Part shown: piece after piece, positions 1-64,000 of the stretch | How positions within the stretch are numbered: position 1 is the first letter of the stretch | Layout of the letters: each line of letters begins with the position of its first letter | NCBI RefSeq assembly: GCF_003259525.1 | Contig: NZ_QLLO01000005.1 | Location: 62,001 to 126,000, forward strand | Length of the DNA stretch: 64,000 bases | Direction of reading: 5' to 3' | DNA from: Olleya aquimaris | GTDB lineage: Bacteria; Bacteroidota; Bacteroidia; Flavobacteriales; Flavobacteriaceae | Translations under genes and position numbers: made by a program | Notes under the pieces: generated by a model | Seen by the model: the letters and a program-made list of their open reading frames with translations, nothing else | What the model was told of the DNA's origin: nothing | The model's database searches: none

Positions 1-208
1 CAGCTATAAATGGGCAGAAGTCTTAGATGCAGATGCGTTTGAATATTTTAAAGAACAGGGTATTTTTAACAAAACAGTAGCGTCAAAATTTAAAGACCAT
101 GTCTTATCACAAGGTGGAACAGACAACCCAATGGAACTTTACAAGCGTTTTAGAGGTCAAGAACCTAAACCAGAAGCGTTGCTAAAACGTGCTGGATTAA
201 TTAAGTAA
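1..208 (+). CDS. C-terminal end of an M3-family metallopeptidase (peptidyl-dipeptidase Dcp/oligopeptidase A type), partial
   Basis: The window opens inside a reading frame (codons begin at base 2) that runs to TAA at 206-208. The 68 visible residues include DADAFEYFKEQGIFN, then GGTDNPMELYKRFRG and a final ALLKRAGLIK. This ending (GG-x-DPMELY-x-x-FRG-x-x-P, then ALL) is characteristic of thimet-type M3 zinc oligopeptidases such as Dcp and OpdA, which degrade small peptides. The HExxH zinc site lies upstream of the window, so activity cannot be judged. Some flavobacterial members carry a lipoprotein signal, which is also out of view. Subfamily is uncertain; family assignment is good. Confidence 0.8.
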   Translation, partial: SYKWAEVLDADAFEYFKEQGIFNKTVASKFKDHVLSQGGTDNPMELYKRFRGQEPKPEALLKRAGLIK

Positions 209-266
209 ATCATGTATTAATTCTATTTTACTATTTTTATAGTGAAAAAGAAAAACACAAATAGGT

Positions 267-821
267 ATGCCCAACCATAAAATTAATCCAAACCAATGGA
301 TAGATTTGTATAGCGACTACCTCTTTAATTACACGATTACGCGTGTAAATGACAGAGCAAAAGCACAAGATCTAATCTCCGAAACTTTTTTAGCTGGTTT
401 AAATAGCATGAAAAATTTTAAAGGAGAAGCAAGCGAACGCACATGGTTAGTGTCTATATTAAAACGAAAAATTATTGATCACTACCGTAAAACTAATTCT
501 AACAAAGGAAAAGCCGAAGTTAGAATGTCTTACAACAGTGATTCTGAAACAGAAGGCGATTGGTTAGAACAACGCGTTGCAGATCCTTTTGATAAAACTG
601 CAGAAGACCAAATAGAAAACACAGAGTTAGCTGATGCTATAAATGAATGTTTGTCAAAACTCCCCAAAAAACAAGCAAAAATATTTGAAATGAAAACCAT
701 TTTAAATTATGAAACAGAAACAATTTGTAATGAATTAGAAATTACAGCGTCTAATCTTTGGGTAATCATTCACAGAGCACGTGTAGCTATGGCAAGTTGT
801 TTAGAAAAAAACTGGTTTTAA
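267..821 (+). CDS. ECF-type RNA polymerase sigma factor
   Basis: A 184-residue protein of the sigma-70 extracytoplasmic-function class. Region 2 is seen at about residues 15-75 (YLFNYTITRVNDRAKAQDLI, then TWLVSILKRKIIDHYRK, the -10 recognition helix). Region 4 is at about 125-180 (LPKKQAKIFEMKTI...ETICNELEITASNLWVIIHRAR), a helix-turn-helix for -35 binding. A long acidic linker (residues 88-115) separates them. It is followed after two bases by a small zinc-finger-like protein, the usual arrangement of an ECF factor with its anti-sigma. The family is certain; the signal it answers to is unknown. Confidence 0.93.
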   Translation: MPNHKINPNQWIDLYSDYLFNYTITRVNDRAKAQDLISETFLAGLNSMKNFKGEASERTWLVSILKRKIIDHYRKTNSNKGKAEVRMSYNSDSETEGDWLEQRVADPFDKTAEDQIENTELADAINECLSKLPKKQAKIFEMKTILNYETETICNELEITASNLWVIIHRARVAMASCLEKNWF

Positions 822-823
822 TT

Positions 824-1078
824 ATGATGAGTAAATTTATGATGTCTTGTGAGGAATCAAGACATATCTGCGATAAAGCACAATACCAAGAAGCTTCTAC
901 TTGGGAAAAAATTAAATTTAAGTGCCATCTATTTATTTGTAAAGTGTGTAAACAGCACACCATTACTAATTCTAAATTGACATTATTAATAGATAAAATC
1001 AAGACTAGCACCTTAACTTCTAGTGAAAAAGAACAATTAAAATCTTCTTTTAATAAAGAGCTACAAAATCATCAATAA
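824..1078 (+). CDS. Small zinc-finger-like protein, probable anti-sigma partner of the preceding sigma factor
   Basis: About 84 residues from ATG 824 (or ATG 827). A longer frame opens at 758, but that part lies inside the sigma gene and is not needed. The protein has Cys near its start (SCEESRHICDK) and a motif HLFICKVC, i.e. His-x3-Cys-x2-Cys, the signature of zinc anti-sigma domains (zf-HC2/ZAS), which bind the sigma factor and release it on oxidation or metal change. There is no obvious membrane helix, so a soluble regulator is likely. It sits two bases after the sigma gene and overlaps the 3' end of the convergent gene at 1061 by 18 bases. The function is inferred from motif plus position. 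Confidence 0.7.
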   Translation: MMSKFMMSCEESRHICDKAQYQEASTWEKIKFKCHLFICKVCKQHTITNSKLTLLIDKIKTSTLTSSEKEQLKSSFNKELQNHQ

Positions 1079-1888
1079 CAGCCAAAAAACAGGGACAGCT
1101 TCAACCCAAAACGTTGTAAAATAAGCGCTTCTTTTTTGATTAGAAAACATCAAAAAAAGTGCTAAAACAACACAAACTACTAATTGTACTATTAGATAAT
1201 TGGTTTGGGTTTCGTCTTTAAAAAACTCAATTAAATAAAAAATTAATAATAAGATTAAGCCTAAAGATTTAGTATGCTTCACTCCTATTTTTTGAGGAAT
1301 TGTTGCCAATTTCAAACTGTCATAACGCAAATCTCTAATCTCAAAAGGTAACATTAGTATAATGACTAGTGTAAAATTTTGCAATAGTGTTAAAACAGCA
1401 TCTGCATGAATAAGCACCTCATTATTTATTAAAGGTAACGCAACTGTTACTCCACTCCACACCAAAGCAATAACATATACTTTTAAACCACTAATATCCC
1501 TTAGGTTTTGCTGCGTATCTAGATACCAATTTTTAGGTAAAAAGGGTATAGCATACAAAAAGGTAATTACGCCAAATCCTGCAATAACTAAAAGTGTTTT
1601 CAATTGTAATGTAGAAGCGTAGTAACACATTAACACAAAGCATAGCAATGAAAATACTTGTATAATCTTTAACCACTTTGCTAAACTACGATGGTGCCAT
1701 TTAGCTATTCCAAAATACTTCACAAAATTGTAGCCAGTTATAGTTGCATAAAAATTAAAATACAATATGTTTTCATCGTAATTAATGTTGAACTTTTTTA
1801 AAGTAATCCAACTTAATGCATAGACAGCTAAAGCAACGTGAATACTGCTATTTATATAAAAATCTAAAAGCTGTTTAATAACCTTCAT
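1061..1888 (-). CDS. Polytopic membrane protein, UbiA prenyltransferase-like
   Basis: A 275-residue, very hydrophobic protein with about eight predicted membrane helices. UbiA-type enzymes attach prenyl chains to aromatic rings or haem and use two aspartate-rich loops. Here only the second loop is recognisable (LPFEIRDLRYDSLKLATIPQKIG, around residues 180-202, with the D-x3-D spacing of that loop). The first loop (normally N-D-x3-D) is not evident at NFYATITGYNFVKYFG. It is therefore either a divergent UbiA relative or an inactive one. It is transcribed away from gcvP and convergent with the sigma/zinc-finger pair, whose end it overlaps. Substrate unknown. Confidence 0.55.
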   Translation of the reverse strand: MKVIKQLLDFYINSSIHVALAVYALSWITLKKFNINYDENILYFNFYATITGYNFVKYFGIAKWHHRSLAKWLKIIQVFSLLCFVLMCYYASTLQLKTLLVIAGFGVITFLYAIPFLPKNWYLDTQQNLRDISGLKVYVIALVWSGVTVALPLINNEVLIHADAVLTLLQNFTLVIILMLPFEIRDLRYDSLKLATIPQKIGVKHTKSLGLILLLIFYLIEFFKDETQTNYLIVQLVVCVVLALFLMFSNQKRSAYFTTFWVEAVPVFWLLLMIL

Positions 1889-1974
1889 TAAACAAAAATA
1901 ATTAATCTGTTAATAAAGCAGTCGTTTCGTTGAAAACTTTCAATTTTTAACAAAATATTACTATTAGTTTTCGT

Positions 1975-1982
1975 TAATTTTG
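1975..1982 (+). promoter_or_regulatory. Probable -7 promoter element of gcvP (TAATTTTG)
   Basis: TAATTTTG matches the Bacteroidota -7 consensus TAnnTTTG and lies 72 bases before the gcvP start, in the divergent spacer 1889-2053. I see no clear TTTG -33 box at the expected distance, so this rests on the -7 match and position. No glycine-riboswitch-like structure is apparent. Confidence 0.45.
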
Positions 1983-2053
1983 CAATCATTAAAAAAGCCA
2001 CTTTAATTCATGTTTTTTAATATTTAAATTAAAAAACTAACACCACATTTTAA

Positions 2054-4903
2054 ATGAATACAAACGCTTTCGCATTACGACACATTGGTCCAAGAGAAGA
2101 CGACCAAAAACAAATGCTTAAAACCATTGGAGCAGATAGTATAGAGCAATTAATCTACGAAACTATTCCAGATGATATTAGATTAAAAAAAGACTTAGAT
2201 TTAGACGAAGCTATGAGTGAACAAGAGTACTTGGTTTACTTAAATGATGTCGCTAAAAAAAATAAAGTCTATAAAACTTATATTGGTTTAGGTTATCATC
2301 CAACCATATTACCTGCAGTTATACAACGTAACATTTTAGAAAACCCAGGTTGGTACACAGCTTATACACCTTACCAAGCAGAGATAGCTCAAGGACGTTT
2401 AGAGGCACTTCTAAACTTTCAAACCATGGTAACAGACCTAACAGGTATGGAGTTAGCAAATGCATCTTTGTTAGACGAAAGCACAGCTGCAGCAGAAGCC
2501 TTAAGTTTGCTATTTGCAGTTAGAGAGCGAGACCAGAAAAAAGCAGGAATCAATAAGTTTTTTGTTTCAGAAAACATTTTACCACAAACACTATCTTTAT
2601 TACAAACTAGAGCTAATCCAATAGGCATTGAATTAGTCATTGGTAATGAAGAAACCTTTGATTTTTCAACTGAATTTTTTGGAGCTATCCTTCAATATCC
2701 AGGAAAAAACGGTCAAGTTACAGATATCAAATCTTTTATAGAGAAAGCTAATAGTAACAATATTAAAGTAGCAGTAGCAGCAGATATTTTAAGCTTAGTA
2801 AAATTAGAAGCGCCAGGTAAATTTGGTGCAGATGTAGTTGTTGGTACTACACAACGCTTTGGAATACCAATGGGTTATGGTGGACCACATGCAGCTTATT
2901 TTGCAACTAAAGAAGCTTACAAACGTGATATTCCAGGTCGTATTATTGGTGTAACTAAAGATGCAAATGGGAACAGAGCGTTACGTATGGCTTTACAAAC
3001 GCGAGAGCAACACATCAAACGCGATAAAGCAACTTCTAATATCTGTACAGCTCAGGTTTTACTGGCTGTTATGGCTGGTATGTATGCAGTGTATCATGGT
3101 CCAAAAGGATTACAAAACATAGCAGACAAAGTACATAATTGCGCAACTACACTAGCAAAAGCATTGGAACAATTAGGGTTTAAACAAATTAACACCTCAT
3201 ATTTTGATACGTTACAAATCAAAACTGATGCTAAAACAATAAAAAAGGTTGCTAAACAGAAAAAAGTAAACTTTTTCTATCCAGACGCTGAAACCGTAAC
3301 TATTGCTTTAAATGAAACTACTTCTGTTAGAGATTTAAATTATATCATTTCTATTTTTGCTGAAGTTGCCAATAAAGAAGCACAAACAATTACGTCTATT
3401 ACTGAAGACACTGCTATAGATAAAACCTTAGAAAGAACAACAGACTTTTTAACTCTTGACGTCTTTAATACCCATCATTCTGAAACTGAATTGATGCGTT
3501 ACATTAAAAAACTAGAGCGTAAAGATTTATCGTTAAACCACTCTATGATTTCTCTTGGATCATGTACCATGAAACTTAATGCTGCAGCAGAAATGTTGCC
3601 ATTAAGTTGGTTTAAATGGGGAAACATTCATCCTTTTGCTCCTTTAAAACAAGCTAGAGGATATGCTCAAATATTAAAAGAACTAGAAGACCAATTAACC
3701 GAAATAACAGGTTTTGCAGCAACCTCTTTACAGCCAAATTCTGGAGCACAAGGTGAGTTTGCAGGACTAATGGTGATAAAAGCGTATCACGAATCTAGAG
3801 GAGACCATCACAGAAACATTTGTTTAATACCTAGTTCTGCTCATGGTACTAATCCAGCTAGTGCAGTTATGGCTGGTATGAAAGTGGTGGTGACAAAATC
3901 TACAGAAGAAGGAAATATTGATGTAGACGATTTACGTGAAAAAGCAGAATTACACAAAGAGAATTTATCTGCTTTAATGGTAACATATCCATCAACGCAT
4001 GGTGTATATGAAGCGTCTATAAAAGAAATTACACAAATCATTCACGATTGTGGTGGACAAGTGTATATGGATGGTGCCAATATGAATGCTCAAGTAGGGT
4101 TAACCAATCCAGGAAATATTGGTGCAGATGTTTGCCATTTAAATTTACATAAAACCTTTGCCATTCCTCATGGAGGAGGTGGTCCTGGAGTAGGCCCAAT
4201 ATGTGTCGCTAAACAACTAGTTCCATTTTTACCAGGCAATCCAATTGTTAAAACTGGAGGCGAAAAAGCAATTACAGCAATCTCTGCAGCTCCTTTTGGA
4301 AGCGCATTAGCTTGCTTAATTTCTTATGGATATATTAAAATGCTTGGTGCAGAAGGTTTAAAAAAATCGACTGAAATCGCCATTTTAAATGCCAATTACA
4401 TCAAGCACAGATTACAAGGTGCATTTGAAACGCTATACTCTGGAGAACGTGGTCGTGCAGCACATGAAATGATTATAGATTGTCGTCCATTTAAAGCCCA
4501 TGGGATTGAAGTAGTAGATATCGCAAAACGATTAATGGATTATGGTTTTCATGCACCAACTGTTTCTTTTCCAGTAGCAGGAACAATGATGATTGAACCT
4601 ACTGAAAGCGAAAGTAAAGCAGAAATGGATCGTTTTTGTGATGCTATGATTTCTATTAGAAAAGAAATTGATGCAGCAACAAAAGATGACGATAATAATC
4701 CATTAAAAAATGCACCACATACTTTAGCAATGTTAACATCAGACGAATGGTTACTACCTTATTCTAGAGAAAAAGCAGCCTATCCATTAGACTATGTTGC
4801 TGACAACAAGTTTTGGCCTTCTGTACGTCGTGTAGATGATGCTTTTGGAGACAGAAACCTAATATGTACTTGTGCTCCTATTGAGGAATATATGGAAGCA
4901 TAA
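2054..4903 (+). CDS. gcvP: Glycine dehydrogenase (decarboxylating), P-protein of the glycine cleavage system
   Basis: A full-length single-chain P-protein (949 residues, typical for the family). It decarboxylates glycine with pyridoxal phosphate and passes the aminomethyl group to the lipoyl arm of the H protein in the cytoplasm. The N-terminal half begins [17 protein letters not shown] and contains [14 protein letters not shown]; the C-terminal half carries the PLP-lysine site [20 protein letters not shown], with Lys at about residue 700. [15 protein letters not shown] around residue 505 is also diagnostic. The gene stands alone here; gcvT and gcvH are not in the window, but lipA, which makes the lipoyl cofactor, is at 19.9 kb. 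Confidence 0.98.
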
Positions 4904-4936
4904 AACAATCTGAACATCGTATTTTTTTATCAATAC

Positions 4937-5003
4937 AAATTGCCTTTAATTTTTTACTGCTTATCTTAGCAAAGTAAACAAATTAAAGGCAATTTCTTTT
5001 TTT
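4937..5003 (+). terminator. 16-bp perfect inverted repeat plus T-run after gcvP, overlapping the next gene's promoter
   Basis: AAATTGCCTTTAATTT (4937-4952) is exactly complementary to AAATTAAAGGCAATTT (4980-4995) with a 27-base loop, followed by CTTTTTTT directly abutting the ATG at 5004. It has the form of an intrinsic terminator for gcvP, although the loop is long. Confidence 0.6.
4940..4969 (+). promoter_or_regulatory. Candidate promoter of the ketoacyl synthase gene, inside the inverted repeat
   Basis: TTG (4940-4942), 19 bases, then TATCTTAG (4962-4969, one mismatch to TAnnTTTG). Transcription would start in the loop of the inverted repeat, leaving only its right arm in the leader of the gene at 5004. 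Confidence 0.4.
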
Positions 5004-6062
5004 ATGAATATCAAGATTACAGGAACAGGAAGCTATATACCAAAGGGAATCGAAAAGAATGAAGACTTTTACAGTCATGAATTTTTAAATGCGGACGGAA
5101 GCACTATAAATCATCCAAATGAAGTTATTGTTGAGAAGTTTAAAGCAATTACAGGAATTAGTGAACGTCGTTATGCAGATAAGCAATTAACCTCATCTGA
5201 TTTAGGTTTTTTAGCTGCTCAAAAAGCTATTGAAGATGCCAAAATCGATCCTGAAACTATAGATTATATTATTTGTGCACACAACTTTGGTGATGTAAAA
5301 TCAGATACTATACAAACCGATGTGTTACCATGTTTAGCGTCTAGAGTAAAACACAGTTTACGCATAAAAAACCCTAAATGTGTTGCTTATGATATCTTAT
5401 TTGGTTGTCCTGGTTGGGTGGAAGGTGTTATACAAGCTCAGGCATTTATTAAAGCTGGAATGGCCAAAAGATGCTTAGTAATTGGTAGTGAAACCTTATC
5501 TAGAGTTGTTGATAAACACGATAGAGATAGTATGATTTACAGTGATGGTGCTGGAGCAACTATTGTAGAAGCAACAGACGAAGAAGGTGGTATTTTAGCT
5601 CACAATACTGCAAGTTTCACCTTTGATGAAGCCTATTATTTATTCTTCGGAAAATCTAATAATCAAGACTTAGAAAAAGACACAAGATATATTAAAATGC
5701 ATGGTCGTAAAATCTACGAGTTTGCGTTAAATAATGTACCATTAGCCATGAAAGAGTGCTTGGACAGTAGTGGTGTTGACATCAAAGATGTTAAAAAAAT
5801 ATTGATCCATCAAGCCAACGAAAAAATGGATGAAGCCATTATAAAACGTTTTTATCGTTTATATAAAACTCCAGAACCAGAAGGTGTTATGCCAATGAGT
5901 ATTCATAAATTGGGTAATAGCTCTGTAGCAACAGTCCCTACATTGTTTGATTTAATTAGAAATAATAAATTAGAGAATCAGCACATAGAAAAAGGAGATG
6001 TTATTATATTTGCTAGCGTTGGTGGAGGAATGCACATTAACGCTATAGTTTATAAATACTAA
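5004..6062 (+). CDS. Beta-ketoacyl-ACP synthase III-like thiolase-fold enzyme
   Basis: A 352-residue thiolase-superfamily condensing enzyme. The KAS III triad is complete: Cys at about residue 135 in DILFGCPGW, His in KILIHQANEKM and Asn in HKLGNSSVATVP, followed by the glycine-rich ending FASVGGGMHINAIVY. FabH proper starts fatty-acid chains by condensing acetyl-CoA with malonyl-ACP. This one differs from housekeeping FabH around the active-site Cys (GCPGW rather than AACAG), so it may be a specialised condensing or acyl-transfer enzyme for a particular lipid or polyketide. It heads a three-gene same-strand run with a methyltransferase (24-base gap) and a glycosyltransferase (3-base gap), which suggests a small product-specific pathway, by inference only. 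Confidence 0.85.
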   Translation: MNIKITGTGSYIPKGIEKNEDFYSHEFLNADGSTINHPNEVIVEKFKAITGISERRYADKQLTSSDLGFLAAQKAIEDAKIDPETIDYIICAHNFGDVKSDTIQTDVLPCLASRVKHSLRIKNPKCVAYDILFGCPGWVEGVIQAQAFIKAGMAKRCLVIGSETLSRVVDKHDRDSMIYSDGAGATIVEATDEEGGILAHNTASFTFDEAYYLFFGKSNNQDLEKDTRYIKMHGRKIYEFALNNVPLAMKECLDSSGVDIKDVKKILIHQANEKMDEAIIKRFYRLYKTPEPEGVMPMSIHKLGNSSVATVPTLFDLIRNNKLENQHIEKGDVIIFASVGGGMHINAIVYKY

Positions 6063-6079
6063 TCCGCTTACGCGGAAAG
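6063..6079. repeat. Short palindrome TCCGCTTACGCGGAAA
   Basis: CCGC-TTAC-GCGG lies immediately after the stop codon at 6062, in the 23-base gap before the methyltransferase gene. A related fragment, TTCCGCTTTACGCG, occurs near 29469. It is consistent with a small dispersed palindromic repeat of the genome. Confidence 0.5.
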
Positions 6080-6085
6080 ACTAAG

Positions 6086-6616
6086 ATGTACGAACAAACA
6101 TTTCCGCATAAAAGATTTAAACTCACTTATCAGTTTTTAGAAAAACATATCTCAAAATCTGAATCTATTTTAGATTTAGGAGTAGATAACCCTTTTTCTA
6201 AAATTATGAAAAATCAAGGGTATACTGTTGAAAACACTAATGGTGAAGATTTAGATGTGGATACCTCAACTATAAAAAATTCTGATGCAACTGTTGTTAC
6301 TGCTTTTGAAATTTTTGAACACCTCCTCTCCCCTTTTACCGTTTTACAAAGTATACAAGCAAATAAATTAGTAATTAGTGTTCCGCTTAAATTATGGTTT
6401 GCTTCAGCTTACAGAAGTAAATCCGATAAATGGGATAGACATTACCACGAGTTTGAAGATTGGCAATTAGAATGGTTACTTGAAAAAACAGGTTGGAAAA
6501 TTATTGATAAACAACAATGGACTAACCCAGTAAAAAAACTGGGAGTTAGACCTCTTCTAAGATGGTTTACACCAAGGTATTTTATTGTTTATGCGGAAAG
6601 AATTTCAAATAAATAA
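6086..6616 (+). CDS. Class I SAM-dependent methyltransferase
   Basis: A 176-residue protein, short for the class. It has a Rossmann-type SAM site: motif I as SILDLGVDNPFSKIM (about residues 28-42), an acidic residue after the second strand (NTNGEDLDVD) and a post-II segment ATVVTAFEIFEHLLSPFTVL, as in Methyltransf_11/23 enzymes. There is no signal peptide, so it is cytoplasmic. The substrate is not predictable. It is placed between a ketoacyl synthase-like gene and a glycosyltransferase, with a small palindrome in the upstream gap. Confidence 0.75.
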   Translation: MYEQTFPHKRFKLTYQFLEKHISKSESILDLGVDNPFSKIMKNQGYTVENTNGEDLDVDTSTIKNSDATVVTAFEIFEHLLSPFTVLQSIQANKLVISVPLKLWFASAYRSKSDKWDRHYHEFEDWQLEWLLEKTGWKIIDKQQWTNPVKKLGVRPLLRWFTPRYFIVYAERISNK

Positions 6617-6619
6617 TTT

Positions 6620-7468
6620 ATGAGATTCTCAATTATCATACCTGCACATAACGAAGCTTCTTCCTTAGGATTAACCTTACAATCTTTAGTGGATCAAACG
6701 TTACTCCCTTATGAGATTGTTGTGGTTAATGATAATTCTACAGATAATACTCAAAATATCGTAGAAGACTTTCAGCAAAAATTTGATTTTATAAAATTAG
6801 TTAATGTTACGTCTTCAAATAAACACTTACCTGGCACCAAAATAATTAATGCTTTTTACAAAGGTTTCGGTGTTTTAAAAAACGACTACGATGTGATTTG
6901 TAAATTTGATGCAGACTTAATTTTTCCAAAACAGTATTTAGAAACGTTAGCTTTTCATTTTAATACCAATAAAAACATTGGGATGGTTGCTGGTTACTGC
7001 TACATTCAAAAAAATAACCAATGGGTTTTAGAGGATATTACCAGTAAAGACCATATTAGAGGTGCTTTAAAAGCTTATAGAAAAGACTGTTTTGAGGCTA
7101 TTGGCCAATTAAAAAAGTCGATGGGTTGGGATACTGTGGACGAGCTACTTGCTAAATATAATAATTGGGACATTGTGTTGGATGAGTCTTTACATGTCAA
7201 GCATCTTAAACCAACTGGCATCAGTTATAACAAATCTGCTAAATACTTACAAGGCGAAGCCATGTATAAAATGCGATATGGTTTTATATTGACACTAATT
7301 ACTGCTATTAAATTGGGTTTAAAAAAGAACAGCTTTAGGTATTTTAAAGATTATGTTATTGGTTATTATAAAGCTGTTTTAAACAAACCTAAACAAGTTG
7401 TAACTGTTGAGGAAGGTAGATTTATTAGACGTTTGCGTTGGAAAGGTATTAAAGAGAAATTATTTTAA
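6620..7468 (+). CDS. Family 2 glycosyltransferase
   Basis: A 282-residue GT-A fold protein. It starts with the classic nucleotide-sugar site FSIIIPAHNEASSLGLTL, followed by EIVVVNDNSTDNT, and then the DxD-like metal site CKFDADLIFP (about residues 92-101). Such inverting enzymes transfer a sugar from an NDP-sugar to a lipid, polysaccharide or protein acceptor at the membrane. There is no strong C-terminal membrane helix. It follows the methyltransferase by three bases, so the two are co-transcribed and may modify the same glycolipid or glycan. Confidence 0.88.
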   Translation: MRFSIIIPAHNEASSLGLTLQSLVDQTLLPYEIVVVNDNSTDNTQNIVEDFQQKFDFIKLVNVTSSNKHLPGTKIINAFYKGFGVLKNDYDVICKFDADLIFPKQYLETLAFHFNTNKNIGMVAGYCYIQKNNQWVLEDITSKDHIRGALKAYRKDCFEAIGQLKKSMGWDTVDELLAKYNNWDIVLDESLHVKHLKPTGISYNKSAKYLQGEAMYKMRYGFILTLITAIKLGLKKNSFRYFKDYVIGYYKAVLNKPKQVVTVEEGRFIRRLRWKGIKEKLF

Positions 7469-7475
7469 AACAATT

Positions 7476-7507
7476 AGATTCCTCCTTGTTCCTCGTTCGG
7501 AATGACA
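7476..7507. repeat. Dispersed intergenic repeat (TCCTCGTTCGGAATGACA type)
   Basis: AGATTCCTCCTTGTTCCTCG continuing to GGAATGACA lies between two convergent genes. The GGAATGACA / GCAATGACA ending is shared with the element at 36090-36120, and CGAAGTGACA-type endings occur in other copies. It looks like a REP-like element common in flavobacterial spacers. Confidence 0.5.
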
Positions 7508-7526
7508 TAAAACCTAAATTAGGTTA

Positions 7527-8333
7527 TTAAAAACTCCAGTTTTTGTAGTCGCTTGAGGCTTCCAATTTATTTTCAATTGCATCATCTAATTCTGAGAAAA
7601 AATCTATTCCTGTTAATCTTTCAATAGTATCTACAGAAGTCACAAATTTGTAAAGTGGCAATTCAGAATCTTGATAATCCATCAAAAAAGCAATCATTTT
7701 AGTTTTACCAGTATTGTTATCTATTAACACTTTATAAAACTGGTTTGGTACTGCTACTTTTTCTTCTCCTATTGTTTTTAAATTCCCTTTTAAAACACCT
7801 CCAGAAATCACAAATACACCATCATACTTACTTGCCCAATAGCGTGTTTTTTGTTCTAGCCTATTCCATATTCCTGCATTAAATTCGTGTTTTTGAGGAG
7901 AGATATTACTAGTTAAAAACGTTTCGTCATGCGCTGCTTGACTATATTTTCTGTCACCTGCAGGACATAAATGTCCACGATCATAACCTGATTGTTTGTA
8001 ATTACGCCAATGTGCTGCACCTGTTTTTACTGCTTCATCTATTTCAAAATAAGGACGCTTAAAATTAGCGTTACTTAAATGAGATTTTTTAAGCTCATAA
8101 GCCACCCATTCTGCTTGCTCATGAGGTTCGCTATAACTTAAACTATAACCTTCATGGTGCACAATTTGACCTGTGGTACTAGTTGGCAAAAAGTATTCGT
8201 TGGTATTTACTTTTACAGTTGTACCACCAGCAACTACCTCTATTTTTTCTTTTTCAATTAAATAGTCTTTAATTAGATAGGTCCCAATTATTACAACTGC
8301 AGTAAGTATAGAATACTTTGTTTTGTTTGACAT
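7527..8333 (-). CDS. Exported DNA/RNA non-specific endonuclease (NUC1 family)
   Basis: A 268-residue protein with an N-terminal hydrophobic segment (YSILTAVVIIGTYLI), then a beta-beta-alpha-metal nuclease domain. The active-site motif is SGYDRGHLCPAGDRK, whose His is the general base, followed by the metal-binding region LTSNISPQKHEFNAGIWNRLE. Serratia-nuclease relatives cut DNA and RNA of any sequence, typically in the periplasm or outside, for nutrient or biofilm DNA turnover. It lies 6 bases after the end of valS on the same strand, so it may share the valS transcript. Convergent with the glycosyltransferase. Confidence 0.93.
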   Translation of the reverse strand: MSNKTKYSILTAVVIIGTYLIKDYLIEKEKIEVVAGGTTVKVNTNEYFLPTSTTGQIVHHEGYSLSYSEPHEQAEWVAYELKKSHLSNANFKRPYFEIDEAVKTGAAHWRNYKQSGYDRGHLCPAGDRKYSQAAHDETFLTSNISPQKHEFNAGIWNRLEQKTRYWASKYDGVFVISGGVLKGNLKTIGEEKVAVPNQFYKVLIDNNTGKTKMIAFLMDYQDSELPLYKFVTSVDTIERLTGIDFFSELDDAIENKLEASSDYKNWSF

Positions 8334-8339
8334 TTTGAT

Positions 8340-10994
8340 TTACTTTAAACTCTCTAAACTAGATTTTAAAGTTTCAATCTTAGCCAAAGCGTCTGCCTCC
8401 TTCTTCTTTTCGGAAGCTACAACTTGTTCTGGTGCACCAGCCACAAAACGCTCGTTAGACAGCTTTTTTTGTACTGATTTTAAGAAGCCTTCAGTATAAT
8501 TTAACTCTTCGGTGAGTTTTTTAATTTCTGCTTCCACATCAATTGCACCATCCATAGGTATAAAATACTCGTTAGATTTTACTCTAAACGTCAATGCGCC
8601 TTCCACAGGTTCATTAACGTAATCAATAGCTTCAAGGTTACCTAGTTTTGCTATAATGGTATCAAATGTAGTTGTTGTATTTTCATTATTTATAACAGAA
8701 AATCCTATAGCATCTTTAAACGCTATGTTTTTTTCTTTTCTAACGGTTCTGATACCAGAAATAACTTCTGAAGCAAATTCAAACTGCGTGATTAAGTCTT
8801 TATTAATTGGCTTTACTTCTGGCCATTTAGCAATAATCAAGGCGTCTTCTGGAGTTCTTTCAGAAATATATTGCCATATATCTTCTGTTAAGAATGGCAT
8901 AAATGGATGTAGTATTTTTAAGTTATCCTCAAAAATGGCCATCACTTTATTATATGTTGTTGCATCAATAGGTTGTTGATAGGCTGGTTTTACAATTTCG
9001 AGTAACCATCCACAAAAATCGTCATAAATTAATTTATAAATAGCCATTAACGCATCACTCAACCTGTATTTACTAAAGTGATCTTCTATTTCTACCAATA
9101 CCGTATTAAACTTAGCTTCGTACCAATCTATTGCTATTTTACTAGAATTAGGTTGCTCGATCGTTTCACTAACTTCCCAAAGGTTGGTTAATTTAAAGGC
9201 ATTCCATATTTTGTTTCCAAACCCTTTTCCTTGTTGACATAAGGCTTCGTCAAACATTAAATCGTTACCAGCAGCACTACTTAACAGTAATCCAACACGT
9301 ACTCCATCTGCACTATAATCTTCTATTAATTTTAACGCATCTGGTGAGTTCCCTAAAGATTTACTCATTTTTCTGCGTTGCTTATCGCGAACTAACCCAG
9401 TTAAGTATACATTATTAAAAGGTCTTTCATTTTTATATTCGTAACCTGCAATAATCATACGTGCTACCCAAAAGAATAAAATGTCTGGACCAGTTACTAG
9501 GTCGTTTGTTGGATAATAGTATTTTATGTCTTTGTTTTCTGGATTACGTATACCATCAAACACAGACATAGGCCATAACCAAGAAGAGAACCATGTATCT
9601 AAAGCGTCAGTATCCTGACGCAAATCTTCTTTTGTTAGAGACTTCTCGACTGCGCTCGAAGTGACATTAAGTTTCTTATTTGCTTTAACAACAGCTTCCT
9701 CAATATTTTCTGCAACTACAAAATCCTCTTTCCCATCTCCATAATAGTAGGCAGGAATTTGTTGCCCCCAAAGTAATTGACGTGAGATATTCCAATCTCT
9801 GATATTTTCCATCCAATGACGATAGGTGTTCTCGAACTTCTTAGGAAACAATTTAATTTCTGAATCGTCGCCTAAAACAGCTTCTATTGCTGGTTTAACC
9901 AATTCTTCCATTTTTAAGAACCATTGGTCGCTTAATCTTGGTTCGATAACTGCTTTAGTACGTTCTGATGTACCCACTTTATTAATGTGTGTTTCGGTTT
10001 TAACCAATGCACCTATAGCTTCTAGCTCTTTAGAAACATTTTTTCTAGCCACAAAGCGATCTTGACCTTCAAACTGTAATCCGTAGCTATTTAAGCTAGC
10101 ATCTTCATTAAAAATATCAATTACGTCAAGTTTGTGTCTATCACCTAAAACTTTATCATTTTCATCATGAGCAGGTGTTACTTTTAAACAACCTGTACCA
10201 AATTCGACATCAACATAATCATCTTCTATGATTGGAATCACTCGATTGCAAATAGGTACAATTGCCTTTTTTCCACGTAAGTGAGCAAAGCGCTCATCTT
10301 CTGGATTAATACAAATAGCTGTATCACCAAAAATAGTTTCAGGACGTGTGGTTGCAATAGTTAGCACATCCTCAATACCTTCAATTTTATAATTTATATA
10401 ATAAAGGTTTCCTTGACGTTCTTCATGGATAACTTCTTCGTCAGATAACGTGGTTTTAGCTTCAGGATCCCAATTTACCATGCGGTAACCTCTGTATATC
10501 AATCCTTTTTCATATAAATCGATAAACACCTTAATTACAGCTTCTGACATATCGTCATCCATTGTAAATTTTGTTCGGTCCCAATCGCAAGAACAGCCTA
10601 ATTTTTTTAATTGCTCAAGGATTACGCCTCCATATTCTTCTGTCCATTCCCATGCGTGTGCTAAAAACTGGTCTCGTGTCAGATCATTTTTATCTATACC
10701 TTGCTCTTTTAATTTAGCAACAACCTTAGCTTCTGTAGCAATAGAGGCATGGTCTGTTCCTGGAACCCAACACGCATTTTTACCTTGCAATCGTGCACGA
10801 CGTATTAATACATCTTGTATGGTATTGTTTAACATGTGTCCCATATGCAAGACTCCTGTTACGTTTGGTGGCGGAATAACAATGGTGTAAGGCTCTCTGT
10901 GGTCTGGCTCTGAATGAAAATAGTTGTGTGTCATCCAGTAGTCATACCACTTGTTTTCTACTTGTTGCGCATCATATTTAGATGGAATTTGCAT
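8340..10994 (-). CDS. valS: Valyl-tRNA synthetase
   Basis: An 884-residue class I synthetase that charges tRNA-Val. Visible features are the HIGH-type motif PPNVTGVLHMGHM (about residues 42-54), the editing domain (TTRPETIFGDTA), KMSKS in RRKMSKSLGNSPD and a C-terminal coiled coil (EIKKLTEELNYTEGFLKSVQ onward). Length is normal for the family. At about residues 443-451 the protein carries VTSSAVEKS, encoded exactly by a copy of a palindromic repeat that is otherwise intergenic in this window (9642-9666), so a repeat seems to have inserted in frame into a variable loop. The upstream element CAAAAGTA (11025-11032) gives TACTTTTG on the minus strand as a -7 box. Confidence 0.98.
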   Translation of the reverse strand: MQIPSKYDAQQVENKWYDYWMTHNYFHSEPDHREPYTIVIPPPNVTGVLHMGHMLNNTIQDVLIRRARLQGKNACWVPGTDHASIATEAKVVAKLKEQGIDKNDLTRDQFLAHAWEWTEEYGGVILEQLKKLGCSCDWDRTKFTMDDDMSEAVIKVFIDLYEKGLIYRGYRMVNWDPEAKTTLSDEEVIHEERQGNLYYINYKIEGIEDVLTIATTRPETIFGDTAICINPEDERFAHLRGKKAIVPICNRVIPIIEDDYVDVEFGTGCLKVTPAHDENDKVLGDRHKLDVIDIFNEDASLNSYGLQFEGQDRFVARKNVSKELEAIGALVKTETHINKVGTSERTKAVIEPRLSDQWFLKMEELVKPAIEAVLGDDSEIKLFPKKFENTYRHWMENIRDWNISRQLLWGQQIPAYYYGDGKEDFVVAENIEEAVVKANKKLNVTSSAVEKSLTKEDLRQDTDALDTWFSSWLWPMSVFDGIRNPENKDIKYYYPTNDLVTGPDILFFWVARMIIAGYEYKNERPFNNVYLTGLVRDKQRRKMSKSLGNSPDALKLIEDYSADGVRVGLLLSSAAGNDLMFDEALCQQGKGFGNKIWNAFKLTNLWEVSETIEQPNSSKIAIDWYEAKFNTVLVEIEDHFSKYRLSDALMAIYKLIYDDFCGWLLEIVKPAYQQPIDATTYNKVMAIFEDNLKILHPFMPFLTEDIWQYISERTPEDALIIAKWPEVKPINKDLITQFEFASEVISGIRTVRKEKNIAFKDAIGFSVINNENTTTTFDTIIAKLGNLEAIDYVNEPVEGALTFRVKSNEYFIPMDGAIDVEAEIKKLTEELNYTEGFLKSVQKKLSNERFVAGAPEQVVASEKKKEADALAKIETLKSSLESLK
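9642..9666. repeat. Copy of the CTCGA-palindrome repeat inside valS
   Basis: CTTCTCGACTGCGCTCGAAG followed by TGACA. The core TCGACTGCGCTCGA matches the intergenic copies at 32948, 34494, 37218 and 52965. It is read in frame as VTSSAVEKS on the valS strand. Confidence 0.75.
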
Positions 10995-11024
10995 ACTTTG
11001 GAATAGTTTTTGAAATATAGTTTA

Positions 11025-11032
11025 CAAAAGTA
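11025..11032 (-). promoter_or_regulatory. Probable -7 element of valS
   Basis: CAAAAGTA on the plus strand reads TACTTTTG on the minus strand, a full match to TAnnTTTG, 31 bases before the valS ATG. No clear -33 box was seen. Confidence 0.4.
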
Positions 11033-11096
11033 CTTATATTTCTGTTTTTGTGAAATTTTATAGATGAATAATGTACAGTTAAATATGTTATAAGTA

Positions 11097-11128
11097 TTTG
11101 CAAGAGTGCATTACATCTAATAATTTTG
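11097..11128 (+). promoter_or_regulatory. Promoter of the DUF1573 gene (TTTG-N20-TAATTTTG)
   Basis: TTTG at 11097-11100 and TAATTTTG at 11121-11128 are spaced by 20 bases, close to the ideal Bacteroidota sigma-A promoter. The start codon follows at 11180. GGAGG at 11131-11135 is too far from the ATG to act as a Shine-Dalgarno site. Confidence 0.6.
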
Positions 11129-11179
11129 CAGGAGGAATAAAAAGTAATTAAATTTACGAACCATTAAAATAGATATAAA

Positions 11180-11614
11180 ATGAAAAAATTATTTACAATA
11201 TTATTTATCGGATTGATTAGTCTATCTGTAAATGCTCAAGAAAAAGTAGCTAAAATTGAGTTTAAAGAAACAACGATAGATTACGGAGTTATTGAAAAAG
11301 GCGCTGATGGTGTTAGAACATTTGTATTTACTAATACTGGAGACGCACCTTTAATTATATCTAAAGTTAGTTCTAGCTGTGGTTGTACAGTGCCAAAAAA
11401 GCCTGAAGCACCAATTATGCCAGGAGAAACAGGAGAAATTGAGGTAAAATACGACACTAATCGTGTGATGCCTATTAGAAAAACTATTACTGTTTTATCT
11501 AACGCAGACACACCAACAGTTTCATTAAAGATTAAAGGAGAAGTTATTGACCCTTCAAAAACTAGTGTCTTAGAGAAAAAGTCTAAAAGTGTGATGGAAA
11601 CTAAAAAAAGTTAA
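11180..11614 (+). CDS. Secreted DUF1573 domain protein
   Basis: A 144-residue protein with a clear signal peptide (KKLFTILFIGLISLSVNAQ, cleavage after A-Q or before it). One immunoglobulin-like DUF1573 domain follows: IDYGVIEKGADGVRTFVFTNTGDAPL, then the conserved SSCGCTVP (about residues 72-79) and VKYDTNR. This family is abundant in Bacteroidota and is exported to the periplasm or outer membrane; its molecular function is not established. It is a single-gene transcript with its own strong promoter and terminator. Confidence 0.88.
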   Translation: MKKLFTILFIGLISLSVNAQEKVAKIEFKETTIDYGVIEKGADGVRTFVFTNTGDAPLIISKVSSSCGCTVPKKPEAPIMPGETGEIEVKYDTNRVMPIRKTITVLSNADTPTVSLKIKGEVIDPSKTSVLEKKSKSVMETKKS

Positions 11615-11633
11615 CACCACAACTACTTATACT

Positions 11634-11667
11634 AAAAGCCGAAAACTAACAGTTTTCGGCTTTTTTA
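11634..11667. terminator. Bidirectional intrinsic terminator
   Basis: The arms AAAAGCCGAAAACT (11634-11647) and AGTTTTCGGCTTTT (11651-11664) form a perfect 14-bp stem with a 3-base loop and a T-run on the plus strand. It separates the DUF1573 gene from the convergent protease gene, whose stop codon overlaps its edge. Confidence 0.88.
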
Positions 11668-13005
11668 TTTGATAGGAGATTGTAATAAAAATTCAAATTT
11701 CATGGTTTTCCCATTTCTATCCACTAGTAATTTAATTTTGGTTCCTTCTTTTTGGTAAAAATGTCCTACTAAATTCTTTAAAGTCATATCCTGAGTACCA
11801 TTTCCATTAATTCTATAAATAATGTCTCCCTTTTGAAGACCTGCTAAATCTGCAGGAGAATCTTTAATGATATTATAAATAACATAAGAAGGCTTTATAG
11901 TATACTTGTAAGCATTAGCAATAACACTTTTAACTTCTAATTCTGAAGTGGCTTTATTTTGATTTATAGTGGCGACATTATTGGACATATCAATTTCCAT
12001 AACTAACCTAACGCCATCATGCTCGACCTGCAAACCACTTTTATTATAGCTGAATTTTTTATTAAAAAAATGATTAGGTTTTAAGGTAAGTTTAGAATTT
12101 GTATAGTCTATAATACTATTAAATCGTTTTAAGATTTCTCCTCCCAAGGTACCATCTCTATCTTTAAATTTTTTAACTGAAGCTATTGTGACAGAGTCTG
12201 GAAAAGCTGCTTTTGGATTTTCTAACATAAATCGTTTTAGTTTTAAAGCGTCTATTTTGGTGCGTTTACCATATACATTACCGCTTAAACCAGAACCTAA
12301 AAAATCGTAAAAATAATTTTTAGAGAGCGTTAAATTTTTTTCAGCATCCTCAAATAACCAAATGGCATCACTACTTCCTGTATCTATTAACATTTTTACA
12401 GAAATCTCATGACCATCAGTTAATACTTCTGCATTAACATAGGGTTTGTTGTTATTAAATTCTAGATTAAAAGTTTCGCATTTTTTGCAGTCTTTATAGC
12501 TATATTTATCTGGTTTGTGTAGTCTAATAAATCTGTTAGAATAATTAATTTCAACTATAAAATCTTTAAACAAATCATAACCAATAATTCCATCTATAGC
12601 AATTCCTAATTTAGGCGCAAAATTGACACTTGGATCAAAAATTGCAAAAAATGTTTGATCTGTATTTACAGCATTTCCAATTTTAAATGTGTTATGACTG
12701 GATCGTAATGCATCAATATAATCTCCATCACCTAAGCCTTTTAATTTTATTTTTTCTGCATGTAATACTTTTAAAGAGTCTGATGCTTTTAAAAAATTAA
12801 AAACTATTGGCTTACTAACACCTGTATCTAAAAGAAATTTAAGTGGTAACCCATTAATTTCAACTGGAATAATTATAACATTATTGACTAGCTCAAAACG
12901 AATTTTTTGAGAGGTAACACCTTTATCTAACACATAAATACTTTGTGCTTTAGAGAAAAAGCAACAGATTAAGAATAGAAAGAAACTTAATTTAAGTAAA
13001 CGCAT
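11665..13005 (-). CDS. Exported retropepsin-like aspartyl protease with C-terminal PDZ domain
   Basis: A 446-residue protein. It has a signal peptide (LLKLSFFLFLICCFFSKAQ), two aspartyl-protease motifs (LKFLLDTGVSKPIVF at about residue 55-70 and VKMLIDTGSSDAIWLF at about 203-218), and a C-terminal PDZ domain (NIIKDSPADLAGLQKGDIIYRINGNG, about residues 375-400). Two D-T-G sites in one chain suggest a pepsin-like pair of lobes. Proteins of this architecture are common in Bacteroidota and are expected in the periplasm or on the surface; substrates are unknown. Convergent with the DUF1573 gene through a shared terminator. Confidence 0.88.
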   Translation of the reverse strand: MRLLKLSFFLFLICCFFSKAQSIYVLDKGVTSQKIRFELVNNVIIIPVEINGLPLKFLLDTGVSKPIVFNFLKASDSLKVLHAEKIKLKGLGDGDYIDALRSSHNTFKIGNAVNTDQTFFAIFDPSVNFAPKLGIAIDGIIGYDLFKDFIVEINYSNRFIRLHKPDKYSYKDCKKCETFNLEFNNNKPYVNAEVLTDGHEISVKMLIDTGSSDAIWLFEDAEKNLTLSKNYFYDFLGSGLSGNVYGKRTKIDALKLKRFMLENPKAAFPDSVTIASVKKFKDRDGTLGGEILKRFNSIIDYTNSKLTLKPNHFFNKKFSYNKSGLQVEHDGVRLVMEIDMSNNVATINQNKATSELEVKSVIANAYKYTIKPSYVIYNIIKDSPADLAGLQKGDIIYRINGNGTQDMTLKNLVGHFYQKEGTKIKLLVDRNGKTMKFEFLLQSPIK

Positions 13006-13131
13006 TCATACTTATAAAAATGATGTCTGTTATCAATTTACAAATCTTTTAGGTTTTACCATTCTTAAAAGGTAATTTTTAAAGAAACTTTACAATTATT
13101 TTTTGCAAATTTGTACCCTAAACTATTTATA

Positions 13132-14322
13132 ATGCCAAAAATCTCTCAAAAAGGGCAACAAATGCCCCAATCTCCAATACGAAAATTAGTCCCTTTTGCA
13201 GAAAAAGCCTATAAAATGGGCAAAACTGTGTATCATTTAAATATTGGACAACCAGATATTAAAACACCACAATTAGCATTAGATGCAGTTAAATTACATG
13301 GCTTAGATATATTAGCTTATACTAGGTCTGAAGGTTCTGAAGAATACAGAAAAAAAATCGCAGCCTATTACGCTAAAAATGAAATACAAGTTAATCACGA
13401 TAATATTATAGTTACTACTGGTGGTAGCGAAGCTTTATTATTTGCTTTTGGAAGTATTATGGATGTGGATGATGAAGTAATTATACCAGAACCTTTTTAT
13501 GCAAACTATAACGGTTTTTCAACCGCATCTGGTGTTAAAGTCGTTCCGGTAATATCTAAAATTGAAGATAATTTTGCATTACCTCCAATAGAGGAATTTG
13601 AAAAATTAATCACACCTAAAACTAAAGCAATTTTAATTTGCAACCCAGGAAATCCTACGGGTTACTTATATTCTAAAGAAGAAATTAAAAAACTAGCAGA
13701 TATTGTAAAAAAACATGATTTGTTTTTAATAGCAGATGAAGTATATCGCGAGTTTGCTTACGATGGTGCAAAACACTACTCCATTTTACAAGAAGCAGGT
13801 TTAGATAATCATGCTATAGTTATTGATTCTGTTTCTAAACGTTACAGCATGTGTGGTGCTAGAATTGGATGTTTAGTATCTAAAAACAATGAGGTTATTG
13901 CAACTGCTTTAAAATTTGCACAAGCACGACTGAGTCCTCCAACTTTAGCACAAATTGCTAGCGAAGCAGCATTAGAAACCCCTCAAAGTTATTTTGATGA
14001 TGTCATTGAAGAATATGTAGAAAGGCGTAATGTGCTAATAGAAGAATTAAACAAAATTGAAGGTGTGCAAGTAGCCAATCCTAAAGGTGCGTTTTATTGC
14101 ATAGCACAATTACCTGTTAAAAATAGTGATGCGTTTGCACAATGGTTATTAGAATCTTTTGATGTGGATGGAGAAACTGTTATGGTAGCTCCTGCAGCAG
14201 GTTTTTACAGCACACCAGGAGTAGGCTTAAACCAAATACGTATAGCTTATGTATTAAACAAAAAAAGCCTAATAAAAGCTGTAAATATAATTAAGGAAGC
14301 ACTAAAAGTGTATCAAGATTAG
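13132..14322 (+). CDS. PLP-dependent class I aminotransferase (aspartate aminotransferase-like)
   Basis: About 396 residues from ATG 13132. An in-frame TTG at 13111 would add seven residues (MYPKLFI) not expected in the family. Fold-type I features are seen: YHLNIGQPDIKTP near the start, the substrate-site VTTGGSEALLFAF, CNPGNPTGYLY, and the PLP lysine in VIDSVSKRYSMCGARIG (about residue 232). Such enzymes move amino groups between amino acids and 2-oxoglutarate. The exact substrate is not clear; aspartate or aromatic residues are likely. It overlaps the murB start by one base, so the two are co-transcribed. Confidence 0.88.
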   Translation: MPKISQKGQQMPQSPIRKLVPFAEKAYKMGKTVYHLNIGQPDIKTPQLALDAVKLHGLDILAYTRSEGSEEYRKKIAAYYAKNEIQVNHDNIIVTTGGSEALLFAFGSIMDVDDEVIIPEPFYANYNGFSTASGVKVVPVISKIEDNFALPPIEEFEKLITPKTKAILICNPGNPTGYLYSKEEIKKLADIVKKHDLFLIADEVYREFAYDGAKHYSILQEAGLDNHAIVIDSVSKRYSMCGARIGCLVSKNNEVIATALKFAQARLSPPTLAQIASEAALETPQSYFDDVIEEYVERRNVLIEELNKIEGVQVANPKGAFYCIAQLPVKNSDAFAQWLLESFDVDGETVMVAPAAGFYSTPGVGLNQIRIAYVLNKKSLIKAVNIIKEALKVYQD

Positions 14323-15335
14323 TGCCTGTTTTAAATAACATATCACTTAAGCCTTACAATACCTTTGGTATAGATGTCAAAGCGAAGCATTTTATTTCGG
14401 TTAACTCTGTAGACGAGTTAAAAGACCTCTATGCTTCAAATAAATATCCAAATAAATTTATACTTGGTGGAGGTAGCAATATGTTATTGACAAAAAATGT
14501 AGAGGCATTAGTAATTCATATAAACTTAAAAGGAAAATCAATAGTTTCTAAAACTGATCATGAAGTTTTAATTGAATGTCAAGCTGGCGAAAACTGGCAT
14601 GATTTTGTTCTTTGGACATTAAAAAACAACTATGGTGGATTAGAAAACCTATCCTTAATACCAGGAAATGTTGGTACAAGTCCTATACAAAATATAGGTG
14701 CATATGGTGTAGAGTTGAAAGACACCTTTTATTCATGCAATGCCATAAATTTAGACACCTTAAAAGAAGAAACTTTTTATAATAAGGATTGTAAATTTGA
14801 CTATCGCAACTCTATTTTTAAACAAGAAGCTAAAGGACTATATATTATTACAAGTGTAACCTTTAGATTAAGCACAAAAAATCATGTTTTGCATACTAAC
14901 TACGGAGCTATTTCTACTGAGTTAGAAAACATGAATATTAAAAACCCTACCATACAAGACATTTCTAAAGCAGTAATCGCTATTCGCGAGAGCAAATTGC
15001 CAAACCCTAAAGAGATTGGTAATTCTGGTAGCTTCTTTAAAAATCCTGTTATTTCTGTTTCAGAATTTAAAAAGCTACAGCAAAACTTTCCAGAGGTGCC
15101 ACATTATGTTGTATCTGAAAATGCTATTAAAGTACCAGCTGGTTGGCTAATAGAAACTGCAGGTTTTAAGGGTAAAACTTTTGGGAATTATGGCGTGCAC
15201 AAAAAGCAGGCATTGGTATTAGTAAATTATGGTGGCGCTAGTGGACATGATATTTTAAAACTTTCAAAATTAATTCAAAACACTATTTATCGTATCTTTA
15301 AAATTACTATCGAAGCAGAAGTCAATATTTTTTAA
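14322..15335 (+). CDS. murB: UDP-N-acetylenolpyruvoylglucosamine reductase
   Basis: A 337-residue flavoenzyme of peptidoglycan synthesis; it reduces the enolpyruvyl group to give UDP-MurNAc. The FAD domain shows FILGGGSNMLLT (about residues 46-57) and the catalytic region GGLENLSLIPGNVGTSPIQNIGAYGVE is written here only in part: NLSLIPGNVGTSP and NIGAYGVE. The proton-donating serine lies in NSGSFFKNP. It is the longer type I form, as in E. coli. Translation must start at a GTG (14322-14324) that shares one base with the TAG of the aminotransferase, which suggests translational coupling. Confidence 0.96.
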   Translation: MPVLNNISLKPYNTFGIDVKAKHFISVNSVDELKDLYASNKYPNKFILGGGSNMLLTKNVEALVIHINLKGKSIVSKTDHEVLIECQAGENWHDFVLWTLKNNYGGLENLSLIPGNVGTSPIQNIGAYGVELKDTFYSCNAINLDTLKEETFYNKDCKFDYRNSIFKQEAKGLYIITSVTFRLSTKNHVLHTNYGAISTELENMNIKNPTIQDISKAVIAIRESKLPNPKEIGNSGSFFKNPVISVSEFKKLQQNFPEVPHYVVSENAIKVPAGWLIETAGFKGKTFGNYGVHKKQALVLVNYGGASGHDILKLSKLIQNTIYRIFKITIEAEVNIF

Positions 15336-15344
15336 TTAAAATAA

Positions 15345-15352
15345 TAACTTTG
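15345..15352 (+). promoter_or_regulatory. Probable -7 element of the sigma/anti-sigma pair (TAACTTTG)
   Basis: TAACTTTG matches TAnnTTTG exactly and lies 38 bases before the TTG start of the sigma gene. Confidence 0.5.
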
Positions 15353-15389
15353 GTTTAAATTAGTTAAACTAACAACTATATCAATTAAC

Positions 15390-15920
15390 TTGGAATTTTC
15401 TTTAGAACAACATATTGTAAGACATCTAAAAAATGGCGACAAACAAGCCATTACTTTATTATACGAGAATTATTCTGATGCATTATATGGAGTAATTAAA
15501 AAGGTGATTTCTGATGATGACTTAGCGCAAGATGTACTGCAAGAGACCTTGATTAAAGTTTGGAAAAAAGGAAAAAGCTACAACCCAGACAAAGCAAAAT
15601 TATTTACTTGGCTATATCGTATTGCTTATAACTCTGCAATAGATAAAATTAGATCTGTAAACAATAAATCTAATAAAGAAATCCAAATTGAAGAATCTAA
15701 CGTATATAAACTGACAACCAATAGTTTAAATGAGGATGTTTTAGATATAAAAAAGCATTTAAACACATTAGATTTAAAGTATCAGGTAGTTATTAATGCG
15801 CTCTTTTTTGAAGGAATGACGCAACAAGAAGCGAGCGAAGAATTAGATATACCCTTAGGTACAATAAAATCAAGATTAAAAATTGCGTTACGTGAATTGA
15901 AAAAGATTTACAACCCTTAA
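15390..15920 (+). CDS. ECF-type RNA polymerase sigma factor
   Basis: A 176-residue sigma factor. Region 2 is at about residues 20-85 (LYENYSDALYGVIKKVISDD, DVLQETLIKVWKKG, TWLYRIAYNSAIDKIRS) and region 4 at about 118-172 (LDLKYQVVINALFFEGMTQQ, then EELDIPLGTIKSRLK). The frame has no early ATG; the only start that retains the conserved N terminus is TTG 15390. A transmembrane anti-sigma gene follows after 11 bases. By family (SigK/RskA-like pair) it would be held at the membrane until an envelope signal releases it. Confidence 0.94.
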   Translation: MEFSLEQHIVRHLKNGDKQAITLLYENYSDALYGVIKKVISDDDLAQDVLQETLIKVWKKGKSYNPDKAKLFTWLYRIAYNSAIDKIRSVNNKSNKEIQIEESNVYKLTTNSLNEDVLDIKKHLNTLDLKYQVVINALFFEGMTQQEASEELDIPLGTIKSRLKIALRELKKIYNP

Positions 15921-15931
15921 TTGTAAAAGTG

Positions 15932-16726
15932 ATGAATGATAAAATAAATACATTTTTAAACTCTGGCTTATTAAATAAGTACTTAATAGGTCAAACCTCA
16001 GCTTCTGAAACATTAGAGGTTGAACATTATATTTCTGAATATCCAGAAATAAAAAAAGCTTACGAAACGCTACAAGATAAACTAGAATTTACCGCTCAAC
16101 TTAATGGTGTTAAAGCACCTAAGTCTGTTTTAAATTCAGTATTAGAAGCAATAGATGATAAACCAGTTATAGCACTTAAACCAAAACGCTCTAAAAAATG
16201 GTATAGTTATGCAGTTGCTGCTAGTGTAGCAGCACTACTATTTGCCGGAAGTTCTGCATACCTATTTAATCAGAATCAAAAATTATCTGATGAAAACCAA
16301 GTAATTGCTGATGAAATTTTTGACTTAAGAAGCGATATAGCAAATAATAACAATACATTAAATCAGTTATTAGAACAGTTTAAACAACTTAATAATCCAG
16401 AAACTGAAAAATACATATTAAAAGGAAATAGAAGAGCTAAAAATCTTAAAACAGTAGCTTATATTAATCCTAAAGAGAAAAAATCCATGATTGATGTGGT
16501 TTCTTTGCCACAACTACCTGATAATAAGGTATATCAAATATGGGCAGAGTTACAAGATAAAATGGTAAGCCTAGGTGTTTTAAGTGAAGCAGATAGACGC
16601 TTACAAGAGATACCTTATACAGAAGATGCTTTAGGTTTAAGTATCTCTATAGAACCAAAAGGCGGAAGTCAAATTAGATCTAATGACACTCCAGTTGCAG
16701 AGATTTCGTTAAAACTTAATGATTAA
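15932..16726 (+). CDS. Transmembrane anti-sigma factor, RskA-like
   Basis: About 264 residues from ATG 15932; GTG 15929 is an alternative one codon earlier. An N-terminal cytoplasmic region (NKYLIGQTSASETLEVEHYI) resembles the sigma-binding helix of anti-sigma factors. One membrane helix follows (WYSYAVAASVAALLFAGSSAYL, about residues 92-113), then a coiled coil (LFNQNQKLSDENQVIADEIF) and a C-terminal RskA domain (VVSLPQLPDNKVYQIWAELQ, VSLGVL). It should inhibit the upstream sigma factor and sense a periplasmic cue. Confidence 0.9.
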   Translation: MNDKINTFLNSGLLNKYLIGQTSASETLEVEHYISEYPEIKKAYETLQDKLEFTAQLNGVKAPKSVLNSVLEAIDDKPVIALKPKRSKKWYSYAVAASVAALLFAGSSAYLFNQNQKLSDENQVIADEIFDLRSDIANNNNTLNQLLEQFKQLNNPETEKYILKGNRRAKNLKTVAYINPKEKKSMIDVVSLPQLPDNKVYQIWAELQDKMVSLGVLSEADRRLQEIPYTEDALGLSISIEPKGGSQIRSNDTPVAEISLKLND

Positions 16727-16797
16727 TCATTGTTTAAAAGTTTTTCATCTCTACATTTCATTTACTAAAATCCATAATTTTTTTCTTTAAAAATTAG

Positions 16798-16805
16798 TAT
16801 CTTTG
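16798..16805 (+). promoter_or_regulatory. Probable -7 element (TATCTTTG) of the small membrane protein gene
   Basis: TATCTTTG is a full match to TAnnTTTG, 24 bases before the TTG start at 16829, so the leader is short. It probably also serves the glycosyltransferase gene downstream. Confidence 0.5.
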
Positions 16806-16828
16806 CAGTATAAAAAAAGGAACTTATT

Positions 16829-17032
16829 TTGAAACTTTTATTACTTACTTTAGGTCTTTTAGCACTAGGTTTTGCAGGAATTGCAATTAAAATATGGGCT
16901 AAAAAAGACGGTAAATTTGCTGGCACATGTGCAAGTCAGAACCCAATGTTAAATACAGAGGGAGAATCTTGTGGTTTTTGTGGTAAAACTCCAGACCAGT
17001 TTGATAGTTGTAACGAAACTCAACATTCTTAA
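16829..17032 (+). CDS. Small single-pass membrane protein with a Cys cluster, NqrM-like
   Basis: A 67-residue protein starting at TTG 16829. One N-terminal helix (LLLLTLGLLALGFAGIAIKI) is followed by KFAGTCASQNPMLNT and CGFCGKTPDQFDSC, giving four Cys spaced C-x13-C-x2-C-x9-C. This size, a single helix, an AG(S/T)C motif and a four-Cys tail resemble NqrM (DUF539), the protein thought to deliver iron to the membrane NqrD/NqrE site of the sodium-pumping NADH:quinone reductase. The match is by eye and the Cys spacing differs from the form I know. No nqr genes are in the window. The glycosyltransferase gene follows after 3 bases. Confidence 0.5.
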   Translation: MKLLLLTLGLLALGFAGIAIKIWAKKDGKFAGTCASQNPMLNTEGESCGFCGKTPDQFDSCNETQHS

Positions 17033-17035
17033 TAC

Positions 17036-18148
17036 ATGCTTATACTTGAAGTATTGTTCTACAGTTTTGTAATTGTAGTAGTTATTCAAGTATTGTACTA
17101 TGGTGTACTTTTTGGAAGCTTTGCTTTTTCTAAAAGTGAAAATACCACCAATAAATCTTTGCCAATTTCTGTAATTATTTGCGCTAAAAATGAAGCAGAA
17201 AACATAAAAAAAATTCTTCCGTACTTATTAAAACAAGACTATCCAACTTTTGAAATTGTTTTAATAAATGATTCCTCTAATGACAACACTTTAGAAGTCT
17301 TTGAAACATTTGCTACAAAACACTATAATATCAAAATTGTTGATGTTAAAAATATAGAAGCTTTCTGGGGAAATAAAAAATATGCCTTATCGCTTGGTAT
17401 TAAAGCAGCAAAATACAATAACCTACTATTCACAGATGCAGATTGTCAACCAATATCTAATCAATGGATAAAAGAAATGAGCAGTCATTTTTCTAATAAA
17501 AACACTATAGTTTTAGGTTATGGCGCTTACAATAAAATAAAAAACTCGTTACTAAATTCACTAATACGGTTTGAAACCCTTTTAACAGCAACTCAATATT
17601 TTTCTTATGCTAAAATTGGACTTCCATATATGGGAGTAGGACGTAATTTAGCGTACCACAGAGATGAGTTTTTTAAAACCAATGGTTTTATAAAACATAT
17701 GAAAATAAGATCTGGAGACGATGATTTATTTATTAATGAAGCCGCAAATGCTAAAAACACTTCCATTTGTTACTCTAAAAATAGTTTTACAACCTCTTTT
17801 CCAAAAACAACTTACAAAGATTGGTATAAACAAAAACGCAGACATATCTCTACAGCTAACCATTATAAGTTTAAACATCGCTTTTTGTTGGCCACTTTTT
17901 ATATTACACAAGTGTTATTTTGGCTGTTAGGTATCACTTTATTAATAACAACTTTTTTATGGCCTTTTGTTTTAGGCTTAATTATATTAAGGTTTTTAAT
18001 CCAATATCTAAGTTTAGGATTTTCTGCTAAAAAACTAAATGAACTTGACACCATTTTACTACTTCCCATTTTAGAAATTATATTGATTGTATTACAATTT
18101 AGTATCTTTATAACCAACCAAATTTCAAAACCAAATTATTGGAAATAG
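17036..18148 (+). CDS. Membrane-associated family 2 glycosyltransferase
   Basis: A 370-residue protein. An N-terminal membrane helix (LILEVLFYSFVIVVVIQVLY) is followed by a GT2 domain (PISVIICAKNEAENIKKILP, EIVLINDSSNDNT, DxD-like LLFTDADCQP at about residues 128-137, and an acceptor site RSGDDDLFINE). The Q-x2-RW-type motif is replaced by YKQKRRHISTANHY. Two or three C-terminal helices follow (ATFYITQVLFWLLGITLLI, LPILEIILIVLQFSIFI). It probably builds a glycolipid or exopolysaccharide at the inner membrane. Its end overlaps the next sigma gene by 10 bases. Confidence 0.88.
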   Translation: MLILEVLFYSFVIVVVIQVLYYGVLFGSFAFSKSENTTNKSLPISVIICAKNEAENIKKILPYLLKQDYPTFEIVLINDSSNDNTLEVFETFATKHYNIKIVDVKNIEAFWGNKKYALSLGIKAAKYNNLLFTDADCQPISNQWIKEMSSHFSNKNTIVLGYGAYNKIKNSLLNSLIRFETLLTATQYFSYAKIGLPYMGVGRNLAYHRDEFFKTNGFIKHMKIRSGDDDLFINEAANAKNTSICYSKNSFTTSFPKTTYKDWYKQKRRHISTANHYKFKHRFLLATFYITQVLFWLLGITLLITTFLWPFVLGLIILRFLIQYLSLGFSAKKLNELDTILLLPILEIILIVLQFSIFITNQISKPNYWK

Positions 18149-18687
18149 AAGAAGCCATAAAAAGAGCAAAACAAAACGATCAAAAAGCGTTTAATTATCT
18201 GCTCCATAATTATTGGGACAAAGTGTATGGGTTTCAGTTAAAACGTATTCAAAACGAAAACGATGCTGAAGATATTACCATTCAAACCTTCTCTAAAGCG
18301 TTTGACAAAATAGACACCTATGACAGTAAATACGCCTTTAATACGTGGTTAATTACCATTTCTAAAAACATCCATATAGATATTGTTAGAAAAGAAAAAA
18401 ACTCTATTAAACAGGCTATTTCAAAATCTGATGACAATGAAGTTTATCAAGTTTTAGACGAAACCCCTTCTGTTGAAGACAAACTAATTACAGAACAAAA
18501 TCTAGCCAAATTATTACGAGATATTAAAAAACTTAAACCTCATTATCAGGAGGTTATTAATTTAAGATATTTCCAAGAGTTAAGCTACAAAGACATTTCT
18601 GAAGAACTTAATGAACCCATAAATAACATTAAAGTCAAGTTGCTTCGTGCTAAAAAACTATTAGCAGAAATAATTCAAAAAAAGTAA
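18139..18687 (+). CDS. ECF-type RNA polymerase sigma factor
   Basis: A 182-residue sigma factor beginning at TTG 18139, inside the end of the glycosyltransferase gene. Region 2 includes LLHNYWDKVYGFQLKRIQNE, AEDITIQTFSKAFDKID and TWLITISKNIHIDIVRK. Region 4 includes LKPHYQEVINLRYFQELSYK and EELNEPINNIKVKLLRAKKLL. Unlike the other three sigma factors in the window it has no anti-sigma gene next to it; a transporter gene overlaps its stop by one base (TAATG). That tight linkage suggests co-expression with the transporter, but the regulon cannot be read from the sequence. Confidence 0.93.
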   Translation: MEIEEAIKRAKQNDQKAFNYLLHNYWDKVYGFQLKRIQNENDAEDITIQTFSKAFDKIDTYDSKYAFNTWLITISKNIHIDIVRKEKNSIKQAISKSDDNEVYQVLDETPSVEDKLITEQNLAKLLRDIKKLKPHYQEVINLRYFQELSYKDISEELNEPINNIKVKLLRAKKLLAEIIQKK

Positions 18688-19901
18688 TGCTAACCTCAAT
18701 AAAAAAATTAGGTCCAGGTTTATTATTTGCTGGTGCTGCAATTGGCGTCTCACATTTGGTACAATCTACACGTGCAGGTGCTGATTTTGGTTTGGGACTA
18801 CTTTGGGCTTTATTGTTGGTTAATTGCTTTAAATTTCCTTTTTTTCAGTTTGGACCTAGATATGCTTCTGCAACTGGAGAAAGCCTTTTAGAGGGTTATA
18901 AAAAGCTGGGTAAACCTGTTTTATTTGCTTATTTTATTTTAACATTTGCTACTATGTTTACCATTCAAACAGCGGTTACAATTGTAACTGCAGGTTTGGC
19001 TTCTACCCTATTTGGAGATTTTATTACGGTTAAAGGATGGACAATCATTATTCTAGTCATCTGCTTAGTTATTTTATTTTTTGGTCGCTATAAACTATTG
19101 GATAGACTTATTAAAATTATAATAGTTACCTTATCCATAAGTACAATTTTAGCAGTTATATTCGCATTTACTAATAATAAAACTGAGATATCATTTCTTC
19201 AAATTTTACCAAAAAACACATTAGAATTAACATTTTTAATCACATTTATGGGTTGGATGCCTGCACCTTTAGATATTTCTGTTTGGCATTCCCTTTGGAC
19301 TATTGAAAAACAAAAAGACAATACAAACCTTACTCCACAATCGGCTTTATTAGATTTTAATATTGGTTACATTACAACCATTATTTTGGGTATTGGATTT
19401 GTACTATTAGGTTACTTAGTCATGTTTAATAGTGGTGAGACCTTTAGTGATTCTGCTGGACAATTTTCTAACCAATTAATCACCATGTACACCAACAACT
19501 TAGGCGAATGGACCTATATAATAATTGGTATTGCTGCTTTTACCACTATGTTTAGTACAACATTGACTACGCTAGACGCATCACCAAGAGCCATGCACAA
19601 ATCGTTAGAACTTATAACCAATAAAACATTTAGTAAAGGCTATTTGTTTTGGATACTGCTTCTAACCTTTGGCACAATATTTATCTTTTTTGTATTAGCT
19701 TCAGAAATGGGATTACTAATAAAAATAGCCACAATTTTATCGTTTTTAACTGCTCCTTTTTACGCCATAGTCAATTATATTTTAATTAGTGGAAAACATA
19801 CACCAAAAGATTGGAGACCATCAAAAGGTCTTCATATTTTAAGTATTAGTGGTATTATCTTCTTAATTGGTTTTAGCATTTGGTTTTTAAAAACTTTATA
19901 G
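18687..19901 (+). CDS. Nramp/LeuT-fold transporter with divergent metal-binding motifs
   Basis: A 404-residue protein with about 11 membrane helices and Nramp-like overall similarity (GPGLLFAGAAIGVSHLVQST at the start; TFMGWMPAPLDISVWHSLWT in the middle; FTTMFSTTLTTLDASPRAM later). Canonical Nramp proteins import Mn or Fe with protons through a DPGN motif in helix 1 and an MPH motif in helix 6. Here the equivalents read AIGVSH and GWMPAPLD, so neither canonical motif is present. It is therefore better called an Nramp-related transporter of unknown substrate. It is coupled to the upstream sigma gene by a one-base overlap. Confidence 0.75.
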   Translation: MLTSIKKLGPGLLFAGAAIGVSHLVQSTRAGADFGLGLLWALLLVNCFKFPFFQFGPRYASATGESLLEGYKKLGKPVLFAYFILTFATMFTIQTAVTIVTAGLASTLFGDFITVKGWTIIILVICLVILFFGRYKLLDRLIKIIIVTLSISTILAVIFAFTNNKTEISFLQILPKNTLELTFLITFMGWMPAPLDISVWHSLWTIEKQKDNTNLTPQSALLDFNIGYITTIILGIGFVLLGYLVMFNSGETFSDSAGQFSNQLITMYTNNLGEWTYIIIGIAAFTTMFSTTLTTLDASPRAMHKSLELITNKTFSKGYLFWILLLTFGTIFIFFVLASEMGLLIKIATILSFLTAPFYAIVNYILISGKHTPKDWRPSKGLHILSISGIIFLIGFSIWFLKTL

Positions 19902-19910
19902 AATACTTCG

Positions 19911-19918
19911 TATCTTTG
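19911..19918 (+). promoter_or_regulatory. Probable -7 element (TATCTTTG) of lipA
   Basis: TATCTTTG is an exact TAnnTTTG match only 11 bases before the ATG at 19929. Transcription from it would give a near-leaderless lipA mRNA, or translation may start at the second ATG (19938). Confidence 0.5.
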
Positions 19919-19928
19919 TCATCAGAAA

Positions 19929-20819
19929 ATGGCATCTATGAATAACGACACAGCATCTGTAATCTTACCTTCAGAAAGACAACCAAAACCTAAATGGTTA
20001 CGTGTAAAATTACCAACTGGTAAAAAATATACCGAGCTAAGAGGATTAGTTGATAAATACAAATTAAATACCATTTGTACCTCTGGAAGCTGCCCAAATA
20101 TGGGAGAATGTTGGGGAGAAGGTACTGCTACCTTTATGATTTTAGGAAACGTTTGCACCAGATCTTGTGGATTTTGTGGTGTAAAAACTGGTCGTCCAGA
20201 AGATGTCGATTGGGACGAACCAGAAAAAGTGGCTCGATCTATTAAAATCATGGGAATCAAGCACGCAGTTTTAACTAGTGTAGATAGAGACGATTTAAAA
20301 GATATGGGCAGCATTATGTGGGCAGAAACCGTTAAGGCTGTTAGAAGAATGAATCCAGAAACAACTCTTGAAACCTTAATACCAGATTTTCAGGGTGTAG
20401 AGATGCATATTGACCGCATTATTGATGTGGCACCAGAAGTTGTGTCACATAACATTGAAACCGTAAAACGCTTAACTAGAGAAGTCCGCATCCAAGCTAA
20501 ATACGAACGTAGTATGGGTGTTTTAAAATATTTAAAACAAAAAGGACAACGCAGAACTAAATCTGGAATCATGCTTGGTTTAGGTGAAGAACGAGAAGAA
20601 GTTATACAAACACTTCACGATTTACGAGAAAACGATGTAGATGTAGTGACCATAGGTCAATATTTACAACCTAGTAAAAAACACTTACCTGTAAAACGCT
20701 TTGTTTTACCAGACGAGTTTAAAGAATATGAGGAAATTGGACTAAAACTTGGTTTTAGACATGTAGAAAGTAGTGCATTAGTACGTTCTTCTTATAAAGC
20801 TCAAAAACACATTAATTAA
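19929..20819 (+). CDS. lipA: Lipoyl synthase
   Basis: A 296-residue radical-SAM enzyme that inserts two sulfurs into protein-bound octanoyl groups to give the lipoyl cofactor of pyruvate dehydrogenase, 2-oxoglutarate dehydrogenase and the glycine cleavage H protein. The auxiliary iron-sulfur cluster Cys set is [16 protein letters not shown] (about residues 49-64) and the radical-SAM motif is [10 protein letters not shown] (about residues 76-85). The ending [14 protein letters not shown] holds the conserved RSSY that ligates the auxiliary cluster. ATG 19929 or 19938 are both possible. One base separates its stop from gap. Confidence 0.97.
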
Positions 20820-20820
20820 T

Positions 20821-21837
20821 ATGATTACTGTTGCAATCAACGGTTTTGGTCGTATTGGAAGACGTGTTTTTAGATTACTTCATAACAACAAACACATAAA
20901 AGTAGTGGCAATTAATGATTTAGCAGACGCTAAAACATTAAGTCATCTATTAAAATACGACAGTATACATGGTGTCTTTCCTGCTACCATAACTTCTAAA
21001 GCACAAACTATTATAGTAGATAATAATGAAGTGCCATTATTAAATTGTAATCATCCCAAACATTGTAATTGGAGTGCTTATTCACCAGATTTTGTTATTG
21101 AAGCTACAGGAAAATTTAAATCTAAATCAGAGCTTCTCTTTCATATTAAAAATGGAGCAAAACGTGTTATTTTAAGCGTTCCACCTATTGAAGATGATAT
21201 TAAAACTATAGTTTTAGGGGTTAATCAAGATGAGCTTGATGGTACAGAAGCAATCATTTCTAACGCTTCCTGTACAACTAATAATGCAGCTCCTATGATT
21301 GATATTATTAATGAGTTGTGTGGAATAAACCAAGCCTACATTACAACAATCCACTCCTACACCACAGATCAAAGCCTACATGATCAACCACATAGAGATT
21401 TAAGACGTGCTAGAGCAGCAGGACAAAGTATTGTTCCTACTACAACAGGAGCAGCAAAAGCGTTAACTAAAATTTTTCCTGACCTATCAAATGTTATTGG
21501 TGGATGTGGCATTAGAGTACCTGTAGCTAATGGATCGTTAACAGATATTACCTTTAATGTTAAGCATACAGTAGATATTAACACTATTAATGAAGCCTTT
21601 AAAAAGGCATCTCATGGAAAATTTAAAGGTATTTTAGAATATACAGAAGACCCAATTGTATCTATAGATATAGTCGGAAATACTCATTCTTGTATATTTG
21701 ATTCGCAAATGACTTCGGTAATTGGAAACATGGTAAAAATTATAGGTTGGTACGATAATGAAACAGGATATTCTTGTAGAATAATTGACCTTTTATACAA
21801 TTTATCGGAAAAAAAGCAACTTTTATCGGATAAATAA
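20821..21837 (+). CDS. gap: Type I glyceraldehyde-3-phosphate dehydrogenase
   Basis: A 338-residue glycolytic/gluconeogenic enzyme that converts glyceraldehyde 3-phosphate to 1,3-bisphosphoglycerate with NAD(P). It begins TVAINGFGRIGRRVFRLLHN (nucleotide site), has the catalytic Cys 151 in SNASCTTNNAAPMID, and HRDLRRARAAGQSIVPTTTG for phosphate binding, with WYDNETGYSCR near the end. The usual Cys four residues after the catalytic one (SCTTNC) is Asn here. It differs from the most standard glycolytic form, so it may be one of two paralogues in the genome. Co-transcribed with lipA (one-base gap). Confidence 0.95.
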   Translation: MITVAINGFGRIGRRVFRLLHNNKHIKVVAINDLADAKTLSHLLKYDSIHGVFPATITSKAQTIIVDNNEVPLLNCNHPKHCNWSAYSPDFVIEATGKFKSKSELLFHIKNGAKRVILSVPPIEDDIKTIVLGVNQDELDGTEAIISNASCTTNNAAPMIDIINELCGINQAYITTIHSYTTDQSLHDQPHRDLRRARAAGQSIVPTTTGAAKALTKIFPDLSNVIGGCGIRVPVANGSLTDITFNVKHTVDINTINEAFKKASHGKFKGILEYTEDPIVSIDIVGNTHSCIFDSQMTSVIGNMVKIIGWYDNETGYSCRIIDLLYNLSEKKQLLSDK

Positions 21838-21838
21838 C

Positions 21839-21846
21839 TATATTTG
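21839..21846 (+). promoter_or_regulatory. Probable -7 element (TATATTTG) of the hybrid kinase gene
   Basis: TATATTTG matches TAnnTTTG exactly and lies 18 bases before the ATG at 21865, overlapping the gap stop region. Confidence 0.4.
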
Positions 21847-21864
21847 TCGTTATAAATGTAAATA

Positions 21865-24102
21865 ATGAAGTCCCTAATAATTAAGTTATCCTTCTGCTTA
21901 GTTACTTGTTTACTAGGTTTTAACCTACATGCTCAAGAACTTTCAGAGAAAGAAAAGGAAATCATTCAAGGCAAAATTAATTATAATATTAGTTTAGCCC
22001 AGAAAAACATTGATTCTAATGAGTTCTACAAAGCACAAAGCGATTTAGACGAAGCTCTTAAGCTTGCCAATCAAATAAATGACAATAAAAGTATAGGTTT
22101 AATTTACTCTAAAATTGGTAAAATTGAATTTATTACCGAAGAACATACAGAAGCCTTAAAAACTTTAATAAAAGCTGTTGAAAAACAGCGTTTTGCTAAA
22201 GACAATATTAACATTGCCGAAACCTACAAAACCATTGGTAATGTGTATATGAGCAAAAAAGACTACAACAGGGCTTTAGATTATTTTAATTCTGCAGAAC
22301 GTTTATTTGAAAATGAAGATTTACACGACTATGAAGCTGAGACAATCCTTCATAAAGGAGAGGCATATTTCAAACTTGAAAAATACGAAGAAGCTCAATC
22401 AGAATATGAAACTGCTATTAGCTTAGCAAAACGCTATCAGAATACTAAAATCTTAAGTAGTGCTTATATAAGTCTTGGTATAACTCAAGCTAAACTAGGT
22501 CTTTTAACACTTGCAGAAAACACAGCTATACAAGGTCTTGACCTTGCAAAGCAAAATAATTACGCTAACGTTATTAATACTGCGTATGCAGCACTTAGTG
22601 ATATTTATACCGAAAAAAGAGATTTTAAAATTGCCAATGATTACCTAAAAAAGCACATCAAGCTTAACGATTCACTATTACAAGTAAAACGAAGCTACCT
22701 TTCGCCAGAAAAAAGATTGGATAAGCTATACAGTAACCCAATAGAGTATCAAAAAGAAAAAGAAGCCGATTTAGAAAAAGAAGCAAGTTCTACCTGGTTA
22801 GAAAAATTAACTACCATTTTAAGTATAGCTTTAATTACCATTCTGTCTTTACTAACACTCTCTCTATACAAAAACAATAATATTAGATTAAAATCTAATA
22901 ATATTTTGCATAAAAAAAATGCAGAATTAACTATTGCAATGGAAAAAGCAGAATTAGCTACTAAAACTAAGGCTAACTTTTTATCTACAGTAACACACGA
23001 GCTTAGAACTCCGCTATATGCTGTAACGGGATTGACAAATATGCTTTTAGAAGAAAATCCAAAACCAGAGCAAGTACAACATTTAAAATCGTTAAAATTT
23101 TCAGGAGATTATTTATTGACGTTTATTAACGATATCCTTCAAATTAATAAAATTGAAGCTAATAAAGTAGATATTGAACCTGAAGTATTTAATTTAAAAA
23201 AGAAAGCCGAAAATGTTATTTCAGCTTTAAACAATTCTGCTTTAGATAATAACATACAACTACATTTAGAGTATGACAAAGATTTACCAACTAACTTTAA
23301 TGCAGATCAATTAAAAATATCTCAAATACTTATAAACCTAATTGGTAACTCGATTAAATTTACAAAAGATGGAGATATTTGGGTAAGAATTAAAAAACTA
23401 AATCAAGTTGGAGATAATTTTGAAATCCGATTTGAAGTAGAAGACAATGGTATTGGAATTAGCGAAGAAAAGCAACAAAACATGTTTGAAAGCTTCTCTC
23501 AAGGATCCATACAAATTAACAGAAAATATGGTGGTACTGGTTTAGGACTTTCTATTGTCAAAGGATTAATTGATATTTTAAAAGGAAAAATTTATATGAA
23601 AAGTGAGCTAGGTAAAGGCACAACGTTTTTCTTTGAAATACCAATGAAAAAGAGTAATGAAATTATAGTCGAGAAAAAAGCTAATTACTTTAATGAAGTA
23701 GACGAATTGGAATTAAGTAACATAAAAATATTAGTCGTTGAGGATAATAAAATTAATCAAATGATTACCAAAAAAATCCTTAATAAAATGAAGCTATATT
23801 GTGATGTAGTTGATAATGGTGAAGAAGCAGTAGATAAAGTTAAAACCATCAATTATGATGTTGTTTTAATGGATATCCACATGCCAGGAATTAGCGGAAT
23901 TGAGGCAACAAAAATTATCAGAACTTTTGATAAAGAGCTAACCATTTTTGCATTAACAGCAGTTACCATTGAAGATAAAATGCAAGAGTTTGAAGATGCT
24001 GGTTTTACAGATATTATTCCAAAACCATTCAAACAAGAAGACTTTGAGAAAAAGTTATTTAATGCTTTAATGCTAAATGAAAAAACCAATGCTACAGCTT
24101 AG
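21865..24102 (+). CDS. TPR-containing hybrid sensor histidine kinase/response regulator
   Basis: A 745-residue one-piece two-component protein. In order: signal peptide (SLIIKLSFCLVTCLLGFNLHA), a periplasmic domain of about five to six TPR repeats (residues 30-270), one membrane helix (LTTILSIALITILSLLTLSL, about 313-332), HisKA with the phosphorylated His at about 378 (FLSTVTHELRTPLYAV), an ATPase domain (N box INLIGNSIKFT; G boxes VEDNGIGI and GGTGLGLSIVKGL), and a receiver domain with Asp at about 670 (VVLMDIHMPGISGIEATK). There is no DNA-binding output, so phosphate is probably passed on. No partner gene is adjacent. Its end overlaps lpxK by 11 bases. Confidence 0.95.
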   Translation: MKSLIIKLSFCLVTCLLGFNLHAQELSEKEKEIIQGKINYNISLAQKNIDSNEFYKAQSDLDEALKLANQINDNKSIGLIYSKIGKIEFITEEHTEALKTLIKAVEKQRFAKDNINIAETYKTIGNVYMSKKDYNRALDYFNSAERLFENEDLHDYEAETILHKGEAYFKLEKYEEAQSEYETAISLAKRYQNTKILSSAYISLGITQAKLGLLTLAENTAIQGLDLAKQNNYANVINTAYAALSDIYTEKRDFKIANDYLKKHIKLNDSLLQVKRSYLSPEKRLDKLYSNPIEYQKEKEADLEKEASSTWLEKLTTILSIALITILSLLTLSLYKNNNIRLKSNNILHKKNAELTIAMEKAELATKTKANFLSTVTHELRTPLYAVTGLTNMLLEENPKPEQVQHLKSLKFSGDYLLTFINDILQINKIEANKVDIEPEVFNLKKKAENVISALNNSALDNNIQLHLEYDKDLPTNFNADQLKISQILINLIGNSIKFTKDGDIWVRIKKLNQVGDNFEIRFEVEDNGIGISEEKQQNMFESFSQGSIQINRKYGGTGLGLSIVKGLIDILKGKIYMKSELGKGTTFFFEIPMKKSNEIIVEKKANYFNEVDELELSNIKILVVEDNKINQMITKKILNKMKLYCDVVDNGEEAVDKVKTINYDVVLMDIHMPGISGIEATKIIRTFDKELTIFALTAVTIEDKMQEFEDAGFTDIIPKPFKQEDFEKKLFNALMLNEKTNATA

Positions 24103-25096
24103 CAAAAGAGGTTACTTCACTATTAAATTGTTTTGCATTATCTATCTCTAATTGTATTGGAAGGTAATACAACTTACCTTTTAAAGCAGGCTTATCTTTT
24201 AGTCGCATATAATCCTTTTCTGTAGTAACAATACAATCAAAAGTTGATAAATAATCGATTTCTTTGATGCTAAAAGCATGGTGATCTTTAAACTTTATAT
24301 GCTCAAAATTAAGCGCATTGCCTTTTAAAAAATCAATTAAAGGTTTAGGGTTTGCAATCCCAGTTACTAGCTTAAAATCCTTTAAATCTGTTAGTTTGAT
24401 GGTGTTATATTCAGAAACCACTTCATCACTATAAGCAATAGTACTAAAAAACACCTGCTGATGGTCTAGTGGTTGTATTTCTGCTATAATGCTTTGTTTT
24501 TCAGTTGCACTTAAATCTATTGGACACTTAGTTACAACAATTAAATCTGCGCGTTTAGCACCACTTTTAGGTTCACGCAAATTTCCAGTTGGTAGTACAA
24601 TATCTCTTGTATATAAATTGGTATAAGTGGTTAATAAAATATTTAATCCTGCTTTTACTTTTCTATGCTGAAAGGCATCATCTAACAAAATTACTTCAGG
24701 CTTCGTGTTAGTATCTAATAATTTACTTATCCCTTCTTGCCTATTGGCATCAACTGCAACTAGAATGTCTTCAGAAAATTTATGGTAAAACTGATATGGT
24801 TCATCACCCAAAATTTCAGCATTTACGTTAGCATCTGCCAATATAAACCCTTCACTTTTTCTACCATAACCTCTACTTAATGTTGCTAATGTAGTTTTGT
24901 CTTTTAATACTCTAATTAAATATTCTACCATAGGTGTTTTTCCGGTACCTCCAGCACTTAAATTACCAACACAAATTACAGGAAAATCATATTGTTTAGA
25001 CTGTTTCCAACCTTTGTCGTACATTACATTTCTTATCCAAGTCACGATATAGTAAATGGGTACAATTGGGAATAAAATAATGCGTAATAATTTCAT
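24092..25096 (-). CDS. lpxK: Tetraacyldisaccharide 4'-kinase
   Basis: A 334-residue inner-membrane kinase that phosphorylates the 4' position of the lipid A disaccharide, a late step of lipid A synthesis. An N-terminal membrane-associated helix (LLRIILFPIVPIYYIVTWIR) is followed by the P-loop GNLSAGGTGKTPMVEYLIR (about residues 43-61) and then LSRGYGRKSEGF and LLDDAFQHRKV, both typical of LpxK. Its length is normal. It is a lone gene, convergent with the kinase on one side and divergent from the Nif3-like gene on the other. Confidence 0.96.
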   Translation of the reverse strand: MKLLRIILFPIVPIYYIVTWIRNVMYDKGWKQSKQYDFPVICVGNLSAGGTGKTPMVEYLIRVLKDKTTLATLSRGYGRKSEGFILADANVNAEILGDEPYQFYHKFSEDILVAVDANRQEGISKLLDTNTKPEVILLDDAFQHRKVKAGLNILLTTYTNLYTRDIVLPTGNLREPKSGAKRADLIVVTKCPIDLSATEKQSIIAEIQPLDHQQVFFSTIAYSDEVVSEYNTIKLTDLKDFKLVTGIANPKPLIDFLKGNALNFEHIKFKDHHAFSIKEIDYLSTFDCIVTTEKDYMRLKDKPALKGKLYYLPIQLEIDNAKQFNSEVTSFAKL

Positions 25097-25179
25097 TTTA
25101 GTTAGTTATATAAAAAAGCTTCCTTTCATTTTATAAAATGAAATATAGCCAACTTTAACAGTAACGAAAGTAAATATTT

Positions 25180-25187
25180 TATATTTG
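25180..25187 (+). promoter_or_regulatory. Probable -7 element (TATATTTG) of the Nif3-like gene
   Basis: TATATTTG is a full TAnnTTTG match, 26 bases before the start codon at 25213. It lies in the lpxK divergent spacer. Confidence 0.45.
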
Positions 25188-25212
25188 TTTTAAATAATAA
25201 AGACAGAAAAGT

Positions 25213-26307
25213 ATGTTGGTAAAAGACCTGATTAATCATATTCAAGACATTGCTCCACTTAATTATGCAGAAGATTTTGATAATGTAGGATTACTTGTTG
25301 GTGATAACAATAGTAAGGTTACAGGCGTTTTAGTAACACTAGATACTTTAGAAGAAGTTGTTGATGAAGCTATAGCTAAAAACTGCAACTTTATTTTAAG
25401 CTTCCATCCTATTATTTTTAAAGGCTTAAAAAGTATAACAGGTAAAAATTATGTCGAGCGTACTGTACTAAAAGCCATAAAAAACAACATTGCTATTTAT
25501 GCTATCCATACTGCATTAGACAATCATATAAGTGGTGTAAATGCAATGATTTGCAATCAACTTAATCTTAAAAACCAACGTATTTTAATTCCACAACAAC
25601 AAACCATAAAAAAATTGGTGACCTATGTTCCAAAAAAAGAGGCCAAAACATTAAGAGAAGCCTTATTTAATGTAGGCGCAGGTGACATTGGCAATTATAG
25701 TAATTGTAGTTTTAATATGGATGGAACAGGAACATTTAAAGCTAACGACAATGCCAATCCTACTTTAGGTAAAAAAGGCGAAACGCATGTTGAAGAAGAA
25801 ATACAACTTAGTGTCATTTTTGCTAAACATTTAGAGTCTAAAATATTAAAAACCCTGTTTGAAACACATTCTTACGAAGAAGTTGCTTACGAGGTAACAA
25901 CCCTAGAAAACACCAACCAAACTATTGGTATGGGTATGATTGCAGAATTGGAACAACCACAACCAGAAACCGAATTTTTAAACTATCTAAAAGAAAAAAT
26001 GAAGGTGTCGCACATTAGACACTCTCAATTTTTAAATAAACCTATTAAAAAAGTAGCAGTTTTAGGTGGCTCTGGAAGTTTTGCCATAAACGCTGCAAAA
26101 GCAGCAGGAGCGGATGTTTTTGTGACCTCAGATTTAAAATATCACGATTTTTTTACTGCAGAAAACACTATACTTTTAGCAGATATAGGACATTATGAAA
26201 GCGAACAGTTCACAAAAAATGGTTTAGTAGCCTTACTTACAAAAAAAATTCCTAATTTTGCAATCGTTTTATCAAACACAAATACCAATCCTGTTAAGTA
26301 TTTTTAA
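25213..26307 (+). CDS. Nif3-like dinuclear metal centre hexameric protein (GTP cyclohydrolase I type 2 homologue)
   Basis: A 364-residue member of the Nif3/DUF34 family. It has the metal-binding elements ILSFHPIIFKGLKSI (His-Pro) and YAIHTALDNHISGVNAMI near the N terminus, an inserted PII-like middle domain (about residues 130-230), and C-terminal VAVLGGSGSFAINAAKAAGA and LLADIGHYESEQF. The family is nearly universal and its role is poorly defined; YqfO-type members with the extra middle domain are typical. It is followed after 3 bases by a coiled-coil protein gene. That pairing is common in Bacteroidota, so the two may work together. Confidence 0.93.
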   Translation: MLVKDLINHIQDIAPLNYAEDFDNVGLLVGDNNSKVTGVLVTLDTLEEVVDEAIAKNCNFILSFHPIIFKGLKSITGKNYVERTVLKAIKNNIAIYAIHTALDNHISGVNAMICNQLNLKNQRILIPQQQTIKKLVTYVPKKEAKTLREALFNVGAGDIGNYSNCSFNMDGTGTFKANDNANPTLGKKGETHVEEEIQLSVIFAKHLESKILKTLFETHSYEEVAYEVTTLENTNQTIGMGMIAELEQPQPETEFLNYLKEKMKVSHIRHSQFLNKPIKKVAVLGGSGSFAINAAKAAGADVFVTSDLKYHDFFTAENTILLADIGHYESEQFTKNGLVALLTKKIPNFAIVLSNTNTNPVKYF

Positions 26308-26310
26308 AAT

Positions 26311-27093
26311 ATGGCAAAGACAAAAGAAGCAACAGTAGAAGAACGTCTAAGAGCGTTATACGACCTACAATTAATAGACTCTAGAATTGACGAAATTAGA
26401 AGTGTAAGAGGTGAATTACCACTAGAGGTTAGCGATTTAGAAGACGAAGTTGCAGGATTAAAAACTAGATTAGAAAAACTAGAAGATAGTTTAAGCGCTG
26501 TAGATTCAGAAATTAGCTCTAAAAAAAATTTGATTGAAGAATCTAAAGCATTAATCAAAAAATACTCTGAGCAACAAAAAAATGTTAGAAATAACAGAGA
26601 GTTTAACTCGTTAACCAAAGAGATCGAATATCAAGAACTTGAAATTGAGTTAGCTGAAAAACACATCAGAGAATTTAAAGCGCAAATCGAACAGAAAAAA
26701 GAAGTTATCGCTCAAACTAAAGAGCATAACAAAGAGCGTGAAACGCATTTAAAACATAAGAAAAGCGAATTAGACGCTATCTTAAAAGAAACTGAAAAAG
26801 AAGAAAAAGCGCTTATTGAAAAGTCTGAAGACTACAAGAAAAAAATTGAAGAGCGTTTAGTAAAAGCTTACAACAGAATTAGAACTAATGTAAAAAACGG
26901 ATTAGCAGTAGTACCAATTGAAAGAGGTGCATCTGGAGGTTCTTATTTTACTATTCCACCACAAGTACAAATGGAAATTGCTGCTCGCAAAAAAATTATT
27001 ACAGATGAGCACAGTGGACGTATCTTAGTGGATGCAGCTTTAGCTGATGAGCAACGTGCAAAAATGGAAAAAATGTTTGCTAAATTATCTTAA
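26311..27093 (+). CDS. Long coiled-coil protein of the C4-type zinc-ribbon family, without the cysteines
   Basis: A 260-residue protein, mostly coiled coil (about residues 15-185; heptads in KTRLEKLEDSLSAVDSEISS and similar stretches). A C-terminal segment (GASGGSYFTIPPQVQMEIAA, IITDEHSGRILVD) aligns to the zinc-ribbon tail of the zf-RING_7 family, where C-x2-C pairs usually bind zinc. No Cys occurs anywhere in this protein, so a zinc site is impossible in the normal way. The FTIPPQ and H-x-GRIL landmarks are kept. Function is unknown; it is linked to Nif3-like genes. Same operon as the upstream gene, ending in a terminator. Confidence 0.8.
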   Translation: MAKTKEATVEERLRALYDLQLIDSRIDEIRSVRGELPLEVSDLEDEVAGLKTRLEKLEDSLSAVDSEISSKKNLIEESKALIKKYSEQQKNVRNNREFNSLTKEIEYQELEIELAEKHIREFKAQIEQKKEVIAQTKEHNKERETHLKHKKSELDAILKETEKEEKALIEKSEDYKKKIEERLVKAYNRIRTNVKNGLAVVPIERGASGGSYFTIPPQVQMEIAARKKIITDEHSGRILVDAALADEQRAKMEKMFAKLS

Positions 27094-27111
27094 GCACATT
27101 TAATACTATAT

Positions 27112-27146
27112 AAAAAAGCCTTTACTATGTAAAGGCTTTTTTTTTT
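27112..27146 (+). terminator. Intrinsic terminator of the Nif3-like operon
   Basis: AGCCTTTAC and GTAAAGGCT form a 9-bp stem with a 3-base loop, followed by ten T residues (27137-27146). Confidence 0.88.
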
Positions 27147-27236
27147 GCTCATATCTAAACATTTAAGATATATTTATAACATTTCAAATTAAGGTTTTCT
27201 AATTTTAAACGTCTATTAGAAAAAGAAAACATAGTT

Positions 27237-27893
27237 ATGAAAAAATTAATACCACTTATCACCTTGTTGTTTTTGTTTAGTTGCAATAACCACGCACAAA
27301 CTAATCCTAAACAAGAGGCAGTTAAAACTGCAAAACCAATAGAAGTCCCTTTAGAAGACGGAAAAGCCAAAGCTTATTTTGCAAGTGGTTGTTTTTGGTG
27401 TGTCGAAGCTGTATATGAAAGTGTAAAAGGTGTGGACCAAGTTATTAATGGTTACTCTGGTGGACATACAAAAAACCCAACATACGAGAGTAGTAATACA
27501 GGTACAACTGGTCATGCTGAAGCTGTAGAAGTTATTTACGACCCAGAAGTTGTAAGTTTTGAAACCTTAGTTGATGTTTATTTTGCATCACAAAATCCAG
27601 CACAAGTAAATGGTCAAGGTCCAGACAGAGGTAGCCAATATCGTTCTATTATTTTTTATCAAAACGAAGCTCAAAAAAACATTATAGAGTCTAAGAAAAA
27701 AGCTTTAGCTAAAAAATTAGATATTACAATTGCAGCAGAAATCTATCCGTTTCAAAAGTTTTGGATAGCAGAAGATTACCATCAAGATTACGAAAAATTA
27801 CATCCAGACAATCCTTATATACAAAACGTATCCATACCTAGGTTAAATAAATTTAAAGCGAAAATGCCTGAGGTGTTAAAAGACGATCATTAA
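27237..27893 (+). CDS. msrA: Peptide-methionine (S)-S-oxide reductase, lipoprotein form
   Basis: A 218-residue protein. A lipoprotein signal (IPLITLLFLFSCNNHAQ, lipobox ending at Cys 16) precedes the MsrA domain with the catalytic SGCFWCVEAVYESVKGV (about residues 50-66), GYSGG and GHAEAVEV. It reduces methionine-S-sulfoxide in proteins, using thioredoxin-like donors. The lipobox places it at the periplasmic face of a membrane, so it repairs oxidised envelope proteins. It ends four bases into the convergent methyltransferase gene. Confidence 0.96.
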   Translation: MKKLIPLITLLFLFSCNNHAQTNPKQEAVKTAKPIEVPLEDGKAKAYFASGCFWCVEAVYESVKGVDQVINGYSGGHTKNPTYESSNTGTTGHAEAVEVIYDPEVVSFETLVDVYFASQNPAQVNGQGPDRGSQYRSIIFYQNEAQKNIIESKKKALAKKLDITIAAEIYPFQKFWIAEDYHQDYEKLHPDNPYIQNVSIPRLNKFKAKMPEVLKDDH

Positions 27894-28690
27894 ATCTTAG
27901 TCGCTTTTATCTCAAAAATTAAAGGATACAATTTATCTTTAGTAGCGTACATTCCAGATTTGGTTTCAACTAAATCTGGTAATACGTTATATGGACTTTC
28001 ATCATATTCATTTAAATAATCAATATGTAATCCAGCTTCAATTAAAGCATTAATTACTTCACTTAAACCATGATTCCAACCATATTCTTTGGTTATCATT
28101 TTAGAGTTGGTATCTGCATAAGTCCCTTCATATTCTTCATAAATAACCTCGTTTTGCATATAACCATATTTCATAATAGGCTTGCCTTCTAAGTAATCAA
28201 ACATCCAAACAATGGGATGAAATTCTGCTAAATAAAAAACACCTCCTTTTTTTAGTTTTTCTGCAATCATTTTTCCCCAAGGTTTTAAATCTGGCAACCA
28301 TCCAATTACACCATAACTACTAAAAACAATATCAAATACCTGTTTTACATGCTCTGACGTATCCAAAACATTACAACACACAAACTTTGCATCCTGGTGC
28401 AACTCTGTATTTAATGTTTTAGCAAGTTTAATACCTTCATTGCTTAAATCTACACCTACGCACTTAGCGCCTAGTCGGCTCCAACTTAATGTGTCTTGAC
28501 CAAAATGACATTGCAAATGCAAAAGTGATTTTCCGGATACGTCTCCAAGCGCCTTCAATTCATAAGTCATTAAAGAGTTTTTCCCTTTTTTAAAAGCCTC
28601 TAAATCATACATATCACTTTTGGCATGCACCTTCACTTTATCATTCCAAGTTGCTTTATTAGCTTCAAAAAAATCTTTATTAGATAACAT
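27890..28690 (-). CDS. Class I SAM-dependent methyltransferase
   Basis: A 266-residue cytoplasmic enzyme. SAM-site landmarks are KSLLHLQCHFGQDTLSWSRL (motif I, about residues 54-73), GAKCVGVDLSNEGIKLA and the post-II VFDIVFSSYGVIGWLPDL. The motif LHLQCHFGQD (instead of LDxGCGxG) is a recognisable branch of Methyltransf_11/25 proteins of unknown substrate. Convergent with msrA, with a 4-base overlap of the coding ends, and divergent from the lipoprotein gene at 28760. Confidence 0.85.
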   Translation of the reverse strand: MLSNKDFFEANKATWNDKVKVHAKSDMYDLEAFKKGKNSLMTYELKALGDVSGKSLLHLQCHFGQDTLSWSRLGAKCVGVDLSNEGIKLAKTLNTELHQDAKFVCCNVLDTSEHVKQVFDIVFSSYGVIGWLPDLKPWGKMIAEKLKKGGVFYLAEFHPIVWMFDYLEGKPIMKYGYMQNEVIYEEYEGTYADTNSKMITKEYGWNHGLSEVINALIEAGLHIDYLNEYDESPYNVLPDLVETKSGMYATKDKLYPLIFEIKATKI

Positions 28691-28759
28691 AACTATATTT
28701 TGATGTGTAAGATAAAATTTCTTTTCTAATGTTTTATACCTTTACTAAAATTCAGAATT

Positions 28760-29428
28760 ATGAAAAACCAACTACTTACTGCACTTATAATATGTTCTTT
28801 AATTTCTTGTAAAAATAATGCAGAAAAAAAATCACAATCTGTTCAACTCACTACAGCAGAAAAGATAGCAAAAGCTCACGGGATTGACCATTGGGCTAAT
28901 GTTAGTCAACTTAATTTTACATTTAATGTAGATAGAGATACTGTTCATTTTGAACGCTCATGGATTTGGAAACCCAAAACCCAAGACGTTACTTTAATAA
29001 CATCAACTGATACAATTAGCTTTAACAGAACAAAATTAGATAGCACATCAATAAAAGCTGACCAAGGTTTTATAAACGACAAATATTGGCTTTTAGCTCC
29101 TTTTCAATTGGTTTGGGATAGCGGAACAACTATAACAGATTCTATAAATAGTATGGCACCAATTAGTAAAGCGACTTTAAATAAACTAACCATAACTTAT
29201 GGTAATGATGGTGGTTATACACCAGGTGATGCTTACGATTTTTTCTATGACGACAACTATAAAATTAAAGAATGGATTTTTAGAAAAGGTAATACGCAAG
29301 AACCGTCCATGATAACAACTTTTGAAAATTATGAAGAGTTTAATGGCATAAACATAGCAAAAGACCACAAAAAACCAGATGGTAACTGGAAACTTTATTT
29401 TACAAATATTTCAATAAAAACAGAATAG
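28760..29428 (+). CDS. Predicted lipoprotein of unknown function (DUF6503-like)
   Basis: A 222-residue protein with a lipoprotein signal (QLLTALIICSLISCKNNAEK, lipobox LISC at about residue 16). The mature part starts with a helix AEKIAKAHGIDHWANVSQL and continues with beta-rich segments such as HFERSWIWKPKTQDVTLI and FQLVWDSGTTI. I recognise it as a conserved Bacteroidota outer-membrane or periplasmic lipoprotein resembling DUF6503, by memory of the pattern rather than any search. No catalytic motif is apparent. It is a single gene with a downstream terminator. Confidence 0.7.
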   Translation: MKNQLLTALIICSLISCKNNAEKKSQSVQLTTAEKIAKAHGIDHWANVSQLNFTFNVDRDTVHFERSWIWKPKTQDVTLITSTDTISFNRTKLDSTSIKADQGFINDKYWLLAPFQLVWDSGTTITDSINSMAPISKATLNKLTITYGNDGGYTPGDAYDFFYDDNYKIKEWIFRKGNTQEPSMITTFENYEEFNGINIAKDHKKPDGNWKLYFTNISIKTE

Positions 29429-29467
29429 CAAACATCTAAAACTAGGGTTTGACTCGTATATATAATA

Positions 29468-29484
29468 ATTCCGCTTTACGCGAC
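29468..29484. repeat. Fragment of a CCGC-palindrome repeat
   Basis: TTCCGCTTTACGCGACAA resembles the palindrome after the ketoacyl synthase gene (6063) but lacks the final GG, so the stem is incomplete. Confidence 0.35.
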
Positions 29485-29497
29485 AACATAAACTTTG

Positions 29498-29536
29498 AAA
29501 GGGCTTCGTAAACCAAAAATACGAAGCCCTTTTTTT
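29498..29536 (+). terminator. Intrinsic terminator upstream of the kynurenine operon
   Basis: AGGGCTTCGTA (29500-29510) and TACGAAGCCCT (29520-29530) form a perfect 11-bp stem followed by seven T residues. Confidence 0.85.
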
Positions 29537-29573
29537 GTAAATATTAGAACTTTCTTACTAACCTAATTATTCT

Positions 29574-29581
29574 TATTTTTG
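29574..29581 (+). promoter_or_regulatory. Probable -7 element (TATTTTTG) of the kynurenine operon
   Basis: TATTTTTG matches TAnnTTTG and sits 26 bases before the TTG start of kynU, just after the previous terminator. No operator-like palindrome is visible in the spacer. Confidence 0.45.
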
Positions 29582-29606
29582 TTGGACACCGTAAAACAAA
29601 TTCACC

Positions 29607-30872
29607 TTGACCAACTTTAAATTAGGTTTAGATTTTGCTAAACAATTAGATAAAAACGATTCGCTAGCTAGTTTTCGTCATCAATTTCATATTCCTAAAG
29701 ACCAACATGGTAATGACGTAATATATTTATGCGGAAACTCATTAGGATTACAACCTAAAATAACTAAAGACTATATTAATCAAGAGCTTGAAGATTGGGC
29801 AAATTTGGGTGTAGAAGGTCATACAGAAGGTAAAAACCCATGGTTACATTATCACGAGTTTTTAACAGAAACTATGGCTAACATTGTTGGCGCTAAATCT
29901 TCTGAAGTTGTAGTGATGAATTCCTTAACAGCCAACCTTCATTTTATGATGGTAAGCTTTTATCAACCAACACCAAAACGTTACAAAATTCTAATTGAAG
30001 CTGATGCTTTTCCTAGTGATAAGTATGCAGTAGAATCTCAGCTACGTCATCATGGATTTGATGACAAAGAAGGTTTAATCCTTTGGAAAGCAAGAGAAGG
30101 TGAAGAATTAGCTAATTACGACGATTTAGAAGCCATTTTAAAAGAACAAGGTGACGAGATTGCTCTAATTATGATTGGTGGAGTTAATTATTACACAGGT
30201 CAATTTTTTGATCTTAAACGCATTACAGAATTAGGTCACAAACATGGATGTGTTGTTGGTTTTGATTGTGCTCATGGTGCAGGAAACGTTGCATTAAATT
30301 TACACGATTCAGGCGCAGACTTTGCAGTTTGGTGTAGTTACAAGTATTTAAATTCTGGTCCAGGTAGTTTATCTGGTGCTTTTGTACATAATCGTCATGC
30401 TAACCGTAAAGATTTAAACCGATTTACAGGTTGGTGGTCTCACAATAAACAAACACGTTTTAAAATGCGTGACGAGTTTGACCAACTTCCAGGAGCCGAA
30501 GGTTGGCAACTCTCCAATCCACCAATATTATCTATGGCTGCCATAAGAGCATCTCTTGATGTTTTTAAAGATGCTGGATTTGAAAATTTATTACATAAAT
30601 CAAAACAATTAACTGGTTATTTCGAGTTTTTAATTAACAAGTTAAACCATTCAGACATTAAAATAATAACACCAAGTAACCCATCAGAACGTGGTTGTCA
30701 ACTCTCTATCCAAGTTAAAAATGCAAACCGTAGTTTACACGATAAATTAACAGAAGCTGGAGTGATTAGCGATTGGAGAGAACCAGACGTAATTAGATGT
30801 GCTCCTGTACCATTATACAACTCTTTTGAAGATGTTTATAATATGGTTGAACGGTTAAAAGACATTTTATAA
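29607..30872 (+). CDS. kynU: Kynureninase
   Basis: A 421-residue PLP enzyme that cleaves kynurenine or 3-hydroxykynurenine to (3-hydroxy)anthranilate and alanine. Diagnostic segments are VIYLCGNSLGLQPK, EGHTEGKNPWLHYHEF, VGFDCAHGAGNVALNLHDSG and the PLP lysine in VWCSYKYLNSGPGSL (about residue 247). FTGWWSHNKQTRFKM is a substrate-loop hallmark. Length is normal. The frame opens with TTG 29607. First gene of the catabolic operon; kmo follows after 3 bases. No tryptophan dioxygenase or formamidase gene is in the window. Confidence 0.97.
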   Translation: MTNFKLGLDFAKQLDKNDSLASFRHQFHIPKDQHGNDVIYLCGNSLGLQPKITKDYINQELEDWANLGVEGHTEGKNPWLHYHEFLTETMANIVGAKSSEVVVMNSLTANLHFMMVSFYQPTPKRYKILIEADAFPSDKYAVESQLRHHGFDDKEGLILWKAREGEELANYDDLEAILKEQGDEIALIMIGGVNYYTGQFFDLKRITELGHKHGCVVGFDCAHGAGNVALNLHDSGADFAVWCSYKYLNSGPGSLSGAFVHNRHANRKDLNRFTGWWSHNKQTRFKMRDEFDQLPGAEGWQLSNPPILSMAAIRASLDVFKDAGFENLLHKSKQLTGYFEFLINKLNHSDIKIITPSNPSERGCQLSIQVKNANRSLHDKLTEAGVISDWREPDVIRCAPVPLYNSFEDVYNMVERLKDIL

Positions 30873-30875
30873 ATA

Positions 30876-32273
30876 ATGAGCAAACAACAAAACATACTAA
30901 TTATTGGTGCAGGACTTTGCGGAAGCTTACTCGCTTTAAGACTTGGTCAAAGAGGTTACAACGTAACCGTTTACGAGATGCGTCCAGACCTCAGAAAAAC
31001 AGATATTTCTGCTGGTCGATCTATTAATTTAGCGTTTTCAGACAGAGGTAATAAAGCCATGAAATTAGTAGGTATCGAAGACAAAGTTAAAGCCTTGTGC
31101 ATACCTATGAATGGACGTATGATTCATGATAAAGAAGGCAATACGTTTCTGTCTAATTATAGTGGTCGTGATCATGAATACATCAATTCTATATCTCGCG
31201 AGGGACTTAACTCGTTATTATTAGACGAAGCCGAAAAACATAACAATGTTACCATTCATTTTAATAAAAAATGTAAGTCTGTAGATTTTGAAAACACAAC
31301 AGCACTATTTCAGGATTATAATACCAAAAAGGAATTTATAGAAGATGCAGATTGCATCATCGCTACAGATGGAGCAGGTTCTGCGTTGAGAAAAAGCTAT
31401 TATTTAGGTAAAAAATTCTTATTTAGTTTTTCTCAAAATTATCTAAACCATGGTTATAAAGAATTAAGTATACTTCCAACCAAAACGGGTGATTATAAAA
31501 CTTACAAAAATGCTTTACATATTTGGCCAAGAGGCGATTTTATGGTCATTGCATTACCAAATTTAGATGGTAGTTTTACAGTAACTTTATTTTTAAGTTA
31601 TGACGAAGGCGAATACAATTTTAATAATTTAACCACACCAGAACGGGTTACTGAGTTTTTTCAAAAAGAGTTTCCAGATGCTTTAACATTGATGCCAAAT
31701 CTTGTTGATGACTTTTTTAAAAACCCAACAGCTCCTTTAGGTACTGTAAAATGTTCTCCTTGGCATTATAAAGGTAACACCTTACTAATGGGTGATTCAG
31801 CACACGCAATTGTCCCATTTTATGGACAAGGTATGAATGCTTCTTTTGAGGACGTTGTCGAGTTTGATGCTGTTCTAGACAAACATGAAGGTAATTGGGA
31901 AACGGTCTTTTCAGAATATGAAAAAACAAGAAAAAAAGATACCGATGCTATTGCAGATTTAGCTATAGATAACTTTCATGAAATGAAAGATCATGTTGGA
32001 CAAGAAATTTTTCAAGAAAAACGGAAAATTGAAATGGCTCTTGAAAAAGAATTTCCAAATGAATATTCTTCTAAATATAGTTTAGTAACTTTCAATGAGC
32101 ATATTGGATACCGTGAAGCCATGCTACGTGGTCGTGCACAAGACAAAGCCATTTTAAATATGTTGTCTGATGGAATTATTAAACCCTCAGATAATTTAAA
32201 AGATATTTTAAACAAAGTAAAATTAGAAACCGAAGCCATTCTTGAAGACGACAGAATTGCTGGGTTGAAATAG
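30876..32273 (+). CDS. kmo: Kynurenine 3-monooxygenase
   Basis: A 465-residue FAD-dependent aromatic hydroxylase converting kynurenine to 3-hydroxykynurenine with NADPH and oxygen. It starts with the FAD-binding site ILIIGAGLCGSLLALRLGQR and EMRPD, and contains the family marker GRSINLAFSDRG, CIIATDGAGSALRK and the second FAD motif LLMGDSAHAIVPFYGQGMNA (about residues 303-322). The substrate-side C-terminal helix is present but lacks the hydrophobic membrane anchor of eukaryotic enzymes, so it is probably soluble. Follows kynU closely. Confidence 0.97.
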   Translation: MSKQQNILIIGAGLCGSLLALRLGQRGYNVTVYEMRPDLRKTDISAGRSINLAFSDRGNKAMKLVGIEDKVKALCIPMNGRMIHDKEGNTFLSNYSGRDHEYINSISREGLNSLLLDEAEKHNNVTIHFNKKCKSVDFENTTALFQDYNTKKEFIEDADCIIATDGAGSALRKSYYLGKKFLFSFSQNYLNHGYKELSILPTKTGDYKTYKNALHIWPRGDFMVIALPNLDGSFTVTLFLSYDEGEYNFNNLTTPERVTEFFQKEFPDALTLMPNLVDDFFKNPTAPLGTVKCSPWHYKGNTLLMGDSAHAIVPFYGQGMNASFEDVVEFDAVLDKHEGNWETVFSEYEKTRKKDTDAIADLAIDNFHEMKDHVGQEIFQEKRKIEMALEKEFPNEYSSKYSLVTFNEHIGYREAMLRGRAQDKAILNMLSDGIIKPSDNLKDILNKVKLETEAILEDDRIAGLK

Positions 32274-32280
32274 TTAACAG

Positions 32281-32520
32281 TTAGTAAATATGTAACTAAC
32301 TTAGGACAAACAAAAATTAAAAAAATTGAATGTCCCAAATCAATTCGCAGAATTGATAGCCAAGGCGAAGAATAGATGCAGAAAAGCTCCGAAAGACAGG
32401 AGAACGCAGTTCGACGCGGAGTTTTCAAATTGGTTTTCAGTTTGTAAAAACTGAAAAAATCCTTGGCTTGGATGTCCTTTTTTGATTCGTTTTTTGGACA
32501 AGCAAAAAATGAATAAAATT
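32281..32520. repeat. Highly structured 240-bp intergenic element with multiple stem-loops
   Basis: Within the kmo-ridA gap: GGACAA(A/G)CAAAAA occurs as direct repeats near 32314 and 32497. Hairpin ATCAATTC-GCA-GAATTGAT is at 32339-32357, GCCAAGG (32359-32365) pairs with CCTTGGC (32461-32467), and TTTTCAGTTT (32434-32443) pairs with AAACTGAAAA (32448-32457). It could be a MITE-like mobile remnant or a structured RNA. The 23-codon ORF inside it (32376-32447) looks incidental. Confidence 0.6.
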
Positions 32521-32536
32521 AAAAAAAGATAAAAAT

Positions 32537-32935
32537 ATGAGTAACGTTAAACCAAGAGGAGCCTATCCACATGTAAAACAAGTTGGCGATTTCATTTTCG
32601 TTTCAGGAACCAGTTCTCGAAGAGCAGATAACAGTATTGCTGGAGTAGATATTATTGACGAGATGGGAACTAAAAAACTAAACGCTTACACACAAACGCA
32701 AGAAGTTTTAAAAAACATAGATACCAATCTTAAAAAAGTTGGCGCTAGTTTAAAAGACGTTGTAGATGTTACTTCCTTTTTAGTAAACATGAATGACTTT
32801 GCAGATTACAATAAAGCATACGCCGAATTTTTTGACAAAGAAACAGGACCAACCAGAACCACAGTTGCTGTGCACCAATTACCTCATCCAGATTTAGTGG
32901 TTGAGATTAAAGTGATGGCTTATGTTGGAAATTAA
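32537..32935 (+). CDS. RidA/YjgF-family protein, candidate 2-aminomuconate deaminase
   Basis: A 132-residue protein of the RidA fold. It has the family pattern [22 protein letters not shown] at the start, the helix [21 protein letters not shown], and the ending [20 protein letters not shown]. RidA proteins hydrolyse reactive imines or enamines, and those encoded in 2-nitrobenzoate/kynurenine meta-cleavage clusters (the nbaF/amnD type) deaminate 2-aminomuconate to 4-oxalocrotonate. The family alone would not give the substrate; the assignment rests on being sandwiched between kmo and the semialdehyde dehydrogenase. Confidence 0.82.
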
Positions 32936-32947
32936 TCACTAAATTTA

Positions 32948-32974
32948 GGTCTCCTCGAGCGCAGTCGATAGGTC
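32948..32974. repeat. CTCGAGCGCAGTCGA palindromic repeat, ridA-dehydrogenase gap
   Basis: GGTCTCCTCGAGCGCAGTCG then ATAGGTC, the same core as at 34494 and 37218. A diverged half-copy (GGTCTTAACTGGACTCGACC, 32983-33002 region) follows before the next gene. Confidence 0.8.
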
Positions 32975-33014
32975 AATTAATAGGTCTTAACTGGACTCGA
33001 CCAGACAAAAAATC

Positions 33015-34454
33015 ATGAACATCAAAAACTACATAAACGGAAATTTCCACAATCCCATTGAAGACCAATGGATAGATAACTACAATCCATCAAATGGTGA
33101 AGTTTACGGACAAATTCCAAATTCGACAAAAGCAGATGTAGAAAACGCCTACATCGCTGCAAAATCTGCTTTCCCTGTATGGTCACAAACCACATTAGAA
33201 GAACGTAGTAGAATATTAATAAAGATTTCAGAGTTATTAGAAACCAATTTACAACGTTTTGCTGAAGCAGAAAGTAAAGACAATGGTAAACCAATAAGCT
33301 TAGCAAAAGCTGTAGATATACCTAGAGCAGCCAGTAATTTTCGTTTTTTTGGAAATGCCATTACACAATTTGCTAGCGAAAGTCACGAAAGTGTTGGACA
33401 ACAAGCAGTAAATTATACTTTACGACAACCTATTGGTGTTGTTGGTTGTATTTCTCCTTGGAATTTGCCACTCTATTTATTTACATGGAAAATAGCACCA
33501 GCAATTGCAGCAGGTAATTGCGTGGTAGCAAAACCCAGTGAAGTCACTCCATTTACAGCTTATTTACTAGGCGAAATCTGTAACGAAGCAGGTTTACCAA
33601 AAGGTGTTTTAAATATTGTTCATGGTTTAGGAACAACTACTGGACAAGCTATAATTGAACATGAAGATATAAAAGCGATTAGCTTTACAGGAGGAACAGC
33701 AACAGGAGCACATATTGCTAAGATTGCAGCTCCACTATTTAAAAAACTATCTTTAGAATTAGGTGGGAAAAACCCAAATATCATCTTTGCAGATTGCGAT
33801 TATGATGATATGTTAGACACTACTGTACGTTCATCTTTTGCTAATCAAGGTCAGATTTGTCTTTGTGGAAGTCGCATTTTTGTCGAAGCATCTATTTATG
33901 AAAAATTTAAAAAAGATTTTGTAGCTAAAGTTAGAGCATTAAAAGTTGGTCATCCATCTGAAGCCTCAACAAATATTGGAGCTTTAGTCTCAAAACCACA
34001 CTTAGAAAAAGTAAAAGAATATATAAATATCGCTAAAGCAGAAAACGGGACCGTTTTATGTGGCGGAAATGAAGTCACTGTAAAAGGTTATGAAAATGGA
34101 TATTATTTGGAACCAACTGTTATTGAAGTACAAAGTGATGACTGTAGAGTCAATCAAGAAGAAATTTTTGGACCAGTGGTTACCATCATGCCATTTAAAA
34201 CAGAAGACCAAGTCTTACAAATGGCAAACAAAGTAAAGTATGGATTATCTGCTACGTTATGGACAAACGATCTTAAACGTACCATGCGTATGAGCAACCA
34301 ACTACAAGCTGGAATAGTTTGGGTTAACACTTGGATGATGCGCGATTTACGTACGCCTTTTGGTGGTGTAAAAGCTAGTGGTGTTGGTCGCGAGGGTGGA
34401 TTTGAAGCATTACGCTTTTTTACGGAAGCTAAAAATGTTTGTATAAAATACTAA
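33015..34454 (+). CDS. Aldehyde dehydrogenase, probable 2-aminomuconic 6-semialdehyde dehydrogenase
   Basis: A 479-residue NAD-dependent aldehyde dehydrogenase. The catalytic Cys is in FANQGQICLCGSRIFVE (about residue 281), the general base Glu in LSLELGGKNPNI, and the NAD site at ISFTGGTATGAHIAK; the N-terminal part has CISPWNLPLYLFTWKIAPAI. CLC with a following small residue is seen in the hydroxymuconic/aminomuconic semialdehyde branch (ALDH8/AMSDH-like). Here it would oxidise the product of the decarboxylase to 2-aminomuconate. Assignment is from subfamily look plus operon context. Confidence 0.9.
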   Translation: MNIKNYINGNFHNPIEDQWIDNYNPSNGEVYGQIPNSTKADVENAYIAAKSAFPVWSQTTLEERSRILIKISELLETNLQRFAEAESKDNGKPISLAKAVDIPRAASNFRFFGNAITQFASESHESVGQQAVNYTLRQPIGVVGCISPWNLPLYLFTWKIAPAIAAGNCVVAKPSEVTPFTAYLLGEICNEAGLPKGVLNIVHGLGTTTGQAIIEHEDIKAISFTGGTATGAHIAKIAAPLFKKLSLELGGKNPNIIFADCDYDDMLDTTVRSSFANQGQICLCGSRIFVEASIYEKFKKDFVAKVRALKVGHPSEASTNIGALVSKPHLEKVKEYINIAKAENGTVLCGGNEVTVKGYENGYYLEPTVIEVQSDDCRVNQEEIFGPVVTIMPFKTEDQVLQMANKVKYGLSATLWTNDLKRTMRMSNQLQAGIVWVNTWMMRDLRTPFGGVKASGVGREGGFEALRFFTEAKNVCIKY

Positions 34455-34473
34455 TTCCTGCGCAGGCAGGAAT
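34454..34473. repeat. Small palindrome ATTCCTGCGCAGGCAGGAAT
   Basis: ATTCCTG and CAGGAAT flank GCGCAGG directly after the dehydrogenase stop. It is a perfect 7-bp stem. No T-run follows, so it is a repeat rather than a terminator. Confidence 0.5.
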
Positions 34474-34493
34474 ATTATATATTTAAAGTAACT

Positions 34494-34518
34494 GTCTCCT
34501 CGAGCGCAGTCGAGAGGT
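34494..34518. repeat. CTCGAGCGCAGTCGAG palindromic repeat, left of the GIY-YIG remnant
   Basis: GTCTCCTCGAGCGCAGTCGA then GAGGT, near-perfect palindrome identical in its core to 37218-37243. Confidence 0.82.
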
Positions 34519-34523
34519 TAATT

Positions 34524-34643
34524 ATGAAATCATATTTTGTTTACATATTACAATGTTCAGACAACCTAACTTATACTGGTGTAACTACAAACTTGGCTGA
34601 ATGCAGAAACACAACCCATTCAAAATATAATCAAGAAAACTAA
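34524..34643 (+). pseudogene. Truncated GIY-YIG endonuclease-like remnant
   Basis: A 39-codon ORF, MKSYFVYILQCSDNLTYTGV followed by TTNLAECRNTTHSKYNQEN. The start matches the N terminus of UPF0213-type GIY-YIG proteins (YFVYILQCSDN-x-x-YTGVT-x-NL, normally followed by ERR-x-x-EHN and about 45 more residues). The catalytic Arg region reads LAECRNTTHS and the Glu-bearing half is gone. It is flanked by repeat copies at 34494-34518 and 34647-34667. It appears to be a decayed gene or part of a repeat-borne cassette, interrupting the kynurenine operon between dehydrogenase and SDR genes. Confidence 0.75.
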
Positions 34644-34646
34644 ATA

Positions 34647-34667
34647 GGTCTCGACTAGGCTCGACCC
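34647..34667. repeat. Diverged repeat copy right of the GIY-YIG remnant
   Basis: GGTCTCGACTAGGCTCGACC, with the same CTCGA...TCGA halves as the other copies. Confidence 0.6.
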
Positions 34668-34686
34668 AACAAAGAACTAATATCTT

Positions 34687-35469
34687 ATGAACTTAAACTT
34701 AAACAACAAATACGCATTAGTTTGTGGTAGCACAGCAGGAATAGGTAAAGCAACTGCTTTAGCTTTAGCTGAAGAAGGTGTACAAGTAACACTTATTGCC
34801 AGAAACGAAGACAAGTTAAAAGCAACCTTAGCAGAATTACCTCAACATAGAAATCATGACTATATAGTTGCTGATTTCTCAAATCCTTCAGACTTAAAAA
34901 CTAAGGTTTCAGAATATATTGCTAACAATCATGGGTTTCATGTACTAGTAAATAATACAGGAGGTCCAAAAGGAGGACCTGTCTTTTCTGCAGACTTAGA
35001 AGAATTTGAAAGTGCATTTACACAACATTTAAAATGCAATCATGTATTAGCTCAATCGGTTGTTCCGTTTATGAAACAAGAAGGTTATGGTCGTATAATT
35101 AATGTCATTTCAACCTCTGTAAAACAACCCTTAGATGGACTAGGCGTCAGTAATACTATTCGTGGTGCAGTTGCTAACTGGAGTAAGACTTTAGCTAATG
35201 AGTTGGGGCAATTTGGCATTACAGTTAATAACGTATTACCAGGAGCAACAGGAACAGAACGATTAACAGAAATTATTAAAAATAAGTCTGCTAAAACAGG
35301 AAACTCTGAAGAAGAAGCTGCTAATGCTATGAAAAATGCTGTACCAGCAAAACGTTTTGCAAAACCAGAAGAGTTAGCAGATGCCATCACTTTTTTAGCT
35401 AGTGAACGTGCAAGCTACATTAACGGAATTAATCTTCCTGTTGATGGCGGAAGAACAAAAAGTTTGTAA
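34687..35469 (+). CDS. Short-chain dehydrogenase/reductase in the kynurenine operon
   Basis: A 260-residue Rossmann-fold oxidoreductase. The cofactor site is ALVCGSTAGIGKATALALAE (G-x3-G-x-G type). NNTGG replaces the usual NNAG. Beyond it, the usual Ser-Tyr-x3-Lys active site is altered: at the expected place the sequence reads VISTSVKQPLDGLGVSNTIR, where Ser is kept but the Tyr-x3-Lys is not, then GAVANWSKTLANELGQFGI. This is seen in a branch of SDRs related to FabG-like proteins with atypical catalytic residues. Its role in the pathway is unclear; it is not needed for the textbook steps. Confidence 0.82.
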   Translation: MNLNLNNKYALVCGSTAGIGKATALALAEEGVQVTLIARNEDKLKATLAELPQHRNHDYIVADFSNPSDLKTKVSEYIANNHGFHVLVNNTGGPKGGPVFSADLEEFESAFTQHLKCNHVLAQSVVPFMKQEGYGRIINVISTSVKQPLDGLGVSNTIRGAVANWSKTLANELGQFGITVNNVLPGATGTERLTEIIKNKSAKTGNSEEEAANAMKNAVPAKRFAKPEELADAITFLASERASYINGINLPVDGGRTKSL

Positions 35470-35504
35470 CTTTATACAATGACACAATTTAAAATATTTT
35501 AACC

Positions 35505-36038
35505 ATGAGTAAATTATTTCCGCCAATAAATTTTAAAGAATGGATTGAAGAAAACAGACACCTTTTAAAACCACCTGTTGGTAATAAAGTGGTCTGGAAA
35601 GATGGTGATTTTATTGTCATGGTTGTTGGTGGTCCAAATAGCAGAAAAGATTATCATTACAATGAGACTCCTGAGTTTTTCTATCAAGTAGAAGGTGATA
35701 TCGTATTAAAAGTTATTGATAATGGTACTCCAAAAGACATTCATATAAAAGAAGGAGACATTTTTTTGCTACCTCCTAAAGTACCACATTCACCACAACG
35801 TGGAGCAAATACTGTTGGATTAGTGATTGAATATCCAAGAGAAAAAGGTGTACAAGATGCTTTGCTTTGGTTTTGCGAAAATTGTACAACCAAGTTATAT
35901 GAAGAAGATTTCACCCTAGATAATATAGAAACAGATATGCCTAAAATATTTGATAAATATTATGGTGACAACGATAAACGTACTTGCCCAAATTGTGGAG
36001 AAGTCATGCAACCACCAAAAAAAGTACAGGTAGAATAA
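35505..36038 (+). CDS. nbaC: 3-hydroxyanthranilate 3,4-dioxygenase
   Basis: A 177-residue cupin, the bacterial length. It opens the ring of 3-hydroxyanthranilate with oxygen and Fe(II) to give 2-amino-3-carboxymuconic semialdehyde. Family segments are FPPINFKEWIEENRHLLKPP, VVGGPNSRKDYHYNETPEFF with the iron-binding His and Glu, and GDIFLLPPKVPHSPQR with the third ligand. The bacterial rubredoxin-like second iron site is present as CENC (about residues 125-128) and CPNC (about 163-166). It is also called haaO in other systems. It lies 35 bases after the SDR gene. Confidence 0.97.
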   Translation: MSKLFPPINFKEWIEENRHLLKPPVGNKVVWKDGDFIVMVVGGPNSRKDYHYNETPEFFYQVEGDIVLKVIDNGTPKDIHIKEGDIFLLPPKVPHSPQRGANTVGLVIEYPREKGVQDALLWFCENCTTKLYEEDFTLDNIETDMPKIFDKYYGDNDKRTCPNCGEVMQPPKKVQVE

Positions 36039-36089
36039 AATTAAAGTCGTCATTAATAGGACGTATGACGAAGTAATCGCTTTATAAAA

Positions 36090-36120
36090 AGATTGCCACG
36101 CCAAAAGGCTCGCAATGACA
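36090..36120. repeat. Dispersed repeat (GATTGCCACGCC...GCAATGACA) before the decarboxylase gene
   Basis: AGATTGCCACGCCAAAAGGC then TCGCAATGACA, reverse complement TGTCATTGCGAGCC...GGCAATCT, a pattern I recognise as a frequent intergenic repeat in Bacteroidota. GTCGTCAT and ATGACG upstream (36046-36070) form a further inverted pair. It contributes an ATG (36115) in frame with the next gene. Confidence 0.65.
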
Positions 36121-36126
36121 GTAAAT

Positions 36127-37212
36127 ATGGAAAAACGTAAATTAAGAATAAACGGTCACTCTCACCTCCTTCCCTATCCTGAGGAAATCCCTCAGTTTAT
36201 GAAGGACAAAGGTATTTTTTGGGTAGATAAAGATCGAAAATTTATGCTTCAAAAAGATTGGAATAGACCAATTACAGATTCCTCTTTCTTTTTAAATGAA
36301 AAGTTAGCATGGATGGAGCGTTTCAATATTGACCATGCAGTCGTTTTAAACTTGTCTCAACTATATGGTAATGGTTTGCGCGTAGAAGAAATGAAGCAAG
36401 CCTTACGTTTTCAAAACGATTTTAATGCTAAAGTACAACGCGAAAACCCTAGTAAATTTACTTGCGGATTTGTAGTACATCCTGGTTTTGTACGTGGTGC
36501 TTGCTGGGAAATTGAGCGTTGTGTAGAAGAACTAGGTATGCAACTATTGTGCTTACCTACACACTATATGGATACCATTGGGACTTGGCGTTGTATTTTT
36601 GATGAAGAAAACGAACCTATTTTTGAATTAGCTAACAAGTATAATTTAGCTGTAGAAATCCATCCTTACGATGGCGAAAAATTTATAAAATTAGAAAACA
36701 CGTCTTGGCGTTTTCATCTTATTTGGATGTTAGCACAATGTGCAGATGCATATCATTTTTTAACACTAAATGGTTACCAAGATAAATATCCAAATATGCG
36801 TACGTGTTTTGCCCATGGTGGACAATTAGCACAAATTAACTTAGGACGACGTATTCAAGGGTTTGATGGACGACCTGACTTGTTTGAAGGTAAAAGTCAC
36901 CCAAGAAAAGCTGTGGGACATAAAAATATCTTTTTTGATACCTTAGTCCATGACACAGGTGGATTAGAGCTATTGATTAGAAATCAAACCTCTAAACAAG
37001 TGTTAATGGGATTAGACGATCCATATCCTTTAGGAGAAATGGAAAGTGAAAAACAATCCTCTTATCCTGGAAAAATACTTGATTTAGCAATGGAACGAAA
37101 AATTATAACCGAAACTGAACGCGATGCAATCTGGGAAGATAATGTGATCCAATGGTTGTGTGGTGATGATCAAGCTGCTAAAGACAAACTTGTAAAACGG
37201 ATTATAGGATAA
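36127..37212 (+). CDS. 2-amino-3-carboxymuconate-6-semialdehyde decarboxylase (amidohydrolase family)
   Basis: About 361 residues from ATG 36127. The in-frame ATG 36115 belongs to a repeat and is rejected. This zinc-dependent ACMSD removes the carboxyl group from the ring-cleavage product. Ligands are HSH in INGHSHLLPYPEE (HxH), His in VEIHPYDGEKF, the catalytic His region CFAHGGQLAQI and the Asp in VLMGLDDPYPLGE (about residue 300). It is somewhat longer than the approximately 335-residue human and Pseudomonas enzymes. It directs flux away from quinolinate, hence from NAD synthesis, into degradation. Confidence 0.93.
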   Translation: MEKRKLRINGHSHLLPYPEEIPQFMKDKGIFWVDKDRKFMLQKDWNRPITDSSFFLNEKLAWMERFNIDHAVVLNLSQLYGNGLRVEEMKQALRFQNDFNAKVQRENPSKFTCGFVVHPGFVRGACWEIERCVEELGMQLLCLPTHYMDTIGTWRCIFDEENEPIFELANKYNLAVEIHPYDGEKFIKLENTSWRFHLIWMLAQCADAYHFLTLNGYQDKYPNMRTCFAHGGQLAQINLGRRIQGFDGRPDLFEGKSHPRKAVGHKNIFFDTLVHDTGGLELLIRNQTSKQVLMGLDDPYPLGEMESEKQSSYPGKILDLAMERKIITETERDAIWEDNVIQWLCGDDQAAKDKLVKRIIG

Positions 37213-37217
37213 TTTAA

Positions 37218-37243
37218 GGTCTCCTCGAGCGCAGTCGAGAGGT
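37218..37243. repeat. CTCGAGCGCAGTCGAG palindromic repeat, decarboxylase-methyltransferase gap
   Basis: GGTCTCCTCGAGCGCAGTCG then AGAGGT, one of the two least-diverged copies; arms CCTCGA/TCGAGAGG. Confidence 0.82.
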
Positions 37244-37267
37244 TTAAAAGAAATAATATTTTATTAA

Positions 37268-37909
37268 ATGTACTTTTTACCAGAAAAATTAGACGAGTAT
37301 GTTGTTGCGCACTCACAAGAAGAGCCAGAGTTATTGCAGCAACTAACAAGAGAAACCTACCAAAAAATATTACAACCAATTATGCTATCTGGACCATATC
37401 AAGGTCGAGTGTTAAGCATGATTTCTAAATTAATAAGACCAAAAACTATTCTAGAATTAGGGACTTTTACAGGTTACGCTACATTGTGTTTAGCAGAAGG
37501 TCTGCAATCTGAAGGCGAGATACATACCATTGATGTTAATGAAGAATTAATCGATTTTCAGCGTAAATATTTTGATCAATCTGGTTTTGGATCTCAAATA
37601 CATCAGCATTTAGGGTCTGCAATAGATATTATTCCTACGCTTAATAACACTTTTGATTTGGTTTTTATAGATGCAGACAAGCCTAATTATGTTAATTATT
37701 TTCATTTAATTATCGATAAATTAAATCCTGGTGGTATCATCTTGTCTGACAATGTATTGTGGCACGGAAAAGTTATTGAACCAGTAGATAAAAAGGATAT
37801 CTCAACACAAGCGGTATTAGAATTTAATACACTTTTAAAAAATGACAAACGTATTGAAACTGTTGTTTTACCTATACGTGATGGGTTAACGATAAGCCGA
37901 AAAAAATAA
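37268..37909 (+). CDS. O-methyltransferase (caffeoyl-CoA/catechol type)
   Basis: A 213-residue class I enzyme of the Methyltransf_3 family. It shows ILELGTFTGYATLCLAEGL (SAM motif I, about residues 60-78), HTIDVNEELIDF, and the metal site with FDLVFIDADKPNYVNYF and GGIILSDNVLWHGKV. These enzymes methylate a catechol or related hydroxyl with Mg. It is the last gene of the kynurenine run, separated from the decarboxylase by a repeat and ended by a terminator. Whether it acts on a hydroxylated kynurenine intermediate or is just neighbouring is not determined. Confidence 0.9.
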   Translation: MYFLPEKLDEYVVAHSQEEPELLQQLTRETYQKILQPIMLSGPYQGRVLSMISKLIRPKTILELGTFTGYATLCLAEGLQSEGEIHTIDVNEELIDFQRKYFDQSGFGSQIHQHLGSAIDIIPTLNNTFDLVFIDADKPNYVNYFHLIIDKLNPGGIILSDNVLWHGKVIEPVDKKDISTQAVLEFNTLLKNDKRIETVVLPIRDGLTISRKK

Positions 37910-37957
37910 ACCTAAGTAATTAAAATACTTAAAAGTTTAAACTAGATTTTATAACAT

Positions 37958-37991
37958 AAAAAAAGCGATTTGAATGTCAAATCGCTTTTTT
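37958..37991. terminator. Bidirectional intrinsic terminator at the end of the kynurenine operon
   Basis: AGCGATTTGA (37964-37973) and TCAAATCGCT (37977-37986) form a 10-bp stem with ATG loop, flanked by an A-run and a T-run, between convergent genes. Confidence 0.88.
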
Positions 37992-38007
37992 ACTATAATT
38001 AATTAAA

Positions 38008-38349
38008 TTAATCTGCAAGCAGTTCTAATTTTGTAATGGTTAGATATTCTAACTCTTCATCTTCGTCTTCATCAGTTTCAATTATTTCTACCGATGCTTC
38101 GTAAGTTATCTTAAAGACTTTACCAACGTTTTCATCAGAATCCAAATCGAAGTTTTCAAATACGTCTTCTGCTAAATAGTTAAAAATCATTTTTTCTTTA
38201 CCCTTTTTTGTGGTAATAGTAAAAGCGTAGTTGGTATCTTCTAAGCCATCATACACACCTGTAACTGTTGTTTGTGTTGGGTTGGTGGTAAAAGAACTTA
38301 AGGTTGCACTTAAACATGCGATTGCAAGTATGATTAATTTTGATTTCAT
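38008..38349 (-). CDS. Small secreted acidic protein of unknown function
   Basis: About 113 residues from the ATG at 38349. An upstream in-frame start at 38409 would add 20 residues before a clean signal peptide (KSKLIILAIACLSATLSSFT), so the shorter form is chosen. The mature protein has a beta-rich segment (GVYDGLEDTNYAFTITTKKG) and a very acidic tail (IETDEDEDEELEYL). I do not recognise the family. It stands alone with a terminator after it. Confidence 0.7.
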   Translation of the reverse strand: MKSKLIILAIACLSATLSSFTTNPTQTTVTGVYDGLEDTNYAFTITTKKGKEKMIFNYLAEDVFENFDLDSDENVGKVFKITYEASVEIIETDEDEDEELEYLTITKLELLAD

Positions 38350-38514
38350 AATCTTAAATTGTTTTAAAAAAGTAAATAGGTAAATGTTGTGTTTCCGGAA
38401 GTTTACCACCTCAAGTCCGAAACTGCTTTTAGTGTTGTAATTGTTACAACCACACGTGGTCTAGTATGCTTTATATACGTTTACTTTACGGGTTTAGATT
38501 ACGTCATCTTTGTG

Positions 38515-38841
38515 TTAAAAATCGTCGTCTTGTTCTTCTGAAGGTTCTATAGGATCTTGTACAGCATCTGGATCGTCATCTTCAAAATCTTCATAATCAT
38601 CTTCGTCATAGTTTTCCATTGTTTTAACCAGTTTAGTGCTGACTTTTACTAAATATTTAGTATCATCAGTGGTTACTTCTACTGCTTCAATCAATTCATT
38701 TTTAGCATTTCTAAATTCAATGATATGATCTTCATCATAACCATCTGGATATTTATCGACTAAAAGTTTTAAAATTTCTGGTGTTAATTTTTTAAAATCA
38801 ACAATGACGCGTTTTAAGTTGTCAGGTTTTTTCATTTTCAA
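38515..38841 (-). CDS. Small acidic cytoplasmic protein of unknown function
   Basis: A 108-residue protein. The first part (LKRVIVDFKKLTPEILKLLV, DKYPDGYDEDHIIEFRN) looks like a compact helical/beta domain; the C-terminal third is almost entirely Asp and Glu (DEDDYEDFEDDDPDAVQDP) and probably disordered. Starts at 38841 or the second ATG at 38835. No motif gives a function. It follows the nitrilase-fusion gene by 4 bases and is probably the last gene of the polyamine operon transcript. Confidence 0.75.
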   Translation of the reverse strand: MKMKKPDNLKRVIVDFKKLTPEILKLLVDKYPDGYDEDHIIEFRNAKNELIEAVEVTTDDTKYLVKVSTKLVKTMENYDEDDYEDFEDDDPDAVQDPIEPSEEQDDDF

Positions 38842-38845
38842 TAGT

Positions 38846-40381
38846 TTATTTTTTATTTACTCTAATAACATCGTAAAAATCTTTTCTTCGGTCTTTTAAA
38901 TTTTTAACTGCTCCAAACGTATGTAACTCGCGTAACAAACTTAAATCTACGTCTGCAACTAAAATCATTTCTGTATTTGTGGTTGCTTCTGCTTTAATTC
39001 CATTACTTGGGAATGAAAAATCGCATGGTGTAAATACTGCAGATTGTGCGTATTGGATATCCATGTTATTTACATTAGGCAAGTTACCAACGCTTCCAGC
39101 AATTGCTACATAACATTCATTTTCTATAGCTCTTGCTTGAGCGCACAAACGCACACGAGAATAGCCATTTTGGGTGTCTGTTAAAAATGGGACAAATAGG
39201 ATGTCCATCCCTTCGTCTGACAATAAACGTGAGAGTTCTGGAAATTCTGAATCATAACAGATTAAAATGCCTATTTTACCTGCATCTGTCTGGAAAGTTT
39301 GTAGTTTATTACCTTTTTGCATTCCCCAAACTTTAGCTTCATCTGGAGTGACATGAATTTTCTCATAACGTTCTAAACTACCATCTCTACGACATAAATA
39401 ACCAACATTATACAACTTGTTATCAATAACTTCTGGCATGCTTCCTGTTATGATATTTATGTTGTACGATATGGATAACTGCTGCATTTTTTCAACAATT
39501 TCTTTAGTGTATTTTGCTAACTCTCTAATCGCATCAGGCTCGTGCAAATGGTTAAACTTAGCCATTAAAGGCGCGTTAAAAAACTCTGGAAACAACGCAA
39601 AATCTGAACGATAAGCTGCTACACTATCTACAAAATACTCGACTTGTTGCATTAACTCTTCTAGGCTATGGTACGTTCGCATTTGCCACTGTATAAGACC
39701 TAAACGCACTACCGTTTTTACAGTACTTGCTTTTTTACTTTGCTTGGTATAATAAATATTATCCCATTCCATTAACACTGCATACTCGTTAGACGCTGTA
39801 TCACCTTCTAAATAGCCTTTTATAACTCTTAATGGGTGAAAGTCGTTAGAGATTTGAAAATTTAAAACAGGGTCATGGATTTCTTTACGCTTTACTTTTT
39901 CAATGTATTCTTTAGGCGATAATTTGTCTTGATATTTATGAAAATTTGGCATTCTTCCACCAAAGACAATACCTTTTAAGTTTAACTCTTCGCAAACTTC
40001 TTTTCTGTAATCATAAAGACGTCTTCCTAATCTTAACCCTCTGTATTCTGGTTTGATAAACACATCTATACCATACAGCACATCACCATTAGGGTCGTGA
40101 TTTTTAAAATCGTCACCTTCAATAATATCTGCATAGGTGTGGTTGTCCTCAATCTTATCGTAATTAACAATTAAGGACAAGGCGCATCCCGCGATATTGC
40201 CATCAATTTTAATAACCACTTGACCTTTTGGGAAAATAGAGGTCAAACGCTCTATGTGATGTTTTTTCCAATACGAATTAAGCACACCTCCATAAGACTC
40301 TAAAGTAGCCGATTTAAGCTCTTCATAATCACTTACAGTTAAGTATTTTAATTCGATATTTTCAATTTTCTGCTCTTCCAT
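38846..40381 (-). CDS. GNAT acetyltransferase fused to a carbon-nitrogen hydrolase (nitrilase family)
   Basis: A 511-residue two-domain enzyme. The N-terminal GNAT domain (about residues 10-200) has VFIKPEYRGLRLGRRLYDYR, the acetyl-CoA motif R-x2-G-x-G-like. The C-terminal nitrilase domain (about 225-505) keeps all three catalytic residues: Glu in FALFPEFFNAP, Lys in RYEKIHVTPDE and Cys in IGILICYDSEFPEL. Such enzymes hydrolyse amides or carbamoyl groups. Its place after agmatinase-like and DHS-like genes (start overlaps the previous stop by one base) suggests an acylated or carbamoylated polyamine or amino acid as substrate; that is inference. Confidence 0.92.
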   Translation of the reverse strand: MEEQKIENIELKYLTVSDYEELKSATLESYGGVLNSYWKKHHIERLTSIFPKGQVVIKIDGNIAGCALSLIVNYDKIEDNHTYADIIEGDDFKNHDPNGDVLYGIDVFIKPEYRGLRLGRRLYDYRKEVCEELNLKGIVFGGRMPNFHKYQDKLSPKEYIEKVKRKEIHDPVLNFQISNDFHPLRVIKGYLEGDTASNEYAVLMEWDNIYYTKQSKKASTVKTVVRLGLIQWQMRTYHSLEELMQQVEYFVDSVAAYRSDFALFPEFFNAPLMAKFNHLHEPDAIRELAKYTKEIVEKMQQLSISYNINIITGSMPEVIDNKLYNVGYLCRRDGSLERYEKIHVTPDEAKVWGMQKGNKLQTFQTDAGKIGILICYDSEFPELSRLLSDEGMDILFVPFLTDTQNGYSRVRLCAQARAIENECYVAIAGSVGNLPNVNNMDIQYAQSAVFTPCDFSFPSNGIKAEATTNTEMILVADVDLSLLRELHTFGAVKNLKDRRKDFYDVIRVNKK

Positions 40382-41355
40382 TACAAGCCTAATATATAAG
40401 CAAATATTAAGGGTGCAACAATAGTTGCGTCACTTTCTACAATAAACTTAGGTGTGTCAATATCCAGTTTTCCCCAAGTAATTTTCTCGTTAGGGACTGC
40501 ACCAGAATACGATCCGTAACTAGTTGTTGAGTCGCTAATTTGACAGAAATAACTCCAAAACGGAGTATCTGTACGTTCCATATCTTGGTACAACATAGGT
40601 ACTACACAAATTGGAAAATCTCCAGCAATACCACCTCCTATTTGAAAAAATCCGATACCATTAGCCGAGTTTTCTGTGTACCAATCTGCTAAAAAGGTCA
40701 TGTATTCTATACCAGATTTCATAGTGCTTGCTTTAAGCTCGCCTTTTAACACGTAGCTTGCAAAAATATTACCCATAGTACTGTCTTCCCATCCAGGACA
40801 AACAATTGGTAAGTTTTTTTCTGCTGCAGCATACATCCATGAGTCTTTTAAATCTATTTCATAATACTGTTCTAGCACACCTGATAACAACATTTTGTAC
40901 ATATACTCATGTGGTAAATAGCGTTCGCCTTTTGCTTCAGCTTCTTTCCAAATTTTTTCGATGTGTTGTTGTAAACGTCTAAATGCTTCTTCTTCTGGAA
41001 TACACGTATCTGTTACACGATTTAATCCTTTTTCTAATAAGTCCCATTCTTCTTGAGGTGTTAAATCACGATAGTTTGGTACACGCTTGTAGTGTGAATG
41101 TGCCACTAAATTCATGATATCCTCCTCCAAGTTTGCTCCTGTACAAGAAATAATATGGACTTTATCCTGACGGATCATCTCTGCAAAACTTTTCCCTAAT
41201 TCTGCAGTACTCATAGCACCTGCTAAGGACACTAACATTTTGGCACCTTTGTTTAATTGGTCTTCGTACCCTTTTGCTGCATCTACTAAAGCTGCTGCAT
41301 TAAAGTGCAAATAATGGTGTTGTATAAATTGTGAAATTGGTCCTTTAGTACTCAT
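40381..41355 (-). CDS. Deoxyhypusine synthase-like protein
   Basis: About 324 residues from ATG 41355 (MSTKGPISQFIQHHYLHFNA). An upstream start at 41436 would extend into the agmatinase gene and is rejected. It has the DHS fold pattern: GAKMLVSLAGAMSTAELGKS, IISCTGANLEEDIMN, GIGFFQIGGGIAGDFPICVV, and the lysine equivalent to the active-site Lys in EKITWGKLDIDT (about residue 298). Eukaryotic DHS transfers aminobutyl from spermidine to eIF5A, which bacteria lack. Bacterial relatives (some act as homospermidine synthases) use a different acceptor. Encoded with arginine decarboxylase and agmatinase, so a polyamine role is well supported, but the product is not fixed. Confidence 0.88.
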   Translation of the reverse strand: MSTKGPISQFIQHHYLHFNAAALVDAAKGYEDQLNKGAKMLVSLAGAMSTAELGKSFAEMIRQDKVHIISCTGANLEEDIMNLVAHSHYKRVPNYRDLTPQEEWDLLEKGLNRVTDTCIPEEEAFRRLQQHIEKIWKEAEAKGERYLPHEYMYKMLLSGVLEQYYEIDLKDSWMYAAAEKNLPIVCPGWEDSTMGNIFASYVLKGELKASTMKSGIEYMTFLADWYTENSANGIGFFQIGGGIAGDFPICVVPMLYQDMERTDTPFWSYFCQISDSTTSYGSYSGAVPNEKITWGKLDIDTPKFIVESDATIVAPLIFAYILGL

Positions 41356-42283
41356 CGTCGTCGTTAAATTTAGAACTGTTGTTTTTTTGTTTGGTGCTAT
41401 CGTAAGTGTTATCGTATTCGTCTTCTGCTTCTTCATTCATAAACTTATAGCTTAGCATTTTATAATATAATTTTGCTGCTAAAAAGTCTGAAGACTTATC
41501 TATTTTGTTTGGGCATAATTCAACTATATCAAAACCTACCACGTTTTTTTCTTCAAATACTTGTTTTAAAAACTCTAAGGTTTCATACCATAATAATCCA
41601 CCTGGTTCTGGTGTCCCAGTACTTGGCATAATAGATGGATCAAAAGCGTCTAAATCTATAGTAATAAATACGTTATCTGTCATTTGGTCTACAGCACTGT
41701 CCATCCAAGTATCGTCCAAAGCCATTTCGTGAGCGAAGTATGTTTTCTCTTCGTCCATTACGGTTTTTTCTATAACATCCATAGAACGAATTCCCACTTG
41801 AATTAAATTTGTGGTTTGGCTAGCTTCGTACATCGCACACGCATGATTGCACGTAGAGCCTTCATACGTTTTACGTAAATCTGCATGCGCATCTAATTGC
41901 AATACAGTTAGGCTAGGAAACATCTCGTTAAACGCACGAATAGTCCCAATTGATACAGAATGTTCTCCACCAAAAATAGTGACAAACTTATTTTTTTTGA
42001 TGTACTTTTTAGTGGCTTGGTGTACAGCGTCTACCATTGCTTCTGGCGAAGTATTTTCTGTTACAGCATCTGCTAAAAACACACCTTGTTTATACACTTC
42101 GGTATCTGTTTCGATATCATATAACTCCATGTTTGCAGACGCGTCCAAAAAGGCTTCTGGTCCTTTATCTGCACCTTTTTGCCATGTACTAGTACCATCA
42201 TATGGTACAGGAATTAAAACTACTTTTGCTTGTTCTAATTTTGCTAATTCTTCTGGAATTCCAGCATATGTTTTAGTTTGCAT
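41345..42283 (-). CDS. speB: Ureohydrolase family enzyme, probable agmatinase
   Basis: A 312-residue binuclear-manganese hydrolase. Metal ligands are in FGGEHSVSIG, LQLDAHADLR (DAHAD) and FITIDLDAFDPSIMPSTGTPE. It removes urea from agmatine to leave putrescine, or acts on arginine. Agmatinase is preferred because the next gene upstream makes agmatine. The C-terminal tail is acidic and Asn-rich. Its start is 11 bases inside the end of the decarboxylase gene and its end overlaps the DHS-like gene by 11 bases, indicating one tightly coupled operon. Confidence 0.93.
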   Translation of the reverse strand: MQTKTYAGIPEELAKLEQAKVVLIPVPYDGTSTWQKGADKGPEAFLDASANMELYDIETDTEVYKQGVFLADAVTENTSPEAMVDAVHQATKKYIKKNKFVTIFGGEHSVSIGTIRAFNEMFPSLTVLQLDAHADLRKTYEGSTCNHACAMYEASQTTNLIQVGIRSMDVIEKTVMDEEKTYFAHEMALDDTWMDSAVDQMTDNVFITIDLDAFDPSIMPSTGTPEPGGLLWYETLEFLKQVFEEKNVVGFDIVELCPNKIDKSSDFLAAKLYYKMLSYKFMNEEAEDEYDNTYDSTKQKNNSSKFNDDDEY

Positions 42284-43670
42284 AACCTAAAATTTTAAGT
42301 AAGTCTTCACTTTTTTGTTGTTCTTTAAATACTGTTTTAGTGATGTTGCCATCTTTGTCTTTGTCTATTAATATGTGTTTTGGACTAGGTATTAAGCAAT
42401 GTTGCAATCCTCCAAATCCACCTATAGTTTCTTGATAAGCTCCTGTGTTAAAAAAGCCTATATACAATGGTTTTTCTTTGTTGTATTTTGGTAAATAAAT
42501 AGCATTCATGTGTTGCTCGCTATTATAATAATCGTCACTATCGCAAGTCAAACCGCCAAGTAACACACGCTCGTAACTATCAAACCATCTATTTATGGGT
42601 AACATAATAAAACGTTTGTTAATTGCCCAAGTATCTGGTAATGTGGTAATAAACGACGAGTTTATCATGTTCCATTTTTCGCGATCGTTTTGTTGTTTTT
42701 GGTATAACACCTCGTAAATTGCTCCTCCACTTTCGCCTACTGTAAAACTACCAAATTCTGTAAAAATGTTTGGGACGTCTACTTCTTCTTCGTCACAGGT
42801 CTGTTTAATTTGATTAATGATTTCGTCTATCATATATTCATAATCAAACTCAAAAGCTAACGAGTTTTTAATAGGAAATCCACCACCAATATTTAAACTA
42901 TCTAAGCTTGGACAAATCTTTTTTAAGCTGATGTATACTTTTAAACATTTTAATAACTCGTTCCAATAGTAAGCATTATCTCTAATTCCAGTATTGATAA
43001 AAAAGTGAAGCATCTTTAGCTCTACTTTTGGATTGTCCTTAATTTGATTTTTATAAAAAGGGACAATATTTTTATAACCAATACCTAATCTAGAGGTGTA
43101 AAACTCAAATTTTGGTTCTTCTTCTGAAGCGATACGTATACCAACTTTAAATTTACCTTTAATTTCTTCTGACAGTAAATTTATTTCTTCATAATTATCA
43201 ATAATAGGAATACAGTTTTTTTGTCCATTATTAATAAGCCTAGCAATGTTTGTTATGTATTGTTCGCGTTTAAAACCGTTACTTATTACATACGTATCAT
43301 TGGTAATCTTCCCTTCTTTTTTTAGGTTTTCAACAATGTCTATATCAAATGCAGAAGAGGTTTCTATATGAATATCATTTTTTAAAGCTTCGTTTAGAAC
43401 ATGTTTAAAATGAGAGCTTTTTGTACAATAACAGTAATTATATTTTCCGTTATAATCATGCTTTTTTATGGCATCATTAAACCATGTTTTAGCACGTTGT
43501 ATGTTATTTGATATTTGTGGTAGGTAAGTGAATTTTAAAGGTGCACCATACTCTTCCACCAACTCCATTAAATCTATGTCATGAAATTCTAGCGTTTTGT
43601 CCTCAAGTTTAAATTCTGGTTGAGGAAAATCAAACGTTTGACTGATTAAGTCTATGTATTTTGTGTTCAT
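42273..43670 (-). CDS. speA: Arginine decarboxylase, fold-type III, short form
   Basis: A 465-residue PLP enzyme giving agmatine from arginine. It begins with an N-terminal barrel segment and the PLP lysine near YNYCYCTKSSHFKHVL. Also seen are IHIETSSAFDIDI, NSLNIGGGFPIKNSL and VLLGGLTCDSDD with the C-terminal catalytic Cys/Asp set. The biosynthetic E. coli SpeA is about 630-660 residues; this form lacks the inserted domain and is the version common in Bacteroidota. First gene of the polyamine operon, transcribed from the 43671-44040 spacer. Confidence 0.9.
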   Translation of the reverse strand: MNTKYIDLISQTFDFPQPEFKLEDKTLEFHDIDLMELVEEYGAPLKFTYLPQISNNIQRAKTWFNDAIKKHDYNGKYNYCYCTKSSHFKHVLNEALKNDIHIETSSAFDIDIVENLKKEGKITNDTYVISNGFKREQYITNIARLINNGQKNCIPIIDNYEEINLLSEEIKGKFKVGIRIASEEEPKFEFYTSRLGIGYKNIVPFYKNQIKDNPKVELKMLHFFINTGIRDNAYYWNELLKCLKVYISLKKICPSLDSLNIGGGFPIKNSLAFEFDYEYMIDEIINQIKQTCDEEEVDVPNIFTEFGSFTVGESGGAIYEVLYQKQQNDREKWNMINSSFITTLPDTWAINKRFIMLPINRWFDSYERVLLGGLTCDSDDYYNSEQHMNAIYLPKYNKEKPLYIGFFNTGAYQETIGGFGGLQHCLIPSPKHILIDKDKDGNITKTVFKEQQKSEDLLKILGYAN

Positions 43671-44040
43671 TAAATGTTGTTAGAATAATTATTACTTAAA
43701 TATAAAACATAATTTGTAGTTATGTTGAATCTGAAAATAATTGTTCTATCAAATTTGAATTCTAAGGTCATAAGTAGGCATAAAGCCATACTGATGCTGA
43801 CTAGCATATATCGTAGTGAAAGCGGAAGTTAGCTTTAAAATTCGGTTGCTTAATCTGTAAGCTGCTTTTGAATATGACTTCCTAATTTTCAAAAGCCCGA
43901 ACATAGAAACAGAGTTCAAAGTGTTCAGCTAAATACAATACAAATGAACTACTTTTTTTTGAATTCCAAACTTTTTTTTAAAAAAATTTAATGTTTTTAA
44001 ATATTTATTTCAAACAACTAACATTCAGTACTTTGTAATA
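43671..44040. other. Gene-free spacer with an inverted repeat
   Basis: About 370 bases without a credible ORF on either strand. It must hold the promoter of the polyamine operon, but I found no clean TAnnTTTG on the minus strand. GGAAGT (43824-43829) and ACTTCC (43877-43882) are the ends of a weak inverted pair around a GC-richer block (about 43790-43920) that looks like a decayed element. The final part is A/T tracts (AAAAAAATTTAATG near 43979). Confidence 0.4.
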
Positions 44041-44080
44041 AAAAAAGCGTCTTTATTTACAAGTAAATAAAAACGCTTTA
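44041..44080 (-). terminator. Intrinsic terminator of the beta-barrel gene
   Basis: AAAGCGT with TTATTTAC (44044-44060) pairs with GTAAATAA and ACGCTTT (44063-44079) around a 2-base loop, with a small internal bulge. The A-run before it gives a T-run on the minus strand. Confidence 0.78.
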
Positions 44081-44099
44081 AAGAAAACTAAATGCTGGT

Positions 44100-45146
44100 T
44101 TAATCTAAATCTACTCTAATCCCTAAGGATATATTGTTTTGCTCTACAGCTTGATTTTTAAATATTGGTGACAAATCGTATTTAGCATACAAGCTTAAAT
44201 CTCCTACTCCAACATAGGCGCTTAAGCCATACACAAACGTATTGGTGTTGTATCCACGTTTTATTTTTTGCTTAACGCGTTCTCCATCTTCTTCATAAAC
44301 CAGCTTTTGTTGAGATCTTAATGCAACTCCTGCATAACCACCTAGTCCTATTTTAAATTTATCATGATTAAAATATCGCACGCGACCATCTTTGTACTCT
44401 TTTTTATTCCATGGACCAAACTCAAAATGCACAGGTACGACTAAATTTGTAGTTCTAAATTTTGCTTTTTTTAAATCTGAAGGAAATGTCTCTAACGTAG
44501 TAACATTATCAATTTGTTGAAAGAATTGATTGTCTTTAATATCTAATTTATTCCATTGAAACGAAAACCCATATTTAAAACGTAGTGCGTTAGAATTTTC
44601 AAACACTCTAGTATTCCATAACCAACCCAACTCTACAAAACCAGATCCACCTAATTTGTAAGGTGAGTCGTCTAAGCTAACACCATCAATAATAGCGTTA
44701 TTAAAACCCATTGCAAAGACCAATTGGTTAGAAGTTCTAATGTCATATTTTGGAGGATTTCGACTTGCTTTTACACCTAATATTTCTCTATCTCCTTCTC
44801 CAATTTTAATGGATACCACTGTTTTAGAATCGTCACCAAACTCTTCGTTATTACGTTTGTTAAATTCTAATCTGTTGGCTGCTATTGCAATACGGTTTTC
44901 AATATTTAAAGCACGTTTTTCTGCAGCGTCTTGTTTTAATTGTTCTGCTTCTTCAAAGGTGATTTGATCTTGTTCTAGCCTGTCGTTTATGGCTTCAATT
45001 TCTAATTTTAAAGCATCGCGCTCGTCTGTTTTAATTTGTTCTTTAATGGCTTCTAACTCTTTGTTTATGTTGTTTTCTTGAGCACTAACTTGGCTAACTA
45101 CAACTAAAAAGAATAAATACGCTAAGTGTTTTGTAATGGTTTGCAT
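44100..45146 (-). CDS. Secreted outer-membrane beta-barrel protein with N-terminal coiled coil
   Basis: A 348-residue protein. A signal peptide (ITKHLAYLFFLVVVSQVSAQ) precedes a long acidic coiled coil (KELEAIKEQIKTDERDALKL and on, about residues 28-100). The rest has alternating beta strands typical of a small porin-like barrel (YDIRTSNQLVFAMGFNNAII, RFKYGFSFQWNKLDI, YGLSAYVGVGDLSLYAKYDL) and ends with a strand ISLGIRVDLD suited to outer-membrane insertion. No specific family is recognised. It follows the sigma/anti-sigma pair by 23 bases, so it may be part of, or the output of, that envelope-response unit. Confidence 0.78.
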   Translation of the reverse strand: MQTITKHLAYLFFLVVVSQVSAQENNINKELEAIKEQIKTDERDALKLEIEAINDRLEQDQITFEEAEQLKQDAAEKRALNIENRIAIAANRLEFNKRNNEEFGDDSKTVVSIKIGEGDREILGVKASRNPPKYDIRTSNQLVFAMGFNNAIIDGVSLDDSPYKLGGSGFVELGWLWNTRVFENSNALRFKYGFSFQWNKLDIKDNQFFQQIDNVTTLETFPSDLKKAKFRTTNLVVPVHFEFGPWNKKEYKDGRVRYFNHDKFKIGLGGYAGVALRSQQKLVYEEDGERVKQKIKRGYNTNTFVYGLSAYVGVGDLSLYAKYDLSPIFKNQAVEQNNISLGIRVDLD

Positions 45147-45169
45147 AACTGTTTGTTTTTTAATGATTA

Positions 45170-45862
45170 TTAATAATTACGCTCTGCTACTGTAGATTTT
45201 AAAGTTTCAAAGCCTGATTTTACAGCATGAAACAATCTATTTTTTAGAGATTTTTCAGAAGTTATCTCTACTTCTTCCAGTAGCGCATTGGCGTCTATTT
45301 TTTCTACTTGATATTGGTTATTATTAGCTTTAACCTCTGTGTAAGCTTCTTCTAACAGTAAAGTAGCTTCTTTAGTGGTTCTGTTTTGACTTGTAACAAC
45401 AGTGTTAACTACTTCTTCTTTAAAAGGAACGATAACCTCTTTATTTTGAATGTTTGGAGTCTCGTTATTAGAAGAGTTAATTTTTTGATTTGTTTTATAA
45501 ACTTTTTTAATGTTAGCTATTCGTGTTTTTTTGTTAACTGTTTTTACATCTTCTTTTTTAACATCAACTTGTTTTACTACAATTGGATTATTTTTAATGG
45601 CATTTGTGGTATTAGGTGTTGATATTTCTTGATTAACTTCGTTTACTATTGATTGAGTTTGACTATTATTTTTTGAAATATAAACAGCTAAACACACGCC
45701 TAAAAAAGTAGCTGCAATCCCTAACCACCAAAATGAGTATTTACTTTTAGTTTCTTGTGCTTTCAATGCAGTGTCTAATTGGCTCCAAGCCTTTTGGCTA
45801 GGCGCAATTGTACGACCCTCTAAGGTGTCTTTTAATTGCTTTTCAAATTTATTTGGTGCCAT
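45170..45862 (-). CDS. Single-pass membrane protein, probable anti-sigma factor
   Basis: About 230 residues from ATG 45862 (MAPNKFEKQLKDTLEGRTIA). The longer frame from 45943 runs through the sigma gene and is rejected. A short cytoplasmic region with PSQKAWSQLDTAL precedes one membrane helix (YSFWWLGIAATFLGVCLAVYI, about residues 43-63), then a low-complexity Asn/Lys/Val-rich periplasmic region. This layout fits Bacteroidota anti-sigma factors, although no zinc or RskA motif is seen. Its start overlaps the sigma gene's end by 14 bases, so coupling supports the role. Confidence 0.68.
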   Translation of the reverse strand: MAPNKFEKQLKDTLEGRTIAPSQKAWSQLDTALKAQETKSKYSFWWLGIAATFLGVCLAVYISKNNSQTQSIVNEVNQEISTPNTTNAIKNNPIVVKQVDVKKEDVKTVNKKTRIANIKKVYKTNQKINSSNNETPNIQNKEVIVPFKEEVVNTVVTSQNRTTKEATLLLEEAYTEVKANNNQYQVEKIDANALLEEVEITSEKSLKNRLFHAVKSGFETLKSTVAERNY

Positions 45863-46409
45863 ATTCTTTGGTATTAATTGTATTAATGTTGTTTTGCAAA
45901 AGTTTTCTAGCTTTAAATAGTTGTGATTTTGATGTGCCTTCACTAATATTTAAAAGTGTTGCAATTTCTGCATGCTTATATCCTTCAATTGCATACATAA
46001 CAAAAACCATTTTGTAACCTTCTGGTAAATTATCTATGAGTTGTTGTAATTGAGCAACATCATATTGTTGAGCGGTTTCGTTTTGGATGTCGACGTGTTC
46101 ATACTCTTCATAAACAAATTGTATAGTTTTTTTCTGTCTTAAAAAAGAAATAGCTTCTCTAACCATGATACGTCTAATCCAACCTTCAAAGCTTCCTTCG
46201 TGCCTGTAGCTTTTTAAATTGGTAAACACCTTAAAAAACCCATTTAACATCACTTCCTCTGCGTGATGTATGTCTTTTATATAATAACGACAAACACTAA
46301 GCATTTTTGGCGCATGCAACTCAAACAAGACATGTTGTGCTTGTCGATTGTTTTGAATAGCTTTTTTTATAAGCTTTGTTTCGTTATTAAATAAGGTAAT
46401 AACTTTCAC
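45849..46409 (-). CDS. ECF-type RNA polymerase sigma factor
   Basis: A 186-residue sigma factor. Region 2 is at about residues 22-90 (LFELHAPKMLSVCRYYIKDI, AEEVMLNGFFKVFTNL, FEGWIRRIMVREAISFLRQ) and region 4 at about 128-180 (LPEGYKMVFVMYAIEGYKHA, LLNISEGTSKSQLFKARKLL). The pattern (SCRYY, EGSFEGWIRRI) is typical of Bacteroidota ECF factors that control surface proteins. It is the first gene of a three-gene unit with the anti-sigma candidate and a beta-barrel gene. Confidence 0.94.
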   Translation of the reverse strand: MKVITLFNNETKLIKKAIQNNRQAQHVLFELHAPKMLSVCRYYIKDIHHAEEVMLNGFFKVFTNLKSYRHEGSFEGWIRRIMVREAISFLRQKKTIQFVYEEYEHVDIQNETAQQYDVAQLQQLIDNLPEGYKMVFVMYAIEGYKHAEIATLLNISEGTSKSQLFKARKLLQNNINTINTKEYGTK

Positions 46410-46486
46410 AATAATGCTGTTTAGTTTAGTGTTCTATTTATAAAGACGCAAAAGTTGTGCAAAGGGTTGCCTAAGGGTGAAAAAAA

Positions 46487-47464
46487 TTATTTTTTTCTTT
46501 CAATAACATAGTTTACCATTAACTCTAGGGACTTTTTATAATCAGACTCTGGATAATGTTGAAGTAGTTGTAATGCCTCTTTTTGAAAGCTTTTCATTTT
46601 TGAAACCGCATAATCAAGACCACCATGTTGCTTGACAAATTCAATAACTTGATTTACTCTTTTTTTGTCCTTGTTGTGATTTTTAATGGAATTGATAATC
46701 CAGTTTTTATCTTTTTTAGAGCAATTATTAAGCACATGTATTAAAGGCAAAGTCATTTTTTGCTCTTTAATATCTATACCAGTTGGTTTTCCAATACGTT
46801 GGGTACCGTAATCAAATAAATCGTCTTTAATTTGAAATGCCATTCCTATGAGTTCTCCAAACTTACGCATGCTTTCTACCTCAACCGAGTTGGGTTTGAC
46901 AGAAGCAGCACCTAAGCTACAACAAGCTGCAATTAGTGTAGCTGTTTTTTGGCGAATGATATCATAATATACGTCTTCTGTTATATCTAATTTTCTAGCT
47001 TTTTCTATTTGAAGTAATTCGCCTTCGCTCATTTCTCTTACAGCTATTGAAATGATTTTTAGTAGATCAAAATCGTTATTATCAATTGATAATAACAGAC
47101 CTTTAGATAGTAAAAAATCGCCAATTAAAACTGCTATTTTGTTTTTCCATAAGGCATTAATAGAGAAAAACCCTCGACGTTTATTACTATCGTCCACCAC
47201 ATCGTCATGAACAAGGGTTGCAGTATGTATTAATTCTATAACAGAAGCACCACGATAGGTACGCTCGCTAACCTCTCCATTAGATACCATTTTAGCCACC
47301 AAAAACACAAACATAGGTCGCATTTGTTTTCCTTTACGGTTAACAATGTAATAGGTAATTCTATTTAAAAGAGCAACTTTAGAAGACATGGACAACCTAA
47401 ATTTTTGCTCAAAAAGTTCCATTTCGTAAGCAATAGGTTGTTTTATTTGTTCTGTTATTTTCAA
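46487..47464 (-). CDS. ispB: Polyprenyl diphosphate synthase (octaprenyl type)
   Basis: A 325-residue trans-prenyl synthase that extends farnesyl diphosphate with isopentenyl units to make the quinone side chain. The first aspartate-rich motif is HDDVVDDSNKRRG (about residues 93-105) and the second is QIKDDLFDYGTQ (about 217-228). Substrate-binding basic residues occur in RKGKQMRPMFVFLV. Bulky residues before the first motif that would stop chain growth early are absent (VIELIHTATLVHDD), which agrees with a long-chain product. Menaquinone chain length cannot be read from this. Single-gene, minus strand. Confidence 0.93.
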   Translation of the reverse strand: MKITEQIKQPIAYEMELFEQKFRLSMSSKVALLNRITYYIVNRKGKQMRPMFVFLVAKMVSNGEVSERTYRGASVIELIHTATLVHDDVVDDSNKRRGFFSINALWKNKIAVLIGDFLLSKGLLLSIDNNDFDLLKIISIAVREMSEGELLQIEKARKLDITEDVYYDIIRQKTATLIAACCSLGAASVKPNSVEVESMRKFGELIGMAFQIKDDLFDYGTQRIGKPTGIDIKEQKMTLPLIHVLNNCSKKDKNWIINSIKNHNKDKKRVNQVIEFVKQHGGLDYAVSKMKSFQKEALQLLQHYPESDYKKSLELMVNYVIERKK

Positions 47465-47613
47465 ATTAATTGATTAATTTTTTAGGAAATGTAAAAATAC
47501 GAATTACAAAAGACGTTTAACCGAAAAAAATAGACTTTTATCTATCTAAAAACCAGTAGTTAACAAAAAGTTAGTACATTAATATGCTATTAATTTTAAA
47601 AAACCCTCACTTT

Positions 47614-49128
47614 ATGAAAAAAATTACTTTTTTACTTTTAACAATTTTTGCATTTATATTTAATGCTCAAGCACAAAATACTTGTGCAACTGCTGTTACA
47701 GCAATTATTGGAACCAACACTGTCACTACTATCGATGGTGCAGCTCCTACAGACATTTGTGGTTCTCCAAATGGCACAGGACAAACAGCTGGAGAGTGGT
47801 TTGTTTTTACTCCTGCATCAGATGGTGCTGTAACATTATCAACCAATCTTCCTGCAAATGATGGTATCACAAATAGTAATGACACAAGAGTTATTATATA
47901 CGATGGTACATGTTCTGCATTAACGTGTGTTGCAGAAAATGATGATATAAGTGGTGCTAACTATTTATCTGAAGTAACTTTCTCGGCAACTGGTGGCACT
48001 ACGTATTATATAGTATTTGATGATAGGTGGTCTAATTTAGGTTTTGATTTTACTATTGCATTTGAATCTTGCTCTAGTGCTATTAATTTTAGTATTACAG
48101 ATTTTACTACTACAACTTGTGATACAGCATGGGATAACACTGGAAATTTTGAAATTGAATACGGGTTATATCCTTATACTCAAGGTTCTGGAGGGACCTC
48201 TTTAACCCTTACTGGAGTGAATAATTATCAATTTACAAGTTTAAGTCCAGGAAAATCATATAACGTTTTTATAAGACAAGATTGTGGTGGTTCTTTTTCT
48301 ACTTGGGAAGAGCATTTTATTGGCACCTCACCAGATACAGTAAACACCTTTCCTTTTTCTGAAAATTTAGAACCAGATGCAGACCAAGCTCTATTATTGA
48401 ATCTAGGATTGTCTTTTGCAGGTTCTGGATCTTGGAGTTTTATAATTGATGATACAACAGATGGTGATACAACAAACGATTATGCGTTTGATGGTACTGC
48501 ATCTATATTTTCTAATAATACTTTCACCAATAGTGATGCTGATGCAATAGTGTTTATTGGACCGTTTACACTAAACACTTCAAACCAATATACCTTTAGC
48601 TTTCAGCAAAGAAATTTTGCAGCTTCTAGTCCTACAAGACCTAATAAAGATATAGAATTATTGGCAGCGCCTACTAATGATGGTACTGGTACTACTGTAA
48701 TTGCTACATTTGATGATATGGACAATACAACTTACCAGTTAAGAAGTGGAACTTTTACACCTAGTACCACTGGAGATTATTATTTTGGCATTAGAGATAA
48801 ATCATCTTTTTTAGCTACTGCTACTGCAGCAAATATAGTTTTTGCAGATGCTTTAAGTGTGTCAAGTATGACTTTAAGTACTGATGAATTTAATGCTAAC
48901 TCTATTTCTCATTTTTATAATTCAGATTTAAACACTTTAAATCTTGAATCTTCTTCAAAACCTTTGACAAGTATTGAAATATATTCTGCTTTAGGACAAG
49001 ATGTTTTAAATAAAACTTTAAATAGTCAAACTGCTAATATTGACGTTTCTAATTTTAGTGATGGAATCTATCTAGCTAAAGTTTATGTTAATGGGCAATC
49101 TAAAACTATAAAGTTTGTTAAGCATTAG
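47614..49128 (+). CDS. Large secreted protein with type IX secretion sorting domain
   Basis: About 504 residues from ATG 47614; an in-frame start at 47584 would put ten extra residues before the signal peptide (KKITFLLLTIFAFIFNAQAQ). The mature region is beta-rich and Thr/Asp/Asn-rich with repeated Ig/jelly-roll-like blocks (GEWFVFTPASDGAVTLSTNL, TYYIVFDDRWSNLGFDFTIA, FNVFIRQDCGGS-like fibronectin block). The last 75 residues are a T9SS type A sorting domain (SIEIYSALGQDVLNKTL, NIDVSNFSDGIYLAKVYVNG, TIKFVKH). It is exported across the outer membrane and anchored or released. No catalytic motif is visible; a surface adhesin-like role is a guess. Confidence 0.88.
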   Translation: MKKITFLLLTIFAFIFNAQAQNTCATAVTAIIGTNTVTTIDGAAPTDICGSPNGTGQTAGEWFVFTPASDGAVTLSTNLPANDGITNSNDTRVIIYDGTCSALTCVAENDDISGANYLSEVTFSATGGTTYYIVFDDRWSNLGFDFTIAFESCSSAINFSITDFTTTTCDTAWDNTGNFEIEYGLYPYTQGSGGTSLTLTGVNNYQFTSLSPGKSYNVFIRQDCGGSFSTWEEHFIGTSPDTVNTFPFSENLEPDADQALLLNLGLSFAGSGSWSFIIDDTTDGDTTNDYAFDGTASIFSNNTFTNSDADAIVFIGPFTLNTSNQYTFSFQQRNFAASSPTRPNKDIELLAAPTNDGTGTTVIATFDDMDNTTYQLRSGTFTPSTTGDYYFGIRDKSSFLATATAANIVFADALSVSSMTLSTDEFNANSISHFYNSDLNTLNLESSSKPLTSIEIYSALGQDVLNKTLNSQTANIDVSNFSDGIYLAKVYVNGQSKTIKFVKH

Positions 49129-49157
49129 ATTATTAAACACATTATTTATATAAATTT

Positions 49158-49186
49158 AAAAAAGCGACCAAAAGGTCGCTTTTTTA
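49158..49186. terminator. Bidirectional intrinsic terminator between T9SS cargo gene and rlmN
   Basis: AAAGCGACC (49161-49169) and GGTCGCTTT (49174-49182) form a 9-bp stem with AAAA loop, with an A-run left and a T-run right. Confidence 0.88.
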
Positions 49187-49204
49187 TTTAGCACATATTT
49201 CTAC

Positions 49205-50245
49205 TTATCCTTTATTGGCTAACTGTCCGCAAGCTGCATCAATATCTTTTCCTCTACTACGTCGAACGGTTACAGTAATATTGTTAGCTTCCAGCACTTG
49301 TTGATACATGTCGATTGCTTCAGATTTAGCTTGTTGAAACTGTCCATCGTCAATAGGGTTATATTCAATAAGATTGACCTTACTAGGTGCAAATTTGCAA
49401 AATTGCACTAAGGCATCAACATCTTTACGTTTGTCATTTATACCTTCCCAGACAACATACTCGTACGTTATTCTATTTTTAGTTTTTTCGTACCAGTAGA
49501 CTAATGCTTCACGTAATGATGCTAAAGGAAATGTTGCATTAAAAGGCATGATGGACGTTCTAACCTCATCTATTGCAGAATGCAACGATACTGCTAATTT
49601 AAACTTTACGTTATCATCTGCCATTTTTTTAATCATCTTTGGAACGCCTGAAGTAGAGACCACAATACGTTTAGGTGACATACCTAACCCTTCTGGTGAG
49701 GTAATTTTGTCTATAGCTTTTAGTACGTTATTGTAATTCATAAGTGGTTCTCCCATACCCATAAACACAATATTACTTAATGGTCTATCAAAATATAGTC
49801 TACTTTCTCTATCTATTGCGACAACTTGATCGTAAATCTCATCTGGATTTAAATTACGCATACGTTTTAATCGTGCTGTTGCGCAAAATTTACAATCTAG
49901 ACTACAACCTACTTGACTAGACACACAAGCTGTTGTTCTGGTTTTTGTTGGAATTAAAACGGACTCGACAATTAAATCGTCATGTAATCGTACCGCATTT
50001 TTTACAGTACCATCACTACTACGTTGCATGACATCTACTTTAATGTGGTTTATCACAAAATTGTCCTCTAGCATTTGACGTGTCTCTTTAGAGATATTAG
50101 TCATATCATCAAAAGTATGTGCACCTTTATTCCATAACCACTCATAGACTTGATTACCTCTAAAGGCTTTATCACCTTCTTTTTCAAAAAAGTCTCTAAG
50201 TTGTTCTTTGGTTAATGCTCGTATGTCTTTTTTCTTAATGTCCAT
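49205..50245 (-). CDS. rlmN: 23S rRNA (adenine-2503-C2)-methyltransferase
   Basis: About 346 residues from ATG 50245 (MDIKKKDIRALTKEQLRDFF); an earlier in-frame start at 50287 would add a segment not seen in the family. This radical-SAM enzyme methylates C2 of A2503 in 23S rRNA (and A37 of some tRNAs). It has the motif GCSLDCKFCATARLKRMRNL (C-x3-C-x2-C) and the methyl-carrying Cys pair: one in the C-terminal RGKDIDAACGQLANKG and one in TTACVSSQVGCS. Length is normal. It is separated from queA by a repeat-rich spacer. Confidence 0.96.
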   Translation of the reverse strand: MDIKKKDIRALTKEQLRDFFEKEGDKAFRGNQVYEWLWNKGAHTFDDMTNISKETRQMLEDNFVINHIKVDVMQRSSDGTVKNAVRLHDDLIVESVLIPTKTRTTACVSSQVGCSLDCKFCATARLKRMRNLNPDEIYDQVVAIDRESRLYFDRPLSNIVFMGMGEPLMNYNNVLKAIDKITSPEGLGMSPKRIVVSTSGVPKMIKKMADDNVKFKLAVSLHSAIDEVRTSIMPFNATFPLASLREALVYWYEKTKNRITYEYVVWEGINDKRKDVDALVQFCKFAPSKVNLIEYNPIDDGQFQQAKSEAIDMYQQVLEANNITVTVRRSRGKDIDAACGQLANKG

Positions 50246-50345
50246 TTGGTGCAAAAATAGTGAAAAATCCTCCCTTAATCCTTCCAAAGAAGGGAAACTA
50301 TTACTAATAAAATGATTAAACTAAAGCTATAATTTTAGCCAGAAC

Positions 50346-50457
50346 CTTCGGTTAGTGCACTTCGACAAGCTCAGTGTGACACATTAGCGATTGAGGTATT
50401 TGTCGAAGCTCTTTTTGTGTTGTTGCGTATATGCAACACAAAAAAGCGACTACCGAA
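50346..50457. repeat. Nested inverted-repeat element in the rlmN-queA spacer
   Basis: Outer pair TTCGGT (50347-50352)/ACCGAA (50452-50457), middle pair CTTCGACAA (50360-50368)/TTGTCGAAG (50400-50408), and a hairpin TTTTTGTGTTG (50412-50422)/CAACACAAAAA (50434-50444). CTTCGACAAGCTCAGTGTGA (50360-50379) followed by CA is a version of the dispersed CTTCGACTGCGCTC-type repeat. Confidence 0.6.
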
Positions 50458-50481
50458 AGCGCGACCCTTGGGTAATGCCAT

Positions 50482-50508
50482 AAAAAAAGCCTCTATAAAA
50501 GAGGCTTA
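50482..50508 (-). terminator. Intrinsic terminator of queA
   Basis: AAGCCTC (50487-50493) and GAGGCTT (50501-50507) form the stem; the A-run to the left reads as seven T on the minus strand. Confidence 0.8.
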
Positions 50509-50527
50509 AAAATATGTATTAATGGTA

Positions 50528-51577
50528 TTAGATAATTAACATGGCATCACCATAGCTGTAAAATTTGTACTTTTCTTTTACTGCTTCTTCGTATGCTTTT
50601 TTAATAAAATCGTGTCCTGCAAATGCTGAAACCATCATTAATAACGTTGATTTTGGTGTATGAAAGTTAGTAATCATTGCATTGGCAATACTAAAGTCAT
50701 AAGGAGGGAAAATAAATTTATTGGTCCAACCTTCTATTTCGTTTAATGTTCCGCTTGATGATACAGAGCTTTCTATAGCACGCATTGCTGTAGTACCTAC
50801 TGCGCAAATACGACGCTTTTCTTTTTGCGCGTTGTTTATAGTTTCTACAGCTTTAGCTTCAATTTTAAGCTCTTCGCTATCCATTTTATGCTTTGATAAA
50901 TCTTCTACTTCTACTGGGTTAAAAGTTCCTAATCCTACGTGAAGTGTTACTTCAGCAAAATCTACACCTTTAATTTCTAAACGCTTTAAAAGGTGTTTAG
51001 AAAAGTGTAATCCTGCGGTTGGTGCTGCTACTGCACCTTCGTTTTTAGCATATATAGTTTGGTAACGCTCTTCATCTTCTGGCTCTACCTCTCTTTTAAT
51101 GTATTTTGGTAAAGGTGTTTCTCCTAACTCTTGTAATTTAATTCTAAATTCTTGGTAAGACCCATCATAAAGAAAACGTAAGGTACGTCCTCTGGAAGTT
51201 GTGTTGTCTATAACTTCTGCTACTAGAGTTTCGTCTTCTCCAAAATATAGTTTGTTACCAATACGTATTTTACGCGCTGGATCTACTAACACATCCCAAA
51301 GACGTTGTTCTTGATTTAATTCTCTTAATAAAAACACTTCTATTCTTGCTCCTGTTTTTTCTTTGTTTCCAAATAAACGTGCTGGGAATACTTTAGTATT
51401 ATTAAGTATCATCACATCTTTCTCATCAAAATAATCGATGATGTCCTTAAACATTTTGTGTTCTATGGTTTGCTCTTTGCGGTTTAATACCATTAAACGA
51501 GACTCGTCTCTGTTTTCTGCTGGATATTCTGCTAAAAGCTCTTCTGGTAAATCAAAATTAAAGTGTGATAATTTCAT
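50528..51577 (-). CDS. queA: S-adenosylmethionine:tRNA ribosyltransferase-isomerase
   Basis: A 349-residue enzyme that transfers and isomerises the ribosyl part of SAM onto preQ1 in tRNA, giving epoxyqueuosine. Family segments are [20 protein letters not shown] at the start, [31 protein letters not shown] and [10 protein letters not shown], then [20 protein letters not shown] near the end. Length is as expected. Transcribed alone; a promoter is seen at 51668-51699. No preQ1 riboswitch was recognised in the roughly 85-base leader. Confidence 0.97.
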
Positions 51578-51667
51578 GTGTGTTTATTATATGTTTTAAT
51601 TGTCACGTGTAACATCCTTATTAAGAATGTTTCATTTGTATAAATACTTGTTTTATTAACAAAGTTG

Positions 51668-51699
51668 CAAATATACAATCTGGAGATAGGCGTTGTCAA
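51668..51699 (-). promoter_or_regulatory. Probable promoter of queA
   Basis: On the minus strand: TTG (51699-51697), 21 bases, then TATATTTG (51675-51668), an exact TAnnTTTG. It leaves a leader of about 85 bases containing an imperfect inverted repeat, ACATCCTTA-TTAAGAATGT (near 51610-51630). Confidence 0.5.
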
Positions 51700-51720
51700 G
51701 TAAATGAGCAATTATTATTT

Positions 51721-52956
51721 TTAAATACTGAATTTAAACCCTAATTGGTCCAAATCGTCCCAAAACGTTGGGTACGATTTAGATACCACTTTATAATCTT
51801 GAATAGTAATGGGCACTTTTAATGCTAATGGTGCAAACGCCATAGCCATTCTGTGGTCATTGTAAGTTTTAATAGTCACATTTTGGTTGATATTATCTGA
51901 GGCTTCAAGTGTTAGACTATTATCTGTTATTGTGACTGTTCCTCCTAATTTTTCAATTTCGGTTTTAAGTGCGACTAAACGGTCTGTTTCTTTAATTTTT
52001 AAAGTATGTAAGCCTGTTAAATGACACTTTAAACCTAAAGCAAACGAAGTTACAGCTATAGTTTGTGCTATATCTGGTGCATTTGCTAAATCAAAATTGA
52101 TTACAGTATTTGGGGATGTATTGTTATTTTTTTGAAGTAGAATTGTATCCTTTTCAAAAGTTGTAGACACATCAAATGCTTTGTATAAATCTGCTAAAAC
52201 AGAATCACCTTGTAGGCTATTGTTTTTGTAAGAGGATAATTTTATTTGTGTTCCAACTTCTGACAATGCAATTATACTGTAAAAGTATGATGCAGATGAC
52301 CAATCAGACTCTACTGTTAATTGCTGGTTGCTTGCTTTTAATGGTTGGTTGTTTGGAAAAACGGTTATAAGATTATCTTTAAATGTTGTTTTGACACCAA
52401 TGTCTTCCAATAAGCTAAGCGTCATTTTTATATAAGGTACAGAAGTTATTTTACCTTCCAATGTCAATTCTAGACCATTTTTAAGTTTTGAGGCTATTAA
52501 TAGTAATGCCGAAATATATTGGCTACTCACATTAGCTTTTAGGGTGACTTTATGTTTAGTTAGTGTTTTTCCATTAATTAGTAATGGTGGAAACCCTTTG
52601 TTTTCTTTATAGGTAATATCTGCACCTAATTGGTTTAAAGCGTCAACTAAAATAGCTATTGGGCGCTCTTTCATACGTTGCGATCCTGTTAACTCAATGG
52701 ATCTTCCTTCTTGAGTTGAAAAAAACGCAGTTAAAAACCGCATTGCAGTTCCTGCGTGGTGGATGTCTATAACATTACTTTTAGATGCTAATGCTTTAGT
52801 CATTAGCACAGAATCGTCGCTATTAGACAAATTTTTAATGCTAATTTCTGGAAATAAGGCTTGTAATAATAACAATCTGTTAGACTCGCTTTTAGATCCA
52901 GTTATTTGGATAGCCGATTGTTTATTTATAATTGATTTTTGGAGGTGTAGTTTCAT
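51721..52956 (-). CDS. aroA: 3-phosphoshikimate 1-carboxyvinyltransferase (EPSP synthase)
   Basis: A 411-residue shikimate-pathway enzyme that joins phosphoenolpyruvate and shikimate 3-phosphate, the step before chorismate synthase. It is shorter than the roughly 430-residue proteobacterial form. Landmarks are ITGSKSESNRLLLLQALFP (N-terminal Lys site), AGTAMRFLTAFFSTQEGRSI with QRMKERPIAILVDAL, and the C-terminal KTYNDHRMAMAFAPLAL and KIKETDRLVALKTEI. The plain GTAMRF replaces GTAxRP of glyphosate-sensitive class I enzymes. It supplies chorismate for the 59-63 kb operon. Confidence 0.96.
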   Translation of the reverse strand: MKLHLQKSIINKQSAIQITGSKSESNRLLLLQALFPEISIKNLSNSDDSVLMTKALASKSNVIDIHHAGTAMRFLTAFFSTQEGRSIELTGSQRMKERPIAILVDALNQLGADITYKENKGFPPLLINGKTLTKHKVTLKANVSSQYISALLLIASKLKNGLELTLEGKITSVPYIKMTLSLLEDIGVKTTFKDNLITVFPNNQPLKASNQQLTVESDWSSASYFYSIIALSEVGTQIKLSSYKNNSLQGDSVLADLYKAFDVSTTFEKDTILLQKNNNTSPNTVINFDLANAPDIAQTIAVTSFALGLKCHLTGLHTLKIKETDRLVALKTEIEKLGGTVTITDNSLTLEASDNINQNVTIKTYNDHRMAMAFAPLALKVPITIQDYKVVSKSYPTFWDDLDQLGFKFSI

Positions 52957-52964
52957 TTAAAAGA

Positions 52965-52990
52965 CGTTTCGACTGCGCTCAACGTGACAT
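52965..52990. repeat. CTCGA-type repeat between aroA and the MazG-like gene
   Basis: CGTTTCGACTGCGCTCAACG followed by TGACAT; core CGACTGCGCTC shared with the copy inside valS. Confidence 0.65.
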
Positions 52991-52996
52991 AAAGGG

Positions 52997-53323
52997 TTAT
53001 TTAAGTTTTTGATTGTTTTGGTGTCTGTCGTGATCGCGTTTAGTTTTTATATCTAACTTTTTATCAAACGCTTCTTGTAAATCAATTCCTGTTTGATTAG
53101 CTAAACATAACACTACAAATATAACATCTGCCAGCTCTTCGCCTAAATCTTTATTTTTATCTGATTCTTTCTCGCTTTGCTCGCCATAACGTCTTGCAAT
53201 AATACGAGCAACTTCACCAACTTCTTCTGTAAGTTGTGCCATATTTGTTAGCTCGTTAAAATAACGAACACCATGGTTTTTTATCCAATTGTCAACGTCT
53301 AGTTGTGCATTTTTAATGTCCAT
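52997..53323 (-). CDS. MazG-like nucleotide pyrophosphohydrolase
   Basis: A 108-residue all-alpha NTP pyrophosphatase. The metal motif is in QLTEEVGEVARIIARRYGE (E-E-x2-E, about residues 30-48) and a second half in LGEELADVIFVVLCLAN (E-x2-D, about 62-78). Single-domain MazG proteins of this size hydrolyse non-canonical or surplus nucleoside triphosphates. It sits 4 bases after the first DUF3857 gene and precedes aroA on the same strand after a 40-base gap holding a repeat, so co-transcription is likely. Confidence 0.93.
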   Translation of the reverse strand: MDIKNAQLDVDNWIKNHGVRYFNELTNMAQLTEEVGEVARIIARRYGEQSEKESDKNKDLGEELADVIFVVLCLANQTGIDLQEAFDKKLDIKTKRDHDRHQNNQKLK

Positions 53324-53326
53324 AAT

Positions 53327-55366
53327 TTAAACTTTTTTAAGCACTATTTTTTCCGTGTTTTTTTCGACCATCATTTGATAAAACTTTTTAAAGTTTTGAT
53401 AATCTGCTGGCATAATTATAGTGTTATTAATGTTTAAATTTACTATTAATTGAATATTATTTCCTGTTTGTTTAATTAAATATGAAAAACTGGCAGAACC
53501 GTTATTAAAATCTAATGCTGTATTTTCTGGGATAGTTTCTACTTGATAACCCTCTGGAATAGCAACAACAACAGTGTGTTTATCTGCAATTGGGCAAATA
53601 AAATCTATGGGGTAATTTCTGGATTCTTGTGTAAACGGATTTTCTTCTTGACCTAAAAACACTAGTGGAGAAATATAAATATTATCACCTATTTTTTCGG
53701 CTGAAGTCTCAAAAACATAATCATAAGATTGCGATATTGGCTTAGTTACTAGTTTAGCATTTTTTACTTCTAAGTTGTTTACGGTAAGTCCAGGATTGTC
53801 TTTCTCTATATTAAGAACTAAATTATCATTGGATTTGTTGGCATTACTATTTCTGTATCTGTAAGCTTGATAATTAGTTAATACCCTTCTGGTTTTACCT
53901 TCTGCAGATAGGTCATCATTTAATTTTACATTGGCAAATACAATCTCTTTTGACACTATATTAGGATTAAGGTTGACCCAAGTTGAGCTACCATCTTCAC
54001 GTATTAAACGTCCTTGCCAATTAATTGCTGTTAATGGTAAAATGTTAGGTTTAGAATATTGTTGTGTTGCATCTAATAACACTAATTTACCTTCTTGTTC
54101 TACTGCACAGATTACATAATTAAATCCTGATCGTGTTGGAAAAAACGGAACACCATTATCTCTAGTACTAACTAAAACTGGATTAGCATTAATATTTGCA
54201 TGTCTTAGCATAGCTGTTAGCATTAAATTTATATCACCAACATTACCTACGCCTTCATTGTACGCCTTTTTAACACCATTTTCTGTTGTAAAACCTAGAT
54301 AATCATTCCATTTAACTTTGCTTTTAACATGGTCTAAAATGAGTTGTGTTTTTTCTGCACTACTACTAGCATTAGTTACTAAAGCATCAACATCCTCTTC
54401 AAAATAATTTTTCTTGTTTAGTTGTCCACCAAAATCGTCACTTTCATATATGGTCTCAGTTACTTTATCCCAAGTAGTTGAATAGTTTTTAACCTCCATA
54501 TTTGGTCCTTTGTAAAAAGCATATTCAAAAGCTATAGTTGCTCTGTAGTTATCTATGTTACCTGTAAAGGGTTCTTCTACCAATGCTGGAATATTATTTT
54601 CTAAAATTGTTACTACGTTTTCTGTAAAATCGAATTTAGAGGTATTAACCGAACTAGTATTATATGAACCACCTATTCCTAATCCACCACCTCTGTTTGA
54701 ATTTCTCTCTCTTGAACTAACCTGTTCAATTCTATTTTTTTTTGACTCAGTAATATTAGGTATAAATGAGGATCTAGGATTAACTACTTTGTTGTAATTA
54801 AAATACTCTGGTGTTACAATCTCTACTTCTAAAACATTTATTGGTATATCATATTGTAAAATAACATCGTCAATACCTAATGAAGGTGATTTAATGGTAT
54901 ATTCAAATTCTACTATACACCCTTCATCTAATGAAGGCATTGTAAACGTTGATGTGCTCCAATATTTATTAGTTTTTTCATTAAAAACACTTTCACTTTT
55001 AAGTTTAGTCTTTTCTATTTTACCATTTACTAGTTTGTATGTATAACCTTTAAGACCCATAATTTTTTCACTATTAGAATTATTTTCATCGTATAATCCT
55101 ACTTTTTTTGTAGCCCAGTTGTAACCCTCTTTATTGTAAATTTTTATACGTTCGTGCACCTTAGTTTCTTGTGTAAATCCTTCACTATTGGAAAAAGGAA
55201 AGGTTGTACGTTGTTTTTTAAATAAAACAACTGCGTTAACCTCTGGGTTTTCTGGATGTACTTTTTCTTCTAATTCTTTTTTACTGACTTTTCCAAACTT
55301 AAAATCTTGTGCATTTGAAACAATAGTAATTAGTGCAAACGTTAATAGTAATAGTGATTTTTTCAT
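53327..55366 (-). CDS. Exported DUF3857/transglutaminase-fold protein with degenerate active site
   Basis: A 679-residue protein. A signal peptide (KKSLLLLTFALITIVSNAQ) is followed by a DUF3857 domain (about residues 50-260; VHERIKIYNKEGYNWATKKV), a transglutaminase-like domain (about 330-450), then a beta-rich DUF3858-like end (VEKNTEKIVLKKV). At the normal active-site GxxxxC position the chain reads GVGNVGDINLMLTAMLRHAN, with Ile where Cys is expected, and Asn in FNYVICAVEQEG where His is expected. So it is probably not a peptidase. It is adjacent to a paralogue that retains Cys and His. Confidence 0.85.
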   Translation of the reverse strand: MKKSLLLLTFALITIVSNAQDFKFGKVSKKELEEKVHPENPEVNAVVLFKKQRTTFPFSNSEGFTQETKVHERIKIYNKEGYNWATKKVGLYDENNSNSEKIMGLKGYTYKLVNGKIEKTKLKSESVFNEKTNKYWSTSTFTMPSLDEGCIVEFEYTIKSPSLGIDDVILQYDIPINVLEVEIVTPEYFNYNKVVNPRSSFIPNITESKKNRIEQVSSRERNSNRGGGLGIGGSYNTSSVNTSKFDFTENVVTILENNIPALVEEPFTGNIDNYRATIAFEYAFYKGPNMEVKNYSTTWDKVTETIYESDDFGGQLNKKNYFEEDVDALVTNASSSAEKTQLILDHVKSKVKWNDYLGFTTENGVKKAYNEGVGNVGDINLMLTAMLRHANINANPVLVSTRDNGVPFFPTRSGFNYVICAVEQEGKLVLLDATQQYSKPNILPLTAINWQGRLIREDGSSTWVNLNPNIVSKEIVFANVKLNDDLSAEGKTRRVLTNYQAYRYRNSNANKSNDNLVLNIEKDNPGLTVNNLEVKNAKLVTKPISQSYDYVFETSAEKIGDNIYISPLVFLGQEENPFTQESRNYPIDFICPIADKHTVVVAIPEGYQVETIPENTALDFNNGSASFSYLIKQTGNNIQLIVNLNINNTIIMPADYQNFKKFYQMMVEKNTEKIVLKKV

Positions 55367-55371
55367 AAAAA

Positions 55372-57276
55372 TTAATTGGTTATTTGTAATACAATTTTAG
55401 ACTTGTCATGCTTGACCACATCAAGTCTAAATTTTCTAAAATCTTTATAGTCTTCTTTTGAAAACTGTCCTTTATTGATTATTATTTTTCGGTAAAACTC
55501 TAAGGTGTTGTCGTCTACTTTTTTTATTGTAAAGTGGTATTCTCCAAATTTGTTTTTAATAACAACATCGTCCTGCAACGCTTCTACTTTAACATTGTCA
55601 GGCAGTATGATTTTATATTGGTCAATGTCTATAAATCCTCTATCAATTTCAAAAGGTAGTTTTCTGTTTGGATATCTTGGTGGTGCTTTAGTAAATTTGT
55701 TAAACACATTAGGCTGAAATAATAATCTTTTACCTGCTTTAGTCGCATATCCGTCTGACTTAAGCTCTAATTGTTCTTCAAATACTATTGCTTCTTTGTC
55801 ATTAACAAAGCTCATATTATCTATTTTAAGACTATTTATATCTGAAAAATAATCTTTGTAGTATAGCTTGTTTTCTTTTTCTGTTTGAGTTTCAAATCTA
55901 CTGTACTTGCCATATTGCGTTCCTTTAGATTTAATGTTTAATTGTGCGGTAAATCCTCCTGAAGCGTTTAAATGTATTGTGGCTTCACTGTTTTGGGTGT
56001 TTTCTTCTTTGGTGTATACTTTTGTATGTATAATTTCACCACCAGTTGGTGTTACAATTAGCACATCTCTATCATCAGTAAAATTGGCATTGTAACCAAA
56101 AGGTGTGGTCTGATTAGTGCATTCTAGTGTGATATAATTTTCATTATCTGGAATAGTCAAAATAGCATGATTACCTTGTAATGAAGAGAAGGTTGGATCG
56201 ATATCATTTATATCATATCCACCAAATACAATAGTGTAATACGATTTTACACCAACCTCATCCAATAACGCTTTGGTGTAATTGGACAACCCTTTACAAT
56301 CTCCATATCCTAACCTGTCTACATCACTTGCAAACATTGGTTTCCAACCACCAATCCCAACTTGCACGCTGATATAACGAGTTTTGTTTTGCATGTAGTT
56401 ATAAACAATTTTTGCCTTTTCTAAGTCTGTTTTAGCGTCACTAGTTAAAGCTTTAATTTCTGTTTTCACGGTTTCTGGAAGTGATTGGGTACCATCAATT
56501 AGTTTATCACTCATCCATTTACCTAACGAATTCCAATTGGTGTTTTCACCCTCTACGCCAAGCATATTAAATTGTTTGAGTGCAAATTTTACTGATGGTG
56601 CAAAATTTGTGAAAGACGGACTATAAGCTTCTCTTTTTATAGCTTTTAAATTATGAGCTTCAAATTGAAAATCTGTAGGGTCTTCAATATTGTATTCCTC
56701 TAAGTTATTAGCCTTATAAACTAATTCTATATCTGTTTGATTTTGAATGCGGTATGAGGCATGCTCTACACTAACATAGTAATTATCAATAGGAAACCAC
56801 TGTGGTATAAATGCTGTATTTGTAGAAATAGTTTCTAAATTAAAAACCACTGTGTAAGGGTAAGAATTTGGAGTGTGGTCTAGATATTTTGCTCTGTTAT
56901 CATTAAAAATAGAAACTCCATCTGCAACACTAACGTCTAAGAAATCTCTTTTTTTATAGGTTTTGATTTCTTTTCCAAAAGCATTGTAAATTTCTGCTTC
57001 AAGTGTTTTAATGGATTTTGAATCATCATAATATACTACAGCTCCTATGTGTCTTTGACCTGATTCATTGTAAACGGTAACGACTCGTTTTTCTTTAAAA
57101 ATTAATTGATCTTTAGCTTCTATTACAATATCTATTGTGCTAGATCTTATAACAGCATTAGCATTTTCTTTTAAATCTGAATCAATTAAGATGGATTGAA
57201 AATTGTCCTGAGCAAGTAGGTTTGGCGATAGAAAAAGTATAAGAATTATACTTTTTAAGTGTGTTTTTATTGACAT
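55372..57276 (-). CDS. Exported DUF3857/transglutaminase-like cysteine peptidase homologue
   Basis: A 634-residue protein with a signal peptide (THLKSIILILFLSPNLLAQ), an N-terminal DUF3857 domain (about residues 25-250; FKEKRVVTVYNESGQRHIGA) and a transglutaminase-like core with Cys in RLGYGDCKGLSNYTKALLDE (about residue 325) and His in SLQGNHAILTIPDNENYI (about 375). It is expected in the periplasm or attached to the outer membrane; biological role is unknown. It lies 5 bases from its paralogue, so the two are in one operon and probably arose by duplication. Confidence 0.9.
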   Translation of the reverse strand: MSIKTHLKSIILILFLSPNLLAQDNFQSILIDSDLKENANAVIRSSTIDIVIEAKDQLIFKEKRVVTVYNESGQRHIGAVVYYDDSKSIKTLEAEIYNAFGKEIKTYKKRDFLDVSVADGVSIFNDNRAKYLDHTPNSYPYTVVFNLETISTNTAFIPQWFPIDNYYVSVEHASYRIQNQTDIELVYKANNLEEYNIEDPTDFQFEAHNLKAIKREAYSPSFTNFAPSVKFALKQFNMLGVEGENTNWNSLGKWMSDKLIDGTQSLPETVKTEIKALTSDAKTDLEKAKIVYNYMQNKTRYISVQVGIGGWKPMFASDVDRLGYGDCKGLSNYTKALLDEVGVKSYYTIVFGGYDINDIDPTFSSLQGNHAILTIPDNENYITLECTNQTTPFGYNANFTDDRDVLIVTPTGGEIIHTKVYTKEENTQNSEATIHLNASGGFTAQLNIKSKGTQYGKYSRFETQTEKENKLYYKDYFSDINSLKIDNMSFVNDKEAIVFEEQLELKSDGYATKAGKRLLFQPNVFNKFTKAPPRYPNRKLPFEIDRGFIDIDQYKIILPDNVKVEALQDDVVIKNKFGEYHFTIKKVDDNTLEFYRKIIINKGQFSKEDYKDFRKFRLDVVKHDKSKIVLQITN

Positions 57277-57346
57277 TAAATTTAATTAAAATCTAATATA
57301 AAAAAATTGTTGGAAAAGTAAAAAGTGTTTTTTTAATTATTGTTAA

Positions 57347-57799
57347 TTACTCTTTATTTTTAGAATCTATTATAATGGTTACAGGTCCATCATTTAATAA
57401 TTCCACTTTCATATCTGCACCAAACTCTCCTGTTTGTATGGATTTACCTGTAACGGTTTCAAACTGGGATACAAATTGATGGTATAGTGGGATTGCCACA
57501 TTGGGTTTGGCAGCTTTTATGTAACTAGGTCTGTTTCCTTTTTTTGTGCTTGCATGTAACGTAAATTGACTAACCACAATAACGTCTCCATTTATATCAA
57601 TAAGTGATTGATTCATGACCTGATTGTCGTCATTAAAAATTCGACAATTAGCTATTTTATTGACTAGCCAATTAATGTCTTCTGTGGTGTCCTGGTCTAC
57701 AATCCCTAATAATACTAACAATCCGTTTTTGATGTTAGCAACTACCTTTTGGTCAATAGTAACACTAGCTTTTGAGACCCTTTGAATAACTGCTTTCAT
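57347..57799 (-). CDS. dtd: D-aminoacyl-tRNA deacylase
   Basis: A 150-residue cytoplasmic editing enzyme that removes D-amino acids from tRNA. Features are the start MKAVIQRVSKASVTIDQKVV, the catalytic SQFTLHASTKKGNRPSY (about residues 78-94) and the C-terminal cross-subunit NDGPVTIIIDS in the Gly-cisPro position as GP. Length is as expected. Its start codon is immediately next to the rsgA stop (57799/57800), so they are co-transcribed. Confidence 0.97.
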   Translation of the reverse strand: MKAVIQRVSKASVTIDQKVVANIKNGLLVLLGIVDQDTTEDINWLVNKIANCRIFNDDNQVMNQSLIDINGDVIVVSQFTLHASTKKGNRPSYIKAAKPNVAIPLYHQFVSQFETVTGKSIQTGEFGADMKVELLNDGPVTIIIDSKNKE

Positions 57800-58750
57800 T
57801 TATTCTTGATTCCAATTATCTGTTCTGTAATGCTCTTCGTCTCCTTCAATAATTTGCACATAGCTTCTGTATCTTGATGCTGCTATTTCATCATTTTCCA
57901 ATGCTTCTTTAACTGCACATTTAGGCTCTTCTATATGCAAGCAATTATTAAATTTACAGTCTTGTTTTAGCTTAAAAAATTCTGGAAAATAATCGCTTAT
58001 TTCTTCTTTTTCCATATCGACCACTCCAAATCCTTTTATTCCAGGAGTGTCAATAATTTTAGCGTCAAAACTTAAATCAAACATCTCTGCAAATGTTGTG
58101 GTATGTTGACCTTGCATGTGTTGCATAGATATTTCTTTGGTTTTTAAATCTAAGCTTGGCTCTATAGCATTTACCAATGTAGATTTTCCGACACCAGAAT
58201 GTCCAGTAAACATACTTACTTTACCTTCCATTAACGATTTAACTTTATCAATATTTTTCCCTGTTATTGCAGAGATACCAATACATTCATAACCTATTTG
58301 ACGATACACATGAGCCAAATACCTAACCTCGTCTAAGGTGTCGTTATCGTAGGTATCTATTTTATTAAACAACAAAATTGCTTTAATATCATAGGCTTCT
58401 GCTGTAACCAAAAACCGATCTATAAAACTGGTAAATGTAGGAGGATTATCTATGGTCACTAACAAAAACACTTGGTCTATATTAGAGGCAATAATATGAG
58501 TTTGTTTAGACAGATTAACAGACTTACGGACAATGTAATTTTGTCTGTCATGAATTTTATTAATAACACCAGTTTCTTGATCTGATTTGGTATCCAATTC
58601 AAACTCAACAAAATCTCCAACAGCAATTGGATTGGTGCTTTTAATATCTTTTAGTCTAAATTTTCCTTTTATTCTGCACTCGTAAGTTTGACCTAATTCG
58701 GTCTTTACGGTGTACCAGCTTCCTGTAGATTTATAAACGCGTCCTGTCAT
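57800..58750 (-). CDS. rsgA: Ribosome small subunit-dependent GTPase A
   Basis: About 316 residues from ATG 58750 (MTGRVYKSTGSWYTVKTELG); an in-frame start at 58789 adds 13 hydrophobic residues not typical of the family. This circularly permuted GTPase assists late 30S maturation. In order: OB-fold (residues 1-65), G4 LLFNKID, G1 MFTGHSGVGKSTLVN (about 175-188), G3 IIDTPGIKGFG, and a C-terminal zinc cluster with CKFNNCLHIEEPKC (Cys and His ligands, about 262-275). Upstream of dtd on the same strand. Confidence 0.97.
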   Translation of the reverse strand: MTGRVYKSTGSWYTVKTELGQTYECRIKGKFRLKDIKSTNPIAVGDFVEFELDTKSDQETGVINKIHDRQNYIVRKSVNLSKQTHIIASNIDQVFLLVTIDNPPTFTSFIDRFLVTAEAYDIKAILLFNKIDTYDNDTLDEVRYLAHVYRQIGYECIGISAITGKNIDKVKSLMEGKVSMFTGHSGVGKSTLVNAIEPSLDLKTKEISMQHMQGQHTTTFAEMFDLSFDAKIIDTPGIKGFGVVDMEKEEISDYFPEFFKLKQDCKFNNCLHIEEPKCAVKEALENDEIAASRYRSYVQIIEGDEEHYRTDNWNQE

Positions 58751-58830
58751 TAATTTAAATAAGCTACAAAATAACGATTTTTTAAACAAAGTAAATTGTT
58801 AACTTAGTAACTTAATTTAAAATTTTTATA

Positions 58831-59304
58831 ATGAAAAAAAACTATTTAATTTTTGCTTTAGCCATAGCTGGCTTTATTTCTTTCTCATTTATTAACAAAC
58901 CTGCAGAAAGTGCTCCTGTTGAGTACAAGGTGGTTACTGTTGTAGAATCTATTGTACCTAATGGATTGGGACGTTCTAGAATGATATCTGCTACAGAAGA
59001 TAAAGACTACAAAGAATTTACAACCTTAAGATCTGATGATAAAGATAAAGACGAAAAAAATAAATCTAAAAGAGATGAGCTTAGAATTAAAAATTACGAA
59101 GAAACTAAACTTTTAAATTTTTATAACCTAGGTGGAATTAGATTTCAAAACATTGCAACTAATGATGCTATTATGACTTCTAAAATAAATACTATGATTG
59201 CTGAAGGTTGGGAATTGGCTTTTATCAATACAGGAGTAGAAAGTGAAGGTGGAAAAGGTGACGGAAAGGGTATATACATTACTAGATATACATTTAAACG
59301 ATAA
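58831..59304 (+). CDS. Small secreted protein of unknown function
   Basis: A 157-residue protein with an N-terminal signal (KKNYLIFALAIAGFISFSFI). The mature part starts APVEYKVVTVVESIVP and later has NTMIAEGWELAFINTGVES, a pattern like the DUF4177 type (EYKVV ... GWEL). A charged linker (DDKDKDEKNKSKRDELRIKN) lies between. It is the only plus-strand gene between two long minus-strand runs and has a terminator shared with the DAHP synthase gene. No function inferred. Confidence 0.75.
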   Translation: MKKNYLIFALAIAGFISFSFINKPAESAPVEYKVVTVVESIVPNGLGRSRMISATEDKDYKEFTTLRSDDKDKDEKNKSKRDELRIKNYEETKLLNFYNLGGIRFQNIATNDAIMTSKINTMIAEGWELAFINTGVESEGGKGDGKGIYITRYTFKR

Positions 59305-59312
59305 CTAAACTC

Positions 59313-59346
59313 AAAAAAAAGCCACTTTAAAAAAGTGGCTTTTTTT
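59313..59346. terminator. Bidirectional intrinsic terminator before the aromatic operon end
   Basis: AAAGCCACTTT and AAAGTGGCTTT (59318-59342) pair in an 11-bp stem flanked by an A-run and a T-run, between convergent genes. Confidence 0.88.
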
Positions 59347-59349
59347 ATA

Positions 59350-60432
59350 TTAGCTTTTTAATATTTTTTCTTGATGATTAATCGATTCTTGGTGAATAGC
59401 TTTAAAAAGTTTTAAAATAAACTCTTCGCTTAATCCTTTTTGCTCACCTTCTAAGACCATTTTTCCTAAAATCTCATTCCAACGTTTGCTTTGTAAAACT
59501 GCTACGTTTTTTTGCTTTTTTAATGCACCAATTCCGTCTGCAACTTTCATACGTTTTCCTAACAATTCGATAACTTGATTATCTACCACATCTATTTGCG
59601 CTCTTAAATTAGCCAACTCGTTATTGTACTCTGCTTCAGGATCTGTTTCTTTTCTAATCTTTAAATCCTTCATCATTTGTATTAAAGCTGTAGGAGTTAC
59701 TTGTTGTGCAGCATCACTCCACGCATTGTCAGGATCTGTATGCGTCTCAATCATTAATCCATCAAAGTTTAAATCTAATGCAGTTTGTGACACATCAAAA
59801 ACCATATCTCGTTTTCCTGTAATGTGTGATGGGTCATTAATTAAAGGTAAATCTGGAAATCTATTTTGAAACTCGATTGCTAGTTGCCACTCTGGTATAT
59901 TTCTATATTTAGATTTCTCGTAAGTAGAAAATCCTCTGTGGATGGCTCCTAAGTTTTTAATTCCAGCAGTATATAAACGCTCTATACCACCTAACCATAA
60001 TGCTAAATCTGGATTAACAGGGTTTTTAACCAAAACAATTTTATCTGTTCCTGCTAATGCATCTGCTAGCTCTTGCATGATAAACGGGCTAACCGTTGAG
60101 CGTGCACCTATCCAAAGTAAATCCACATCGTTTTCTAATGCTAACTTAACATGTGCAGTATTTGCAACTTCTGTACAGGTTTTCATACCTGTTTCTTCTT
60201 TTACTTTTTTAAGCCATTTTAATCCTAAAGCACCAACACCTTCAAAATTTCCTGGTCTGGTACGTGGTTTCCATATTCCAGCTCTGTAATAACTAACGTC
60301 TGTATCTTTAAGCTCGTGAGCAATTTTTAATACTTGTTCTTCAGTCTCTGCACTACATGGTCCTGCAATTACCAATGGATGGTCCAACTTCATGTCATCC
60401 AACCAGTTTCTCATTTCTTTTTTGTTTTCCAT
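59350..60432 (-). CDS. Bifunctional DAHP synthase (AroG-type)/chorismate mutase
   Basis: A 360-residue fusion. The N-terminal DAHP synthase (about residues 1-255) has HPLVIAGPCSAETEEQVLKI, YRAGIWKPRTRPGNFEGVG, and LPLINDPSHITGKRDM. It condenses PEP and erythrose 4-phosphate. The C-terminal AroQ chorismate mutase (about 265-355) starts with LANLRAQIDVVDNQVIELLG and has RMKVADGIGALK. The architecture is the Bacteroidota DAHPS-CM type, in which the mutase supplies prephenate to the upstream genes' products. It is the last gene of the operon; a repeat copy fills the gap to tyrA. Confidence 0.93.
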   Translation of the reverse strand: MENKKEMRNWLDDMKLDHPLVIAGPCSAETEEQVLKIAHELKDTDVSYYRAGIWKPRTRPGNFEGVGALGLKWLKKVKEETGMKTCTEVANTAHVKLALENDVDLLWIGARSTVSPFIMQELADALAGTDKIVLVKNPVNPDLALWLGGIERLYTAGIKNLGAIHRGFSTYEKSKYRNIPEWQLAIEFQNRFPDLPLINDPSHITGKRDMVFDVSQTALDLNFDGLMIETHTDPDNAWSDAAQQVTPTALIQMMKDLKIRKETDPEAEYNNELANLRAQIDVVDNQVIELLGKRMKVADGIGALKKQKNVAVLQSKRWNEILGKMVLEGEQKGLSEEFILKLFKAIHQESINHQEKILKS

Positions 60433-60457
60433 TTTATTTTTGTTTAATTCTCTGTAA

Positions 60458-60477
60458 GGTCTCGACTGTGCTCGACC
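60458..60477. repeat. CTCGA-type repeat between tyrA and DAHP synthase genes
   Basis: GGTCTCGACTGTGCTCGACC, an almost perfect 20-bp palindrome core sharing GGTCTCGACT with the copies at 34647 and 32948. Confidence 0.7.
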
Positions 60478-60490
60478 AGTCAGTTTTCTG

Positions 60491-61345
60491 TTATTGTATT
60501 CCGTTTAATATTTGTTTGATGTAATTCGTGTCTTTCATTTCGTTATACACGCCTTCAAAATCGTCGTTTTCTATAAGCGTTTTAAAATGAGTTAAATTGG
60601 CTATATAATCTTCCAAAGTGTCTACCACATTGGCTTTATTTTGTTTAAAAATAGGTGTCCACATGGCTGGACTACTTTTTGCTAATCTTACTGTGCTTTC
60701 AAAACCTGAACCTGCCATATCAAAAATATCGCGTTCGTTTTTTTCTTTAGCTATTACTGTTTTACCTAACATAAATGCGCTAATGTGTGATAAATGCGAT
60801 ACATAAGCAATGTGTTTGTCATGAGATTCTGGATTCATGTAACGCATACGCATTCCTAAATCGTTAAACAGATTGACTGCTTTTTCTTGCAATTTGAAGG
60901 CTGTTTTTTCTACTTCGCAAATAATATTTGTTTTATGCTGAAACAAATCTTTGACTGCTGCTTTTGGTCCAGAAAACTCGGTTCCAGCAATGGGATGCAT
61001 TGCTAAAAAATTACGACGTTTTGGATGGTTTTCTACCACTTTGCAAATATCTACTTTGGTTGACCCAACATCTGCTACTAAAGCAAAGTCTGTAATAGTA
61101 TCTAAAATTTTAGGTAACAATTGTACTGAAGCATCTACAGGAATGGCTAATACCACTAAATCTGCTTGATCTAAATCTTCTAAAGTTGCTTTTTGGTCAA
61201 TGACACCTAATTCTAGTGCTTGATTTAAATGGTCTTGAGAATTATCTATACCAAATACCTTGACTCCTGGACGTTTATTTTTGATGTCTAAAGCCAAACT
61301 TCCGCCAATTAATCCAACACCTATGATGTATATATTTTGTATCAT
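60491..61345 (-). CDS. tyrA: Prephenate dehydrogenase
   Basis: A 284-residue NAD-dependent dehydrogenase giving 4-hydroxyphenylpyruvate for tyrosine. NAD binding is at IYIIGVGLIGGSLALDIKNK (residues 4-23). Catalytic-region landmarks are LAMHPIAGTEFSGPKAA (His and Ser/Gly) and the helical domain ending with HIAYVSHLSHISAFMLGKTV. It lacks the fused chorismate mutase of the enterobacterial TyrA. Its start overlaps the aminotransferase gene by four bases (ATGA). Confidence 0.96.
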   Translation of the reverse strand: MIQNIYIIGVGLIGGSLALDIKNKRPGVKVFGIDNSQDHLNQALELGVIDQKATLEDLDQADLVVLAIPVDASVQLLPKILDTITDFALVADVGSTKVDICKVVENHPKRRNFLAMHPIAGTEFSGPKAAVKDLFQHKTNIICEVEKTAFKLQEKAVNLFNDLGMRMRYMNPESHDKHIAYVSHLSHISAFMLGKTVIAKEKNERDIFDMAGSGFESTVRLAKSSPAMWTPIFKQNKANVVDTLEDYIANLTHFKTLIENDDFEGVYNEMKDTNYIKQILNGIQ

Positions 61346-62481
61346 ACTCTTGCTATTGCTTCTTCAATATCTTCATCAGATGCACATAATGAAAACCTTA
61401 CATAACCTTCACCTTGTGTTCCAAATATAATTCCTGGTGTTATAAACACGCTTTTTTCTATTAATAATGTATCTATAAAAGCTTCTGAAGTCACTCCTTC
61501 TGGTGCTTTTGCCCATACAAATAATCCTGATGCCTCTTTACTAAATGTACAATTTAATTTGGTGGCTAATTGCCATACTAATTGTCTTCTTTTTTCATAA
61601 ATACTATTAAGGCTAGAGTACCATAATTTAGTACATTTTAAAGCAGCAATTGCTCCTTTTTGTAACCCGTAAAACATTCCAGAATCCATGTTGCTTTTTA
61701 CTTTTAAAATGGCTTGAATATGTTGACTACTTCCTAAAACCATACCTACTCGCCATCCTGCCATATTAAAAGTTTTGCTTAACGAGTTAAGCTCTAAACA
61801 AACCTCTTTAGCTCCTTTTACGCTTAAAATACTTAAAGGCGTTTCATTTAAGATAAAGCTATACGGATTATCATTTACCAACAATATATTGTGCTTTTTT
61901 GCAAATGCTACCAACTGCTCTAAATCTGCTCTTGTTGCTTTGGCACCAGTTGGCATATGCGGATAACTAATCCACATAAGTTTGACGTTGCTTAAATCTT
62001 GTTGTTCTAGCTCTGCTATATTAGGCAACCAATTATTACTGCTGTCTAAATTATAAGTTATAGGATTAGCTTGCACTAATTTAGTGACTGCTGCATAAGT
62101 TGGGTAGCCAGGATTTGGGATTAACACACCATCTCCTTGATTTAAAAAAGCTAACGATATATGCATGATACCTTCTTTACTTCCCATTAAAGGTAACACC
62201 TCTGCATCTGGATTGATGTGTGTGTAATAGTGCGCTTTATAAAAATCTGCAATTGCTTGACGCAGTTCTGGCAAGCCTTGATAGCTTTGGTATTTATGCG
62301 CTGTTGGATGTGTTAAGCTGTCCGTTAAGGCTTTAACCACCTGACTTGGTGGTGGTAAATCTGGACTACCTATTCCTAAGTTAATAATAGGTTTACCTGC
62401 TGCTTGTAAAGCATGGACTTCTTTTAACTTTTTAGAAAAGTAATATTCTTGTACGCTATGTAATCTGTCTGCTACCTCCAT
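61342..62481 (-). CDS. PLP-dependent aminotransferase of the aromatic operon
   Basis: A 379-residue class I/II aminotransferase. It shows PIINLGIGSPDLPPPSQVVK, MGSKEGIMHISLAFL, and the PLP lysine in ELNSLSKTFNMAGWRVG (about residue 232), then FVWAKAPEG and GEGYVRFSLCA. Context and family suggest it converts phenylpyruvate and hydroxyphenylpyruvate to Phe and Tyr, or prephenate to arogenate; the TyrA and PheA present would serve the first route. Start overlaps the pheA stop by one base. Confidence 0.9.
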   Translation of the reverse strand: MEVADRLHSVQEYYFSKKLKEVHALQAAGKPIINLGIGSPDLPPPSQVVKALTDSLTHPTAHKYQSYQGLPELRQAIADFYKAHYYTHINPDAEVLPLMGSKEGIMHISLAFLNQGDGVLIPNPGYPTYAAVTKLVQANPITYNLDSSNNWLPNIAELEQQDLSNVKLMWISYPHMPTGAKATRADLEQLVAFAKKHNILLVNDNPYSFILNETPLSILSVKGAKEVCLELNSLSKTFNMAGWRVGMVLGSSQHIQAILKVKSNMDSGMFYGLQKGAIAALKCTKLWYSSLNSIYEKRRQLVWQLATKLNCTFSKEASGLFVWAKAPEGVTSEAFIDTLLIEKSVFITPGIIFGTQGEGYVRFSLCASDEDIEEAIARV

Positions 62482-63308
62482 TATAGTTTAGCATTTTTAT
62501 ATTCTCCAATCACTTTAAAATGGGTTGCCATAATATCCATAATGGATTTTGCTTTTTTAAAATCTTGGTAGTCCTGAAACGTGACATCTACAAAAAAAGC
62601 GTATTTCCAAGGGGTTTCAATAATTGGCAAGGATTGTATTTTGGTTAGATTTAGCTTACAGTCACTCATCACATTTAATATGGTGGCTAAGCTTCCTCTT
62701 TTATGGTCTAATTCAAATTTTATCGAGGCTTTGTTAATGTCCTGTTCTGGTATTTCAGAATTTTTCTGTTTAACAATAACAAAACGTGTCTCGTTATGTT
62801 TTATAGTTTGTATGCTTTCTGCTAAAATAGTCAGCTCAAAAATCTCTGCAGCTAATGTACTAGCAATTGCTGCTACGTTTGGTAACTGGTTGTTTTTAAT
62901 ACGTTCTGCAACCTCAGCAGTATCTTTATCTTCAATTAATTTGATGTGTGGATATTGCTTAAAAAAGTCTTTACATTGTAACAACGCCATAGGATGTGAG
63001 TAGACTTCTTTAATATCTTTTATACTTTGATTTGGCAACGCCATTAAGTTGTGCTGAATATCTAAATAATACTCTCCAACAATGTGTAAATTATTGTTAT
63101 CAATTAGCGCATAATTAGGTATGATTGAACCAGCTATCGAGTTTTCTATAGCCACAATTGCTGCGTCAGATTGTTTAGACAGGACACTGTCTATAGTTTG
63201 GTCAAAGGACAAAAACGGAAACACCTTTATGTCTGTCTCAAAATAATGTTGAGACACAATATGGTGAAACGACCCTTTAATACCTTGTATGGCTACTGAT
63301 GTTATCAA
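62481..63308 (-). CDS. pheA: Prephenate dehydratase
   Basis: A 275-residue enzyme turning prephenate into phenylpyruvate. The catalytic domain (about residues 1-180) has VAIQGIKGSFHHIVSQHYF and AAIVAIENSIAGSIIPNYAL, with ETRFVIVKQKN at its end. A C-terminal ACT domain (about 195-275) with SIKFELDHKRGSLATILNVM and TKIQSLPIIETPWKYAFFVD probably binds Phe for feedback inhibition. There is no fused chorismate mutase; that activity sits in the last gene of the operon. The first gene after the leader, its start lies 23 bases past the attenuator terminator. Confidence 0.96.
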   Translation of the reverse strand: MITSVAIQGIKGSFHHIVSQHYFETDIKVFPFLSFDQTIDSVLSKQSDAAIVAIENSIAGSIIPNYALIDNNNLHIVGEYYLDIQHNLMALPNQSIKDIKEVYSHPMALLQCKDFFKQYPHIKLIEDKDTAEVAERIKNNQLPNVAAIASTLAAEIFELTILAESIQTIKHNETRFVIVKQKNSEIPEQDINKASIKFELDHKRGSLATILNVMSDCKLNLTKIQSLPIIETPWKYAFFVDVTFQDYQDFKKAKSIMDIMATHFKVIGEYKNAKL

Positions 63309-63330
63309 TGGTTAACTTTAAAATTTTTAT

Positions 63331-63363
63331 AAAAAAAAGTCTCGATAATTATCGAGACTTTTT
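63331..63363 (-). terminator. Attenuator terminator in the pheA leader
   Basis: A perfect palindrome centred at 63348/63349 (core CTCGATAATTATCGAG, arms extended by five A/T) gives a stable hairpin on the minus strand, followed by an eight-T run (63338-63331). It stands 23 bases before the pheA ATG. It lies inside the transcribed leader, not after a gene, so it would block the operon unless an alternative fold prevents it. Confidence 0.85.
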
Positions 63364-63382
63364 AAATACATATATTGTTAAA

Positions 63383-63460
63383 TTACATACATAACGTCTC
63401 GCTCTTTTTGCTAAAAAAGAAATAGAACCAGTTATAATATGTAGTGTTAAAATTGCTCAT
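63383..63460 (-). CDS. pheL: Aromatic-rich 25-residue leader peptide of the pheA operon
   Basis: ATG 63460 to TAA at 63385-63383; too short for the usual ORF listing. Residues 4-16 read FNTTYYNWFYFFF, so Phe, Tyr and Trp make up nine of 25 residues, five of them Phe. Codons 20-22 (AGC GAG ACG) contain CGAGAC, which is complementary to GTCTCG in the near arm of the terminator and identical to the far arm. This is the organisation of ribosome-mediated attenuators: a ribosome stalled on aromatic codons leaves CGAGAC free to pair with the terminator's near arm, while a ribosome reaching the stop covers it and lets the terminator form. The symbol is used by analogy to E. coli pheL. Confidence 0.82.
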   Translation of the reverse strand: MSNFNTTYYNWFYFFFSKKSETLCM

Positions 63461-63476
63461 ATTTGAAATACTGATG

Positions 63477-63505
63477 CTAAAGTAAATAATAAATTGACAA
63501 ATCAA
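63477..63505 (-). promoter_or_regulatory. Candidate promoter of the pheA operon leader
   Basis: On the minus strand TTG (63505-63503), 18 bases, TACTTTAG (63484-63477), one mismatch to TAnnTTTG. The predicted transcript start is about 10 bases before the leader ATG. Confidence 0.45.
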
Positions 63506-63586
63506 AATACTAAGTCTCTATTTTTGTGGTTTTTAATAAAGAATTAAAGATTTACCATTAAACTATGGAATAAATTACAGAATGTC

Positions 63587-63594
63587 TATTTTTG
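63587..63594 (+). promoter_or_regulatory. Probable -7 element (TATTTTTG) of gldA
   Basis: TATTTTTG at 63587-63594 and again at 63519-63526 both match TAnnTTTG. The first is 17 bases from the ATG at 63611. Confidence 0.45.
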
Positions 63595-63610
63595 AATACA
63601 AATTTTATCC

Positions 63611-64000
63611 ATGTCAATTAAAGTTGAAAATATCACGAAAGTTTATGGCCAGCAAAAGGCTTTAAACAATATTTCTTTTGAAATTAGCAGACCAGAAATT
63701 GTTGGTTTTTTAGGCCCAAATGGTGCTGGAAAATCGACGATGATGAAAATTTTAACCACTTACATCCAACCTACAGAAGGACAAGCCCAAGTTAATGGAC
63801 ATGATATTTTAACACAAACCCAAAAGGTCCAACAAAGTGTAGGGTATTTACCAGAGCATAACCCGTTATATTTAGAGCAATACGTTAGAGAATATTTAGC
63901 CTTTAATGCTAGTGTCTATAAAGTAGATAAAGCTAGAGTTGAAGAGGTAATTACATTAACAGGTTTAACACCAGAAGCCCATAAAACTATAGGTCAACTC
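63611..64000 (+). CDS. gldA: Gliding motility ABC transporter ATP-binding subunit, partial (5' end)
   Basis: The first 130 codons run off the window. The start (SIKVENITKVYGQQKALNNI) is followed by the Walker A site VGFLGPNGAGKSTMMKILTT (about residues 33-52) and the Q-loop-region SVGYLPEHNPLYLEQYVREY. The last two are typical of GldA, which with GldF and GldG forms an ABC transporter linked to gliding in Flavobacterium. GldF and GldG are normally nearby but out of view. Family is certain; GldA identity is by recognised sequence. Confidence 0.9.
   Translation, partial: MSIKVENITKVYGQQKALNNISFEISRPEIVGFLGPNGAGKSTMMKILTTYIQPTEGQAQVNGHDILTQTQKVQQSVGYLPEHNPLYLEQYVREYLAFNASVYKVDKARVEEVITLTGLTPEAHKTIGQL

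Follow-up and report, generated by a model that had tools for sequence, protein, structure and literature searches.

A predicted leader-peptide attenuator upstream of the pheA operon of Olleya aquimaris and its distribution in the Bacteroidota

Results

Leader region and aromatic operon

The DNA analysed here (the window) is a stretch of 64,000 nucleotides from Olleya aquimaris. Its minus strand carries pheA with three further genes of aromatic amino acid synthesis and, upstream of pheA, a leader region with a short open reading frame (Table 1). According to the domain matches, the products of the operon lead from prephenate to Phe and Tyr and include the first enzyme of the common pathway. 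The pheA product also gave a weak match to the ACT domain, below the Pfam cut-off. The gene order pheA, aminotransferase, tyrA, DAHP synthase-chorismate mutase was found in 99 of 99 relatives, namely those with more than 4 kb of downstream sequence.

Table 1 Features of the pheA leader region and operon (positions in the window)
Feature	Position	Strand	Evidence or remark
-33 element TTTTG of a probable Bacteroidota-type sigma-A promoter	63503..63507	-	motif count in the family
-7 element TACTTTAG, variant of TAnnTTTG	63477..63484	-	TAnnTTAG common in the family
Leader peptide ORF MSNFNTTYYNWFYFFFSKKSETLCM*	63383..63460	-	25 codons, nine F/Y/W; conserved in relatives
Segment 1 (Thr-Tyr-Tyr-Asn codons)	63431..63443	-	MFE and centroid; cognate duplexes in relatives
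Last Phe run, codons 14-16	63413..63421	-	spacing to segment 2 is set by its last codon
Segment 2 core CGAGAC (codons 20-22 of the ORF)	63396..63401	-	complementary to 63353-63358
Inner A-U helix of the antiterminator	63367..63393	-	constrained folding of the window
Segment 3 core GTCTCG	63353..63358	-	pairs with segment 2; lies in the near terminator arm
Intrinsic terminator: 13-bp stem, 4-nt loop, T8	63331..63363	-	folding; site recurs in the family
pheA, prephenate dehydratase	62481..63308	-	PF00800, E 1.2e-56
Aminotransferase class I/II	61342..62481	-	PF00155, E 9.3e-65
tyrA, prephenate dehydrogenase	60491..61345	-	NF006307, 392 bits (cut-off 295)
DAHP synthase fused to chorismate mutase	59350..60432	-	PF00793 and PF01817

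A sequence-only reading of this region had described the minus-strand ORF with its nine aromatic residues and, behind it, a hairpin with eight T in front of pheA. Both are present as claimed. The terminator stem is formed by 63363-63351 with 63346-63334, the T run ends at 63331, and the start codon of pheA, a TTG at 63308, follows 22 nt past it. The same reading had noticed that CGAGAC is complementary to the near arm GTCTCG, giving mutually exclusive folds, and sequence, folding and covariation agree on this point. The core CGAGAC occupies nucleotides 60-65 of the ORF. By constrained folding the antiterminator gains an inner A-U-rich helix of nine pairs (63393-63385 with 63375-63367). Both the MFE and the centroid structure of the 140-nt leader indicate that segment 1 is able to pair with about 63384-63396, giving a 1:2 stem. 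This stem, the inner helix and the promoter are additions to the earlier reading. The folding z-score of the 140-nt leader was -3.55, and none of 200 shuffled sequences was as stable.

Conservation in the Flavobacteriaceae

Of 299 family genomes searched, 269 contain PheA. The family sample comprised 130 loci, the own locus included, from the upper part of the PheA ranking (61-99% identity). The nearest named relatives belong to Olleya (PheA identity 86-88%), followed by Psychroserpens, Lacinutrix and other Flavobacteriaceae. As the criterion for a leader we took an ATG-started ORF with seven or more aromatic residues in 13; such an ORF was detected not more than 500 nt upstream of pheA in 128 of the 130 loci. 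One of the two others, L011, has 128 nt of upstream sequence before the contig edge and lies outside the 129 testable loci, for which at least 250 nt were needed. For L070 a loss of the leader was considered and rejected; the leader is present 646 nt upstream of pheA, with repeats in between. An aromatic ATG ORF together with a terminator was thus found in 129 of 129 family loci with enough upstream DNA. As a side observation, the stretch that separates the terminator from pheA at this locus (L070/L354) holds repeated units with GC-rich hairpins, and a repeat unit of the same kind occurs at that place in L355, which is of the same genus.

Within 300 nt upstream, 128 of 129 family loci showed the aromatic ORF, compared with 32 of 2580 dinucleotide-shuffled copies (1.2%). 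Terminators scoring 22.5 or more followed all 128 family leaders and occurred in 3 of 512 shuffled copies. A chance ORF beside an ordinary terminator is ruled out by the conservation in the family and by these shuffle controls. The terminator was paired in 98.2% of the alignment cells, and five of its eight pairs had changes on both sides.

In the six codons that end with the last Phe, pairwise difference rates of 0.045, 0.311 and 0.372 were obtained at codon positions 1, 2 and 3 with 71 de-duplicated family sequences. In the aromatic codons the T of the first base is kept, changes of the second base swap Phe and Tyr, and the third base is free. Since the first codon base is nearly fixed and the third is free, the ORF is read as coding for a peptide.

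Promoter and translation start

In 74 of 128 family loci the 120 nt before the leader ATG contain a promoter-like motif, TTTTG-N16..21-TAnnTTAG, which occurs in 0.16% of shuffled sequences; it had been derived from enriched 7-mers and was then counted on the same loci. The spacer measured 18 nt in 73 of these 74 loci, and the motif ended 10-19 nt before the ATG in 68. TAnnTTAG alone was present upstream of 122 of 128 leaders. It resembles TAnnTTTG, given as the -7 box of F. psychrophilum in passages of an earlier study (PMC9723704). This canonical form was not enriched upstream of the leader (10 of 71 sequences, and 8 of 71 against 6.6 in shuffled ones). The position of the motif in the window suggests a transcription start near 63470, about 10 nt before the leader ATG.

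No Shine-Dalgarno-like motif precedes the leader ORF in 70 of 71 family sequences. Position -3 of the ATG is an A in 79% of the 71 sequences, and position -6 in 63%. An A at -3 is described in part of a study on F. johnsoniae as a positive determinant of initiation (PMC6847099).

Antiterminator pairing and covariation

In the family, segment 3 reads GTCTCG in 96 of 128 loci and GTCCCG in 23; the remaining nine have other sequences. Segments 2 and 3 change jointly, from CGAGAC/GTCTCG to CGGGAC/GTCCCG. When ORFs and terminators of the two kinds were exchanged, with up to 40 loci per group, ORFs of the GTCTCG group reached a mean pairing score of 15.0 with terminators of their own group and 9.9 with those of the GTCCCG group. 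ORFs of the GTCCCG group scored 17.2 with their own terminators and 14.5 with those of the other group, a contrast that is less marked because of G-U pairs.

With the sequences anchored on the last Phe, 97.4% of the segment 2:3 positions pair, compared with a mean of 92.7% and a maximum of 94.4% in 1000 re-dealings, the offset having been picked by best pairing, which favours the 97.4% figure. The pairing was complete in 61 of 71 sequences, G-U allowed. In the raw MAFFT alignment the antiterminator was paired in 77.6% of the cells; this lower value is due to one group being shifted by one column. The covariation score of the raw alignment (0.280 against 0.197) exceeded all 500 shuffles. Antiterminator pairs changed on both sides were no more frequent there than in shuffled alignments, 260 of 500 of which reached the count. 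The sequence-only reading had proposed an alignment of relatives as a check, and the comparison of relatives yielded the aromatic ORF in all 129 testable loci and co-changes of segments 2 and 3, with a weaker count in the raw alignment.

For the 1:2 stem, own pairs gave mean duplex energies of -10.96 and -13.91 kcal/mol in the two groups, compared with -8.83 and -10.62 kcal/mol for foreign pairs. The pairing of segments 2 and 3 was weak in L068, L096 and L118.

Stall geometry and folding with a ribosome

Counted from the first base of the last Phe codon, the start of segment 2 lies at 13-14 nt in 119 of 128 loci (range 11-19). Five family loci have their stop codon just 6 nt behind this base, and their segment 2 lies outside the ORF at offsets of 14, 13, 14, 14 and 14. 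Since these loci keep the offset, the distance to the stall codon is conserved and not the reading frame.

Folding was modelled with a ribosome footprint of 30 nt, the respective codon in the A site and the transcript cut before segment 4. The size of the footprint is that of E. coli. With the ribosome stalled at the last Phe, the mean probability of the segment 2:3 pairing was 0.93, with values above 0.5 in 122 of 128 loci and values of 0.5 or less in six (L095, L104 and L118 among them). Stalling at the first Trp codon gave a mean of 0.97 (90 of 90 above 0.5). With the ribosome at the stop codon the mean fell to 0.01, and one of 128 loci remained above 0.5. For the leader of the window, folding gave the antiterminator with Tyr8, Trp11 or Phe16 in the A site and not with the stop codon there. 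According to these results, a ribosome that finishes the peptide permits termination, while a delay on Tyr, Trp or Phe leaves the antiterminator.

Without a ribosome the mean probability was 0.69, with 93 of 128 loci above 0.5 and a value of 0.997 for the window. The textbook step in which an untranslated leader terminates was not recovered, as the equilibrium folds without ribosome favour the antiterminator in these 93 loci. The 1:2 stem exists and is cognate, yet the antiterminator dominates there.

Spread beyond the family

Loci outside the family were drawn from searches at the level of order, class and phylum; the ranks are those of the tool, and the families are given as handles (f). A leader was found in 44 of 72 examined loci of the same class outside the family (24 of 50 and 20 of 22). 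Among these 44, 34 have at least seven aromatic residues in 13, and 40 combine a terminator score of at least 20 with a segment 2:3 score of at least 13. The terminator score was below 20 in L139, L294, L300 and L309. Four class leaders have six aromatic residues (L292, L306, L310 and L311), the limit in one batch being five. Six others with five aromatic residues (L145, L146, L173, L186, L190 and L201) were admitted by hand through the recurring prefixes MNRL, MKQT and MKLT. An ORF with at least five aromatic residues arises in 348 of 2580 shuffled copies of family DNA, and the ten weaker class leaders therefore rest on terminator and pairing. L150 (f16), L154 and L171 (f5), L342 and L345 pass the ORF filter but were discarded, since visual inspection showed no good terminator. 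L169 could not be placed.

The segment 2/3 pairs of other families often differ strongly from that of the window, for example GAGCGGTC/GACCGCTC, ACGGGAGG/CCTCCCGT and GCCGGGGCT/AGTCCCGGC. With the best site per locus used in each case, the mean segment 2:3 score of the 44 class loci was 18.6 for the own pairing, 13.6 for segments of foreign families and 12.7 (sd 2.4) for shuffled ones. The own pairing exceeded the median foreign one in 38 of the 44 loci and did not in six.

A leader with at least seven aromatic residues occurs in 15 family handles (f2, f3, f9, f15, f17, f21, f28, f30, f46, f47, f50, f55, f64, f71 and f77), and four others have one with five or six only (f18, f31, f52 and f59). 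In seven further handles (f5, f12, f16, f27, f38, f39 and f69) none of the loci examined had a leader. Within single families the leader was found in two of five f30 loci and four of five f15 loci. Outside the class, four of 22 loci have a leader (L331, L333, L334 and L335).

In f16 pheA is kept, but a leader with terminator was detected in none of six loci (L148-L151, L175 and L176); L150 has an aromatic ORF without terminator. The f16 genomes measure about 0.6 Mb, one of them 0.3 Mb, and look like those of insect endosymbionts such as Blattabacterium. The regulation was probably lost in these presumed endosymbionts.

Codons of the leader and other leaders in the genome

Phe and Tyr codons were present in all 128 family leaders (673 and 491 in total). 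Trp codons, 91 in total, were found in 90 of 128 leaders and were absent from 38. In the genome of O. aquimaris trpE is preceded by a Trp leader of its own, MNAILNHTWWWNSRKSTFVN, with hairpin and T run (L207:1293-1419, plus strand), which matches the Rfam family RF01692 (Bacteroid-trp) with 64.6 bits.

A leader model (R1) was also searched against this genome. The pheA leader was the best of 19 matches with E of 1 or less (100.8 bits, E 3.1e-14). The second match (42.4 bits), the only other one inspected, was rejected as a further copy, since by eye it looks like a plain terminator behind another gene. A weak match of the leader model in the window (59312-59447, minus strand, 22.6 bits, E 0.066) lies at the end of the DAHP synthase-chorismate mutase gene and is possibly the operon's own terminator.

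Further observations concern other sites. In the genome of O. aquimaris, hisG is preceded by a leader ORF rich in His, MNFIQSHHHHFHICTQAN (L206, G000:C10, from offset 1176 on the minus strand), which is followed by a hairpin with T run and looks like a His attenuator. Near the aromatic operon of a relative, two matches to the Flavo-1 RNA (RF01705) were noticed (L105:4646-4723, plus strand, and 2033-2108, minus strand). At an ilv-type operon with one match to a TPP-enzyme family (L209), no clear leader was found beside a terminator.

Discussion

We consider it highly likely that the pheA leader controls the aromatic operon by ribosome-mediated transcription attenuation. The reading as an attenuator, first made from the window, gains strong support from the conservation in relatives, the terminator, the spacing and the co-change of segment 2 with the terminator. 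Computation yielded the ORF, the promoter-like motif, the terminator, the complementarity and co-variation of the antiterminator, the spacing to the last Phe and the operon. Transcription start, translation, stalling and termination in vivo are predicted from these parts.

With charged Phe-tRNA and Tyr-tRNA available, the ribosome would reach the stop codon of the peptide and cover segment 2. Segment 3 would then pair with segment 4, the terminator would form, and RNA polymerase would stop near 63331. When Phe or Tyr is short, the ribosome would stall on the aromatic codons with its leading edge just before segment 2. The free segment 2 would pair with segment 3 through CGAGAC and GTCTCG and through the inner A-U helix. 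This antiterminator would block the terminator, and the operon from pheA to the DAHP synthase-chorismate mutase gene would be transcribed.

The sequence-only reading had assumed that Phe, Tyr and Trp are read together. This holds for Phe and Tyr, but 38 of the 128 family leaders are without a Trp codon and trpE has its own leader. We read the pheA leader as a sensor of Phe or Tyr with an optional input of Trp, because Phe and Tyr codons are universal and Trp codons optional, the operon makes Phe and Tyr, and trpE is served separately; which amino acids count is deduced from these features.

Three other explanations were weighed against attenuation. A sensor of the nascent peptide, in which the free amino acid and not uncharged tRNA arrests the ribosome by way of the peptide in the exit tunnel, is improbable. 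Arrest of this type, with Trp in the exit tunnel, is known for TnaC. The geometry found here would suit any stall at the last Phe, and the core of the peptide is strongly conserved within the family. Across families, however, order and identity of the aromatic residues vary freely, which would not be expected from an arrest peptide with fixed residues. Moreover, a stall caused by plentiful Phe would turn the operon on when it is not needed.

It is very improbable that the ORF is accidental and the leader binds a ligand or protein as a riboswitch, a T-box or the target of an RNA-binding protein. The ORF keeps its codon-position bias, and no Rfam threshold was reached at the leader of the window or at the pheA leaders of L105, L187, L192 and L331; the stable alternative folds are what such a leader would also have. 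Equally hard to credit is a functional small aromatic protein acting in trans and separated from pheA by an ordinary terminator, for although the ORF has its own conserved promoter-like motif and some leader peptides are described, in part of a published account, as acting in trans (PMC7298713), the C-terminal codons co-vary with the terminator, five family loci lose these codons by an early stop, and the same operon follows in 99 of 99 relatives.

Beyond attenuation as such, a more far-reaching interpretation was formulated, for and against which we see about equal chances. The leader would be one and the same attenuator of great age, which would predate the orders within the class Bacteroidia and may go back as far as much of the phylum. 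It would act as an OR gate for shortage of Phe or Tyr, and of Trp where the codon is present, and would depend on ribosomes that initiate about 10 nt behind the 5' end with no Shine-Dalgarno sequence. In many members termination would need a ribosome at the stop codon, and untranslated leaders would be read through.

Leader-peptide attenuation of pheA is known from enterobacteria, where the Phe-rich leader peptide pheL, alternative hairpins and an intrinsic terminator precede the gene. The leader described here shares this plan, but it stems from another phylum, has another sequence and adds Tyr and often Trp codons. Furthermore, its operon also holds tyrA and a DAHP synthase, it has no Shine-Dalgarno-like motif, and in the window its segment 2 is part of the ORF. 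A search of Rfam 15 at the leader of the window gave 16 matches up to E 10, all of them below the thresholds. Neither the enterobacterial Phe leader family nor Bacteroid-trp was among them. Bacteroid-trp (RF01692, Bacteroidete tryptophan peptide leader RNA) is a leader-peptide RNA of the same phylum; unlike the pheA leader it is a Trp leader before trpE. It is listed in a passage of PMC2864571.

That such an attenuator had not been described, as supposed in the sequence-only reading, is true in part. Passages of a study from 2021 report a structured 5' element upstream of F. psychrophilum pheA that is conserved in other genera of the Flavobacteriaceae and has no Rfam hit, and they speak of strong indications that leader peptides bring about attenuation in front of amino-acid operons of this species (PMC9723704). 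Belonging to the same gene in the same family, this element is very probably the one described here. As far as these passages of the main text go, they give neither a peptide for pheA nor alternative folds nor the occurrence beyond the family (PMC9723704). The distribution found here is wider than they state. For Bacteroides thetaiotaomicron, part of another study notes short ORFs in 5' UTRs that resemble leader peptides (PMC7366714). The terms 'pheA' and 'Flavobacter' are absent from the main texts of PMC2965389 and PMC4833913, and 'leader' from that of PMC8305728. Among the mostly open-access papers searched on leader peptides of Bacteroidota and Flavobacteria and on pheA, nothing closer was found.

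Thus, the kind of regulator was already known; peptide, anatomy, promoter and breadth are added here. Judged from sequence comparison, the pheA leader appears to be a genuine and widely conserved multi-amino-acid leader-peptide attenuator that is ordinary in kind. The main aromatic amino-acid operon of many Bacteroidota thereby gains a concrete and testable regulator without a family in Rfam 15. The wide conservation with shifting pairing sequences provides natural material for studying how attenuation is arranged in space. If the reading is true, transcription and translation would be coupled closely enough for attenuation in a group with mRNAs lacking Shine-Dalgarno sequences.
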